The notes beneath the pieces are model-generated. The model was not told the origin of the DNA. It did not search any database and saw only the letters and a list, made by a program, of their open reading frames with translations. Below are positions 1 through 64,000 of a stretch of DNA of 64,000 nucleotides, piece by piece (position 1 is the first letter of the stretch; every line of letters begins with the position of its first letter). A program made the translations under genes and the position numbers. Origin of the DNA: Hericium rajendrae (taxonomy: Eukaryota; Basidiomycota; Agaricomycetes; Russulales; Hericiaceae); contig CM065882.1 in assembly GCA_033439255.1 (NCBI GenBank), forward strand, positions 1-64,000, written 5' to 3'.

Positions 1-493
1 TTGTGGAGGGAAACCATAGTCTCTGTGCCCTGAAATGGATGGTGAAAATGAAGGTGAGGTTACAAAAGGACGTGAAGGAGGAAGCGAGAAAGAACATACC
101 CGAACAGTGACAGCGACCTCGATATGATTTTTCTTTTGAGCGTCTCCGAAAAGGGGGGACTGGAAAGATAGCCAAGGGGATCGTGTATGGGATCTGCTTG
201 TCCACACCAATGATGGAGTCGTAGTCGCGCATGATTTCGAACTGCGGGTTGACGACGTGAGCCATACGGGGATTGACGATGAGACGGTTGACGGTTTCAC
301 TGTCGTCGTTGAGAGAACGACCGGCGAGAACGTAGCGGATGAAGCGCTGAGCATTGAACGCAGCGGTGTCTGGCTCGCGATTCTGGTTGACGAGGCGGAA
401 CTCCTCGAACAAGTGACCTGCCTCCTTGACGAATGACTGGAGGCTGATTTGCTTCAGCTCCTGATCTTTGTCGGGGTAGTTTGCAGCTGCCAT
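1..493 (-). CDS. Unknown protein, 5' part only (runs off the window)
   Basis: The start codon is at 493-491. Exon 1 runs to about 100 and encodes 131 residues. It is followed by a GTATGT donor (99-94) and a TTTCAG acceptor near 31, after which the frame continues to the window edge. The visible protein begins MAAANYPDKDQEL and contains F-V-K-E-A-G-H-L-F-E-E-F-R and R-F-I-R-Y-V-L-A-G-R-S-L segments, followed by a conserved-looking R-D-Y-D-S-I-I-G stretch. The style resembles a multicopy mushroom family of unknown function, but I cannot assign a role. Its 5' flank carries a 31-bp tandem repeat. Confidence is fair that it is a gene and nil for function. Confidence 0.6.
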   Translation of the reverse strand, partial: MAAANYPDKDQELKQISLQSFVKEAGHLFEEFRLVNQNREPDTAAFNAQRFIRYVLAGRSLNDDSETVNRLIVNPRMAHVVNPQFEIMRDYDSIIGVDKQIPYTIPLAIFPVPPFRRRSKEKSYRGRCHCSGMFFLASSFTSFCNLTFIFTIHFRAQRLWFPST

Positions 494-687
494 ATGGAAT
501 GAGTTGGGGTGGAGGGGTTGGGACAAAGGTGAAAGGCGAAGGGTTGAGTTGGGAGTTGGGTGAAGACTATGGTAGACTTTGAAGGGGATTCAAAATCTAG
601 GTGGGATAACCAAATGAGGATGGTTTATATATGTGTGAGCGAGGAATGGGGTTGAAATGAAACATGGCAGATAATCTGTAATTGATC

Positions 688-811
688 GATTTGAGGAACG
701 AATGATGTTAAAATGAGCGATTTGAGGAACGAATGATGTTAAAATGAGCGATTTGAGGAACGAATGATGTTAAAATGAGCGATTTCAGGAACGAATGATG
801 TTAGAATCACT
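688..811. repeat. 31-bp tandem repeat, four copies
   Basis: Units start at 688, 719, 750 and 781, exactly 31 bp apart. Each begins GATTTGAGGAACGAATG; the last copy has TTTCAGG in place of TTTGAGG. The array sits about 200 bp upstream of the start codon of the minus-strand gene at 1-493, so it lies in that gene's likely promoter region. Confidence 0.9.
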
Positions 812-882
812 GATTGAGGAACCAGGGTTATCGATGATCAAAAATGGAGGGTATTTGAAATGATATCGATGATCAAAAAATC

Positions 883-1354
883 GAGCGTGGTCGACGCTCG
901 TGCACGTACCCAGTCAGGGCGGGTGGGCGATGGAATAACAGGCACGGTCGAAAGATGCTCGTCTCTGCATGATTGGCGGGAGTCAATGCCCGACTGAGTG
1001 CGAGACTTCGGAACATGTACGAGCGGTCGCGACGCTCGTTCATGTACTGACATGTGCCTGAGTCGCCGTGTGTGAGGGTCGCGCATTTGTCGGGTGTACT
1101 GACGAGCGTCCCTGCCGCTCGTGCGTGTACAGGGTTGTGCTTAACTTAAGATACACGTGAGCTTCACATAAGCGGCAAGGACGCTCGTCAGTGTATCGAG
1201 GGCTGCTTCAACGGAACGTGCACGTGACTCGTCTATGAGCTGGGTACATGCACGAGCGTCCTTGCCGCTCGTCAGTGTACCGAGGGCTGCGTAAACGGAA
1301 CGTGCACGTGACTCGTCTATGAGCTGGGTACACTGACGAGCGTCCTTGCCGCTC
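883..1354. repeat. Cluster of 17-bp palindromes, partly in an 84-bp tandem array
   Basis: Copies of GAGCGTC-NNN-GACGCTC (7-bp arms, 3-bp spacer, some with one or two changes) start at 883, 1021, 1104, 1170, 1254 and 1338. The last three are spaced exactly 84 bp apart inside a longer tandem unit. The stretch lies between the 1-493 gene and the 3' end of the helicase gene and shows no credible coding. Long open frames across it are by-products of the repeat. Confidence 0.85.
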
Positions 1355-1691
1355 GTCAGTGTACCGAGGGCTGCTTGTATGGCACGTGCACGTGACACAC
1401 GCATGAGCTTGGTACGGGCAGGAGTGGCAAGGATGCTCGTCAGCATGAACCTCGGCTATCCGACTTGTCCCCATTTTCATATGTCCACCTCACTATCTTT
1501 AGTGTTCAAGGCAGGACAGAATGGAAAACATAGCATTCATGATGTACACATTGAAAATCATTACAAGTCATTACAAGTCATTACAAACCGTTACACTGCT
1601 GCTATGATGATGATAATGCCGATGAATAGTGCAATGTAACGGTCAGACGGGTCTGCGAGATGAAGTATATAGTCCACAAAAACAAAGACGC

Positions 1692-4600
1692 TCAGCGACG
1701 CCCGGACTTGCGACGAGGAGGGACCTGAACTGGAGCGAGGCGCAGGGGGTTGGGGTCTCCGCCACGTCCTCGAGCACCACGTCCGCCACGGCCTCCACCA
1801 CGTCCACCACGGGCTCCGCGAGACGGCCCGGGCTGGGTGCCCACTGCATCCCCGAACGATGAGAAGTTGACATCGGGAACATTGTCGATCTCCTCCGCCT
1901 CTGACTCCTCCACCTCCTCCTCATGCGCTGCCTGCTGCAATCGGCGTCGCTCGATGTCGTCGTGTCTCATGTGGGGCTCGATGACGATGTGGCTCGGCTC
2001 GATGACAGCGCGTTTGGGCCGGCTGCTCTCCGACTTGGGCGGGGACGCGGATGGCTTGCGCTTCTGGCGCAGCGGAGGCGGGGAGGGAGAAGGGTCCTCG
2101 TCCATGCTCGACGTGCGGTGTTCGAGAGGGGTCAGGCCTCCCCGAAGATGTCGTCGACGTCCATGGTCGGCGGCTCGGCAGGATCCTGCTCCACCAGTTG
2201 CTGCGTCGGGCGGGGGTCAGCGAGAGATGCCGGAAGCGCTCCTGAGCTTGCTCCTGCCCGCTCTCGTCCATGAGGGTGGTGTCACGAGTGACACTGGCAT
2301 CGGCGATGAGAGGGGAGGTGCGCTGGGGCGAGGGCGGCTGGGGCGAGGGCGGCTGGGGCGAGGGCGGCTGGGGCGAGGGCGGCCGCGGCGAGGCCGGAGA
2401 CGGAGGTGGAGGCGGAGGCGGAGGCAGCGAAGAGCGGGGCCGGGGCCGGGGCGGAGGCGTATGTGGGACCGGAGGGCCCATAGGTTGTCGTGCCCGCTCA
2501 GGCGCCTTCCCTTTCCCGACGACAACGGATTCCTCCGGGGGCGGGGTGGACTCCTCTGGCGGCGGGGTGGACTCCTCCGGCGGCGGGGTGGACTTCGCAC
2601 GGGACATGGACGACGAAGCAGCAGGCCGCACAGTTGATGCCTTGCTGGATGACGCGACAGGCTGGGTAGCCTGTTGCGCGGCCTTGCCCTTGGGCTGCTT
2701 AGCCTTGGGGGGCTGCTTAGTCTTTGGGGGCTTCGTGGACTTCGGGGCCTTCGGCTTCTTCGGGGCCTTGGCCTTGACCTTCTTCGGAGCTTCATCGTCG
2801 TCTTCCTTCCCGAGGGCATTGGCATCCGCCTCCATCTCCACCAGTTCGCTCTCGTCCTGGTCGGCTTCCAACGCTGTGAGAATCTTGTCTGGAAAAGGAT
2901 GCTTTCAGCCAGTGGGTGGGATCGTATCACGAGAAATGGATCTTACCGAGGACGCCGCGTTTGTTTGTGAACGCCTCCATGATGCGTCCCTTGTCGAACG
3001 ACAGATTGTTGAGCGCGACGTCGGGAGTGTCAGATCCGATCAGCCGATAGATGCGCACGCGCTTCTGCTGCATCTGACGCCAGATGCGTCCGATCGCCTG
3101 GCTATCGGCCGAGTCGTCCCAGACGACGTCCTACGATGAAGTTCAGAAAACAAAGCAGTTAGCGACACATATCGAAGCCGTTAGAGCTACTTACGAGGAT
3201 GATCATGATGTTGGCGAAGGTCATGTTGAGGCCCACGCCACCGACACTGGACATGATGAGGACGCGAGCGCCGTCGCGATCTTGCTTCCGGAACTCGTCA
3301 AGAATGAGCGGCCTCTGCGAAGCCTTGTGGTTGCCGTGCATCTCGATGAACTTGATGCCATGGGCCGTGAGGACCTAGATGAGAAGATGAGGTTGAACGG
3401 TCACGAGCTGCAATGACGATAGATTGACTTACGGAGGTGATGAGGGCATATGTCGCCGGGAAGAATGCGAAGAGGACAATCTTGTCCGGCCCGAGATTGT
3501 CAGGCAGAGGATCATCCTTGTCTTCGGCGATGGGGGCGGGCTCGAACACGCCGACGTCGTCGTTGTCGGGGTCAGCACGGTAAGACAGGGGAGGGGCATC
3601 GTCGACGGCAAGATGGTGTTGGGCGATGGCGATGACGGCGTCGAGCTTGCGGGAGGGGTAGCTCTGGTACGTCGTCAGGTCGACGGGGTAGACGACGTTG
3701 GGGATGTCGTTGTTGGCGGCGGGATGAATGAGAGCACGGCGGAAGTTCAGGTAGAAGTCCTAAAAGTAAAATAAAAGACAGTCAGGTAAATCAGAGGCGA
3801 GGAAGGGTGAGCAGCGAGCGTCCGGGACGCTCGTGCGTATCCACAGTCACGGGCGCTTGCCCGCAGTCGCGACATGCGCGAGCGTCCGGGACGCTCGTGC
3901 GTATCCACAGTCACGGGCGCTTGCCCGCAGTCGCGACATGCGCGAGCGTCCGGGACGCTCGTGCACGTCCACAGTCATGGGCACTTGTCCGCAGTCGCGA
4001 CACGCGCGAGCGTCGCGGACGCTCGGTTTTCTCCCGAATGACAATCGCTCGAACTCACCTTCGAGGCACCCCGTCTTCCCTCCTGCGTGTGCACAGACTG
4101 CTCGAGCAGTGCCTCCAGTGCATCATACTCATGCTGGTAGAGCCGCATCGTAAAGATGTGCTCGGTGTACGGCCGCAAGGTCAGCAGCGGCTTCCCCTCC
4201 CAATCCACCGACGCTATCGTCCGCCGGATGACGAGCCCCGAAAAGTGTTCTCGCATTTGCGCGACGTACGGGGCCATCTCCTTCGACACCTCGCTGACCG
4301 TGTCGGTATCCGCACCCCGAAGCACGTTGGTGACCGACTCGGGGTCGACGGCCCGTTTCTTACGGTCCTTCCGCAGCCCACGTATTTGCGCCCGGTTCAT
4401 GTCGCGTGCCTCCGCGTCGTTGGAGATAAAGAACTCGATTCGCAATGCCCGTCCGACATTCCACAGGTCCTGCAACAAGAACAACAGGGTCAGTCCAGTC
4501 GGTCGTGCAACCCGCCACCAGCCTTACCATGGCCTTGCTCGAGACCGGTGTCGCTGACATCCCCAGGACCCCATGCGACATGGATGCTAATGCCGTCACT

Positions 4601-6961
4601 CCCATGAAGAACTGGCCAATGTTGCGGCACTGATGGATCTCGTCGATCACCGCAAGACCCCACTGCCGCCCGAATACCGTCTTCGCAGCCATCTCCTTGG
4701 CTTGCGCCCCCATGCGCACCTCTGGCGCCTTCGACGGGGTGTTGCGCGTGTTCGAGAGGGCAACTTTCCCCGTGTTCCCCAAGGTCTGCAACCCAACGAC
4801 GTCAGTCCTCTGCTCAACCACACCCAGATCATGTCCACGTACCGGATGTGAGACCACCATGATCCTCTTGTGCGGTGGTTGGTTCGATTTGTCGAACACC
4901 TCCCACACTGGCTGCTGCGAGTTGTATGTCCCCAGACACAATGCAATGTCGAAGGACGCCGGCCCCAAGTACCTGTGAAGCTCAACCACGATCTGGTCCA
5001 CCAAACTCACCGGCACCACAATAATATGTGGACGCGCGAGCTCCTCCTTCTTGAGGGCTTTCAGCCACCAGTCGGTCGCTGTGAACATCCCATCAGTGCC
5101 CTGGCTCACTGACGAACCAAAATGGACTTACAAACAGCAAACATCCCCGGCAGCTGGCCTTCGCCTTGCTCCGCGATGGTCATGGTCAGGTCGACCAACC
5201 ACGCGTAGACAGCGATGGCCCCGACCGCCTGCAATGTCTTGCCCAGGCCCACTGTATCCATGTTGAGGGTGGGCCGAAGCTTGATGATATTGTTGAGGAT
5301 CTTCAGAATCCCCGCCAGCTGATGCCAGCGCGGCGCAAACGGGACGGGGGGCGGGGACAGTGCCGCCCACGCCTGAGTCTCCCACGGCGTCACGACACCC
5401 TCTGGATCCACCGTCGTGTTGAAGAAAGGGAGCGTGGTGCGCCCCAGCCGTGCCCACAGGTCGTCCAGCGACAGGGTCTGGAACTCTGGGATGCCGTTGT
5501 CCCATTGCATGACGATCTCGTCGTCGACCATGAGCGAGGGCAGCAAAAGGACGTCGTCGTCGTCGGAGGCTTCCGTCATGGCATCCAGCTCAGCCTGAAA
5601 GACCTGTGCCCAACGCTGGACGTCAGCCCGCGACGCAAGCTGTTTGGCTATGTCGCGAAGCCACTTGGGTAATTCTATGGTTGGCGGGCAATTTAGTTAG
5701 TTTGTTGCAAGAAAACGGATCATATTCACTTACTTGTCGCGTCCCCCTGTCGCACACCGTCCCCACGCTTGGAACTTTTCACCCCCAACCCATCCATCAA
5801 ATCCAACAAGAACCCCCTCATGTCCTCGAAGGAGCGTTGTTGGTCACTGTTGTATATAAACATCTCGAAGACCGGCTTCATCATCTTGAAACGGTTACTG
5901 ATGTAGCGCAGCCGTGCCAACCGGATCTTCTCGCCGTCCCTCTTCAACTCTGCAACAGACGTCCAGTCAGCATTTCGCTCTCGCACGGGGAACCCCCCCT
6001 GCGCGCAATCTGTGCAGCGGACGAGCGTCCTGGACGCTCGCGCATGTCCTGGCTCGCGTGCCCACTCTTCCGGCACGTGACCTCTCGTGATCCCCGTGAA
6101 CGCGTGAGCCCGGACACGCGCAAGCGTCGAGGACGCTCATTCCTGCCACTGCACCGCTGGCACCCACCGCTTGATGTCCGCTATCACGGGCATGCCGCGG
6201 CTGGTACACGCACGAGCGTCGAGGACGCTCACGCTTGTGCCCTCGTGTGCAGGCATTGATGCCACAAGATAGAGCGTGGACTCACCATTCTTCATTTCCT
6301 CAAACTCCGTCTTGAACGGGCCCAGTCGAGCCCACGACCGCGCCACCATCTGCTGCTCCCTGTGCCATTGCAGCGCCATCCATCTCCTCACAAACTTCTG
6401 CACCGCCGGACGGGCACCCCCCGGTTGCCGTCGATCACCGTTCATCGTGTCCGGGTACTTGGTATCGGCCCCAAACCATGCCTCGGCAATCTTCCCGAAC
6501 TGCCAGTCGATCCCGGCGTCCTTCATGTCCGGAAACTACAGACATCCCATATTCAGCAACATCAACCAAATCAAGAAATCGGCTCCACTTACCGTCCCAT
6601 CGGACCGCGACTGCGCCAACTCTTTGGGGTGGGCACCCGATCCTTCCAGGATGTCATACACGCTTTGCGTGAGCGTCCACTTCTTCATCTTCGACGCGAC
6701 CCATCTGTTCCACAAGGTCCGCCCTTCAGAGTCGACGCGGATGTCACCTTTGCCCACGCTCTCCCGCTCGCCCGCCGGTGTCGATGCAAACTTCTTCACG
6801 TACGCCCGGACCTTCTCCAAGCCCGTCGACCCCGCTGTCCCCCAATCGTCACTGTTCTCCACCGCCCACGGTGCCCCTTCGAAGCCGATGGCGACCTGCC
6901 ACGTTGGCCAGGTCCAGCACTCTTCGTTCGTCTCCACCGACAAGTTGGAGAGTGGAGCCAT
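1692..6961 (-). CDS. SNF2-like superfamily 2 helicase with a low-complexity C-terminal tail
   Basis: A spliced gene; start codon 6961-6959. Exons read by eye are 6961-6593, 6535-6286, 5949-5734, 5674-5132, 5108-4843, 4785-4528, 4469-4059, 3759-3433, 3374-3195, 3130-2947 and 2888 onward, and the frame stays open through all of them. Helicase motif I is G-L-G-K-T-L-Q (near 5245). Motif II is D-E-I-H (near 4640), a variant of DEAH. The TATP-like motif reads M-S-A-T-P, and motif VI reads Q-A-I-G-R-I-W-R-Q (near 3090), as in SNF2/RAD54 ATPases. The family uses ATP to move on duplex DNA or remodel chromatin; a nuclear location is inferred. The tail has repeated PPPEEST and PPSPQ units and a final R-G-G-rich segment. 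The 3' end is unsettled: reaching the stop at 1692 needs a frame change or small intron between about 2240 and 2105. Two introns, 299 and 336 nt, carry the 17-bp palindromes. Confidence 0.8.
3816..4024. repeat. 64-bp tandem repeat carrying the 17-bp palindrome, inside a helicase intron
   Basis: Palindromes start at 3816, 3880, 3944 and 4008, exactly 64 bp apart. The unit also contains a second short inverted motif, GGGCGCTTGCCC. The whole array lies inside the 299-nt intron (4058-3760) of the SNF2-like gene. Confidence 0.9.
6023..6230. repeat. Three 17-bp palindromes inside a helicase intron
   Basis: Copies of GAGCGTC-NNN-GACGCTC start at 6023, 6122 (first base changed) and 6214. They occupy the 336-nt intron 6285-5950 of the SNF2-like gene. 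Together with the copies in the other long intron, they account for why these two introns are far longer than the gene's ~50-nt norm. Confidence 0.85.
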
Positions 6962-6974
6962 AGGTTTGGTGATC

Positions 6975-7166
6975 CTGCACCGGTCGATCAGTTATGCTCT
7001 GTGACTTGGACAATGAACCACAATTACCTTTCCCATTGTTTTTGTTTTTGATGTTGTTGTGGTTGTGGTTGTTGCTGTTGTTGCTGCTGGTGCTGCTGGT
7101 GCTGCTGGTGCTGCTGGAACGGGCGAAAGTCGCTAGCGCTACAATACCCTTCTACTCGTTTATATA
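6975..7166 (-). promoter_or_regulatory. Probable core promoter, CAG/CAA-rich leader and 5'UTR intron of the helicase gene
   Basis: On the minus strand a TATATAAA box lies at 7166-7159. About 35 nt further on starts a CAG/CAA-rich run (about 7120-7045). It is followed by an ATG (near 7040) opening a short upstream frame, and then a 53-nt intron, 7027-6975, with a GTAATT donor, a CTGAT branch-like site and a TGCAG acceptor. The main start codon follows at 6961. Splicing would join the upstream ATG to a frame different from that of the helicase. The polyglutamine reading of the run has no in-frame ATG, so it is taken as untranslated leader. Confidence 0.55.
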
Positions 7167-7199
7167 TAATAACCACCCATCCTCCTCATGCCGACCCTG

Positions 7200-7577
7200 A
7201 ACCTCAAGCTCGCCGCACGGCAACGAAAATTTTCCTTAATTCGCCGCATGTCATCACAGATTTCCTTCTAATCAGGCTTCTGCACTCATTATCCAATAGC
7301 GGCGATCATTTCATCATCCCCGATCGCATCACCATCGGCACGTTCCTCACCCCCGTTTTCCTATTCCAGTCATATTGTAGCCATCCTTCCTCTTTGGTCG
7401 ACGCTCATCCGGCACTTTTCTGCCTTCTTATTTCATCTCATACATTCTTGACTCATCATCCATTCAATCAATCAATCAGTGTGCCTGTACGCGCACGGCG
7501 TGTCAGGCCATGCGGCTAAGTGTCAAGGATGCTTCCTCTGCGACACATGTCACACGCCTCGTGCTGTCTGCATGGGC
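7200..7577. other. Intergenic, no gene seen
   Basis: This AT-richer stretch upstream of the helicase promoter has only short open frames and no domain I recognise. It leads into the next palindrome cluster. Confidence 0.5.
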
Positions 7578-7759
7578 AAGCGTCCTCGACGCTCATCGCT
7601 GTCTTGGATGCTGCAGATGTGTTCGGTTCATGTCACGTGTAGGAGTGCCCTCCACGCACGAGCGTCCTTGACGCTCCTCACTGTCCCGAAGTCTGCACGC
7701 ACTCCAGCATGTGCTGCGCATGTCCGCGCTCTCCACACAGACGAGCGGGAAGGACGCTC
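7578..7759. repeat. Three 17-bp palindromes, ~82-bp spacing
   Basis: Copies start at 7578, 7660 and 7743 with spacings of 82 and 83 bp. The 7621-7760 segment resembles 8936-9073 over its full length, so the palindromes travel in a larger ~140-bp block. Confidence 0.85.
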
Positions 7760-7829
7760 GTCCGCAGTACGTCACCCTTCCTCTATCTGACTGTGCTGCT
7801 CACCAAAAAATGCAGGGTCGTTGAGATGA

Positions 7830-7990
7830 TGCACAGTCTCCTCGAGATGTTTCCTGCACCTGGCATGCCTGTCTCCCTTCGCAATATACCCGCCAAGTAT
7901 AATATCAACCTCCATCTGTAGACACATGGTTTCCACTGCATCCTCGAGAACCTCCGCTGCTCTTCATTAACCTCCAAGATTCCTCTACTA
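7830..7990 (+). pseudogene. Est1-like domain gene fragment, copy 1 (decayed)
   Basis: Plus-strand translation gives M-P-V-S-L-R-N-I-P-A-K-Y-N-I, a stop, then T-H-G-F-H-C-I-L-E-N-L-R. This matches the second fragment at 8496-8740 closely. The segment resembles part of a mushroom protein family that I recall as carrying an Est1-type DNA/RNA-binding domain; that assignment is from memory. The fragment has an in-frame stop and no surrounding gene, so it is a remnant. Confidence 0.5.
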
Positions 7991-8265
7991 TTACCCACAT
8001 GACGCCGCAGCAATTGTACATGTTTGGTTGTAACTGCTTTCGCGCGTCTGCAATGCAAGGGAACACGAAGTGAACTAGTGCTGCAGAATCTGTGAGAAAT
8101 GATATCAATCTTTGCCCCCTTCCCCCTAACCACCATCCATTGTAATCGGATGATGTAGTGAATATAGAGGCATAAAAATGGAAATCACACATCACACAAT
8201 TAGCTCAACGGATATCTTATAGACCCACAGCAAATACGGTACACGAGAAATCAACGACAGACATC

Positions 8266-8495
8266 TTATGCCCTGAGCTGAGCCTTAAGATTGTTCTCGA
8301 GGGGACCCCTGGGGCGAATGAACTGCACGTAAGCGCCATCCCTGAACCAAAGGTCAGAACAAATCGAGCGGAGCAAAACAGGCCACGTACTGGACGACAA
8401 GCTTATCCTCCTTGAGCTTGGGGTAGTCCTCGCGGTTGACGTTGGTGAAGCCCCACTTGCACGAGACGATGATCTTCTGGCGACCAGGGAACTTG
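8266..8495 (-). pseudogene. Ribosomal protein uL16 (RPL10) C-terminal fragment, intron retained
   Basis: Minus-strand translation from about 8494 reads [11 protein letters not shown] then [12 protein letters not shown], matching the C-terminal third of eukaryotic uL16/RPL10. An in-frame 59-nt intron (8400-8342, GTACGT...TTCAG) is followed by D-G-A-Y-V-Q-F-I-R-P-R-G-P-L-E-N-N-L and a stop at 8266. The kept intron means it came by DNA duplication, not from mRNA. The 5' two thirds of the gene are absent; the break at about 8495 adjoins the Est1-like fragment. It cannot make a full ribosomal protein. Confidence 0.85.
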
Positions 8496-8740
8496 TTTCA
8501 TCCACTATGCATACACTTTCTATACCCGCCTGCTTGAGGAGCAGACACCCCTCGAGATGTCTCTTGCAGCTGGCATGCCCGTCTCCCTTCGCAATATACC
8601 TGCCAAGTATAATATCACCCTCTGTCTGTGGACACATGGTTTCCACTGCATCCTCGAGAACCTCCGTCGCTCTTCATTAACCTTCAAGATTTCATCTACT
8701 ATGCATACACCTTCTACACCATCAGCGAGCACCCCGCAGT
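8496..8740 (+). pseudogene. Est1-like domain gene fragment, copy 2 with a rearranged order
   Basis: A continuous plus-strand frame reads [16 protein letters not shown], then M-P-V-S-L-R-N-I-P-A-K-Y-N, then W-T-H-G-F-H...L-E-N-L-R-R-S-S. After a frame change comes L-Q-D-F-I-Y-Y-A-Y-T-F-Y-T again. The repeated ...YAYTFYT segment at both ends suggests a piece of a tandem duplication of about 200 bp. It abuts the broken end of the uL16 fragment. The family assignment is from recall of mushroom Est1-type proteins. Confidence 0.5.
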
Positions 8741-8784
8741 GCGCATTCACGATTCGTGCACATGTCAGCACTCTCTGCACAGCC

Positions 8785-9073
8785 GAGCGTCAAGGACGCT
8801 CGTCCCTGTCTGGGAGTTCGTACATCTCTGAGTGCTCGTACCTCTCTTTGCCATAGGTGTGCCACGTCTCAGTGCTCTCCACACGAATGAGCGTCCTCGA
8901 CGCTCATCACTGTCTAGGAGTCCACAGACGTCTTCGGTTCATGTCACGTGCAGCAGTGCTCTCTACGCGCGAGCGTCCTCAACGCTCGTCCCTGTCTCGA
9001 AGTCCGCAAGCACTGGAGCACGTGTTGCGCACATGGTCAGTGCTCTCTATGCAGCTGAGCGTCAAGGACGCTC
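8785..9073. repeat. Four 17-bp palindromes
   Basis: Copies start at 8785, 8889, 8971 (one change) and 9057. Spacings are 104, 82 and 86 bp. A badly decayed copy follows near 9159. I saw no further copies downstream in the window. Confidence 0.85.
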
Positions 9074-9224
9074 GTCTTCGTTCTAGAGCCCACAGATGCT
9101 CAAATGCACATGACTCCTCTCTGACACAGGTTATGTGCACCAGCGCACTCTGCACAGCTGAGTGTCCTTCATTGTTCGCCCGTGTGACCGAGTGTGCTGT
9201 TGGTGGGCAGGGTGACTAAGGTGG

Positions 9225-9450
9225 ACAGCAGAAAGGGTGGATGCAGGTTGGCATGCAGGGTGGCTAGGGTAGGCAGGGCAGGCAAGGTAAGCAGGACAGG
9301 TAAGGTAAGCAGGACAGGTAAGGTAAGCAGGGCGGGCAGGGTGGACAGGGTAAGCAGGGCAGGCAGGGTAGGCAGGGTAAGCAGGGCGGGCAGGGTAGGC
9401 AGGGTAAGCAGGGCGGGCAGGGTAAGCAGGGCAGGCAGGGTGGGCAGATG
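9225..9450. repeat. 9-bp minisatellite (GGGTAGGCA-like) reaching into a coding end
   Basis: More than 20 diverged 9-bp units of the form AGGGTAAGC / AGGGCGGGC / AGGGTAGGC run through this stretch. The unit length is three codons, so the open frame of the dioxygenase-like gene passes through as Pro-Cys-Leu repeats until a stop at 9264. Confidence 0.85.
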
Positions 9451-11112
9451 GGATCCACCCTGCGTCCAACCTGGGGAGTCTCATAACCCCAACGATAGCC
9501 ACAGCGTGCCCACTGGATCAATGGGCCAGGACAATATTGAGTAAAAGAATATCTAGTTTCTCCTGGTTGGATTGCCGTGTTTCCATGTCGTACACAAGCA
9601 GATGGAACTAGGATGGAGGATCCAGGAGGAAACTCTATGGCAAAGCCAAGATCCCAAAAAATAAAATGGCCACCCTGTTTGGGATCATAGTCACCAAGGG
9701 CAGTAATCTGACAGAATCCATAAGGGACATTGCGAGTATCAGCGTGTATGACAGTGCAGGCCTGCGGGCCTAGATTGAAGTTGGCAGATGGAAAAATACT
9801 GCCTTCATATAACAGATGAAGGCCGTAACGTTGATAGAGTGGCTCCAAGTTATCTGCATAATGTTTGTAGACCTTCGGGGCACAATATGCGAGGGATGCT
9901 AACAAGTATGCTGAATTAGATGCGAGAAATGATATATATTGAACGAAACACACCACTCCCGAAGCTGGCTATCCGCGACAACGATGGACTCTTGACCAGA
10001 TGATCAATGATCTCTTGATTCTTGGGGGTGTTGGCACGATATCCTGGTTCCTGTATGCTGTTAGCACCGGGCTTCTGCATCACATGCAAGGGGCTCACCT
10101 TTTTGTTCTTCCACCCCGAGTGCGTGACACCTGCTACTAGAGCAGGGAATTGACCGCGCTTGGATTGTCCCCCTGACTTGAACTCTCCATCACGACGGGC
10201 CTGTTCTAGCTCTCGTTTTGCATCTTCAATGACGGCAGGCCAGTCTGGATCATCCGGCCGGCCTAAGAGATATGAGATGCCAAACTTCTCGAGGTCCTGC
10301 ACCATGCGCCTTGACCTAAGACACGTATGATCTGAGTTCGGTATGAAAGCAAGTAAATCATATGCTCACCTGCCATCCCACGGCTTAATTTCCAAGCCTA
10401 GAGCCACCAGCTGTTGGACGGTGAGTACCTCTTCGCCGCGTTCCTGCGGTGTGGCCACATAAGCATTTTGTGTTACAGGGAACTGGCTTGCTGAGGCCGC
10501 GACGTCGATAACTTCCGGCAGTCCATGCTTTCTGCACATATCGGCCTTTGGCTTGTAGCCAAATGGCCCACGTTCTCGGCGCTCAGCTTCCCTTTTCGCC
10601 CGTCGCCGAGCAGCTGTCTCGGCCTTGCTGGCATCTGTGGTGGGTTTCCTGGCTCTCATCTCAGGCTTGTCTTGCAGCATGACCATATCCTCGCCACCTG
10701 CTAGTGAATTGTCATTAACATGCCCGGCGGCGGTGACTGGATCGTTAGATAAATGGGTGTCGGCAGGGGGTTCAAGCCCAGGGGAATCAGGGCAAGCGGC
10801 CAGCTCTTCAGCGAGACATGCGGGTGATGGGGAAGGCCCATTAGCAGAGGATGCGGGCAACGCAGGACCCCCGCGGGGTAAGGACAGAGGCGAGGGGGAC
10901 AGCGCCGAGCTAAACTGCACGTAGGCGTAAAGCAAAGTGGGCTCATCGTCGTCGAGGTGGGGCACAGGCTCATCCGGGCAGGAGGAATTGTTGCTGATAG
11001 GAGTGGCTTCCTGGATGTCGACGGCAGAGACCTCGTCAGCGCATGCTTCTTCCACGTCCAGCGCACGGTTAAGGAGGGGCCAAATCGCGACTTGGGTTTG
11101 AATTGAATCCAT
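9264..11112 (-). CDS. Putative 2-oxoglutarate/Fe(II) dioxygenase-fold protein, possibly TET/JBP-related
   Basis: Four exons keep frame: 11112-10370, 10315-10099, 10050-9954 and 9910-9264, giving 567 codons. The start is the first ATG of the frame. The C-terminal half has H-A-D followed about 20 residues later by I-T-A-L-G-D-Y-D-P, then [20 protein letters not shown] and G-E-T-R. That is the HxD...H...R order of double-stranded beta-helix dioxygenases. I know this as a large multicopy mushroom family. Fungal TET/JBP enzymes (5-methylcytosine oxidases, often transposon-linked) are the best candidate class, but that link is inference. The N-terminal third is low complexity with an R/K/E-rich patch. 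The last ~60 residues are Cys-Leu-Pro repeats translated from a 9-bp minisatellite and may not be functional. It lies on the same strand as the SNF2-like gene. Confidence 0.6.
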
Positions 11113-11289
11113 CCTGTGTGCAGACGCGTCGTGCCGCAAACACCGTGAGTCAGAGGCGAGGATTCAGAGTGTGAAGCCCACCCGTGAAGCTGCTTCAAGT
11201 GGACGTGAGTGACCGTCGGTAAGTACCTGCGGGCAAGTGGTCAGGAAAGGCGCAGTCCCCAGATAACGTGAATCCGTGGGCGGGAGGCT

Positions 11290-12240
11290 GAACGGGTCGA
11301 CACCGCCGTCGTCAGGTCGCCCCGCCGAGCTACGACACCCGCGCGCGCCGTCCCGCTCGATGGTCTCTTCGGGGCCTGGCGAGACCCGTCCAAGGGTCGA
11401 GCGGGGTGGGGACTCGGACCCCCGGGCTCGTGCTGAATGGGTCGAGGCGGCCGACGTCGAATGGCCGCGCCGCGACGCGACGCCCATGCGCGCCGTCCCG
11501 CTCGACGACCTCTTCGCGCGCCGTCCCGCTCGACGTTCTCTTCGGGGCCTGGCGAGACCCGTCCAAGGATCAAGCGGGGTGGGGACTCGGACCCCCGGGC
11601 TCGTGCTGAATGGGTCGAGGTGGTCGACGTCGAATGGCCGCGCCGCGACGCGACGCCCATGCGCGCCGTCCCGCTCGACGACCTCTTCGCGCGCCGTCCC
11701 GCTCGACGTTCTCTTCGGGGCCTGGCGAGACCCGTCCAAGGATCAAGCGGGGTGGGGACTCGGACCCCCGGGCTCGTGCTGAATGGGTCGACGCAGGGTG
11801 GGGACTCGGACCCCCGGGCTCGTGCTGAATGGGTCGACGCGGCCGACGTCGAATGGCCGCGCCGCGACGCGACGCCCATGCGCGCCGTCACGCTCGACGT
11901 TCTCTTCGGGGCCTGGCGAGACCTGTCCAAGGATCAAGCGGGGTGGGGACTCGGACCCCCGGGCGCGCGTCGAATGGGTCGACGCGGCCGACGTCGGCTC
12001 GCCGCCCTGCGCTGCGATATCCCCGCACGCCGCCCTGCTCGACAATCTCTTCGGGGCCTGGCGAGACTCGTCCAAGTGCCGAAACAGGCGGGGACTCGGA
12101 GCCCTGGGTGCGCGCTGAATGGGTCCGCGCAACCATCGTCGGGTCGCCGCCCTGCGTTGCGACACCCGCACGCGCCGTCCGGCTCGACGACCCCTTCAGG
12201 GCCTAGCGAGACCCGTCCAAACGTCAAAACAGGCGGGGAC
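11290..12240. repeat. GC-rich satellite, six units of ~145-191 bp
   Basis: The landmark GGCCTGGCGAGACCCGTCC (or a near match) recurs at about 11373, 11546, 11719, 11910, 12055 and 12199, giving spacings of 173, 173, 191, 145 and 144 bp. Units at the left are nearly identical and decay toward the right. One unit has an internal duplication of the CGGACCCCCGGGCTCGTGC segment. All six frames are open because stops are rare in this composition; I do not call them genes. The array sits directly upstream of the dioxygenase-like gene. Confidence 0.9.
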
Positions 12241-14163
12241 CGGCACCCCTGAGCATGTGCTGAAATGCGGGGCGGCAGGACCTGGTGTTTGGACCAGTGG
12301 CCCACCCGGAAGCCCAGAGGCGAAGCACTCACCGGATTTATAGAGCCAAAGCGAGCCCAGGTCGTTTGTTCTCACAGGTACGTCGTGCGGGCCTCGGAGC
12401 AGAGAGGGTGGAGAAGAAAGGACAGGACCAGGCGAGAAGACAATGGGAGCAAGTGAGAGCAAAAAAACGCACCGCGGAGGTCGTGATGGTTCGAAGATTT
12501 GACAGCAGCCATCAACGCGTCAACAGACAATAAACCTCGCCGCGACGCGTCGCGGCGCGGGACGCGTTGGTCACGTGCCACGCGTTCGATAGCCTCGTTG
12601 CTCCAGACACGCCGCACTACTGCACTCGCTCAATCTTCCGGGCATCCACAGGCCCACGCTAAGCTCACCCTCTCTCTTCGATCGGCGAGTGGCGGTCAGT
12701 TCGGCGTGCGCAATGGGCCCGCTAGCGGCAATCGTACTTTTCGGGCACGCGGCAGGTACGTCCGCAGCTTGCGTATAATCTGTCTTGCATTCACCCTGTG
12801 TTCGAGCTCTCCTCTCGGCGGTCGGTCCCTCGCAGACAGACCGCGTTCCTCCCCAGCAAGTCCCAGCCATACTATGCGACAAAACTGTGTGCCACCCCGC
12901 TCATGGGCCGTCCGAAGGCCGCGGACATGCTGACATGCAGCAAGGAGTCCGTGCCCACGATCGAGGGCACCGCCGAGTCGCTCGGCTGGCCGTGGTAGCT
13001 GGGACTCCAGCGCGGGCGACACGCAGCATGCGCCGGGGTGGAAGTTTCCTGGTGCGTTGCCTGGGGATACTCGCATGTCCATGTGCTCCCGCGCGCTGTC
13101 CGTGATTCCGTCGTGCCGGGTACATGCGAGGCTCGCTTGGTGAGTAGCTGGGAGGTCGCCTATTGCGGTAGGCCTGGCAGAACGCCTGCGCCATGGCCAG
13201 CAGCAGCTGTAGCAGGGCGCGTTGTCGACCACATCTAACCAACTTATCCTGCGACAGCTCAATGCCGTGGCCGAGCTGTCAACATCGCGGCGCCGCGCCC
13301 GCGCCTGCCAACGCCCACCCAACGCCTACGCCCAAGCATACCGGCTTTGGTTCTGCCTTCCATGCGATCACTCGCCAGGCGAGAACGAGCTTGTACCTCA
13401 GCGGGATTCACAACACGGCCACTGCGCTCGCCATGTCGTGTTTGCGCGCGGGGAACTCGCCGCCCACGTACGTGAGTGCCGGCTCGTCTGCGCTGTTTGG
13501 ACCACCGCATTTCGATTGGCAGGCTGCCATTCCAGCTCCGTCGTCGGTGCTGGCGGTACCGGCATGGACAACCCCCCGCGCGTGCCGAGGGGATAGTGTC
13601 CTGCAAGGCCCCGCGAAGACACTCGCCTATTCATGAGCTGCCCCTGCCAGCCATGATTCTGGTGCACCTGGTGCGAGTGCCGGAGCTCACGCGCTTGCGG
13701 CTGGTTCGGAATATGGCCTGGTGCGTCGGGCATCGCCCCGGTGGTACGGGTGCTCAGAGACGTCGAAGATCGCGGTGGCGTCGTCGACGCGGCGCTCGGT
13801 CAGGCACACGTCGAGTGCGGAGGATGCGACGAACGGGTGCAGCGCGACGACGTATGCGGGTCGAGGAACACGCGGCGGATCGCCTCATCCACCGCGCTTG
13901 CTCGTGAGCACATTGCCCTCCTCGAGCTCGATGGCGCCCATGCGCACATCCAACAGATGCGCGTATGTGCATCTGCCGCCGCTGTACACTGCTCACGCAT
14001 GATGTTGGCCGGTGCGTGTATGACCTCGATGCCAAACATGGCACGCATGGTGCACAGCGGCTTCGACTTTGTCATAAACACATATACATATACTGAATCC
14101 TCATTATATTTAACCAAAGAATAGTAAATGAGTTGAGATTTATAACATGAACTGTCTTCCCGA
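12241..14163. other. No intact gene; possible decayed coding
   Basis: Open frames on both strands are interrupted and mutually inconsistent. On the minus strand between about 13950 and 13680 a patch reads like real protein (L-E-E-G-N-V-L-T-S-K, then V-V-A-L-H-P-F-V-A-S-S-A-L-D-V) but contains stops. I could not identify it. An AT-rich strip with a short polyA-like tract closes the region near 14100. Confidence 0.4.
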
Positions 14164-15290
14164 TCAATGAGCGTGGTGTATGAAGCGGGGAAGGGGTGGT
14201 ATCGAGATCAAGAGGATCCCTTCATGCGGGCGAAGTTCTACCTTGCTGGATGAAATAGCAACACGATGGGTTGCCAGCTTGAATGACCAGGTCAGAAACC
14301 CTGGAGAATCCGATTCAATCGCTCTGCTAAACGTGTACTCTAGCATGGTACTCACCCTCATCCCACCGACATCCTGGCAGGAGCTCCCACGCATCCACAA
14401 TTACATCTAAGCCTTGATTGCGTTTCCGATGGATCTGGACTTTGTCCAGCTCCCAAAGCTTCCCATTTTCGAGCGGGGGTAATATGATCTTGATGATTCG
14501 ATGGTCGTTCTCTGTTCGCTCGTCTGCTGCCCGCCAGAGTGAATGCGTGCGCGACATCTGGGCTGCTCCCCCAACACATGGCACGTTCTCCACGTTAAGG
14601 ACGTGTGCCACATGTGCTGACTCAGAAGCAGGCGTCGGGATGTAAGTCATGTCGCTTCGGACGACGGCCTATGAACAAGGCTGCTTGAGCAGACACGATT
14701 GAGACAGCAAAGATCACGCACCCAAGCACACCAGTGGACTGATGAGGTTAGCCGCAGCGACTGGAGAAAGTTGCCCTGGGTGTGTACAACTAGAGGCGAA
14801 GAGATATAGAGAAGACCTAGCGCAGAGGAAAGCAACTCCCTGATGTGCGATAATGAGCTCAAAGAGAAGATACGTACACGAGGCACATTGTGGGTCCACC
14901 CCGCCGCTTGCCGCGCTTCTCCCGAACCAAACACGCACCCAACATCAAGCAGATCATTGACTTCGGTACAACACACTGGTACGTAGGAGTGAGACACTTA
15001 ACATCGTATGCCGAAGCTGACTTGACTTCCATATAGTGGGATATCGCCGGCGTCAGGTAATGTAAGTTCCCCGTTGAACTTCCGGTCGGGCGATCTATGG
15101 TACGTCGAGCGACCACTTGAAGACGATGTTTTGCAGGTGACCATATTGATACCACACCTTCCGCAGGATAAATGCAGCTGACAGGGAGGAGGGACCGAGG
15201 TGAACTTCCTTGCGTAAGGCGATGTAGCGGTCATTTCCATGTAGAGAGGAGTTTCTACGTGACCGGGAGATCTAGTGAGTACACCTGATC
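14164..15290 (-). CDS. Unknown spliced gene, 5' end uncertain
   Basis: The last two exons are clear. One runs from about 14650 to 14356. It is followed by a 55-nt intron (14355-14301, GTGAGT...CTCCAG) and then an exon from 14300 to the stop at 14164, with the frame kept. The protein contains A-D-E-R-T-E-N-D-H-R-I-I-K-I-I-L-P-P and Q-G-L-D-V-I-V-D-A-W-E-L-L-P segments and ends ...R-F-I-H-H-A-H. Upstream, 15240-15100 in one frame reads Y-I-A-L-R-K-E-V-H-L-G-P-S-S-L-S-A-A-F-I, which looks coding, and more short exons probably join the two parts. I do not recognise the family. Confidence 0.4.
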
Positions 15291-15843
15291 TCATACAGTG
15301 GCCAAACTGCTCACATAGACCACGTCAGATATATTTGTTGCCGTATTAGTACCAGCTAGATAATACACTTAACAGCAGTCGGGCTTCTACCCGCTATGCT
15401 GCTTTAATATCAAGACAATTCCTTGAGTACTTTGGTCACATCTTGGTGCGCACCGCCTGAAAGAGGCAACGTCATGAATGCGAGATACATTAGAGAACAG
15501 CTAGCGCAACTGCGGTGAAATCCCAGATGAGGTGAGCTATGTCTGGATCTGTCCTAGAATGCAGCCCTCAGGTGAGTATACCTGATCGACTGGTGATGCC
15601 GTCCTGTGCCAGGCAGGAATCTTCATTTCCACAGCTTCTATTGCCTCAAGTGCTGACCGTACAGGGAAGCAGAATTAATTCAGGAATAAGATGGTTTCAT
15701 GCCAATTCCTTCAAACTACAGCGTAGCCTTCGCAGGTCCCGCTCAGCCGAAACATGAACAAACAGAGGGCGGGCACGAATCAGTGTCGCGCGTACAATTT
15801 TTCTCATCCAGTTGACGAGCTCCCTCTCGTTCTACCACTCCCA
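15291..15843. other. No gene seen
   Basis: Only short open frames are present. A small part may be untranslated leader of the plus-strand gene starting at 15844. Confidence 0.4.
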
Positions 15844-18284
15844 ATGGATCAGAACACCATGGGCGAACTATGGGGCAACCCGAGACGCCCTGCTGTCCGT
15901 GACGCCTCACCTGGTCTCCATCTTCCTCCACGTTTCTATTCACCACGAGGACGATCGCCGCCGCTCGATGTTGACTTGGACATGGCAGGAAGATCCAGCC
16001 AATTCCGCAATGCTGGGGGATCGGTGCTACGACAGTTTTCATCTACGCATTTTGAAACCCCCTCCAGGTCTATGGTTGTATCTCTTGTTTATTCTTGAGC
16101 CCTCATTTTACTAATGGCCTGAAAATTTGGCAGACTCCTGCCTCTGGTCCAGAGGCCCGCAGCCTTCAATTACTGGCTGATGCCAGCCACGCCGACCTTG
16201 TTTACAGTTGCAACCGGCACTACAATGGACTGGTTGAAGATAAGCAAAGCTTAGAAAAAGCGTTGGCTGCAGCCACCGCGGAGAACGACGCCTTGAGGTA
16301 AGTCTCTAACTGCCTTATCCACACCTACTCAACATGTCGTTCTCTATCAGGCTTGCCCTCCAGATATCTGGGACCCGTATCAAAAGTGAATCCCCGTCAA
16401 CCTCATCACTCGACTCGAGGAATGCTCTTGGTGCCAACCCCTCCACCAACCTCAGCGCATCGCTCACAAAGCTTGAGCGGCAGCCTTCGCTGACCGCGCC
16501 AATTATCCACTGGTCAAATTTTGGACGAAACGAAGCTGGAACGAAATGGAGAAGACGAGGAAGAATGCGACCGGCGCCGACTACGCACCGGGTCCTAAAG
16601 GTAGCCGACGTGCATCGGCCGGTGTCAACGTCAAAGCGCAGTACATTGAGGACGAGCAGGGGATACCGATCGACGGTCACCGAGCTGCGGACATGCGACG
16701 GACAATGCGTAGTATCTGGGAACAACTATTGAGTGCAAGCCTTGCGCCACCCACGTGGCGTCGAGCTAACTACCATGCTCATGACTTTTACCTTGTTGAG
16801 ATGGCCCGCAATTTCCCAGAACTCTCTTTTTGCGAGCACGACTGGAAGGCCGACCAACTCGCGACAGACAATTATCCATCGTGGTGGAAAAGTCACCACG
16901 ACCATTCATCAACGTCAGATGAGTCGGACTCAGACGATGACCACTCGAACGGGAATGACCCCGATGGTGACAACAAGAAGCGCCGCAGGCGTGAAAAATT
17001 AGGACCTGCTGTCAAGAAACGGGCGAAGCCAACTGCTCCTACAGGAACAGCAGGCCAATGTCCATCATCTCCTGGATCGAAGCAGCCTGAGTCGATGGGC
17101 TCCACCACCACGCCGGTGTTAGCGGCGGTCCCCGTCGCCACGGATATTTTGCTGGTAAGCGCTCTGCACATCCCTCAAGTGCATGGTAGCAACTGATCTC
17201 ATCTTACTATTTCCATTTCTAGCCCCAGGATCCGACGTACGTGATACGTTCACCCCACTCCGTACCTTATTCTGACTGTTCACTTCTATATAGCGCGGGT
17301 ATCTCTGTTGAACCAGATGTACCGGCCAGGCTACCTACATCACAGACTGCCATCACTCGTGCAGACGACGCAAATGATGCTGATACCGCCACTCCCCGCA
17401 CTCCTGGTGATGACGTGGATGCGATTCGCATTCAGACCTGCCGCGAACAGCCAAAAGAACTGGTAAGTGTATGCGATGAGAACTTCTTTGCTGGAACTGA
17501 TCATATATTCTGCTTTCTGCATACAGCATGCCCCGACAGTGACTCAGGCTGGAACAGGTGAAGTCGATTTTACGGACTCACTCAGAATTTCTCTAATACC
17601 CTTTTTGGTCCAACCAGATCTGAATGACCATTCCGCCGGTGGGCGCCCTGCCGATGGCGGCCAGGAGGATGTGACTAGAAGTGAGAATGCCGCTGCGGGA
17701 GTCGGCCGCGATGTCGTGGCTGTTGGGCGGGCCCTTGACGTGGGTACTGGTGCGGGCACGAACACGAGCACTGGAGACAAGAATGCAGTTGAGCTGGAGC
17801 TGATACGACGTCAAGAAAATATAGGTGCATACCTTGCTTGTTTGGATACCCGGTCTCGCAGTTAGTCGAACAAATAAATCCTACAGCTACCAACTCGAAG
17901 GGCCAAGGCATTGGAAGCCGCCACGTCCCATCGAATGGCGAACCGGCTGCTGGTAGTGCCGAGCCCATTCAGTACTAATTCCTATATGAGCATGGCGAGT
18001 CAGCTTGACACCGTCGCATCCTAGATTGCGGAGCTCACTTGGCCAACATTTGAGTGTAACCATAGTAGTATGCATAGAATCAATATATATTTTCCATGTC
18101 TCCTTGTGCAGGAATCCCGGCCCAGGGTCCTCATTGCTGCAGTTAATTACCATAAAGCATTGATTGGCCAAGTACATGTCAATTCTGCAATGATATATGG
18201 CTGGGTCCAATGTACTTTATGCTGGGGAATGTATTCATGTCAGCATGTGTAGGTAAGCTGCAGTGTAGTGTGTTGCAGCATGCT

Positions 18285-19270
18285 GCTATGGGTTGGCCAA
18301 AGTATATGCACATATCCCGCGGCATGCCGCTATGGGTTGGCCAAGGTATATGTGCATATTCTGTGGCATGCCGCTATGGGTTGGCCAAGGTATATGTGCA
18401 TATTCCGCGGCATGCCGCTATGGGTTGGCCAAGATATATGTGCATATTCCGAGGCATGCCAATATGGGTTGGCCAAGGTATATGCACATATTTTGCAGCA
18501 TGCTGCTATGGGTTGGCCAAAGTATATGCACATATCCCGTGGCATGCCGCTATGGGTTGGCCAAGATATATGTGCATATTCCGAGGCATGCCAATATGGG
18601 TTGGCCAAGGTATATGCACATATTTTGTAGCATGCTGCTATGGGTTGGCCAAGGTATATGCACATATTTCCCGGCATGCTGCTATGGGTTGGCCAAGGTA
18701 TATGTGCATATTCCGCGGCATGCTACTATGGATTGGCCAAGATATATGCACATATTCTGTGGCATGCTGCTATGGGTTGGCCAAGGTATATGTGCATATT
18801 CCGTGACATGCCACTATGGGTTGGCCAAGGTATATGCACATATTCCGCAGCATGCAGCTATGGGTTGGCCAAGGTATATGCACATATTCCGCGGCATGCA
18901 GCTATGGGTTGGCCAAGGTATATGCACATATTCTGTGGCATGCTGCTATGGGTTGGCCAAGATATATGCAGTATCCCATGGCATGCTGCTATGGGTTGGC
19001 CAAACCACAATTCTGCAATCTCCTGCATGTTGCCATGAGTTGGCCAATGTATAATTTAATATTTGGTGGCATACTGCTATGGATTGGCCAAGCTGTAATG
19101 CCATAGCTCCTCTATGTGGCTATGGGTTGGCCAAGGTATGATTTAGCAATCACTTGCATGTGGCTATGGGTTGGCCAATCTCAATGTAAGTGACTATCAC
19201 CATATTTGCATGGTTGGCCAACATCTCATACCATTTGACCATTTGATGATGTTATGGGTTGGCCAATCTC
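18285..19270 (+). repeat. 44-bp tandem array, left arm
   Basis: Units recur every 44 bp (18285, 18329, 18373, 18417, 18461 and onward), about 16 good copies followed by decayed ones. Each has the 8-bp palindrome TTGGCCAA, a TATATGCACATA or TATATGTGCATA segment, and GCATGC. Because 44 is not a multiple of three, the three frames rotate through the same peptide-like pattern. The open frames are not genes. Confidence 0.92.
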
Positions 19271-19499
19271 AATGTCAGTTCTCTATCATATCCTCCAGCA
19301 CATGTACCATATCCTGCAGCACATTTACCATATTCCATGGTATTCTATGATATTCTGAGGCATTCTATGATATCCTGCAACATGCTATAATATTCTGCAG
19401 CACATGTATTATATCCTATGGTATCCAATGATATTTCCAGGTATTTCATAATATTTAAGGACATGTCATACTATTCTAAAACATGCTATCATATATCTC

Positions 19500-20400
19500 A
19501 AGGCATGCTATATGGTATTCCATGGCATGCTATCATATCCCGAGGCATTCTATAATATCCCGAGGCATGCTATCATATCCCGAGGCATGCTATCATATCC
19601 CGAGGCATGCTATCATATTCCGAGACATTCTATAATATCTTGCAGCAATGTATCATATTCCATGGTATTCTATGGTATTTCAAGGCATGCTATCATATCC
19701 CGAGGCATTCTATAATATCCTGAGGCATGCTATCATATCCTGAGGCATGCTATGGTATCCCACGGCATGCTATCATATCCCGAGACATGCTATCATATCT
19801 CAAGGCATGCTATGGTATTCCACAGCATGCTATCATATCCCGAGGCATTCTATCATATCCCCAGGTGCTCTACAATATCCCGAGGTATGCTATCATATCC
19901 TGAGACATTCTATAATATCTTGCAGCAATGTATCATATTCCATGGTATTCTATGGTATCCCGAGGCATGCTATCATATCCCGAGGCATGCTATGGTATCC
20001 CACGGCATGCTATCATATCTCACAGCATGCTATCATATCCCGAGGCATGCTATCATATCCTGCAGCATGCTATCATATCCCGAGGCATGCTATGGTATCT
20101 CACAGCATGCTATCATATCCCGAGGCATGCTATCATATCCCACGGCATGCTATGGTATTCCATGGTATGCTATCATATCCCGAGGCATTCTATAATATCT
20201 TGCAGCAATGTATCATATTCCACAATATTCTATGGTATCCCAAGACATTCTATGATATTTCAAGGCATTCTATAACATCCCGAGGTGTGCAATCATATCT
20301 CGAGGCATGCTATCATATCCCAAGGCATGCTATGGTATCTCATGGCATGCTATAATATCCTGCAGCACATGTATCATATCCCATGGCATGCTCAAAGCAT
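19500..20400 (+). repeat. 20-bp tandem array, left arm
   Basis: Roughly 40 units of the type GGCATGCTATCATATCCCGA, with variants ending in TATGGTATTCCA or TATAATATCTTG. The GCATGC core is shared with the 44-bp unit, which suggests a common origin. Confidence 0.9.
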
Positions 20401-20429
20401 GTTATAGTATCCCATAGCATATTTATAAT

Positions 20430-20890
20430 ATCTTGCTGCATGTCATGACATCTCATGATGAATGGTAATCACTAGTGGCAATCAAACACCAGTGATGTGT
20501 CATTCGTCATTCAGCCACAACACCTATGTCCCAATCCTCAATGTTTTGGCTTCAACAAATCGAATCAAATAATATAAAATTAGAAAAAAGAATGACACAT
20601 ACTTTCAATTCATATAACACTGTGAACTATAATGGAAATGTAATTAATCTATCGTAGAGTACAAACAAGCAAATGTAAATTAGTGAAGTCTGCCAAATTA
20701 GTCTCTGTCATGGCTCGGCAATCACCGAAATCTGAAATTGTAACACCGCTGGATCTACCCGAGCTACGACAAGTTTCCATAATCAGATGTACTATACATT
20801 GAGCCTAAATGATTTATAATGTTTGACTATCTCAATATCGTGTCAAATAATATGATGAGCACGTGACATGATATAATAACTATGTGTCAG
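20430..20890. other. AT-rich unique loop between the two arms
   Basis: This is the only non-repetitive part of the element's interior. It has no open frame of note and no terminal inverted repeat of its own that I can see. It would form the loop of the hairpin. Confidence 0.7.
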
Positions 20891-20924
20891 AATTCAATTA
20901 GCACATCGTAAAATATGATCACAT

Positions 20925-21725
20925 TCTGCAGGATATGATAGCACACCATGAGACATTATAGAATGTCTTGGGATACCATAGAATATTGTGGAATATGATA
21001 CATTGCTGCAAGATATTATAGAATGCCTCGGGATATGATAGCATACCATGGAATACCATAGCATGCCGTGGGATATGATAGCATGCCTCGGGATATGATA
21101 GCATACTGTGAGATACCATAGCATGCCTCGGGATATGATAGCATGCTGCAGGATATGATAGCATGCCTCGGGATATGATAGCATGCTGTGAGATATGATA
21201 GCATGTCGTGGGATACCATAGCATGCCTCGGGATATGATAGCATGCCTCGGGATACCATAGAATACCATGGAATATGATACATTGCTGCAAGATATTATA
21301 GAATGTCTCAGGATATGATAGCATACCTCGGGATATTGTAGAGCACCTGGGGATATGATAGAATGCCTCGGGATATGATAGCATGCTGTGGAATACCATA
21401 GCATGCCTTGAGATATGATAGCATGTCTCGGGATATGATAGCATGCCGTGGGATACCATAGCATGCCTCAGGATATGATAGCATGCCTCAGGATATTATA
21501 GAATGCCTCGGGATATGATAGCATGCCTTGAAATACCATAGAATACCATGGAATATGATACATTGCTGCAAGATATTATAGAATGTCTCGGAATATGATA
21601 GCATGCCTCGGGATATGATAGCATGCCTCGGGATATGATAGCATGCCTCGGGATATTATAGAATGCCTCGGGATATGATAGCATGCCATGGAATACCATA
21701 GCATGCCTTGAGATATATGATAGCA
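20925..21725 (-). repeat. 20-bp tandem array, right arm (inverted copy)
   Basis: Reverse complement of the left array with a handful of differences. It lacks about 170 bp present at the loop-proximal end of the left arm. Confidence 0.9.
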
Positions 21726-21944
21726 TGTTTTAGAATAGTATGACATGTCCTTAAATATTATGAAATACCTGGAAATATCATTGGATACCATAGGATATAA
21801 TACATGTGCTGCAGAATATTATAGCATGTTGCAGGATATCATAGAATGCCTCAGAATATCATAGAATACCATGGAATATGGTAAATGTGCTGCAGGATAT
21901 GGTACATGTGCTGGAGGATATGATAGAGAACTGACATTGAGATT

Positions 21945-22871
21945 GGCCAACCCATAACATCATCAAATGGTCAAATGGTATGAGATGTTGGCCAACCATG
22001 CAAATATGGTGATAGTCACTTACATTGAGATTGGCCAACCCATAGCCACATGCAAGTGATTGCTAAATCATACCTTGGCCAACCCATAGCTACATGACAG
22101 AGCTATGGCATTACAGCTTGGCCAACCCATAGCAGCATGCCACCTATACATTGGCCAACTCATAGCAACATGCAGGGGATTGCAGAATTGTGGTTTGGCC
22201 AACCCATAGCAGCATGCCACAGAATATGTGCATATACCTTGGCCAACCCATAGCGGCATGCCACGGAATATGCACATATATCTTGGCCAACCCATAGCGG
22301 CATGCTGCGGAATATGCACATATACCTTGGCCAACCCATAGTGGCATGTCACGGAATATGCACATATACCTTGGCCAACCCATAGCAGCATGCCACAGAA
22401 TATGTGCATATATCTTGGCCAATCCATAGTAGCATGCCGCGGAATATGCACATATACCTTGGCCAACCCATAGCAGCATGCCGGGAAATATGTGCATATA
22501 CCTTGGCCAACCCATAGCAGCATGCTACAAAATATGTGCATATACCTTGGCCAACCCATATTGGCATGCCTCGGAATATGCACATATATCTTGGCCAACC
22601 CATAGCGGCATGCCACGGGATATGTGCATATACTTTGGCCAACCCATAGCAGCATGCTGCAAAATATGTGCATATACCTTGGCCAACCCATATTGGCATG
22701 CCTCGGAATATGCACATATATCTTGGCCAACCCATAGCGGCATGCCGCGGAATATGCACATATACCTTGGCCAACCCATAGCGGCATGCCACAGAATATG
22801 CACATATACCTTGGCCAACCCATAGCGGCATGCCGCGGGATATGTGCATATACTTTGGCCAACCCATAGCA
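21945..22871 (-). repeat. 44-bp tandem array, right arm (inverted copy)
   Basis: Reverse complement of 18285-19270. Units near 22100-22350 differ in order and number from the left arm, consistent with unequal exchange inside one arm. Confidence 0.9.
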
Positions 22872-23585
22872 GCATGCTGCAACACACTACACTGCAGCTT
22901 ACCTACACATGCTGACATGAATACATTCCCCAGCATAAAGTACATTGGACCCAGCCATATATCATTGCAGAATTGACATGTACTTGGCCAATCAATGCTT
23001 TATGGTAATTAACTGCAGCAATGAGGACCCTGGGCCGGGATTCCTGCACAAGGAGACATGGAAAATATATATTGATTCTATGCATACTACTATGGTTACA
23101 CTCAAATGTTGGCCAAGTGAGCTCCGCAATCTAGGATGCGACGGTGTCAAGCTGACTCACCATGCTCATATGGAATTATGGTACTGAATCATGTGTAGTG
23201 CCACCACCATTCAGCAGGAAAAGGTCAGCGGTGGCCGTTCCTATGGCATGCGTATCGACGCGAATGCCATCGACGCATAGTCAGTGCTTTACTCCACCGC
23301 TTTCACAATAGCTGACCGTGGTTTCATCGCAGCAACCTTTGTGCTAGGGAATGGAAGGACACCATTGATCCGAAGGGACTCAAAAGCAAGTTCAACAAAT
23401 ATTGGGTCAAACTTCCTGTCCACAAGCGCAAGGTGAGCTCTTCGCCGACATTTGCACGGTCCATAAACGAGAATCTTACGTTGGATCGACAGAGATTTGA
23501 GGTGATGGAGGCGGAACTGGTGCGTATCATTGCCGCCCATGTACGCGCCGATGCCTACACTAATCTGGATGCCGGACTATTCTAG

Positions 23586-24241
23586 AAAGCACAAGCAGCA
23601 GCAGCAGCTGAAAACGCCAACTAATGGCACAAAGATTGGGACAGGGTATATGGGTACGAGCCAATGCTCGTATTCACGCGTGTAGAAGGGCTATGTTGGG
23701 ATAGATAGTACTAGATACCGTTATATACCGTTGGACAATATTATTACAGGATCGGGCAAAGGACCCATCCGAGAAAAGACCGTGCTCAGAATACACTCGA
23801 TTTCGCTCGATATCGTCTCGATTTCAATAGATACAGCAATATCCATGTGCCTGGTACAAATCTCTATTCTAGCGCTGCAACATGATCTGTAGGACGGCGC
23901 TCGATGACATTCGATTTTTACCTAGAATAGCACCTACTTCTGTCATGATCCAATCATTCGACGCCACTCGTTGTCGCTCTACAGGGCTAGAGTGGGTTTC
24001 CACTGGGCATGAGCGCTGAGGTTTTTGGACGTGCCGGACACGATGGCAAAGACGTCGTGGGAACGGGGCCCTCCAAGAAAAAGATGTGGAAAAAAGGTTA
24101 CTGAACCCGCTCGGTGAGATCGTTCGATGGAGTAGGGTACAAGCACAAGTGAGCTTCGCATCTTGTGTGCGACATCTAGCTGTGCCACGGTACTTGTTCT
24201 CCAATTATCTCTTACTTAAATTTACATGCTTCTGCCGTCAG
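23586..24241. other. No intact gene
   Basis: The first ~120 bp continue the upstream gene's frame beyond its stop (K-A-Q-A-A-A-A-A-E-N, then W-H-K-D-W-D-R-V-Y-G) with further stops, so they may be decayed coding. The remainder shows nothing I can support. Confidence 0.4.
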
Positions 24242-24628
24242 GGTATCGACATCTCAGACATTGCAGTTGTCGTTCAATATGGCATTTGTCGAGACATTCC
24301 AGATTGGCGTCAACGTGGTGGTCGCGCTGGTCGTGATCCCACTATCCCAGCCCTCTTCCTCACACTTTACGAGCCTTGGGTTACCAAAGTCGATCTGACC
24401 AAGGTCATGCCAGACGCAACAGACCCAGACAAGCCGATCTCACGACTAACCAAGAACTCAAAAAAGGAAGAGCGCACGGGCTTTGCAAGCATACATTTCA
24501 TGCAATCGAGTGAATGTATTACGACGGATTGTGCTTGCACTTTCAACGTCGACTCAGACGGCCTGGTTACGAGGCTAGAATTGACTGACCGACTGACCGG
24601 TGATGACCCCATCATTGAAGTCAATTAG
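24242..24628 (+). pseudogene. RecQ-like helicase C-terminal remnant
   Basis: The open frame starts just after an acceptor-like CAG with G-I-D-I-S-D-I-A-V-V-V-Q-Y-G. It continues to the motif VI sequence Q-R-G-G-R-A-G-R-D-P, then a post-helicase segment (L-Y-E-P-W-V, D-P-D-K-P-I-S-R-L) as found in mushroom RecQ-type helicases, and stops at 24626. Motifs I to IV are missing upstream, so this is the last quarter of a helicase gene. It cannot be active alone. Confidence 0.65.
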
Positions 24629-24656
24629 GTTTTGACAGGTCAGTAAGTAACAACAC

Positions 24657-25089
24657 TGCACCTACGGGTTCTCCGACTTCTGCGCGTCAGAACACTATCT
24701 TCATCTAATCCCCCGCCAGCTGAATCTTGCTTCCGGCAGCGATCACGATCCTGCATCTGTGCATCCTAATTTTCACGAAGTTCAAGCGCTGGTCCATGAG
24801 CTACACGTCTACACGCCCGAAGACGGCAAGCAAGGTGCAGTCCGACCGCGAGGACATCAACTTCCTCATCAAGTGGCTCGCGGAGCACAACATCGCAATT
24901 CGATTCGAGCTCTACCGCGGCAAGACGAAGCCGGAGCTACTGCGCATGGTGCGCCGGTTTCATGGTAAGTATGAGGGAAACACGGAGCTGATGGAGATGC
25001 TGAGAAGCACCATGCCAGGTGACTGGGAGGAGATGATCTCATTGCCATTGGAGGTGGAGGATATGATGCCGCTGGTTGTGTGGTAGGTT
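24657..25089 (+). pseudogene. 5'-truncated copy of the nucleotidyltransferase-like gene at 36.8-37.7 kb
   Basis: From T-Y-G-F-S-D-F onward, the stretch parallels the last two exons of the minus-strand gene at 36815-37734, including the intron between them (about 24675-24738). The intron donor GTGCGT of the full gene is GCGCGT here. The final exon (I-T-I-L-H-L-C-I-L-I-F-T-K-F-K-R-W) is open to a stop near 25086 with only scattered substitutions. The first exons, which hold the predicted active site, are absent. The copy is in opposite orientation to its parent and 12 kb away. Confidence 0.75.
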
Positions 25090-25920
25090 GACTGTGCGAC
25101 GAATGTGATAGTTTCCTGAAGCTGACGTTTGGCCGGTTGCAGGACATATTCGTCGTGCTTCACTTCCGCACCCTTCAGCTCTCACCTTGAAGCTCGTGGA
25201 TTGTTATCGGTCCTGAACATCTTCCTGTACGACAGAACGATGCGGTCGCTACAGGCATTGGGAACCGACACGTCGAATACCAGCCCTTCATCGTGGGATG
25301 GTATTAACGTTGTACATCTGCAGAGCCAGTCGATATACTCCCGGCCTACGTCCATAGTCCGGGGGTGAAACTGAGCAGATTCTGATTGTAGATCGCTAAC
25401 GGCACCAATTACCGAAATGTCCAGATCCGAGGGAATGCAGGTGTCGAAGACGGCCATCGTTGGACTCGACATTTTCGGGGGATGTAAGGAGAACACGAGG
25501 CAGCCGCCAGGAATGGAGAATCACGACTTTCATTCACCATGTCAACAGAATGCAGCAAATGCATGTCAATACCGGCCAAGTTACTTACAGGCTACACTGA
25601 AAAAGGGCGTCCAGATCGAACAGACCAAGATGCGACGTGTCTGATTCAGCGACGGCTGGGAGTCGAGAACTTAGAAGCCCAACGATGGATAAGTTCTCTA
25701 GGCGACACGGCCCACCAGCGTCGCTCCGCTAACAGAACTCTGGCTCTACCCGTCGTACAGTGTGGTGACTACACGGCATGCAGGCTTGCTCCCTTTGACT
25801 GTGACACGTGCATATCTAGCAGTCTACAATTGTATGTATCAATAAAAGCACATTGTAAGCACTACACAACTACACAAACTCGTAGACTATTCGAACATTG
25901 GTTTTGTTAGTAAATAGACA
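25090..25920. other. Weak open frames only
   Basis: A 104-codon minus-strand frame, 25496-25182, begins M-F-S-L-H-P-P-K-M and has ordinary amino-acid composition, but no splice context or family I recognise. Elsewhere in this stretch I see nothing. Confidence 0.3.
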
Positions 25921-28900
25921 TTACCCGTCGCCACCTTCGTCCTCGCTATCCCAGGCCCCAAGACCTAGTCCAAGGTCCCGTACGCTCGACACCGCGATGA
26001 GCAACGGGTGCTGTGCATCGAGAGTGGACAGCAGCTTCGCCATATCCTCCAGCGCAAAGTCCTCCATCTCCTCGATCAACGCCAGATCCTCTTTCTCGTC
26101 CTCGATCTCCGATGGGTTTCGGCCCGCCCTCGCTTTGCGCTTGTCGGCCAAGGTCTGTAGTTGTCTCTTGGTCGCTTCGATCAGGCCGGTTTGGAACTCA
26201 GATGGTAATGCAGATGCGCCTCCGAGGACGCGCAGGCAGTCGGCGAAGCACTTATAGAGGGAGGAGAGGAAGGATGAGTCCGTCTCGGTTGAAATGCAGT
26301 TGATAAGCTGCGAGAAGGTAGCCGAAACCATTTGATTCGTCAACGTGTTGCTGTTCTTTCCGCACGATACGAGCATCGGAATAATCCTATGCAGAGGTGT
26401 CAGAGAAAGAAATGAAGAAAAAGAAATTCACATACATGGCTGAAGCTTCCCGGACACCGTCATGCAGATAGAAGCGTAGAGAAGGGAGAGCGAGCTCCAG
26501 ACTTTGCGAAAGATATGGCGAGAACTGAGGGCCAAGCGTTGAGGCATAGATAACCAACGTCTCGAATGCCTGACACTTTTCGTCGATGGCCGAAGTTCTG
26601 ATGCCAACCTGCCGACCATCCAACGAAACAGTTTCCCAGCCTTCCTTCTCTTCGATCACGTCGTCCTCTTCTGTATATATATGCGCAATCAGAACCCTGC
26701 CGCAGACTCGAAGTTTGAATGCAAATCTCACCGTATATCGAGACATCAGCCTTGACGCTTGCGGCTTGAATAAGAGGCGGCATCACAACATGAAGGTATG
26801 GCTCAAACTCTGGACCCATGGCTTGACAGACCTTGGCCCAGGTAGCGATCAGATAATGCGGCAACATGCTATCGCCCGGGTCAACAGGGCCATCTGCAAG
26901 CAACTTCTGAGCCGACGCCGACCGGATTCCGAAATAACACCTACTCTGGAGATGGATGAGAAGTTCCACAAGCGTCGCGGAATCGGCGCGGAATACGTCG
27001 CGTCCAACAGCGATCGCTGGAAGAACGAACAAATCAGCATTGCACAATTAGACGGCAGTGAACGCGGCGCTCACCAATAAGACCCGCGCATTCCATAGCT
27101 TTCGCTCTCAGCTTGCGATACTCGGTGCCATTTGCGTTGCGCAGAACATTTAGTAGCAACGGCATGATGGACGAGTAATGCTGGATGGACGGTCAGCCGT
27201 CGATCCTCGGCGAAGCATGCCTATACTGATTCTTACCTTGGCAAATGTGGCCTCGCTCGCGTCAGCGACCATTGCCAAAGTGGTCACTGCTTGCTCTTGC
27301 ACGTAACGCTTTACTTGTCTTCCATCACTACCCACCGGATTGAGGAGTTTCAGTAGTCGTTCGACGATCGGGTCCAGGTAGGGAACGAGGGTGTCCCTTT
27401 CAACTCCTTCGCAGAAATTGATCAATGCAGCAGCGGCGTGCGCGTGGACACTACATGTCGAAATTTAACAACATTGAATCAAACACAATGTAAGGAACCC
27501 ACCGTGGCTCGGGAGCATCAAGTGTTGGTATGAGCACGGAGAACAATTGTTGGTGATATTGTGCTTGAATCACTTCCTGTTGTATGAAACCAGGATCTCC
27601 AAATCAGTCATCCTGCAATTGTCGAAGTGGATGTCCACTCACGTCTAAGTCAGTACACAGCTGGCCCCTGCAAGTTATCTATCAACGAGAGGGAAACGAC
27701 GGGAAGCGGTGTGGAATACCGACACGCATTGACACGCAGCGTAGCGAACTCGCGGATGCGGGTCGCTAAAGAGAGGGCAGATAAGGCTACGCAACATCAG
27801 CTCTAGCTCACTGTAACGACAAATGGCACTCACTTGACAACTTTGCCGAGCTCGTTTTGCATGACCTGGTCCAGCCCAAAATCGTCAGATCACGATCCCA
27901 TGATTCATGCAGGAATACATGCCTTGCTTGTTCCCTCCGCAACCGCGGCAATGGCCATGAGCCCCGCATGCCTCAACTTCCAGTCATGAGATGCCAACAT
28001 CCCTGGTATGTGCTGGAACGCCGGCGGCAAAACCGCCTTGCCGCCGATAGCGCAAGCGATTCTGTCCAGGGACTGTTCATAAACGCGAGGATAGGTATCG
28101 TCGGTCGGATCCTCAGCGGGCTGTTGAATTGACACAGATCAGCACCACATTCTCGGGCAGCGGTCATGCCGAGCGGAACACATACATCTGCGTCAAGCCA
28201 CGCCTCGAGCTCGTCGTCCCGCAATTCGCCCATGCCGCCCAAACATCCCCGGACGATCATGTTGACCCAGCCGTCGACGCGCCGCACCATGGCGGGCTTC
28301 GCCTCGCTCAGGCTGATCATGAACTCCAGCGCCGCCTTGCGCGCCTCCTCCGCCTCCTCGTCGAGCTCCTCCAGGTCGCTCGTGTCCCTCTCCTTGCCGT
28401 TGTTCACAGGCGGCGGGAAGATGAAGCTGGACTGCGGACTGGGGAACGGCCGCGCGACGGTGGGAGTCGGGCCTGGGTCGGCAGACGGGAGGATCAGCGC
28501 CGGCAGAAATCTGAGAAGCGCAGCCAGATGGGGCGCGAATAGCTGGGCGCTGGATGTCGTGAGTGGCGTAAGCGTGTTCAGAAACCTTGGTAACTGCGAG
28601 TGTGGGAGGGACGGCAGCGTCTCGAGCATGGGATACATCAGAGACAGAGATTGGGCTAGTTGGTGGGGGTCGCAAGACGTCAAATACGACACGGCGGCGC
28701 GGAGGGCGGCATGTCGGACCTGTGCTTCTTGAGGGGCGAGATGAACAACAAATTCTGCTCACGCACCTCGACGCTTTCCGGATCCTGCAGGCCTTTCTGC
28801 AATACACCCAGGACCGCGTCTGTCTGAAGATCCATGACGAGGTTCGGGCATCCGGCAAACACCCTGTAGGCGCTTTCGCGCGCGTTCGGGTCCGCATTCT

Positions 28901-29476
28901 GCGCCATGCCGAATGTCTGCGCTTGGAGCGCGTGCCACGGTCGCCCGCGGCTCATAGAGTTGTTGGCCAGATCGCATATTGTGTCCACAGCCTTTCGACG
29001 GACAACTTGGGATGGCTCGTGGGATAATGAGTGGAGCAGGAGACGTTCGAGTGTCGTGAGCGTCTGGGAGGAGAGGTGGTCGTACAAGGTTACGCGAGCG
29101 GCCTTGGCAGTTTGAATGGAGGATGTCCGGAATAGCAGGCGACGCAGCAGAACGAGCGAGAACGAGCGCATCTGTCAATTGAATCAAAATCTGTTGATGA
29201 TGCAATGCCACTCAGAAACACAAAGGCTACATACCACTTCGGTGTCGGCAGATGTGGCGAACTGGGTGAGGGCCAAAAGGTACACCTCAGGCGTCTGCGC
29301 CAATCTCTCATTGACCGCATTCTCCGCGCTATAATGACAAGCTGCTGTTAGCAACGAGAACACAAATGTCCGAGATGAAACACGTACTTCGTTCGTATTT
29401 CATTGTCCCCGAGGACAAGGTTAGAGAGGATCTGAGTGAGCTCGGTAGAGACTTCGGCGGGTACGACGGGCTCCAT
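25921..29476 (-). CDS. Importin beta-3 / karyopherin (PSE1/IPO5 type), apparently C-terminally short
   Basis: Start codon 29476-29474. About 13 exons; well-defined ones are 29476-29388, 29328-29235, 29171-28767, 28719-28186 and 28120 to about 27940. HEAT-repeat signatures of nuclear import receptors follow in order: [47 protein letters not shown] and [11 protein letters not shown]. The family binds Ran-GTP and carries ribosomal proteins and other cargo through nuclear pores. The protein ends ...[16 protein letters not shown] after an acidic linker, where IPO5 and Pse1 go on for about 200 more residues. No such exons follow downstream. The intron after E-G-T-S-K starts GCATGT (GC-AG type). One intron (27833-27811) would be only 23 nt. 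Confidence 0.88.
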
Positions 29477-30263
29477 GGCTGTAAACGATCACGATCGAAT
29501 GCTTAACGCGTTCGAGGTACAGAGAACAGACCAAACCTACTTTCGACCACGAGATTGGGCCACTCTGCTCAGCGCCTGGAGTGTGCGCTAGACGGTGCCC
29601 GAAATTTGAGTAGAACGTGGACGGTGTTCCGAGCAAGGTAGATCAGTTTGTGATTTTAAGATGACGGTTAGAAGGGAGAAGAAGGAAGAAAGACGGAAGG
29701 CGGAATGGCTGGTTGCCAAAATCTTTGAGTGAGATCAGTCGAATCGGTCGCTATTTGTGGCTGTACAGCTTGTTCTCGGCTACAACCGCATGAACTTACA
29801 ACGTCTTCCACCTCTCCCTTCATGTCAATTCTAACAACATCTTGATGATTTTTCGGCTTTCCTTGCATATTGGAGATGTTGCGACACAAACTCAGACACA
29901 ATTTCACCAAGATAAAAGAGATTCGAACATCATCCACGGGGCCTGCTATTTCGGGCGCTCTCATTCCGCGGCTTCGACGTCAACTCCAGCTTGACTGCAG
30001 TGGGTCAAATGAAATTACTACATTGGTATCGTATTCTCAAACGGAAGATCTGATATGCTTCCGCGAGAAACAGATTAACACCAAGCATGGCTGGTGCCCA
30101 CTAATCTCGCAGCGCCGGTCATTGTCATAGGTGTAGCATCGAAGCATCTGCCAGACTCCATAGATCCTTGTTCCCTGTCGACTTATTCCATCAGCAAAGG
30201 TCTGATATCTTCTGTCTTTGAATATGCGAAGAGCCCTATCATAATGTTATATTTTCCAGCGCG
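29477..30263. other. Intergenic between importin and ispE
   Basis: No recognisable coding. The last ~25 bp before the ispE start (TTATATTTTCCAG, just upstream of CGCGATG) look like a fungal branch/acceptor, so an intron in the 5' leader is possible. Confidence 0.45.
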
Positions 30264-31166
30264 ATGCCAGATCCTGATCTTGTCATCGATCCCAGCTCTG
30301 AAGACCTGGTGGTATACGCCCCATCCAAGCTGAACCTTTTCTTGCACGTTATCGGACGTCGTCAAGACGGATACCACATCCTCCAGACGGCCTTCCAGCT
30401 CCTCGAATACCATGACGAGCTGCACTTCTCGCCGCGCCCCGACCGTATCACTCTACGCTGCATCCGCGCCTGTCCACCGGCGCTCATCGACGACGCAGCC
30501 CTAGAGGCCTTGAACAGCCCCGACAACCTCATCTGCAAAGCGGCGCGCAGCATGCAGGCGCGGTTCGCCATCCCGCGCGGGGCCGACATCGTCCTGCAGA
30601 AGCGCATCCCCATCGGCGGCGGCCTGGGCGGCGGAAGCTCCGATGCCGCCGCCACGCTGCTCGCGCTCAGGCGCCTCTGGGGCATCGACATCTCGATCGA
30701 CGCGCTCGTCCCACTCGCGCAGCAGCTGGGCGCGGATGTGCCGGTCCTGCTGCACGGGCGTGCGGCGTGGGGCGAGGGCATTGGGAACGAGCTGACTTTC
30801 GTTGATCTGCCGCGGCTTTGGTACCTTGTTATTTTCCCGACGGTCATGGTGCCAACGGGGCCGATCTTCCAGGACAGTCGGCTCAGGCGCGATACGCGCC
30901 CTATCACTCTGGACGAGTTCCTCAAAGGCGCGGCAGCCACGCGCAATGATCTCGAGCCGGTGGTCGCAGCGCGACATCCGTCGGTCGCGGAGGCCATTGA
31001 GTGGTTGGGTGGCTTCTCGGCGGCGCGGATGAGTGGCGCGGGTAGCTGTGTCTTTGCGTCCTTCGGAAGCGAGGAGGAAGCGCGGATGGTCCTGGAGCAG
31101 CTGCCCCCGCAGTGGGGAGCATTCGTGAGTCGGGCTACTTCTGATTGGCAGCACTTCGCTACTTGA
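30264..31166 (+). CDS. ispE: IspE-type 4-diphosphocytidyl-2-C-methyl-D-erythritol kinase, intronless, bacterial
   Basis: A single uninterrupted frame of 300 residues, close to the bacterial length (E. coli IspE is 283). GHMP-kinase motif 1 is A-P-S-K-L-N at 19-24, with K22 at the place of the catalytic lysine. Motif 2 is P-I-G-G-G-L-G-G-G-S-S-D-A-A at 116-129 (ATP phosphate loop). G-A-D-V-P at 156-160 holds the catalytic aspartate (D158). Motif 3 is M-S-G-A-G-S-C-V-F-A at 256-265. The enzyme phosphorylates CDP-methylerythritol in the MEP isoprenoid pathway. Fungi use mevalonate instead, and no other MEP gene is in the window. L-N-L-F-L-H-V-I-G-R-R-Q-D-G-Y-H is in the style of gammaproteobacterial IspE. 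All catalytic positions are intact, so it has probably been kept. It lies between a spliced fungal importin gene and a spliced G-alpha gene. The N-terminus is ~12 residues longer than in E. coli, without an obvious targeting peptide. Confidence 0.93.
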   Translation: MPDPDLVIDPSSEDLVVYAPSKLNLFLHVIGRRQDGYHILQTAFQLLEYHDELHFSPRPDRITLRCIRACPPALIDDAALEALNSPDNLICKAARSMQARFAIPRGADIVLQKRIPIGGGLGGGSSDAAATLLALRRLWGIDISIDALVPLAQQLGADVPVLLHGRAAWGEGIGNELTFVDLPRLWYLVIFPTVMVPTGPIFQDSRLRRDTRPITLDEFLKGAAATRNDLEPVVAARHPSVAEAIEWLGGFSAARMSGAGSCVFASFGSEEEARMVLEQLPPQWGAFVSRATSDWQHFAT

Positions 31167-33780
31167 TCGCCATTGTTGCTCGTATATAGTTCGCGCCGTG
31201 CTACACTTCGTGCTCCTCGACAAGCTCGTTCTTCAGTCAATCCAGGCACCGAGTAGAGGTTTTATTTCGAGTAGTCTTACTTACTACCGTCGAGTAACTC
31301 ATCAATCGGACAGTGGTTACTCTTACATATTTGCTATAGAGCAAGTATGCGGCGGCGTTATTGTCGCCTTTCTACCAATCGAGGTGCGCGATCACTAATA
31401 TTAACGGGCCGCGGCAGGCAGGCGCGACTCCTTGCGAACGGGATGATCATCTGCCATCCTTCTGCCAAGCGCTGCCGACCACGAGTTGGCGTCCGCGGAC
31501 TGATCTCGATGCATCACGGCAGACGTGCTTCTGTCACGCCGAATAAGGACTTTTTCGGTGCGTTACAATAGTGCGGACGCATGCGGCAAGATTGTCCAGA
31601 GATACATGACTGCCTGGCGAAAACACTACAGGAATCGCGAGTGCTGATTCATATTGGTGTGGCCGACGGTCGGATGCAGGCGCGGTTGTTTATTGCGGGG
31701 CGCTGTTGTGGCCGAGGTTATATTTTCATTGCTGACCGTGCCAACATTGACACTACTAAAGCGTTTGAGACGTTGACGCCGAAGCGCTGAGGAACCGATT
31801 GAATATGTAGTACGTACCGATCTATCCCTTCGTCTTCATCGTGAGCGTTCTGTTGACTATGACGAAGGACAGGCGTCAGTGGGCATCACGGGTATCAGCT
31901 TGACATCTATGCATTGCACGAACCGGCCGCCCAACCTGCCAAATAGACAATGTGGTCAAACTCTGGAAAACACGATCCACGCCATCCCGAGATGCCAACA
32001 CGGGATGAAGTTGAGGGCCGAAAACTGTCAGTGTCACGCCAATGAATGTGCTGAGCAAGCCATGACGAAATGGCAGCTGCTTGCTTACGACTTCATCCCA
32101 GGAGTGGTCAATACAAGTCATCAGCATTGTAGCACTGGAAGGCGTTGATCGAGGCATTTAGTGAGACAGGGCAACGAACGAGGGGACTCAATGATATTGA
32201 CACAGGCATGGCAAGTTATAGGAAGGGACGGAAGTAGGATACGGACCAATGGGACATCGAGCATCTGGGTTTGGGCAGGCCGGACGCGCCGCGAGTGGTT
32301 AAGGTTGAAACGTTGGCAGATGCAATATCGATCGTGATAAATGAAGTATGGCATGGGCCGGGCTGCATCCCTGCATTTATTTAAAGGCAGGAGATACGGG
32401 CGACCTCCGCCGCGATGCCTCTGATTACGGGGCGCCGCACGTGCAGCGCGCCCTCAGGCTCTGCACTTGGACGCGAGGTGAGTGCGTATTGGCGTCGCAG
32501 CGTACAGGGCGCACGGAGGCGTGGAGGCATAGACGCGCGCGGACGGCGCTCCTCTACGACCGCCGTGACATCGGAAGGTTTCCAGCATGTACCGGTGGGA
32601 AGCTGATGGCTGGCATGTTGCCCACGTTGCACGTTTTTCGCCGCGGTTTCACCACAAGGGCCTACAGCAGAACATAGGAGAGCACTGGTAACGCGAGCGG
32701 GCTGTGAGGCGCATGATGGATCAGGTTATGACTTGATTTACGTACCATACCAAAAGGCATCCCGCGAGATGCTGCGGACAAGGGGTAGGTATCTAGAAGC
32801 GACGTGAAGATGGACTACGCATGTATAGAAGGGCTGCTTTCGGACGAGGCTTGGGGAGAAGGAATCCGCGTGTAAGCGGACGCATCTTTGCAGGTTATAT
32901 TGCACCGGCGAACCACCGGCATCTGCTCAAGCAATCCCGGACCTGTTGGATGATCGATGATGAATGAAACTTGAAGTCTTCCCCGCCAGGCCTTCAGACT
33001 CGGAAGTCTTTCGAGCAAGGGCACGACTGTCTTCGAGGCGCAAACGGAGGACAGACTCGCGCCGTTGCGCAGCGGCCACAGTGTCAGCGTCTCCGTTGCG
33101 ACTAAGTGTCAGCGCCTGCCGGCATGTATGATGCCGCTTCGACGGGCCTCGAGCAAGATCTCGCAGATCGCCCTGCATCTCGATTTATGAGTTCGATAAT
33201 TAGTCGACTTTTGCCGTGCCGATTTAGACGATGGTTTGCAATGGCCCGGCCCTTTGATCTGCGGATGCAGGGACCCCCAGGGCTGGAATTACGCAGGTGC
33301 TTCACATGGTACGTCACATTTTTACACGCTGGACGAAACAAAACAAGTCAGAGGGGGTGGAGGCGAACAAGTTGAGTACAAGGGCAAGGCGGTACGCGCC
33401 GCAGAGGGCGGGAATCCGGCGGCATGTGGTCGCTTGTGACGACAGGGACCAAACAGGAACAGCAGAATACAAAGGCATCGTGACGGGCGTCACTGACTAC
33501 AGAGGAGGAGTGACGAATTTGTGACGGTGACAGGACCGGGGAAGGTGGCCGAGGTGTTGGTCCTTCTACCGTCCTTCCCATCCCCTTCATCCCATACCAC
33601 CACATCCCGCCACCCCTCGACGACGCCCGCGACGACGACGACGCACACGGCGGGCAACGAGCTCGCCCTCATTCATTCGCACATAATACCCCCCACTCGT
33701 TCTCCGCTGCGATCAAGCGTTCTCACAGTCTCACCGTTCTATCTACCCTCCTACTCCTGCCCACACTTGCACCGCTCGCA
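31167..33780. other. 2.6-kb intergenic stretch, no supported gene
   Basis: Only short frames on either strand, none with recognisable domains; the longest are about 110 codons. The final 250 bp before the G-alpha start are pyrimidine-rich (CCACATCCCGCC..., CTCACCGTTC), as in basidiomycete promoters of well-expressed genes. Confidence 0.5.
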
Positions 33781-35310
33781 ATGGGCAACTGCGTCTCAAA
33801 CTCAGAGCGCGAAGGCAAGGCGCGATCAGATGCCATTGACAAGCAAATCGAGGAGGATTCAAAGAAATTCAAGCGGGAATGCAAGATACTTCTCCTTGGT
33901 GAGTCCTCGTTTCTTGTCGGCACGTCCATGGCCGCGGACATGCATTGCGTCCGGTTTCGACGCGCCATGCACTGTTGGGCTGTTCTATAATTATGCTCGC
34001 CACACCGCCGCCACAGAAGTCGAAGTTCATGCATCACTGCCGTCCCTTCATACTCGTTTGCCTTCTGTCAGCTATTCACACAGCTTCTCTCAGGCTCCGG
34101 CGAATCCGGGAAATCCACCATCGTCAAGCAGATGAAGATTATTCACCAGAACGGGTACACGACGGAGGAGCTTCTCACTTTCCGCCCGCTCATCTGGAAG
34201 AACCTCCTCGAGAGCGCGCATGCAGTCGTTGGCGCGCTCGCAAAGATCGGTCTGGAGCCTTCACGGCCCGCGAACAAAGTGCGCACCTTATCTTGCCCGT
34301 TCTATATCCATATCTAAGCTATTTCTAGGCGAGTCTGGAGAAGCTCGCGAGTTACGAGCTGAGCACCGACCCGACGTTTTTCTTCAGCCCCGACATCGCG
34401 CGTGCCATCCAAGAACTCTGGCAGGACCCTATCATCCCGACGATGATGGACCACTCGTCCGAGTTCTATCTGATGGACAGCGCAAGCTAGTGCGTAGCGA
34501 GATCAGCTGATTTCGACTACTGCTGATCTGGCTTCCATTCCGCTAGCTTCTTTGCGGAAGCAGATCGCATAGCCTCAAGTAGTTATACCCCTACTAAGGA
34601 AGACGTCTTGCGCGCGCGGGCGAAGAGCACAGGTATCACCGAGACGCGTTTCAACATGGGTACATTATCGTACGTTGCCTTATTCGATACGACTACCTTA
34701 CAATTAACGCGTTTGGTTCTCAGAATACACATGTTTGACGTCGGCGGTCAACGGTCGGAACGAAAGAAATGGATCCATTCGTTTGAAAGCGTGACCAGTA
34801 TCATCTTCTGCACCGCGTTGTCTGAGTACGACCAGGTACTACTAGAAGAGAAGAATCAGGTACTGTTATTATAGTGTTGCTTATACTGTTCATTTCATCT
34901 TACTTTCTACTAGAATCGAATGGCCGAATCGCTAGTGCTTTTCGATTCCGTCATCAACTCGCGGTGGTTCCTCCGCACATCCATCATTCTATTCTTAAAC
35001 AAGATTGACGTGTTCAAGAACAAACTACCGAAGGTTCCGTTAGAGCGGTATTTTACCGAGTACACGGGCGGCTCGGACGTCAACAAGGGCGCGAAGTATA
35101 TCCTGTGGCGGTTCATGCAGGCGAACCGTGCGCGACTAAGTGTCTATCCCCAGTACGTTCCTTGTTCATCTCTTCCCCATCACCTTTTTGATGCATTTGC
35201 GTTTGTCTAGCATAACCCAGGCGACTGATACATCAAATATCCGTCTCGTGTTCGTGACCGTCAAGGAGACAATACTCCAAAATGCTCTCAAAGAATCCGG
35301 GATCCTGTAG
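33781..35310 (+). CDS. Heterotrimeric G-protein alpha subunit
   Basis: Seven exons: 33781-33898, 34094-34278, 34329-34489, 34547-34669, 34724-34859, 34914-35152 and 35211-35310. They sum to 354 codons with frame kept, exactly the usual G-alpha length (353 residues). The protein starts M-G-N-C-V-S, giving a myristoylation glycine and a palmitoylation cysteine. P-loop G-S-G-E-S-G-K-S-T is at 40-48, switch [11 protein letters not shown], switch [14 protein letters not shown] and N-K-I-D are all present. The guanine-binding TCAT-type motif reads T-Q-A-T-D-T, with Gln for Cys. The C-terminus is E-S-G-I-L, without the Cys at -4 that is ADP-ribosylated in the Gi class. It should act at the plasma membrane downstream of pheromone or nutrient receptors; which one cannot be told from sequence. 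Confidence 0.95.
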
Positions 35311-36814
35311 TGTCTTTTCATTCTGCCGCATTTCTATCCTATCTGTTCGTATCTCGCTTTGTTTCCATGGATTGCATTTATCGTCGTTTTGGGTGCGTAT
35401 CACACCATCGTCGTCGATACCTGCATTAACAAGCACATCTCTGATAGATCACATCATGCCCTACCTGCCCATCTATCACTGTCGCATTCTCATTCGCACC
35501 GCCAGCATCACCATACCATACCCTCACCTTGCCATCGCCATTTACCCGCGACCGTCATCTACCCGTGACCGCCATCTACCCGCGACCGCCATTTACCCGC
35601 CCCACCATACCAGCCTTTGCCGCCCGAATCCCCCAGCATCCATATCCTACAGGAAACCTACCGATCCTATTCCCTCCGTCCCGGCCTTGTTCTCATGTGG
35701 CATTATGGTCGATATCTGTCTCCTGATATCACGGACTAGCGTCTGACGACACCGGACTCCCATGGCGGTGGGCCGAGACACCGCTACACAGCAGACCTTC
35801 TGTCATACCGACTGGCGAAGACTTCCAATAGTGGTTACGAAGACAGGACTTATTGTGGCAGTATCTTGCGCTGCTTGGATCTTCATCGTGTACATCGCGC
35901 GCCGTCCCGTCTCCCGCTTGTCAATCGTCAGTGCAACCAGCTTATCCTGGACAGCACGCTTTCCTTGCGGCCCGAAGCCCAGCGCCAGCTCGCGCCGTAG
36001 CCGTCACGAAACCCAGCGCCGCATTGCCCATCGCATCTCCGTGCCGGATGGCCAGGACCTGCCCGAAGGCGCGCGGAGGTCATAGGTGCCGGGCCATTGT
36101 ACTCTTACCTCGGAGCCCCGAATGTCTGTAGTGTACCGAAGTCCCTTGCTACGAGCCGCGGTCTGTCGTCGTTGTCCTGTATGCCTATGCATCGCTACGT
36201 ATACGAGTAGGTTATAATTGAGAACTGTGGACGTTTGGATTTGGGTGGGCGGCGTGAGTTGAGTCCGCGACGCAGAGTGCCTCGGTGTTCCCGCTGCATT
36301 TGCCTTTGATCGTTTGAACCTTTATACGCTCTGCGCTGGGCAGGACAGGCCTACCTGTCAGAGTTGGCAGCTCGGAGCCGTTACTGTCGCTGTCGGGTCA
36401 TTTCGCGGAAGACATCGTATACTAAAGCATGTTGATTTGCGTACTGGGGATTGTGATCCCGACTGGGAATGGGATCCAGTAGGATCAAGTCGATATCATG
36501 ACAGCGTCGCAGCGCGACGACGGTGCAGACCTTTTCCCCATCCTTCTATGCAGATACTGGCGCGAGTTCGGTAGGAGTCGCAGAGCCGCGTCAGACAGAC
36601 GATCCGGAGGTACGGAGTGTTGAGTCCTGTCTACTCTTAGGTTGGTAGGACTCGGAGTGTCTATATACAACCCTCCCCGCCTCGTCGTGTACTAGAGCAA
36701 CTCGCGAGCTTCCAGGTCAGAGCCGAAGGGTGCAGAAGTGATGCATGACGAATGTGATCTGGAACCAGCCAAACGTCAGCTTCAGGAAGCTAACACACTC
36801 GTCGCACAGCAAAC
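35311..36814. other. Intergenic with a short ~20-bp repeat
   Basis: About 35535-35600 has roughly four copies of a CATCTACCCGCGACCG-type unit. The rest has no frame I can support. The far end is the 3' flank of the minus-strand gene ending at 36815. Confidence 0.5.
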
Positions 36815-37734
36815 CTACCACACAACCGGCGGCATCATATCCTCCACCTCCAATGGCAATGAAACCATCTCTTCCCAGTCACCCGGCATGGTGCTTCTCA
36901 GCATCTCCATCAGTTCCGTATTTCCCTCATACTTACTGTGAAACCAGCGCACCATGCGCAGCAGCTCCGGCTTCGTCTTGCCGCGGTAGAGCTCGAACTG
37001 GATTGCGATGTCGTGCTCCGCGAGCCACTTGATGAGGAAGTTGATGTCCTCGCGGTCGGACTGTGTCTTGCGCACCGTCTTCGGGCGCGTGGACGTGTAG
37101 CTCATGGACCAGCGCTTGAACTTCGTGAAAATCAGGATGCACGGGTGCAGGATCGTGATCGCTGCCGAAAGCAAGAGTCAGTTGGCAGGAGATTAGATGG
37201 AGATATTGTTCTGACGCACGGAAGTCGAGGAACCCGTAGGTGGGGCCTGCGACGCCGGGCAGGCCAAGCGTCCCTGCAGACAAGGTCTCGATCACCACAT
37301 TGTTCTTGCTCTTGTACACTAGTTCGTCACGAGGCACTTCTGTGTCTGGATTCTGCGTCCCTCCCTTCTCAGTCTCGCCAGCGATTCAAGTTCAATTGGC
37401 TCACCTGGACGAAATATAGCTTGATGCCCGCGTGGGCAAAGTGTGCATCCAGCTTCACAAGCTGCTCGCGAATCACCAGGAGGTCGATGTTCTTCGTCTC
37501 GACCAGCACGTCAATATCGTGCAGACACAACGCGGGTCATTACGAATCGATGGAGATGAGAAAGAGGGTACTTATTTCGGTAGGTCGCATGCTACCGAGC
37601 AGGGACCACGCAAACCCACCGATAAAGGTGTGGTTGCAGTCCAGCTGTGTGAGAAGATCTGAGAGGGCCTTTGCAGCCTTGAGGTGATCTTCTCTGGAAA
37701 GAGAAATGGATATGGTGGAGGATTTAGTCACCAT
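36815..37734 (-). CDS. Nucleotidyltransferase-like protein (fungal family), with an apparent AT-AC intron
   Basis: Exons 37734-37576, 37518-37405, 37352-37220 and 37161-36815 give 251 codons in frame. G-G-F-A-W-S-L-L-G-S then R-P-T-E-D-I-D-V-L-V matches the GG...GS...DxD core of minimal nucleotidyltransferase folds; the two aspartates would bind metal. The C-terminal part (R-W-S-M-S-Y-T-S-T-R-P-K-T, then L-R-M-V-R-W-F-H) is shared with the truncated copy at 24657-25089. The DID triplet is formed only if the intron 37575-37519 is removed at ATAAGT...GCAC borders. The other introns are GT-AG. The substrate is unknown. An ATG at 37782 in the same frame is an alternative start. Head-to-head with the gene at 37897, sharing about 160 bp of promoter. 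Confidence 0.75.
37519..37575 (-). other. Putative U2-type AT-AC intron, 57 nt
   Basis: Sense strand reads ...ACC GAA / ATAAGTACCC ... TCTGCAC / GAT ATT GAC.... Removal joins T-E to D-I-D in phase 0 and completes the nucleotidyltransferase motif. No GT-AG choice within the gap does this. ATAAGT is the known donor form of U2-dependent AT-AC introns; it is unlike the ATATCCTT donor of U12 introns. Both ends deviate together, as expected for a compensating pair. Confidence 0.6.
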
Positions 37735-37896
37735 CTGTTGAGGATAAATATGTATGGCTGTTTTCGAATTGTAGAAATCCAAAAATTTGCTTTCGAGACA
37801 CCTAGACGACTTGACTACATAGTGGCGGCCACTGGCTCAGACTTGAAGCTTGAAGCTGGACCGAACGCTTTGTCTCTTATCTGTCGATCAGCCACC

Positions 37897-38790
37897 ATGT
37901 CGACGACTATCACGTCCTCAGCCTCTTCCTCCTCTTCGTGTAATAGACTGCTCCAAGAGCCTAAAATCTTTGACTTCAGAGATGCTTCACCAACGGCGAA
38001 AGACGTACTGCCTACCCCTTTCGACACGTCGTCGCCGTCCGAGCTTGTCGATCTCGCCCTACACACGCTTCACAGCAAAGGCATCGAGCTCATTGAGTTC
38101 AAAACTCTTCTATACCGGCGGATGGGCGTCCCCGTTATCCTCAAAGTGAGTAGCGTTTCGCCTCGGAACTAAACCACATAATTTTCTTCACCAAATCAGA
38201 ATTTCCATTACCTGGTCCCAGACGAGGACCTCGACGTTGCGTCGGATGCCCTGCTCGAACTCGGACTCCCGCTTTCCCTCCCGCCTCCCCTTCTTCTCAG
38301 TACGGACGGCGACTTCTATGCCAAAGGCCGCCTGCACCGCCTCGCGTCCTATCAGTCCGTCGGGCGTGCCCAGCACCTCGTCCTCTATCCGCGCTCCTTC
38401 GCCGACTTCGCGCAGAGCGAGCTGTCGCCCGCGCCATCGGGCGAGGCACCCGTGCTCGTTCCGCATCCGAGCGCCGTGTACGCATCCATCCTACGCATGA
38501 TGCAGCGCTACTCCCGCTACGCATCCACGCGCAGTACGCTCGAGTCAGAGCTGTCCGAGCTCGTGGGGTACAATCTGTACGGCCTACATGAGGGCTACGT
38601 GGACATAGACGACGAGGAAGAGTGCGCGCGGCTCGAGGTCGACCGCCGAGTCGTGGAGGCCGCGGACGTCGTCCGCGCGTGGGGACGTGCGGGTGCGTGG
38701 CGTGAGGGAGAGGAGTGGATGGGCGCGGCACTTGAGGGGGTGGTGAGTGGGACGGGCGAGATCGAGGACCTGCCGTGGAGTGCTTCGTAA
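37897..38790 (+). CDS. Conserved mushroom protein of unknown function
   Basis: Two exons, 37897-38145 and 38200-38790, with a GTGAGT...AATCAG intron of 54 nt; 279 residues, frame kept. After a Ser-rich start it reads L-A-L-H-T-L-H-S-K-G-I-E-L-I, then Y-R-R-M-G-V-P-V-I-L-K, Y-L-V-P-D-E-D-L, S-T-D-G-D-F-Y-A-K-G and H-P-S-A-V-Y-A-S-I-L-R-M-M. I know similar proteins only as uncharacterised basidiomycete families. The pattern of an allele-like core followed by a helical segment hints at a nucleotidyltransferase-related fold like its divergent neighbour, but no metal-binding DxD is visible. The tail is acidic and Glu/Gly-rich. Confidence 0.75.
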
Positions 38791-39361
38791 CGTCCGTGCC
38801 TGCGTTGTCTTGTTTCTGTGGCATATTGTGTGGGGTGTTTTAAATTGTCAGCGTTGTTGCCGAGATACTACACAGAATTGCACCGAGTGCCAGATGGTCG
38901 CATTGAACAACAGGACCGTTTATCCGTATGGTCCGTATGGCGACACAGTATATGGGCATGGCGCTACAGACAAGAAGACGTGGTATCCTAAGGTGGGACC
39001 AGGAAATTAGGGTATCCCGTTTTGCCGTCACCCGTCGTAGTGATTGCAAGGACGTCGATACCGTCGAGCCCTGCAGACTCATTGCACCTAGCAGTCGTGC
39101 AGATCGAATGGAATGAGTGTTCTGAGACATTCCCGAACGAAATACTGCCCAGATAGAGACGAGAAATGACTGAAAGGACTTGGGATAAGTATGCGGCTCG
39201 ACCTGGCTCGACGCCTGCGTGAACGGACACGGCCCGGGCGAACTGTGACACGACGCGTCCTCATACACGCGACGCGTTTGTCACACGTTACTCCGACTCG
39301 CCCCCACGTCCACGGGTCATCCTGGTTCATTCTCAGTGGCATCTCACTATCACCTGCCGCA
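38791..39361. other. Intergenic, no gene seen
   Basis: Short frames only. The last 150 bp include CACGCGACGCGTTTGTCACACG and are probably the promoter of the gene at 39362. Confidence 0.5.
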
Positions 39362-40146
39362 ATGCCTCACTCATCAATCGTGAGTACACTTAACACAGAA
39401 CGTCCTTCTTCACAGCCCACTCCGCCGAGTTCATCCATGCCACGCGCTCTCTCTCCAAATAGATCAGGCTCCCAACCACAGCAACGTCCGCCAACGTTCT
39501 ACGAGGGAGACGAGCATATTTTGAACCGCATCCCGAGTTATACGCCCATGACAGAGGCGGAGCTCCACTATCATATGAAGCTGATCCACCCCGATGCCAA
39601 CGACGACAACATGCATACCTACATTGCCAGGCTCAATCGGCAGGTGGATAAAGTCATGGAGCGGAGCGGACTGCTGGTGATTGGGGTGCGTTCTATATTG
39701 CATGCCTTTGTATTGCTCGCTCAAACTAAAGATCATTCCACCTATAGGAGAAGCCCAGGCCGGACGACAAGAACTACTACGCCCTTGCCGTTCCGAACTC
39801 CAACTACATAATCCGCATCTGGGACGGCGGTATGACGACCTACTCCCAGTTCTGCCTCGACTTCTTCGATACCAGTCTCAACTCTCCAGTCAACCTTCCT
39901 CAAGGCTACACTCTCTGGCCGGCTCCAAACCAGCGCATGCCAGTTTACATGATGCATGGGCCGCTCGTTTCTTGGGAAAGAGCAATGGGGTGCACTGATA
40001 TTCCCAATGGGGAAGAGAAATGGAGTGTCCCGGAGGGCTTGTTCATTTACGTTCAACGGGCCCAGGGGGAGGACTTCACGTTCGCGGTTCCTTGTCGTAT
40101 GCCGGCGATGCCGGCGACGATTCTGCAGCCTACGTATCTCTCATAA
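39362..40146 (+). CDS. Unknown protein, two exons
   Basis: Exons 39362-39685 and 39748-40146 with a 62-nt GTGCGT...TATAG intron; 240 residues. The first ~60 residues are Ser/Pro/Gln-rich and probably disordered. They are followed by E-A-E-L-H-Y-H-M-K-L-I-H-P-D-A-N-D-D and a compact C-terminal part with Y-Y-A-L-A-V-P-N-S-N-Y-I-I-R-I-W and A-M-G-C-T-D-I-P-N-G-E-E-K-W. No signal peptide, membrane segment or family I recognise. Coding style and the phase-0 intron make it a convincing gene. Confidence 0.7.
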
Positions 40147-40221
40147 TCGGTGTCGTCTTAACTCCATGTCGTCCCTAATGTGCTGTCAGTCATTTTCATG
40201 ACTAGTCACCATATCAATGTA

Positions 40222-40310
40222 CTCTAGCCACCTCACCTTCCCACCTTTTGGCCTTAATTAAGGTCGACCTTAATTAAGGCCAAAAGGTGGGAAGGTGAGG
40301 TGCTCTAGCC
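40222..40310. mobile_element. 72-bp perfect palindrome flanked by 8-bp direct repeats (micro-MITE-like)
   Basis: 40230-40301 is a perfect inverted repeat: ACCTCACCTTCCCACC... through TTAATTAAGGTC, then its exact complement, centred on GTCGAC (40263-40268). CTCTAGCC stands immediately left (40222-40229) and, one base further, immediately right (40303-40310). That is the layout of a very small palindromic insertion with target duplication. Confidence 0.75.
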
Positions 40311-41850
40311 GCCCATTGAGAGGACCCATGAATATGCGCCTAGAGGTTGCATCCAAATTTTGGCCTTCCGTCAGCACAAAATCCATGCCCCAAACGTCCG
40401 AATTTGGGTGGGACATCACTTTCCGAGGCCGATCCGTCAGCAAAATGGATCCGAGTTCAGGGGCCAAATAGGGCAGATTGTGGCCACATGAAGGGATCGA
40501 ACATTGAAACCAACGATAGGTTGTAAGAATTGTGCTTTCTGCCGTTTGCTGCCGGGTTTCTGCCCTCAGCGCCGGATGTCCGTCCGCACCAAGGATGGGA
40601 GCTGGGCCAAGGGGCCCCATATTCGTAGCGGTTTCGATCGGACCTCGGCCGAAATTCTGGCCCTTTCGTCCGCACCAGGATCCCAGCTTGGACGATTTTT
40701 GGGCCTTTTCCGTCAGCATCCCGATGGAACCTTTGGTGGGATATTCATGGGTCCTCCATTGAGGCACCGTTTGCCTTGCCTGCGTAACGACTTGAACTCT
40801 GGCGTTCGCACCTCGTTTGCGCTCGTTGCGCTCGGTTTCTTTTTCCTTATGTGCGACGCCCGCTTACCTTGATGTTCTCCTCTTCTCAAGGTTCGTTTTC
40901 TCGCTTTCTTGCAGCGTCTCTCGCGGTACTGAGGGCCCAAGGCCGTGCCTGGCTAAGCCGCAGGTACGTGCGAGCCTCCCCTTCCCATCTCATTCAGCTC
41001 TCTCACTCGTTCCCAGAAACAGAGCCAGAGTGAGCAAATACGACATGGTTGCCCACATCGCTGGCAGGAAGCTTGGGCGCGTCAGGTGCACATGCGATGA
41101 CCGGGACATACTATAGCTTAGGTGAGTACTGAAAGCGTGCCCCGTTTTTCACTTGCCGCCCTAACCTTCCTTCTGCATTCGACTTCCCACTTTCAACACT
41201 CCCGGCAGCACGAGACATCCGCCGACCAAGAGGCGCACGACGCAGCGACGGAAATCTGTGCGGCACAGAGCGCGACAATGCAAAGCACGCGAACAGCGAC
41301 AGACGGCGTCCGCGATGCGATGTGAAGGGCGACAAACAACAGCGCACGCGACGAGAAGCATGAGACGACCGACGAGCCACGAAGTATAGGAGGGTGCAAA
41401 GGTCAGTTGCTAGTTAGTTTGTGCCACTGCGCGTTGACCCTCAATGCCAGAGCAGGAAAGTCACCGGATATTCGGATATCCTGGAGTGACGAGCGAATGT
41501 CCGCTCGCGCGCGGTGACCAGCGAATATTCTAACAGAATGCCGCGATGTACAATGATTTCCTCTAACCTGTCGTACGCTGGGGATTCACCTGCCCCTCTA
41601 CAGCTGACTATCTACTAGTTAACGTTTCCTGGCATTATCCAGTTAGATGCTGCGTCCGCTAAAAAACCGGCCTCTAGAGGCTGGCCCATGGGGTGCCTTC
41701 TCTTTTGGGGAGTCCCTCCCGCCACACCCTCCTGATGAGTCGGAGGAGCCCCATCCCTCCGTTGTGACGGTTGTGACGGTTTCATAACCCGAAACCCTCG
41801 CTGCGACACTCCCTCAAGATGGATATAGACTAGGGGAAAGGGTTGTGTAT
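40311..41850. repeat. Diverged inverted and direct repeats, no gene
   Basis: GACCCATGAATAT near 40323 and ATATTCATGGGTC near 40741 are inverted partners, with weaker matching sequence inward. Variants of TCCGTCAGCA or TCGTCCGCACCA recur near 40370, 40435, 40590, 40668 and 40712. This looks like an old non-coding element. From about 40800 to 41850 I find no credible gene. Confidence 0.5.
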
Positions 41851-42640
41851 AATGCAGGCCTCTTCTCCATCCATTGCTGGCAAACGTGCTGGAGGTCATC
41901 TACAAAGCATCACGGTCGTTCCAGATCCTTTGTTCAAGATGCGTACCGGCAGCAAAACTTCGCGAAGCGACCCTCAGTCAAAGTCATGTTTTTCCGCGTC
42001 AGTTGGGCCGCCCTTGCATATCCTCTTGTCTCAAGACTGACATCAAATTTTTATAAGGACCCATTATCCATGCAGATGCTGACGCGAGCTCGGTAGAAGC
42101 TGCACGATCGAACGTGGCGCAAGATGTATCTTCTGTTCAATTGCGACTGCCCTGGCGCATGCGCCCGTCCGTCCATGCGTCAAGTTCCGTCAACTCTCGC
42201 ATGAACCGTGATTTTCCTTCCCTGCTCCAGCTGACATGTTCGTTATCATCCCACATCATCTGATTTGTCGCGCCCATGACTGCAACATTGCCGACTTTCG
42301 TGCCGCCAGCTACTCGCATTACCAGAATAAACAATCTTCAGCCACGATGGTTGAGTATTCCTCTACTCTGCGTCAGGCAGACTATGTTCCGCCCGTTCCC
42401 GCCGCTTTTGCGTGCAGCACCCTCCACTTCAAACCACGCGCCATCATCCGCGTGGCTGCTCGCTGGAAGGCGCACCCCGACGAGCCCGTTGCTGATGTCC
42501 CACGCTGGCTGCTCCAGCATGGCATCGCAGTCGCCTGGTGCCTGCCGTGTCCGCCCGGTCTGAGGTATAGCGAGGTAGGTTGGGGTCTCCTCATAATGCA
42601 AAACTGATGCTAATACAAAGCGACAGGTCCACCCGACATT
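41851..42640 (+). pseudogene. Broken copy of the 47.2-kb gene family
   Basis: The start (S-P-S-I-A-G-K-R), the middle (L-P-W-R-M-R-P-S-V-H-A-S-S) and a third block (L-H-F-K-P-R-A-I-I-R-V-A-A-R-W then W-L-L-Q-H-G-I-A-V-A-W) match the gene at 47237-48731 in order. They lie in different frames with stops between, and the last third is absent. Same orientation as the intact copy, 5 kb upstream; the amino-acid oxidase gene lies between them. Confidence 0.75.
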
Positions 42641-44549
42641 ACAGTACCTTTTCCTGAGCAAGAATAGCTAATTTCAACAATGCCTTGGTTTCGTCTTCAT
42701 CTGGAATACCCCATATTTTCTCCAAAAGCGCCCTCTTCACTTCAATCTCATCCGGCTCGAGCTGGCCGAGCGCGTTGTACACGGCTCTCCACGCAGAGTT
42801 GAGCGCGCCCAGCACCCACGCGTGGTGCACCGACGTCGCCTCGCCCGCGATGTGAAGCTTGCCGTCCGCGGCAGGGGCCTTCATGCTCGCAAACATGCTG
42901 TTCCCACGCTGCGGCTGTCCGAACTGGCCGGGCCCGAACAGCGCAAACGCACCACGCGCATGCCTGTCGTTGTGCCAGTTGTACGCGTAATAGTCGACGA
43001 GCGGGCCGAACTTGGCCCTCGGTACGCCATGCAGCTGCGACAGGTTCTGCAGCGTGAGCTCGATGAGCTGCTTCTCCGCCTCCGTGTCCTTGCCCTGCGC
43101 AAGCCCGCCAAAGCGTTGCGCGTCCTGTGCCCAAGTATAGCTCGCAAGCAGCACACCTGGCACCTTGCCGGTCGCATTAAGGCCGTATGATGGGTAGACG
43201 CAGGTGCGGATAGGAACGTCGGTGGATGAGGTGCCGCCCTGGATCCTTCGGCCACCCATGATTTCGGGATCTTCCCACCAGCGCGACTCGAATTTGAGCG
43301 CAACCTTGGTCGAGGTGTCGTAGTTCAATGATCGGATCGCCATGCGCTGCATGTACGAGAAGTCGCCCTTGGGGATCTCAATCCCTGCAAGGCAGCCCAG
43401 GGGCACAGTGCAGATGACCTGCGAATATGTCTTCTCTGCCACAAACTTGCCATCTAGAGTGAGCAGAGTCAGACGGGAGCCTAGACAGAGAATGACCGGG
43501 TGCGTACCACGACTCTGATATGCTACATTCATCTCTCCTGACTGCATTCTTTCGATCTTGGTCACGCGCATCCCAGTGACAGGCTTGCTTTTGATCCTCT
43601 CCGTCATCCTACTGGTCAGGTGGTCGGAGCCTCCATCGATGCAGTACCATGAGTAGTCCAGCTGCTTTCCTCGGATTCCGGCATCTGTCGTCGCGGCGGC
43701 CGAACCGAAATCCATCGCGTCCATCGTGCTCTCGACAAAGGCGTTGTTGTAGAGTCCAGTTGCAGATTCGAAGGTCTCAAGCCATTCAACGACGGTTTCG
43801 GGATATTCCTTCCTCCCCAACAAGTATCCGCGCGTGGAGTATGGGTCCTCCAATTCCAACAGCTTCCACGCGTCGGGGAATGGCAGCTCCCTAAACGCCT
43901 TGGCGTACGGCTCGAAGATCTCGGCCGCGACGTTGTCCACACCTCGGGCCACGAACTCGTCGGGAACGGCGCCGCCTTTGCTTTCAGAGACGCTGAAGAC
44001 ATCCTCGCCTTTGGGCGTCGGGTCGGAGGAATTGTGGAGCGTGCCGTTGAAAAGCTCGAACGTGTTCGCGGCGGAATACTTGTACTCGATGAGGAGACCG
44101 TCCCTCTCCATGTCGAGCAGCTCAAAGAGCTTGAATACGCGGTCCATGAACGGTATGTTCGGGAAGCGCATCGCGCCCATGTCGACGTAGTCGTAGCGCG
44201 CGGGGTCGTTGACCGGCGCGTCGCGCCCCGCGTCGCCGTTGAAGCGGTGTGTGAAGATGCGCCCGCCGATGCGCTCGCTCGCCTCGAGGATCTCGTACGG
44301 GAGCCCGAGCGTGTCGAGGATCATCGCCGCGTAGAGCCCTGCGCATCCCGCGCCGACGATGCAGATCGGGCGCGCGGAGCCCCGCAGGCGCGGCGGGCGC
44401 GGCGGGCCCGGCCCTGTTGTGTGGTGGGAGTCGATGGTCTCCTGGACGACGAGCTTTGCCGCCCTTGCACGCACGGAGCATGATGAGCGTGAGCGGACAG
44501 CGAGGTTGATTGACATGTTTGTGCTGTAGTCGTGTGTTGGGATGGTCAA
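42639..44549 (-). CDS. Flavin-containing amine/L-amino-acid oxidase
   Basis: A nearly intronless frame of 636 codons. After ~60 low-complexity residues comes the FAD dinucleotide motif I-V-G-A-G-C-A-G-L (64-72) and L-E-A-S-E-R-I-G-G-R-I (88-98). The C-terminal flavin motif is H-I-A-G-E-A-T-S-V-H-H-A-W-V-L-G-A-L. This is the Amino_oxidase fold of L-amino-acid and monoamine oxidases, which deaminate the substrate to a keto acid and release H2O2 and ammonia. A stretch of 54 nt (43507-43454, GTACGC...CTCTAG) is probably an in-frame intron, giving 618 residues. No signal peptide is obvious at the first ATG; a later ATG might be used. A mushroom LAO acting in nitrogen scavenging or defence is plausible; the substrate is not known. 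Confidence 0.85.
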   Translation of the reverse strand: MTIPTHDYSTNMSINLAVRSRSSCSVRARAAKLVVQETIDSHHTTGPGPPRPPRLRGSARPICIVGAGCAGLYAAMILDTLGLPYEILEASERIGGRIFTHRFNGDAGRDAPVNDPARYDYVDMGAMRFPNIPFMDRVFKLFELLDMERDGLLIEYKYSAANTFELFNGTLHNSSDPTPKGEDVFSVSESKGGAVPDEFVARGVDNVAAEIFEPYAKAFRELPFPDAWKLLELEDPYSTRGYLLGRKEYPETVVEWLETFESATGLYNNAFVESTMDAMDFGSAAATTDAGIRGKQLDYSWYCIDGGSDHLTSRMTERIKSKPVTGMRVTKIERMQSGEMNVAYQSRGTHPVILCLGSRLTLLTLDGKFVAEKTYSQVICTVPLGCLAGIEIPKGDFSYMQRMAIRSLNYDTSTKVALKFESRWWEDPEIMGGRRIQGGTSSTDVPIRTCVYPSYGLNATGKVPGVLLASYTWAQDAQRFGGLAQGKDTEAEKQLIELTLQNLSQLHGVPRAKFGPLVDYYAYNWHNDRHARGAFALFGPGQFGQPQRGNSMFASMKAPAADGKLHIAGEATSVHHAWVLGALNSAWRAVYNALGQLEPDEIEVKRALLEKIWGIPDEDETKALLKLAILAQEKVL

Positions 44550-44956
44550 CGATGTAATGGTTGTCGATTCCAGACCTGGGCGGAACTCTGGTGAGCAAGG
44601 TTGGTTCTGAGGTGTGCTCGGAAGCTAATATACCTTTCTTCTTCCCCAAGGATATACTGTTTATTGATGCATGGAAGCCATACGCGCGCCTTGACGTTCC
44701 ACCACTTGGTCTTGATTAAGGCGGGCGCACATGCATTGTGTCCGCCTGATTATACGCTGACTTTATTTTGTTCTAAGGACGTCCTGTCCATCGATGCATG
44801 GAATACATACTCGCGTCCGCTATCCCAAAGTCATCTCCCCCAGGCTGTCCATCGATGCATGGAACCTATACACGCGCCCGCTCAACGTCCGCCAACCAAC
44901 TCTGTTCATAAACCGTGTGGGAACGCCGTTCTCTTCGCAATCGCTTCATGCCCGCG
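44550..44956. repeat. Three dispersed ~30-bp repeats
   Basis: The motif CATCGATGCATGGAA followed by an A/C-variable ATAC-CGCG tail occurs near 44664 (first bases changed), 44790 and 44847. No gene is seen. The region is the upstream flank of the oxidase gene. Confidence 0.55.
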
Positions 44957-45950
44957 ATGACTACTAACGGCCGCAATCTCTTTGCAAAATACGGCGTGTT
45001 CGTCATCGGTGGGGGCCCTGTGGGGCGGGTAGGCGCCTTGACACGTGTTCTTCAAATGCAATGACTTTGTCTGCGCTCGTTTCAGGCTTGCTAACGCATT
45101 AGGATGCGCGAAAGCTGAGCAAGCGATACTAGTACTTGTCCTCGAACAGTCTGGTAGCTCTGCAGTTCTCTTCCAAGTTCCGTCAGACTCCAGATTGACC
45201 GGCCCCCAGGCATGGTCCGCATGTACAGGATGGCGTATATTAAGAACTTCATGACCACACACGCCGTACAGTCGATGCCCCTTTGGAATGAGCTCGAGGA
45301 GGCGTGTGAGCCTCTCCGGATGATGACCGGACTTTTGAAACTTGGTGACCTGCAATATGGAGTAAGGAGTACGTTAGCGCGTTGCATGTCTGCGCAATGA
45401 GCCTCATCCCGAACTTGGGACACACATGGCATGACGTACAACAAGCTTGACTGACGACGGCATCCAGGAAAAATCCCCCCCCCCAAATCTGCCCGAAAAT
45501 TAGGTGGGCATATGCCTGACAATGGTTGTATCATAGATGCCGCAACGAATGCGATCACGGACCCAGACCAGCGGGAATATGCAGTCATCTGAGTGGACAA
45601 CCTCGAAAATACGTGCTCCTGGGTCCAAGAGCACGTCCTCGGCATGGGCCCGCACCCGGTGCCGGTGTACGCGGGAACATGCTGCAGCTTAACGTGCCAT
45701 ACAATATGTTCCTGCTCGACTTCGTGCCCGAGCGCTACCTCCGTGTGTAAGGCAGCTATACGGCGAAGAGAATCGTCGTGTTTATGGCGGGATGGGCGAT
45801 GAAGCTCGTCCCGCCCCTCGGGCGCGTAGTTACAGAGCTGCTCTTGGACGGGAAGACGTCCGGGTACGACATCAGCCTATCGATCGCAGTCCAGGTGGGA
45901 AACTACCATTCGAAACGGACCCTTTGTGAAGGATCTCCTGCCCACACGCC
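44957..45950 (+). pseudogene. FAD-dependent sarcosine-oxidase-like gene, broken
   Basis: Pieces in order on the plus strand: M-T-T-N-G-R-N-L, then V-F-V-I-G-G-G-P-V-G (FAD motif), interrupted; V-L-V-L-E-Q-S-G-S-S; M-V-R-M-Y-R-M-A-Y-I-K-N-F-M-T-T; L-R-M-M-T-G-L-L-K-L-G-D; then, after a gap of about 200 residues' worth, F-L-L-D-F-V-P-E-R-Y, a stop, and M-A-G-W-A-M-K-L-V-P-P-L-G-R-V. These are the N- and C-terminal signatures of the sarcosine/N-methyl-amino-acid oxidase family. The middle is lost and there are stops and frame changes, so no enzyme can be made. It lies next to an intact amino-acid oxidase of a different flavoenzyme family. Confidence 0.75.
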
Positions 45951-45974
45951 AGACCGGGAGATAACGAAGACGAC

Positions 45975-46094
45975 GTACACGCCGGAGCAGCTTGCCTGGG
46001 TAGCGGCCTCTCCGAGATATGTGTTCACGCAAGCAGGAGGATTTTGAACTGCAGCGCCGGTGAACAGGAAGGCTGTCAGAATGAGGATGCGCAT
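45975..46094 (-). pseudogene. Fragment of a CFEM-protein first exon
   Basis: Minus-strand frame starting at 46094 reads M-R-I-L-I-L-T-A-F-L-F-T-G-A-A-V-Q, then P-A-C-V-N-T-Y-L-G-E-A-A-T-Q-A-S-C-S. It is the counterpart of the first exon of the intact CFEM gene at 56420, including part of its intron (V-Y-V-V-F-V-I). One of the CFEM cysteines is Tyr. The other exons are absent. It is wedged against the 3' end of the broken sarcosine-oxidase-like gene. Confidence 0.75.
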
Positions 46095-46099
46095 CGCGT

Positions 46100-47236
46100 T
46101 GGTCGGTGGGCATAGGTAAGATAGACCACCACCGCTTTTCTACCTTTAAGCACGAGGACGGCCAGAAGCGCTCTCGAAATAGACCGGCGACCAGCCTCTG
46201 CTACGCAACGAAAGGAATACGATCGTACATGGACTCTCGAAATGTTAGCTTCCATGCCTTGACTGGCCTCGGACGTACCGCACGGCCATCCCATGTAGAT
46301 CCTCAGCCTTTTTAAGAACACCACAGGCTTGTTGAAGACTCGGAGACGAGATTCTGTACCCCCAGATATGGACTTTGCTAAGCAGTCGTGCATCAGACCT
46401 GGCAAACGTGCCGGATGGCGATGGATTGTCGTCTGAAGTCCGAGTGAGTTCCGAGTCTTGGCAAAGTATATCAAAAGGTAACGGCGATCTCGTAAAATAC
46501 TTCTCGCGACCATGAGCTTTGATGGAAACCAAAGATTGACTAAGAATATGTGTTGGGTCCTGCGCGCATCTCACGAGTAAATTCTCAAAACGATCCAGGC
46601 AGAATGTCTTCGACTTCCGCACCGATGGGTTGCTGCGGCGGTGTCAACTGGTGACCATCATTGTGTCTATCGAAAACCATGACGGACAAGCCAAACATTA
46701 TGTAGAAGAGTGGTAATGTATTTTTCAATGCTCAACTGTGGAAAATACTGTAGAGTGGGTATGATCATCCACAATGCCTTCAGATAATCTATGACAAGTC
46801 AGTAATCTGGCATGGGGTTCAAAAAAGGAATGAAAACACGGTTCAAAAGACGGCCTGCGCTGCTTGTAGCTTGCACCTGACGTTGAGCGTTCAAGGAATC
46901 TGCGCAGTTGGCTCGCAAAACTTTTTGGTCGTGAGCCGAGTCGGAGTCAGCCGACGACGTGGGACTCGCGGAGGGCATGGTCAGAGCTATGATCAGGCGC
47001 AGAATAGGTCAGTGATCTACGGCCCCTGACCTTGCATGTGCTAGTGCTTATGAGCGAGTGTAAATTATGTTTCTGAAGTGAAGCACAGAGAAAGTCAAGA
47101 GAAAGTCAGTATCTCGTTGACGCCGAGCAATTGGTCGCGGTGATGGCCGAAGCTTCGAGTTTCGCCGACACAACCTTGGTGCAGAACGTTGATAGAAGAT
47201 CAATCCTTTCTTACACTAGTGCTGTCGACGGCGACG
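46100..47236. other. Intergenic, no supported gene
   Basis: Several short minus-strand frames exist, such as one starting M-F-G-L-S-V-M-V-F-D-R-H-N near 46700, but none with splice context or known domains. Confidence 0.4.
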
Positions 47237-48731
47237 ATGGCCTCCCTCCCATCCATCGCTGGCAAGCATTCTCGAGGCCATCAACAAAGCCCTGAACCAA
47301 AATCGAAATCTGTGGCCAGGATGCATAACTCCAGCAAGATGTTGCGAAGCGAGCCACAGTCAAGATCTCATCCGAACGTCCTGCACGAGGGACGTCGCAG
47401 CTTGTCGTCCCGTCTCACCCCGGACACTAATGCGGTCCAGTCTACGGGCCCCTCATTCCATGCAGCCGCCTCCACGAGCTTGGCGGAATCCGCCGAGCTA
47501 CGTACGGCACAGGACGCACTCTCTGTCCAACTTCCCTGGCGCATGCGCTCCTCTATCCATGCATCGAGTCCGACGGAAGCCGTCGGCCCTCGCATGAATC
47601 GGGACATGCCTTCCTTGACGCGGCAGCCCACGCATTCTTCGCCACCCCAGGATGTCGTGCCCGGAACTCCAACACCGCAGACTCCCGTGCCGCATCATAT
47701 GCTCCTCTACAAGACCGCAACCACACTCACGTGGTGCCCCGGACCTGGGCCTAATGGGCCCTCGCTGGAATCCGTGATCCGCCCCATCCACCCTACTGTG
47801 CCCGTCTCTCTGGGCCCCGACGGTGCAGCTGGCCCCCTCGTCGTACCGCCCGTTCCCGCCGCATCTGAGCGCGGCACACTCTACTTCGAACCACGTACCA
47901 TGATCCGCGTAGGAGCCCGATGGCCTCAGCATCCCAATGAGTCCGTCGGTGACGTCCTGCGCTGGCTGCTCCAGCGCGGCATCACGGTTACCTGGCGCGT
48001 CCCCCGCCCGCCCGGTCTGACCGTGACCGCGCCTCCGGCCTCGGATCCCGACGATTTCGTGCTCGAGGCATGGTCAAGCATGGATAACCCCTCTGTCCGA
48101 CAGTACCGTATGCTGGCACAGGCTCTTCTGGCGCGGCCTCACGCACGCCAGTGGATTCTGCGCGGGAGCCTCGCGTGGCGTCTCGCGCTCCATTACGGCC
48201 CATCGCACCTCCTCCACGACGCGGTGTCCGGGCCTTCATCTACCGCTCTCGTCGAGGGGCGCGGCAGCGAATATAATATTCCCTACGCTACCGTTGGCGA
48301 CTTGCCATCAGCCGCAGAGAACGCTGCTCTCGTCGGATGGACCCACCATGGCAGCTTCTGGCCGAGCCTCACGCTGTGGGAGCAGAGCAGAGCGTACATC
48401 GGCGAGTGGCACCCGAGCCTCGAGCGCTGGTTCCAGCTCCGTCTTGCGGAGTTGGGAGCGGGAAAGGACTTGTACCTGTCTGACCGTGCGTGGTATCGTC
48501 ACATCCGCCGCGCACTGCATAGCACGGAGCGTGCACTGGGCAGCACTGTCGGCTCCGCGCACCGCGCAAGGGAGCTCATTGGTGTGTATCCTGAGTGTTT
48601 TGCTGTGTCGCTGCTCTTCTTCCCCAGCACCGCGTCTGCTTCCGCTAGGCTCCAAATATGACATGGACAAGCCAAATCCATGGGTCATGGATGTCATGCT
48701 ACGAAATTCGTTGGGTTTGGAACATGGGTAG
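47237..48731 (+). CDS. Multicopy mushroom family protein of unknown function
   Basis: Exons 47237-48581 and 48649-48731 with a 67-nt intron (GTGTGT...CGCTAG); 475 residues. The N-terminal half is Pro/Ser-rich. The C-terminal half has a patterned core: L-Y-F-E-P-R-T-M-I-R-V-G-A-R-W, D-V-L-R-W-L-L-Q-R-G-I, R-Q-W-I-L-R-G-S-L-A-W-R-L, G-S-F-W-P-S-L-T-L-W and W-F-Q-L-R-L-A-E-L. I know this arrangement from repeated, uncharacterised genes in mushroom genomes and cannot name a function. A broken copy lies at 41851-42640 in the same orientation. The frame and splice sites are intact, so this copy may be expressed. Confidence 0.65.
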
Positions 48732-48930
48732 GAGACAAAATCAGATCCGGTCCAGCGAAGCGAGTGTGTCTAGCAGAGTTGAAATGACATTTTACGCTTG
48801 ACGATATTTTAACCCAGCACCAACATTATTCGAGCTTAAATGAGATAAAGCGGAGCACGTAGCGTAAACTAAAGAAATGACGATGCCCTTGAAGCGAGAA
48901 ACAGACCCAAGGAGACATGCCGCCTGATCC

Positions 48931-49444
48931 TTACAACACGAGTACACCTCCAACCACAGCACCTATGGCCGCTACACCGGCAGCAAGGATCCCTCCCGAT
49001 CCGAAAGGAGCGACGATGCTGGCCGCGTTGGCCGCACCGGAAGCGGACGTCGACGCTGCGGATGCGGAACTGGCTGCGCGCGACGATACAGACCCCGCAA
49101 CGGAGGAGAGATGTGATGCGGCCGAGTTGGCCGCGGACTCGGCGACCGAGTTTGCAGAGGATGCCTCTGAGGACAGAGCAGAAGATATAGACTCCGCCGC
49201 GGAGCTAAGGGCGGACGTGGCGGATGCATCTGCAGCGGTGGATGTTGACAGGCGTGATGCCAAACTTGATGCCACAGAAGCTACAAAAGCGTACGCGTTA
49301 GCGGGGTGCCTGCTGGAGGCACTGGAAAAGCGTCGCACCTGGAACAGTAGTGGTAAGCACCGCGCTGCTGCTCTGCGCATGCACGCCCATGAGAACGGCG
49401 GACGCGGCGAGGACAGCGAAGAGGGTGTGAGTGTTCATAAACAT
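48931..49444 (-). CDS. Small Ser/Ala-rich GPI-anchored cell-surface protein
   Basis: Exons 49444-49339 and 49280-48931 with a 58-nt intron (GTGCGA...TTTTGTAG, CTAAC branch site); 151 residues. The N-terminus M-F-M-N-T-H-T-L-F-A-V-L-A-A-S-A-V-L is a signal peptide, with cleavage near V-H-A-Q. The body is almost pure Ser/Ala/Thr and should be heavily O-glycosylated. The end, G-S-G-G-I-L-A-A-G-V-A-A-I-G-A-V, is a hydrophobic GPI-attachment signal. A structural or protective wall protein is likely. It has the same build as the tail of the CFEM protein at 56420 but lacks its cysteines. Confidence 0.75.
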
Positions 49445-49921
49445 CGTTAGGAATTGGAATGGAAGCTGGGTGAACGATGGACGGTGCGATGAAGTGGGGT
49501 GATAAAACACGCTGAATTGGTTCTTTTATAGTCATAGCGGCGACAGCGGCCTCCACAAAAAAAAAAAAAAAAAGCGGCCTCAACGGAGAGGCCCTGCTAA
49601 GAATCGTTCTGGAAGCAAGCCTTCCCGTGTCATCGATCCATAACTTACATTAAGTAGCATCATCTCGCGCGTCAGAGTAGCTCTCCCGACGTCATCCAGT
49701 GGTGCGCGCTCGCGTACCTCGAATGGAGCTGGAACCAGGCACCGAATAGCGCTCGGTCTTCGGTATGCAGTACAGCGTCAAAATGCGAACCTTTTGTACC
49801 GAAAATGGAACACATCCGAACCTCTACATACAAATTATGCAGTCCATGTGGAGATCATTGCAGTTGAGTGCTCTATAACCTCTTGCATCAAAAAAAAACC
49901 GGATCCCAAAATCCCATCTGT
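49445..49921. other. Intergenic with an 18-nt A run
   Basis: A run of about 18 A at 49556-49573 is bordered on both sides by GCGGCCTC, so slippage or a polyA-derived insertion is possible. No gene is seen. Confidence 0.5.
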
Positions 49922-52900
49922 TCAGTGGCGGCGTGTCCTCACGCGCGCGACGTACGTGAACAGGAAATAGAAGAAAATCTGCGCATGGCGTGATAAGATG
50001 AGAATGTCAAGAAAATGAGCTCAGACACGAAACGCACATTGAAGAGTATGAATCCGATCGTAACACCGACGTCTCTCCACCGGTGCGTATGTTTCATGCT
50101 GAAAGACGTATCCAGGTACTGATCTGTCGTGCTGAATGGACAGAATTGACAGTCGCTGGTTGCATCTGGGTTGCTCAGGAATCCGCCGACATCTTGAATG
50201 AAGCGCTGCATGTACTGTATGCACGTGTTCCCAGACGGCGGCTCGATGGTAACAAATTCGTCACTCGCACAACCAATCGACTGGTGTCCAAGGGCTGGAT
50301 GGGCCGGTCAAAAGGATCGAATGGCAAGGATTACCATAAAGACGAACCTTGACCCACCAAGCCTTCTAGGATGTAACTCAGGGGTGAAATGCGATACACC
50401 CACTTCCACCATCCCTGGCGCCGGTAAGGTTGAATCGTTCCATTGCTAGAGTCAATAGTAAGCAAGAGCCTCATCCTCATAGTCAAAATATAAGACCCAC
50501 AAGATGATAGCAATGTCCCACAGGACAGTGAAGAATAATCCGCCCGTCAGCGCATTTGGCGCGATTGCCACAGTTCCCAGCGACAGAGACGTGTAATACA
50601 GGGGGAACAAGACCGAATACATGAACCAGGTGTAGGCAGCACGGCTGCTGGAGAAGCCGACCGTCCAATAGAGGCACAGGAAAAAAAGGGTCGACCCCAC
50701 GATGTTCCAGGGGATTTCAGTGAGGACGTGCGAGATAAGGAACGCAGACCAATGGTACGTCCGGCTGTGGCCCTCGCGGACTTCCCAAATGGAGCGGAAC
50801 TTCACGAACGAGTTCTGCATCTGCCCAGATAGAGGGAGGGCGATGATCAGCGAGACGTAAAAAGACTAGACGCGTAATCAGTCAAATTGAACTAGAATCA
50901 TGCGAGACGACGCACGAAAAGCATGTTCTGCGTGCCGATCTGCGTGTTGTCGGGCATGAAGTAGGTAAAGCCGATGAGCAAGCCCGACGCAATATTGAGG
51001 ATGATTTTCGCCAACATATACGATGGGTTACGCCAGTAGCAGATGTTCGTGCGCCGCAAGAGGGTGACCACTTGGTAAGGCCATGGCGCGGAGAACGTCG
51101 AATGAAAAGTAGCCTGCACGGGTGGGCGTGACCTCCCACATGCGTGGATCTTCTCGATTTCGTCCTGGAGGTCCTTGGATTCCTGCGCACTCTGCCAAAC
51201 TGCGTACCAGTCGGTCTCGGATGTTGCGGTCGCACCAGCACCGATCACGTCTAACATCCACTCGGCCCTATGGTATTGGTAAGTAAGCTGACTCGCCTCA
51301 GTCGTACAATTACTTACGGGTTGGCATCAGGTGGACAGGGAGGAGCCCCGTTTCGCTCAAAGTAGGTGATCATTGTAGATGCATCTTGACCCAGGTCTCC
51401 AAAGTATACTGTTTGTCCACCCTTGCGAAGCAACAGAAGCTTGTCGAAGATCTCGAAGAGCTCGCTTGATGGTTGGTGGATACTGCGACGACGGTGAACA
51501 CAAGCAAATAGTCCAGACGGCTGTATTACTCACGTGCAGAGGATTGCCTGACCTTTGTCTGCCAACATGCGGAGGAAATTGACAATAGCCCACGCCGACT
51601 GCGAGTCTAAACCAGAAGTTGGTTCATCAAGGAACAGCAACAATTTAGGCTGTTTCAACGTCAGAACCATACTGACATGCACTGACAATCGGACGTACCT
51701 TGGCCGCAAGCTCGACGCCGATCGTCGTTCGCTTGCGATGTTCCACACCCAGCGAGCCGACGATAGCGTCGGCGTACGCCTCCAATCCGCACATCCGCAG
51801 ACACTCCTGCACACTAAGATAATGTCAGCACTGGAAGCGAAACGCGGAGGCTTGGCCAGGACTTACTATGCTTCCTTCTCCTCCAGTGGGACCGACTGCG
51901 GTTGACGCAGCTTCGCGGAGAAGAGTAGCGCCTCGCGCACAGTCGTCTCCGGGAGGTGGGTGTCCATCTGCTGACAGTATCCACTGACCGCCGGGATCAA
52001 CTACATGCCATTGAAACCAAAGTAGGAGACCCACGTCCGAGCTTGGAAGTCGGAAGGCAGAGGTTGTCCGTTGAAGAAACGATCACCATATACGACACCA
52101 GTGGTCTCGCGTTCGGACAAGACATTCAGCAATGTTGTCTGGGTAAGTCGAGATATCAGCAGTGCACCGCTATCAGCATAGATCATCATACCTTCCCCGC
52201 TCCAGACTCACCCATGAGAGCAGTGAGCTTTCCGGGTGCCACAAACCCAGACACATCATCCAGCAGATGTCGATTGTTCCCCCCCTTTCCGCCGACCGCA
52301 TTTCCGCCAACGCGTACCTCATAGGAGATATGTTGCCAAGTGAAAACATCCCGCGGTTCCGGCTCGCTCTCGCTCGGGGCTTTATTTTCCGACGTACTTG
52401 AGGCATTCGTCGAGTTCGATTGCTGAGACTCTGTCTGCTTTGTGTATCCACCTTTCTCTTCGTCCACCGGCTCGACCAACTCCTGAACGGCGGGGGTCGT
52501 GCTGGCGCCACGCTTGAACAGCGTGACCGTGACATCGTAGGCCGACTTCGTGTTTAACTCCGTGAAAAAGAAGAAGAGGCAGACGAAGAAAAAGAGAAAG
52601 CCCAGCACGATGCCGAAATTCCGCCAAGTGTGGCTGAACGTGTAATGGAACGATATGGCGATGAAGCGCGCGCCGTTGACGATGAACTGGCCGGGCTCTG
52701 CGCTGACGGTGCGGCATACCTGATTTTGGATGGAGACGTTCTCGTAGCCAGGACCGGATGGAAGCAGGTCGGAGCACCGCGCTTCGAGATTGTGGAACTC
52801 ATTCGACATAAGGGCTTCGAATCCATAGTAGTATGGCTGGGCAGATGCATTAGACTAGGAAATCATTCATCGGAAGATGCGACATACGTTGAGCCAAGTG

Positions 52901-55167
52901 ATCCACCTTAACGCCTTGATAATTGTCGGCCGTGGGATCGTGTATCCAGTGTACAAGGTGAGCAAGAAGAGGAGCATGCCAGCCAGAGTGATTGCCCCGG
53001 ATTCCCGAGTGAACGCTGCTGCTGCGCTTCTATACATAGCCTTCACGGACATCACAAGCATGAAGACGAAGAGGAAGAATATACTGTCCACGCAGTCAAC
53101 GTATGGCGACGAGATATTGTAAAAACAACGACGTACAAAAATTGTCCTGCAGTGCGCTGCAGACCGCTGATGAAATAAACTGCAATGCTGAAGACGATCT
53201 GTGTGATAAAAGTGAAAGGAATGTCTACAACCGTCAAAGCGACGGCTTCCGTGAAGGGATGATAGAGTGCGGCCTTGTGATGGCGAGCAACGATCGGCCG
53301 CTGGACGAAGAGCTGGGGGATCTCCGTGAGGCACATGAAGGGGCCAGCAATAACGCCGCTGAAAGTGTTATCAGCTTAGATTCGAGCGCCTGCGACGCGA
53401 AAATCACTTACAAAAAGATAATACCGCCCCGAGAGAAGAAGCCTTCGGTTGCTTTGGGAGTATTGGTGAACAGGGTACCGACGACGATCGCCAAAAAGAT
53501 GTTGAAACTGCAGCACGCAAAAGAGATCAATCATAAGCTCCAGAAGCGTATATCAAGGTCAAAGCGCACCAGAAATCGATGACCAGTTGTTGCCAGTTGC
53601 CGATCGTGATCTGCCACCGCCGGCGCAAGACAGCGTGCGTCTGCTTCGGCAACGATAGCGTGTACGGGCTGCCTTGCGACGCGTGCGCGGACTGCTCCAT
53701 GCGCACGCTACGATTGTACTCGTTGACGAACTGCGCGTTGTCCGACTTTTGCCACTTCGCCTTGAACGCCTCGACGGCGGCGCGGTTAGCCTGGCCGGTG
53801 GGCGAGTGGTCGTAGTAGCTGATGAACTCGTCGACCGTGCGCGGGACGCGGTTCTCCCAGCCCGGACGCGCGGTGCGCTCGTTCGAATCGGTCACTGCGA
53901 CGACCATTAGTGGACGTGAGAGGAAAGGGCGCGAAATAGACTGACCTGCGACCAGAAAATCGGCGGTTGTTTGTCTGTGAGGGGGGTCGAATCCCATCTC
54001 GATGAAGTAATCGCGAGCCGTGGCCGCAGGGCCGAAGTAAATCATCCTTCCCTCCGCGATAACGCACACCTTATCAAACTGGCGGTATAGCGGCTCGCCA
54101 GCCTGGTAGATGCAGGCTGCCGTCGCGACCTTGAAGATGTCCGCCTTGGCTCTGATCGTCTTGACGAACTCGAGTGCGGTGGACGAATCCAGACCACGCG
54201 TGGCGCTAAAACCCGAGGATTTCAGAGGGCGTGCGAAGTGAGAAAAACGGGGGGACGCACTTATCCCATAGATGAACGACGGCGCGGGAGGCGTATCCTT
54301 CGGCGATGCTCACGCGCTTCTTTTCGCCGCCTGAGACCCCGCGAATCATCGCGTCGCCCACGCGCACCTTCAGCACATGCGTTAAGCCGACGATCGCCGC
54401 GATGCTGCGGACGAGCTTGTGGATCTGCGCGGGCTCGTTCATGCGGTCGGGCCACCGCTGGGGCATCCGTGTTCGGACGGCAAAGTCGAGCGTCTGCTCG
54501 ACGGTCAATGTCGGGAAGTGCATGTCATCCTCAGGGCAATAGTTCAGGTCACTGGGCGGGATCGGGTTGATTGACGTCAGGTATTCTCCCCGAAAAAAAA
54601 ACTCACGCCCGGTAATGGTTCGCCATGTCCTTCCACGAGAACGCCGAATATTGAACGGTGCCTTCTACGGCATGATAGTCGGAGCGATGATTCGCGAGAG
54701 TCTTCAAGAAGGTACTGCAACCCGCACCGGGCTGTCCAAGCACGACTGGAGGTACAATAAGTGACAGAAGACATTATGCAACGAAAAGCTCACGTAGCAT
54801 CTCTCCCGGATTAATGACCCCATAGAAGCCCGAAATGATGTTTCGTAGCGGTGGGTGCCGCAGAAGGTTGAGATACTGCAGCAGCGTCACCGGATTCAAG
54901 ATGGAGCCGACAGTGGACTGGTACGAAGCAGCAACGCCCTTGCCAACGACGCGTAATGATTCGAACCCGACGGCCAGTTCACGGCCCGCCATTCCTTGTC
55001 CTTCGCGTCTGATGAAGCACAAAATATCAGTAAAATGGAAATTAACCAGGGAAGCGGGCGCACTGCTGAGCCCAAGCCGTCAACGCCTTCTCCATCTGGA
55101 ACGGACCATTCTCCGCACCCCATAATGTCGCTTCTGTAGACGGCGGAAAAGATTTGTCCTGTGCCAT
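49922..55167 (-). CDS. Full-size PDR-type (ABCG) ABC transporter
   Basis: Start codon 55167-55165, stop 49924-49922, close to 20 short-intron exons. The order is NBD-TMD-NBD-TMD as in fungal PDR pumps. NBD1 Walker A is [14 protein letters not shown], with the Cys-for-Lys change typical of PDR, and the signature is [16 protein letters not shown]2 Walker A is [12 protein letters not shown], Walker [13 protein letters not shown] and the degenerate signature [13 protein letters not shown]. Hydrophobic segments between 53.4 and 52.5 kb and between 51.1 and 49.9 kb form the two membrane domains. A 52-nt intron between A-R-T and G-Y-C-Q-Q-M-D-T-H restores the NBD2 Q-loop region. PDR pumps export drugs, terpenes and plant phenolics across the plasma membrane. 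The copy looks intact. Confidence 0.92.
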
Positions 55168-56419
55168 CGTCGCGAACAGGGCGTCGGTAGAGTGATTTCA
55201 TACATGATGCGCCAAAGACTATAAAAGGTCTCCGAAACCGCAGCATTCTGAGTAAGTTCGGGCTAAGGCGGCCTCCACCAAGACGAGGAACAGCGCGGTA
55301 GATGGACTTCCAGGCTTACCGGTCGCACAGCTTACAAAGTCCCCCGCAAGCCAAGACCGGCGGCTGCAAGAACTCACGTATAGACCCGCAGAGAATGGGC
55401 TCATGAGTAATACCGCCCTTTCGATGAAGGTAAGGAGTGCTAGCTTCAATGGGCCTATGTTTGCAAAGATAAGCGGGGTGAGATATTTGTCATAACGTCA
55501 ACAAGACAATGATGAGGCTATATGGCTCACGCTCTCTATCGCAGCACTGAATGCTACTGAATGGTATGCGAAGTGGGTGCGCAACTGCGCGTCGGGAACT
55601 CGGGCGGCGCCTCCGGCGCGGCACCTAGTATCATCGGCGACAAGACGATGTACCGCCGCGCACCGATCTACGGGACGTGCTGCGAGATGCGTCTCGCTGG
55701 CTATCCAATAGCGACGACGCTGCTGTCGACGACGCACTCCTCCGAGGTGTATGGAATTAAGGCTAATATCAGATCTCATAAATCCGTCACGCGCGATCGA
55801 AGTATGGAGAATATTAATACTTAGAACGGAAGATGGGACTCATCGTCATGTCCCATGTTCACAATTATCACAGCCACGCCCTTCGACTTGATGCGTGAAG
55901 CTGCCAAGATCCTAGGATCTCTGCAGGCGGGCGAAGGCAGGAAACGGTTGTGACGAATCCCTATCCGTGTCAGCAGTCGATCGCCACCGTTCACCACCGA
56001 CTTCATCTCGGACTGAAACCAGAAACAGACCCATTTTTTCTTGTGCTGCACGACTGAAACTTGACAGGCTTTCTTGAAAACTTCTTGTTCTCGAAATGGC
56101 ATGGCGAGCGTACCTTCATGTCGTAGTCGGCAACACCGAGCCCCTCCTCGTGGATCCTTTCGAGTAGGGCATCCAGGTCCTCCGCGGCCCGGTCGACGCC
56201 CACGGTCGACGCACGAACAGCTTGCACGTCCAGTGTTCCGGGGACGAGTGCGAGCACGACTTGAAAACGACAAGAAATATATTCGCGGTCAGGTGATAAA
56301 TAGAAGCATCAGCGCCTCGGCGCTTCTGGCAGGGCGCCTTCCTCGTGCTTCAAGCTGAAAAGCCGGCAGTGCACCCGTCTTGCCCTTCTTGTCCTCCTCC
56401 ACCATCTCCACCCACCATC
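55168..56419. other. Intergenic with possible decayed coding
   Basis: On the minus strand, 56260-56120 reads P-G-T-L-D-V-Q-A-V-R-A-S-T-V-G-V-D-R-A-A-E-D-L, ending at a GTACGC donor-like site. After about 100 bp, 56010-55821 reads M-K-S-V-V-N-G-G-D-R-L-L-T-R-I-G to a stop. This could be a two-exon gene remnant. I cannot identify it. Confidence 0.35.
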
Positions 56420-57122
56420 ATGATGCGCATCCTCGTCCTGACCGCCCTCTTCTTCACCGGTGTCGCAGCCCAAAGCACCCCCGCATGCGCGAACACATGT
56501 CTGAGCGAGGTCGCCACACAGGCCGGCTGCTCCAGCGCGTACGTCGTCTTCGTTATCTTCCAATCTCAAAATTTGTGGCTCATTTTGTCCGCTCAGGAGT
56601 GACGCGGTCTGTCTGTGCACCCAGAACGTGCTCCAGGGCGCTGGGCAGTGCCTCGCGCAGACCTGCTCTGCAACTGACCTGAACGCAGCCGAACAAGCCA
56701 TCGTCACGTTCTGCGAGAACGGGGCCGGTTTGTCCATGCTTTTTCCTGTTCACCATCTATACTGACACCCAGCACAGGTAATCCGAGCTCTGCCGCGGCA
56801 TCAGGTTCGCAGAGCGCATCCGGTGCGTACGCCACACGCCCCGTCTCGTGCCACATCTGACCGCACATATCTAGGTGGGAGCAGCGCCTCGGCTTCCGCC
56901 CCACTCACCACGGCCTCCGGGCCCGTTTCATCGCCCTCGCAGTCTGCGAGCGTGACATCTCCAGCGTCGAGCAGCGCGACGTCGTCCTCGAGCAGTGCCA
57001 CGACCTCGTCATCAGCATCAGCATCGCCCTCGCCGTCCCCGAACGCCGCGACGCGCGCTTCGGCGCGCGCCGGCGCACTCGGTGTCGTCATCGCCGCTCT
57101 AAGTGCCTCTCTGGTGCTCTGA
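56420..57122 (+). CDS. CFEM-domain GPI-anchored protein
   Basis: Exons 56420-56538, 56597-56727, 56778-56822 and 56875-57122 give 181 codons in frame. A signal peptide (M-M-R-I-L-V-L-T-A-L-F-F-T-G-V-A-A-Q) is followed by a CFEM domain with all eight cysteines. They occur in order within A-C-A-N-T-C, A-G-C, A-V-C-L-C, G-Q-C, Q-T-C and T-F-C. A long Ser/Thr/Ala stretch follows, and the C-terminus (G-A-L-G-V-V-I-A-A-L-S-A-S-L-V-L) is a GPI signal. The Asp often found as a haem ligand in CFEM domains has a counterpart in S-D-A-V-C. Roles in the family include haem/iron uptake and wall surface functions. A fragment of its first exon lies at 45975-46094. Confidence 0.9.
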
Positions 57123-57479
57123 AGAGGACAGTTACGAGCATTGAGTTTGAGGACGTTACGATCGGCACGGCTTGAACGTTTGTGATTGGACTTGGCTATT
57201 CCCCGAGACATGACTGAGATTTTCACTGGATACATACCCTAACGGCTGTCATGTTCTGTATACGGATTCATCCATTGGTTACGACGTTCTACCCTAACGA
57301 TTGTTGTGGAAGCATCAGACGTCGCGATCGACGGAATCAGAATGAGTGCAACCGTTGCAGGTAGCTTGTCCCGCGCCTTTCAACGCCGTTCTCAACAGAT
57401 ATGTACATGATGGTGTAGCGATTGCGTTCAACCGTTGTCGTCGATTGGCAAGAAATTATTGCCAGCCCTTAAAAAGCGG
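57123..57479. other. Intergenic, no gene seen
   Basis: This is the 3' flank of the CFEM gene and the downstream side of the tRNA gene. Nothing supported. Confidence 0.5.
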
Positions 57480-57491
57480 AAAAAAAAAAAA
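57480..57491 (-). terminator. RNA polymerase III terminator (T12)
   Basis: On the minus strand a run of 12 T lies about 23 nt past the 3' end of the tRNA gene, the usual pol III stop. Confidence 0.75.
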
Positions 57492-57514
57492 CGAGAGCAA
57501 TTTTTTTTATGCAG

Positions 57515-57596
57515 CGACGCCAGCAGGATTTGAACCTGCGCTCCCAAAGGGAAACAGATTTCTAATCTGTCGCCGTAACCACTTGGCTATAGCGCC
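57515..57596 (-). tRNA. tRNA-Ser, anticodon AGA
   Basis: The 82-nt minus-strand sequence starts GGCGCTATAGCCAAGTGG. The anticodon stem ACAGA/TCTGT encloses loop TTAGAAA, so the anticodon is AGA. A long variable arm (TTCCCTTTGGGAGC) is typical of serine tRNAs. T-arm GCAGG-TTCAAAT-CCTGC, acceptor 3' strand TGGCGTC and discriminator G complete it; the acceptor stem has two G-T wobbles. No intron. It reads UCU/UCC codons after wobble modification. Confidence 0.93.
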
Positions 57597-57741
57597 GTGA
57601 AAGGAAGATTCCCTTGTATTTACAACCTGATTATATTGTTGATACTCTCTCCGTGCTGTACTTTACCCAAACTATCTTACATCCGTACACGCGCATTCAA
57701 ACTCCTATAAAGCACCTGGTAGGCCAACGGAAACCAAATCA

Positions 57742-58833
57742 CTAAGTGCTTTCGCGCTTGATCATGTCCGACCAGGTGTTCGGCTCGCGACCGAGGAGCC
57801 AGCGCAAGATATTCGGGCTCCCGGGAAGACCGCTGCAAACGATGTCAGAAAGTGTCAGGGAAGCCCGGATGCCAGGCTTCCCTGAAGCTCAGACGCACGA
57901 GGCCTAGACGACTCACCGTTCGTTGTAATACGCGAACATCCGGCCAATGGCATCGCGGACCCACGCATCGCGAAGCATCCCGCGCGCCTCGAACGGCTTG
58001 AACGCCACCTCCGGCTCGACCTGCACGCACTTGACCTCCTTCCCCGCGCACGCCGTGAAGGCCTTCGCGACGTCGTGGTACGTCCCGTTCACACTGATAA
58101 GCTCATAGCGCGCGTACGCGTGGTCGGCGGGGGACCGCAGGATGGAGGCCGTGGCGGCGCCGAGGTCGTACAGGTCGAGGAAACCGTGCAGGACTTCGGG
58201 CTTCCACGGGATAGAGACCTGTCCTGATTTAAGGACGTCTTTGACTCGGACGTTCTGCATCATGTGGGTAGGCTAGAGCGGGCGGTGTTAGATAGGGTGG
58301 TTAGGGGCAAACAATGGGCACACCTGCAAGATCGTGTACTTCAGCCCAGACTCGAAGAGATACTCTTCAACTCTGGAACATAATCAGTCAGCATAGGAAC
58401 GGCCACGGTGCGAGGCGTGAATTGGGGGCGCTAAGGGTGGGCAAAACGCCACGCACTCCAGTTTGCTCCTGTGGTGGATCATCCGCGAGATATACGGGTG
58501 CAGCACGCTGCAGAACACGAACGCCTGCACGCCCGCCGCCTTCGCCGCATCGACCGTGTTTTTCCCCATCCGCACGTCGTTCCCGGACATCGGCCCGTTA
58601 TAGAAGACGGTGCTGACGCCGGCCATGGCGGCCTTCAGGGACGCGGGGTCGAGGAAGTCGGCGGTGGTGACGGTGACCTCGGCGAGTGCGTCGGCGTAGG
58701 TCGATTCGAGAGAGGTTTTGGAGAGTTCACTGTGCGCGAGGAGGCGGAGGGGCGGCGGGGAGGGCGTCGCGAGGAGTGCGCGGATGACGTAGGTCGCGGT
58801 GCGGGACGTGCCCGGGGCGATGAGGATAGTCAT
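57742..58833 (-). CDS. NmrA-like NAD(P)-binding protein
   Basis: Exons 58833-58457, 58372-58324, 58272-57917 and 57832-57742 give 290 residues in frame. The N-terminus M-T-I-L-I-A-P-G-T-S-R-T-A-T-Y-V-I-R-A-L matches an atypical Rossmann dinucleotide motif of the NmrA/atypical SDR group. V-S-T-V-F-Y-N-G-P and A-G-V-Q-A-F-V-F-C-S-V-L-H-P follow at the usual strand positions, then E-Y-L-F-E-S-G-L-K-Y-T-I-L-Q-P. There is no Tyr-x-x-x-Lys catalytic pair, so it is more likely a redox-sensing or regulatory NmrA-type protein or an ether-reductase-like enzyme than a classical dehydrogenase. Confidence 0.85.
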
Positions 58834-59600
58834 GATGGTTGAAGTGGTACTTAGCTAGGATCTTCTTCGATGCTAGTAGACAATGAAGTCTTTGGATTAA
58901 TTTGCGCTTCAGCAGTGACGCAAGCTTAAATACCTGCAGCAGCCGTGGATCAAGTGATGACTTAGTGATCAGGAGCAAGTGGGCCTTGAGTGGACCCAGG
59001 CTATTTGAGCGCCGTCAGTGAGTGAATGGAAATGACATAAGGGGTTCAATTCAAATAGTAATTAGCGTTTCTCCAGTTTCCTGACCATACCTTACACAGA
59101 GGATAACAGCCGTTCTGTGTTGGACATAACGTTGACTGTTCCTGGTCTCGTAGAGCTAGTCTCCGTGGCTGACCTCACACAGAAGACAGTCGTTCTGTTT
59201 AATGAGTCGTAGAGCCAGGTTTGTCTCGCCGCGAACCCGCCACGATTTGGCGCGAACCGTCGTCACAGTTTTTGTCACACGTCACTCATCACGGTCGCGT
59301 GCAGACTCTGTCCTGAATGCTCCTGTCTGTTACTTCTTACGCACGACTACATATTGCTTGATCTTTTCATATTTGTTATTATGCAGCATACTCACCTCGC
59401 GTTTGCACATGCTGGTCAGAAGAGACCGCAACAACAAGCTGATTTCGTTCGTTCTGTTCGCCGTCGTGAGTGCTCGTATCTGTCGCTGGTCTGTCTTCTG
59501 GGATAGGCTGTGTCTGTTGGGATAATTTTATGTTGCTGACTTGTCGTTTAGGGTCTGATGCCATGCTCTCTTCCGATGGTAGAATTTTTGCTATTGTCAA
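58834..59600. other. Intergenic with a short direct repeat
   Basis: The segment ACACAGAGGATAACAGCC...CGTTCTGTG (59095-59125) has a diverged second copy (59179-59205), each followed by TCGTAGAGC. A short 5' exon of the gene below may begin near 59410. Confidence 0.4.
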
Positions 59601-59973
59601 GCGGCCGTCACTAATGCTGTTGTAGACAATATGTCTGCCGGTGGTTCATTGGCCGGCCCGTCAACTGGTTCCCAGGATGAGACGCATAGCAGGCTGTCCC
59701 TGGCACAATCAGGTTTGCGTTACGATTTATGTGATTTAGTATCGTGTTGACTAATTGATAGATCATGAACATCCATCCTTTGCGGAGGTTGGAGGTCTTG
59801 GTCTTGGTCTTTGTGCTGGTTCCTTCGGCGGTCCTGGTTCGCAGACATGGTCGTTGCCATTCTCTGGTCATACTGTGGACGATTTTGTGCATGATTATGT
59901 GTTGTCGTCTGCTGCTGTTATTGACGAAAAAGATTTACGGCGGGTGGTATTAGTGCATACTCTCAACCTGTAA
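59600..59973 (+). CDS. Short spliced gene of unknown function, start uncertain
   Basis: An exon from about 59626 (after a GTTGTAG acceptor) reads M-S-A-G-G-S-L-A-G-P-S-T-G-S-Q-D-E-T-H. It is followed by a ~48-nt intron (GTTTGC...TTGATAG, ending 59760) and an exon D-H-E-H-P-S-F-A-E-V-G-G-L, S-G-H-T-V-D-D-F-V-H-D-Y-V-L-S to a stop at 59971. The composition is Gly/Ser-rich then ordinary. At least one earlier exon seems to exist (R-D-R-N-N-K-L-I-S-F-V near 59430). I do not recognise it; it may belong to a mobile element. Confidence 0.4.
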
Positions 59974-61300
59974 CGGATGGTTTATAAGTTACTACTATAG
60001 TCTTCTACTTTCTTACTCTTTTCTACCTGGCTTACTTTTCGAGTTTTGCAGAGTTTCCTTATTAGGATAGCTGAGTTTGAATCATGTACTTAGAGCGGAT
60101 TTCCTTATTGGGAATAAGCATCTATCTTGCCAACTCACCACCATCTGTCTGCTTTTGTCTCAGTCTCTGCTTGTTCTCCTCATATCTGAAAGGTTCTCTT
60201 GGGATCCAACCCTCAAAGGAAGGTGTGTGGCCCCCAATACCCTCATCAGGAGGTCTATATCTGCTGCTGGCCCTCAGAGGAGGTGCCAGCTCATCACTCA
60301 TCTGCTTGGCTGCAGGACTGAGGCATCCTCGGTTCTGTTAGCTCTAGCTCGTGGACTCTCTCTAGGAGGTCTACGACACCTTTATACCCTCCTCACTCGC
60401 TCGCCTACCTTGGACTTCCCGGACAGTAGCGGCTCGACCTCTATCGTCCGTTACAAAGGTGGACATATCCGGAAGTCCACTTGTCTCTGGCTGGCTGGTG
60501 AGGACTTCACATGTCTCATTCAGTTCCCCTCTCCCTGGACGTGGCATCCATGTCCAGGTTCCTTATCTCAAGCGACGATGTCAAGTCGTCTTATCGCCAT
60601 TCGCTGGAGAGCCGCGTTCTTGCTCTCTGGTCTCATTCCCTTGTCGACAGTGATCTTGTCGACAATGGGCTTGGTATCCGAGCCCATCAGTTTCGGATCA
60701 GGGAGCCCTTGCTCCACTTTGCCTTAGAGGTCATCGAGCGACTTCAATCGTTGCTCGATCAAGTTGGGTTTTACCTGCCATACCCTCCAAGTTCTGTCTT
60801 TATGGTCGACAGGGATCTCATTCTCTGTTCCTGTCTCCATGGGTCACCGTCTCCCTGGGACGTTCGTTGGGCCTGGCGCACTTTGCAGGCACGAGTCGCC
60901 GAAGGTGTCGATATCCTATTCCAGTATGCAGGTGCTCTTCCTCCTGCCATCAAGACTCCTCCTCCTCCTCGAGTTGAGGACCTCAGGGACATGGAATCCA
61001 TGTCCCTGGCTCCCAGGAGCTCTCTACCTTCGCACAGACCATGTCCCATGTGTTCTCCGGCCACTGTCTGTTGACGCAAGACTCGCTCGGCCATTCCAGG
61101 CCTCCTCCTCCTCTGGGCAGCTCCCTGCCTCCAGCTCCTCCTTCGGCCCAATTCTGGCTGCTTGGAGGGCTCTATATGCATCTCTAGTCCTCATAGAGAT
61201 GCTTCGCTTCATCGCCCTATCAACAGGGCCTTGCCTCGAGAACTCCCATGCCGAGGAGAGGGTCAGGGAGCCTGGTAGTTCACCCCCTCTCTAACTCTCT
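59974..61300 (+). other. Weak coding signal, unidentified
   Basis: Between 60511 and about 60990 one plus-strand frame has protein-like character (L-L-D-Q-V-G-F-Y-L-P-Y-P-P-S, W-D-V-R-W-A-W-R-T-L-Q-A-R-V-A-E-G-V-D-I-L). Overlapping frames are also open and no splice structure is clear. The family is unknown. It could be a decayed element ORF. Confidence 0.3.
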
Positions 61301-64000
61301 CATTTCTGGACGGATTCCCTCGGTTTCTTTTGTATCCTATTCGCTTTTCAAACGCTTTCCACCTCGCTTCAAGTCCAGGAGGCTGGGGGGGGCTGTAGAT
61401 CGCTGAAATCAGGCTCTGTCAGGCGATGTAGGGAGGGTTTGGATGCAAATCGTGCTTTGTACGTTGCCCCTGCTCCTTAAACCACTCCACCATCCTCTTT
61501 GCCTTTTCAAACGCTTTCGAACGAGCCCAAGAACGTCTCAAGCGCTCCAGCGGTTGTCAAGATATCTTCATGCTCTCCTCATCCTCCCTCTGAAGCGAAA
61601 TTTCACTGTATTTCCTTCAAATTTTCTTCTATTCCTTCGAAACTTGCTCCGTGGAATCCATGGAGCATTTGATACACCTTCGCATAACCGCTTTCACCCT
61701 GGGAGAAGACCCAACCTGTCAAATCTTCGCCATAGTCCATCTCCTATGGCCGGACTATCCTGGGGCTCATGAAGTCAGTTCTGCACGGATCCTTATACGG
61801 ACAGGACGCCTCGATTCGGACCATCCACACGAATCCAACGAGCCCTTGCACGAGCTGATTGGAGCCCTAGTTCCCATTTCATCGGCGATCCTGCTCTGCC
61901 TGGAGGAGAGATCATATTGCACTGCTGTATCTCTCCTTTCCCTCTATCGATTTGGAACTGGGTTTTTGCACGTCAATGTGTGCCTTTAGGACCGTTCCGC
62001 TCACCAGGACGCTTTTCAGAGTGTCCAGCCATCCCCTTGGAATCCGAGGGTATCAAGGACGCTTCCTGGTGCGCTAAGATGGCCATAGCGTGGCGCTCAT
62101 GCTAGCTATGACCAAACGGACTTTTGGCCCGAGTCCGCATTGCAAATACGCTTCGAACGAGCCCTCATACGTCCAGATCCGACCACCGGTTCTCATTATG
62201 CTCGAGGGGCTACTCACCCTGCTGCCCCTCCTGAGTGCCAGCTGGTATCTCCCTTAATACTGGACCGATTTCGAAGCGGTCTTTTGCACTCGACTCGCAT
62301 TATTGACCCGGTACTGGAACACCAAAACGATTTGAGGGACGTCCAGCCGTTCCTCCGGAATTGTGTCCATAGTCCAGGGGATTCCCCAGGCAGCCCCAGC
62401 TCCATATCTCCGTGACCAGGGGTGCTATCAACAAGCGGTTTCTTGTCATCTATTCCTTTATTTCACCATATTCATTTGTCTTAAGACCAGGAGGCTGGGG
62501 GGGCTGCCAATGGCCGGACTTGGGCGACCCTGGGCGATGTAGTGGCACTTGGATGAAGCTCTGTGGTATCCACTGGAGCTTCATTCCTCCTGTTCTTCCT
62601 ACATTCAGCCTACCCTTTGCAAACGCTTTTCAACAAGCCCAAGATCGTGCTGATTGGTCCAGCCGTTCTCAAGATCGAATCATCTCCTCTTCCTCCTCCC
62701 TCTGGGGCGAATTTTCCTTGTATCTTCTTCAATTCTCCTCCAATTCTTTCGAAACCTTTCTCGGTGGAATCCACTGAGAATTCGCTTTCATATTCCTGCA
62801 TTTGTTCTGCCCTGAGAGGCTCCCTTCTTCACCATCTCTCTGGCCCTGCCTGTTCTTCAGGCCAGACTTATCTCTACACCCAAGGCCGAATATCTGGCGG
62901 ATTGTCAAACGGTTTGAACGCCCAAGTTTGCGTTTTTAACGCGATTCCAACAAGCCCTCATACGACCTGATACGACCAGCCCTTCCCATTTCACCTATGG
63001 GGCCACAGCCTCCAGGAAGGGCCCAGACTGCATATCCATATCTCTGCCATCCGTGGACCAATTCCTAAGCGGATTTTTGCACCTGGACCGCAATAATCGT
63101 CGTATTCTGGGGCACCCAAAACATTTCTACGAACGCCATCCCATTCCGTTGGATTCCAATGGAACTGATGGCGCTCTTGGGTGCCTTAGAAGGCTTGTAG
63201 CGCTCGATCCACATGTGCTATTGCTGCAAACTCTTCTGGCCCTTAACACGTTCAAAAAAGGGATTCAAACAAGCCCTCACCCATTGTCATCCACCCAGCC
63301 GTTCCCATTCGACCTTCGCCTGGCTTTTGCAGCTAGCCATCCTCCCTATCCTGCCACATCTCCTTCGTTTCTGGACCGATTTGGATGCGGATTTTTGCGC
63401 TCTGCTCGCATACTCGAACGCTTTTGAATCCCTATACAAGCTCTGGGGTATTCTATGGCTCGGGTAGTCATCCAGCAAGTCACTTGGCGATTTAGGCCTC
63501 TTTTGGCTCAGCCATATCTCGGCATCCAGACCACAAATCAACAAGCGGATTTTTGCATCTCCTCCGCATTGTTCACACCTCCAAAACGCGCCCTCACACG
63601 TCCTAATCCGACACGACCTTGCTCCGCAAATCCCTTCTCTCCATCCTTATCTCCTTCAACATCCTAGGGATGGCATCCATCCCTTTCTGCTTATCTGCAA
63701 CCCTCGCTGCTCTTATGCTCTGTGATCCTCATTCAATCCTGTCTACTCTCAACTCAAATCTCCTGCACCAGTCTGGGGGGCTCGCACGCCTCACTCATCG
63801 TCCGTCCTCGACCCCACCATCCACCCATATTTTGGACTTCCATCTAGTTTCTGATGCGGAGTCTGGGGGGGCTTGTGTGACTAGGGCCTGAGGCACAGTT
63901 TTCAGGATTTTGGGACCTTAGAGGTATGGAGGTTTCGCTCCCCCTGTCCATCTACTGGGAGTACCTGCACAGAGCTAGCGATGGGGGGCTATAGGGATGT
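61300..64000 (+). repeat. Diverged long direct repeats, no gene
   Basis: CCAGGAGGCTGGGGGG recurs at about 61376 and 62490, each followed by a related 60-bp segment ending in GCGATGTAG. Weaker relatives (GTCTGGGGGG) occur near 63772 and 63858. TTTCGAACGAGCCC-like segments recur near 61520, 62150, 62630, 62955 and 63265. GCGGATTTTTGCAC-like segments recur near 62275, 63072, 63390 and 63548. Order is loosely kept, giving an ancient higher-order repeat with a period near 1.1 kb or fractions of it. No frame is convincing. Confidence 0.5.

Follow-up and report, generated by a model that had tools for sequence, protein, structure and literature searches.

Results

The 64,000-nucleotide stretch of Hericium rajendrae DNA analyzed here, called the window, forms the beginning of contig 5 (3.35 Mb). 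About 30 kb from the contig start it holds an ispE coding sequence on the plus strand (30264–31166). An uninterrupted frame of 300 codons had been claimed for this place in an initial annotation, and the gene indeed runs from ATG through 300 codons to TGA in an intron-free frame, itself part of a stop-free frame of 314 codons. A candidate 3′ splice site, TTTTCCAG, lies on the same strand at 30258–30259, four bases 5′ of the ATG; judged from the DNA alone, the 5′ leader of ispE may contain an intron. Antisense to the gene, an open frame of 295 codons occupies 30362–31249 on the minus strand, most likely as a by-product of GC-rich codons.

Upstream, head to head with ispE across a gap of 787 bases, an importin-beta-type gene with introns lies on the minus strand (at least 25924–29476, start codon at 29474–29476), recognized by its translation and by Pfam matches to Importin_rep_4, TPR_IPO5 and Importin_rep_6. 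The neighbor on the other side, 2.6 kb downstream on the plus strand, is a G-alpha subunit gene with introns that opens with MGNCVS (33781 to about 35207) and extends across four or more open segments (33778–33987, 33991–34314, 34527–34871 and 34914–35207). Pfam PF00503 matched all four segments tested, three of them over the cut-off and the first with 21.1 bits against a cut-off of 48.8. The spliced fungal flanks described earlier are therefore real, with importin-beta exons on one side and the G-alpha gene on the other, and in the assembly ispE appears joined to fungal DNA, with predicted fungal genes either side. A six-frame scan of 31168–33781 for remnant donor neighbors returned no Pfam domain, and bacterial-type promoter and terminator patterns near ispE occurred at chance (2 and 1 observed, 1.2 and 1.4 expected, respectively).

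The remainder of the window is rich in repeats. Tandem arrays of 31, 84 and 64 bases lie near the contig start (683–1443 and 3814–4025), the last two having GACGCTCGT motifs in common, and GC-rich tandem repeats of 173 and 145 bases, with 97% and 79% matches respectively, occupy 11342–12249. The TTAGGG repeat is absent from the whole 64-kb window, and the contig end cannot on this basis be called a telomere. An AT-richer block of 4.6 kb (18278–22877; 38–48% GC by kilobase) is built as a large inverted repeat, with a 44-base tandem array (18278–19178) and a 20-base array (19330–20392) on one side and arrays of reverse-complement-like units (21012–21727 and 22195–22877) on the other. On the minus strand, a 661-codon open frame at 42642–44624 encodes an L-amino-acid oxidase; by sequence, the entries nearest to it in the PDB are L-lysine oxidases and L-amino acid oxidase 4.

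The product of ispE carries the Pfam domains GHMP_kinases_N (residues 88–165) and GHMP_kinases_C (residues 223–280). It matches NCBIfam model TIGR00154 with E=1.3e-61 and 208.7 bits, passing the curated cut-off of 138.7, and reaches 197.8 bits with the narrower model NF011202, under its cut-off of 204; the homoserine kinase and mevalonate kinase models give 36.7 and 19 bits. By sequence, E. coli IspE is the best hit in the PDB (E=4e-62), followed by the group of 1uek, the Thermus enzyme (E 1e-25). A fold comparison likewise matched the E. coli-type IspE in the PDB and ranked the IspE fold above other GHMP kinases. The predicted assignment to the IspE family is thus far beyond chance.

Alignment with E. 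coli IspE was used to place the active-site residues, with the roles of the motif 1 and cytosine-site residues taken from the Aquifex enzyme (PMC2655357). Motif 1, K-L-N (residues 22–24; 30327–30335), supplies the putative catalytic Lys22 and Asn24, equivalent to E. coli K10 and N12. Tyr37 and His38 (30372–30377) correspond to the cytosine-binding pair Y25 and H26, and Phe202 (30867–30869), equivalent to F185, to the aromatic residue over the cytosine; Tyr175 at this position in Aquifex IspE is a Phe in E. coli (PMC2655357). The ATP loop GGGLGGGSS (residues 118–126; 30615–30641) aligns with E. coli residues 101–109, the catalytic base Asp158 (30735–30737) with D141, and motif 3, S-G-A-G-S-C, falls at residues 257–262 (31032–31049), all on the plus strand. 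The positions of Lys22, Asp158 and the glycine loop given in the initial annotation agree with this alignment, as does its claim of intactness: the frame is unbroken and the active site whole. The catalytic Lys and Asp, the GHMP glycine loop and the Tyr, His and aromatic residue of a cytidine site are accordingly all present in the protein. Across the gap-free columns of the IspE alignment, with the Halomonas row left out, the Hericium protein keeps 24 of 24 invariant positions, 34 of the 36 conserved at 90% and 46 of the 48 conserved at 80%. At its C-terminus, the protein does not retain the NxSPL stretch seen in enterobacterial enzymes.

We searched the genome (46,767,965 bases, 19 contigs) exon by exon for both isoprenoid routes. 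Neither the ispD, ispF, ispG and ispH genes, for which such a search had been proposed, nor DXS and DXR gave a match, so all six other MEP families went unmatched; the same search was positive in known-genome controls for DXS (13/14), DXR (10/14), IspD (13/14), IspF (9/14), IspG (9/14) and IspH (10/14). HMG-CoA reductase was present, as were six GHMP loci: ispE and five others, whose best models are homoserine kinase, galactokinase, MVD, mevalonate kinase and phosphomevalonate kinase. Single exons served as input, and only MVD of these five passes its cut-off; PDB matches agree, with E values of 7e-27 for mevalonate kinase and 8e-121 for diphosphomevalonate decarboxylase. Because HMG-CoA reductase and the six GHMP loci were found, exon-wise searches do detect fungal genes. 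The absence of an MEP pathway, asserted earlier on general grounds, is thus supported by these searches, and the combined result describes a fungus that uses the mevalonate route and carries a single MEP enzyme out of place.

Could the protein be a diverged native eukaryotic GHMP kinase mislabeled as IspE? Superfamily and fold are in common, yet the five other GHMP loci match other kinase models, and the IspE protein searched against its own genome at E values up to 10 found itself alone (one candidate scored), which argues against close kinship with native GHMP kinases. Together with 208.7 bits for IspE against 36.7 and 19 for homoserine and mevalonate kinase, this leaves such an origin with a negligible probability.

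Among the sequences sampled, the nearest bacterial relatives are gammaproteobacterial. Identity to Hericium IspE is 47% for Aeromonas, 45% for Salmonella, 44% for Halomonas (N-terminal part), 43% for E. coli and 41% for Proteus; it falls to 36–37% for Acinetobacter, also a gammaproteobacterium, 36% for Neisseria, 34–39% for alphaproteobacteria and about 30% for Firmicutes. A collection of 72,556 plasmid records yielded 81 matches, none above 60% identity among the matches listed, and a scan of the genomes of 84,980 species, which depends on exact matches of eight residues and is therefore limited to close relatives, returned Anammoxibacter (33%) as the sole relative. Viral contigs gave no match with the IspE protein as query and three loci with an alignment as query.

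Two trees were built from hand-picked rows: 19 of the 81 plasmid-collection records, 1 of 28 phage-collection records, E. coli K-12 and Anammoxibacter, with the three viral-collection loci added in the 26-row version. The Halomonas row covers the N-terminal part only, its record being split in two frames; both trees contain Hericium as the sole fungal or plant IspE, and many gammaproteobacterial orders are missing from them. Hericium IspE falls in a beta/gamma clade with support of 98/99 in the 23-row tree and 99/98 in the 26-row tree. In the latter it also belongs to a set with Halomonas, Aeromonas and the Enterobacterales (81/93), where the viral-collection contig L034 is counted as gamma; a gut contig falls in the beta/gamma clade. 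In AU tests, for which the groups were chosen after the first tree was seen, grouping with Firmicutes was rejected (p 0.009) and grouping with alphaproteobacteria was not (p 0.162); placement with gamma alone (p 0.496) and as sister to all beta/gamma rows (p 0.513, equal to the free tree) both stood. Of the gammaproteobacterial origin proposed initially, the beta/gamma clade and the rejection of Firmicutes hold, but the place inside the clade is not fixed and the alphaproteobacterial alternative survives. Since few gamma orders were sampled and that grouping stands, we claim a beta/gamma-type bacterium as the probable source and nothing finer. The broader proposal of a bacterial-type IspE in a fungal chromosome is sustained, in that the protein groups inside bacteria and apart from the native kinases, and horizontal transfer appears well supported on these sequence comparisons.

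The same searches bear on the possibility that ispE entered the contig through a chimeric assembly or bacterial contamination. Its distance of 30 kb from a contig start not shown as a telomere would allow this, but fungal genes flank it on both sides in a 3.35-Mb contig. A contaminant should have close kin, and beyond the distant relatives described above, a distant blastn search of 29480–33780 against plasmids returned a single match, a 202-base piece of ispE at about 69% in seven Klebsiella records. No bacterial 16S rRNA was found in the assembly, a weak result given that 5 of 14 control prokaryotes were missed and that 5 of 853 candidates were scored. In addition, a gene of the same name, Her005768, is reported on Chr05 of the separately assembled H. 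coralloides genome (PMC11508549). We therefore regard an artifact as very improbable. A search of the whole assembly for 5.8S rRNA, with 39 of 1533 candidates scored, also gave no match; the assembly may lack nuclear rDNA, or the search may have missed it.

The terminal branch of Hericium IspE measures 1.3–1.4 changes per site in both trees, longer than the gamma rows. Neisseria and some alphaproteobacteria have similar branches, so long residence in the fungus is not proven; a relic drifting for long is nevertheless unlikely, because the conserved columns are kept on such a branch. Codon use of ispE scores −1.076 per codon against a table of five host genes, inside the range of those genes scored against each other (−0.80 to −1.17), and −1.117 against GC-rich bacteria. 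The host and bacterial scores hardly differ, which makes codon use too weak to date the transfer.

Discussion

We put a probability of roughly 0.78 on the following reading: an ancestor of Hericium gained ispE from a beta/gamma-type bacterium, and the gene was kept in the nucleus with its product working on another substrate. The ancestor would have taken up ispE from a bacterium whose IspE is of the beta/gammaproteobacterial group and retained it as a nuclear gene, of which one copy was found, encoding a folded, ATP-dependent GHMP kinase. By analogy with known IspE chemistry, ATP would sit at the glycine loop and Tyr37, His38 and Phe202 would hold a cytosine; Asp158 would deprotonate the hydroxyl of the substrate, and Lys22 together with the glycine loop would steer the gamma-phosphate of ATP onto it.

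What might a lone IspE phosphorylate in a mevalonate organism? A substrate other than CDP-methylerythritol, raised as a possibility in the initial annotation, is suggested because nothing found in the genome makes that compound. Given that the cytidine site is kept, a cytidine-bearing substrate is our first guess, perhaps an alcohol joined to CDP or cytidine that suits the conserved pocket. Isopentenyl phosphate is the second; it is proposed because a side activity of IspE-type enzymes on this compound has been described and true isopentenyl phosphate kinases (IPKs) are reportedly rare in fungi, and as a working substrate it would feed the mevalonate route. The pocket itself is that of an ordinary CDP-ME kinase and does not in itself point to a new substrate. 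Conservation of the cytidine-binding and catalytic residues would also suit an enzyme that still phosphorylates CDP-methylerythritol imported from, or exchanged with, bacteria living with the fungus. That seems improbable, considering that neither IspD to make the compound nor IspF to use it was found and that we know of no fungal uptake of a charged nucleotide conjugate.

Alternatively, ispE could be a leftover: transferred recently, still intact, yet serving no purpose in the fungus. An isolated pathway enzyme with no substrate to act on and the divergent C-terminal NxSPL stretch would be in keeping with such a leftover. Against it stand the lack of close bacterial kin in the genome and plasmid collections searched and a long branch on which all invariant columns are kept. 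The same-named gene is moreover expressed in the sister species H. coralloides (PMC11508549). We judge a leftover unlikely, if less so than continued use of CDP-methylerythritol, and retention with another substrate remains the preferred reading.

In the available text of the H. coralloides study, Her005768 is annotated as 4-diphosphocytidyl-2-C-methyl-D-erythritol kinase, and Table 5 lists log2 ratios of 1.00 for MK-1/MK-2 and of 1.83, 1.50 and 2.01 for dikaryotic mycelium over three fruiting-body samples (PMC11508549). A same-named gene with expression data was therefore already known in the genus; if Her005768 is the orthologue, as we presume, these data support a real, transcribed Hericium gene. 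Its authors read it as a gene of terpenoid backbone synthesis, and the words 'horizontal' and 'MVA' are absent from the part of the text available (PMC11508549). In that part, section 3.7 gives the ispE, FDPS and GGPPS fold changes in an order unlike that of Table 5, where a log2 of 1.00, or 2.00-fold, belongs to ispE; for ispE the study cites work on Wolfiporia cocos (its reference 38). The available text of the cited W. cocos paper contains neither 'ispE' nor 'erythritol' and reports mevalonate genes as the sole ones found. The H. coralloides study also cites another W. cocos paper, whose text is likewise without either word.

We tentatively extend our preferred reading to function: a bacterial CDP-ME kinase might have been turned to a new substrate, such as a CDP-linked polyol or isopentenyl phosphate, and so tune terpenoid supply in the vegetative mycelium. 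This would fit the reported rise of the same-named H. coralloides gene and of two FDPS/GGPPS genes in dikaryotic mycelium relative to fruiting bodies, and we hold it as a possibility well short of even odds.

Other fungal records are scattered. A Ceriporia paper lists, in the passages available, K00919 among the KOs varying across nine white-rot fungi, so ispE may be wider among fungi. The passages seen of a Lignosus paper describe MEP-route genes as expressed per PlantCyc annotation and leave ispE unnamed. A Fusarium proteomics spot named as an IspE kinase was set aside, since it rests on a single peptide whose match is a Sphaerochaeta protein. The text of the H. erinaceus genome paper makes no mention of the enzyme, and that of the H. 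rajendrae NPCB A08 genome paper (PMC10608310) contains none of 'ispE', 'erythritol' and 'horizontal'. No report of ispE transfer into Hericium was among the matches listed in a literature search that covered few subscription papers.

If our reading is correct, Hericium would be a clear case of a eukaryote with the other isoprenoid route that has taken a single enzyme from a bacterial pathway and retained it. IspE, which mammals lack, is for that reason treated as a drug target. At least one mushroom paper has read 'ispE' as a terpenoid-supply gene, a reading that fails in the H. rajendrae genome because no other MEP enzyme was found there.

How does the Hericium gene compare with known systems? 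It resembles bacterial IspE (TIGR00154; E. coli 1oj4, K. pneumoniae 8ckh) in length, fold, catalytic Lys and Asp, glycine loop and Tyr/His/Phe cytosine site. Unlike its bacterial counterparts, it is nuclear in a genome where the six other MEP families are unmatched, and its protein has an extra stretch near residues 63–83 and a different C-terminal tail. Plant and algal CMK, the plastid IspE, is also a eukaryotic IspE; according to the portion of the source available, it clusters with Chlamydiae and works in the plastid MEP pathway (PMC7912892). IPK belongs to a separate family and is alike only in a possible function, phosphorylation of an isoprenoid precursor; among fungi, the available text describes it in one chytrid and in two further basal genomes and as 'otherwise absent', its table also holding an Epichloe EST (PMC3857490). 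A further parallel is Her005768, of the same genus and annotated function, which lies on Chr05 as H. rajendrae ispE lies on contig 5, although the two chromosomes need not correspond. Hericium IspE thus adds to a known family from a host in which it was not expected.
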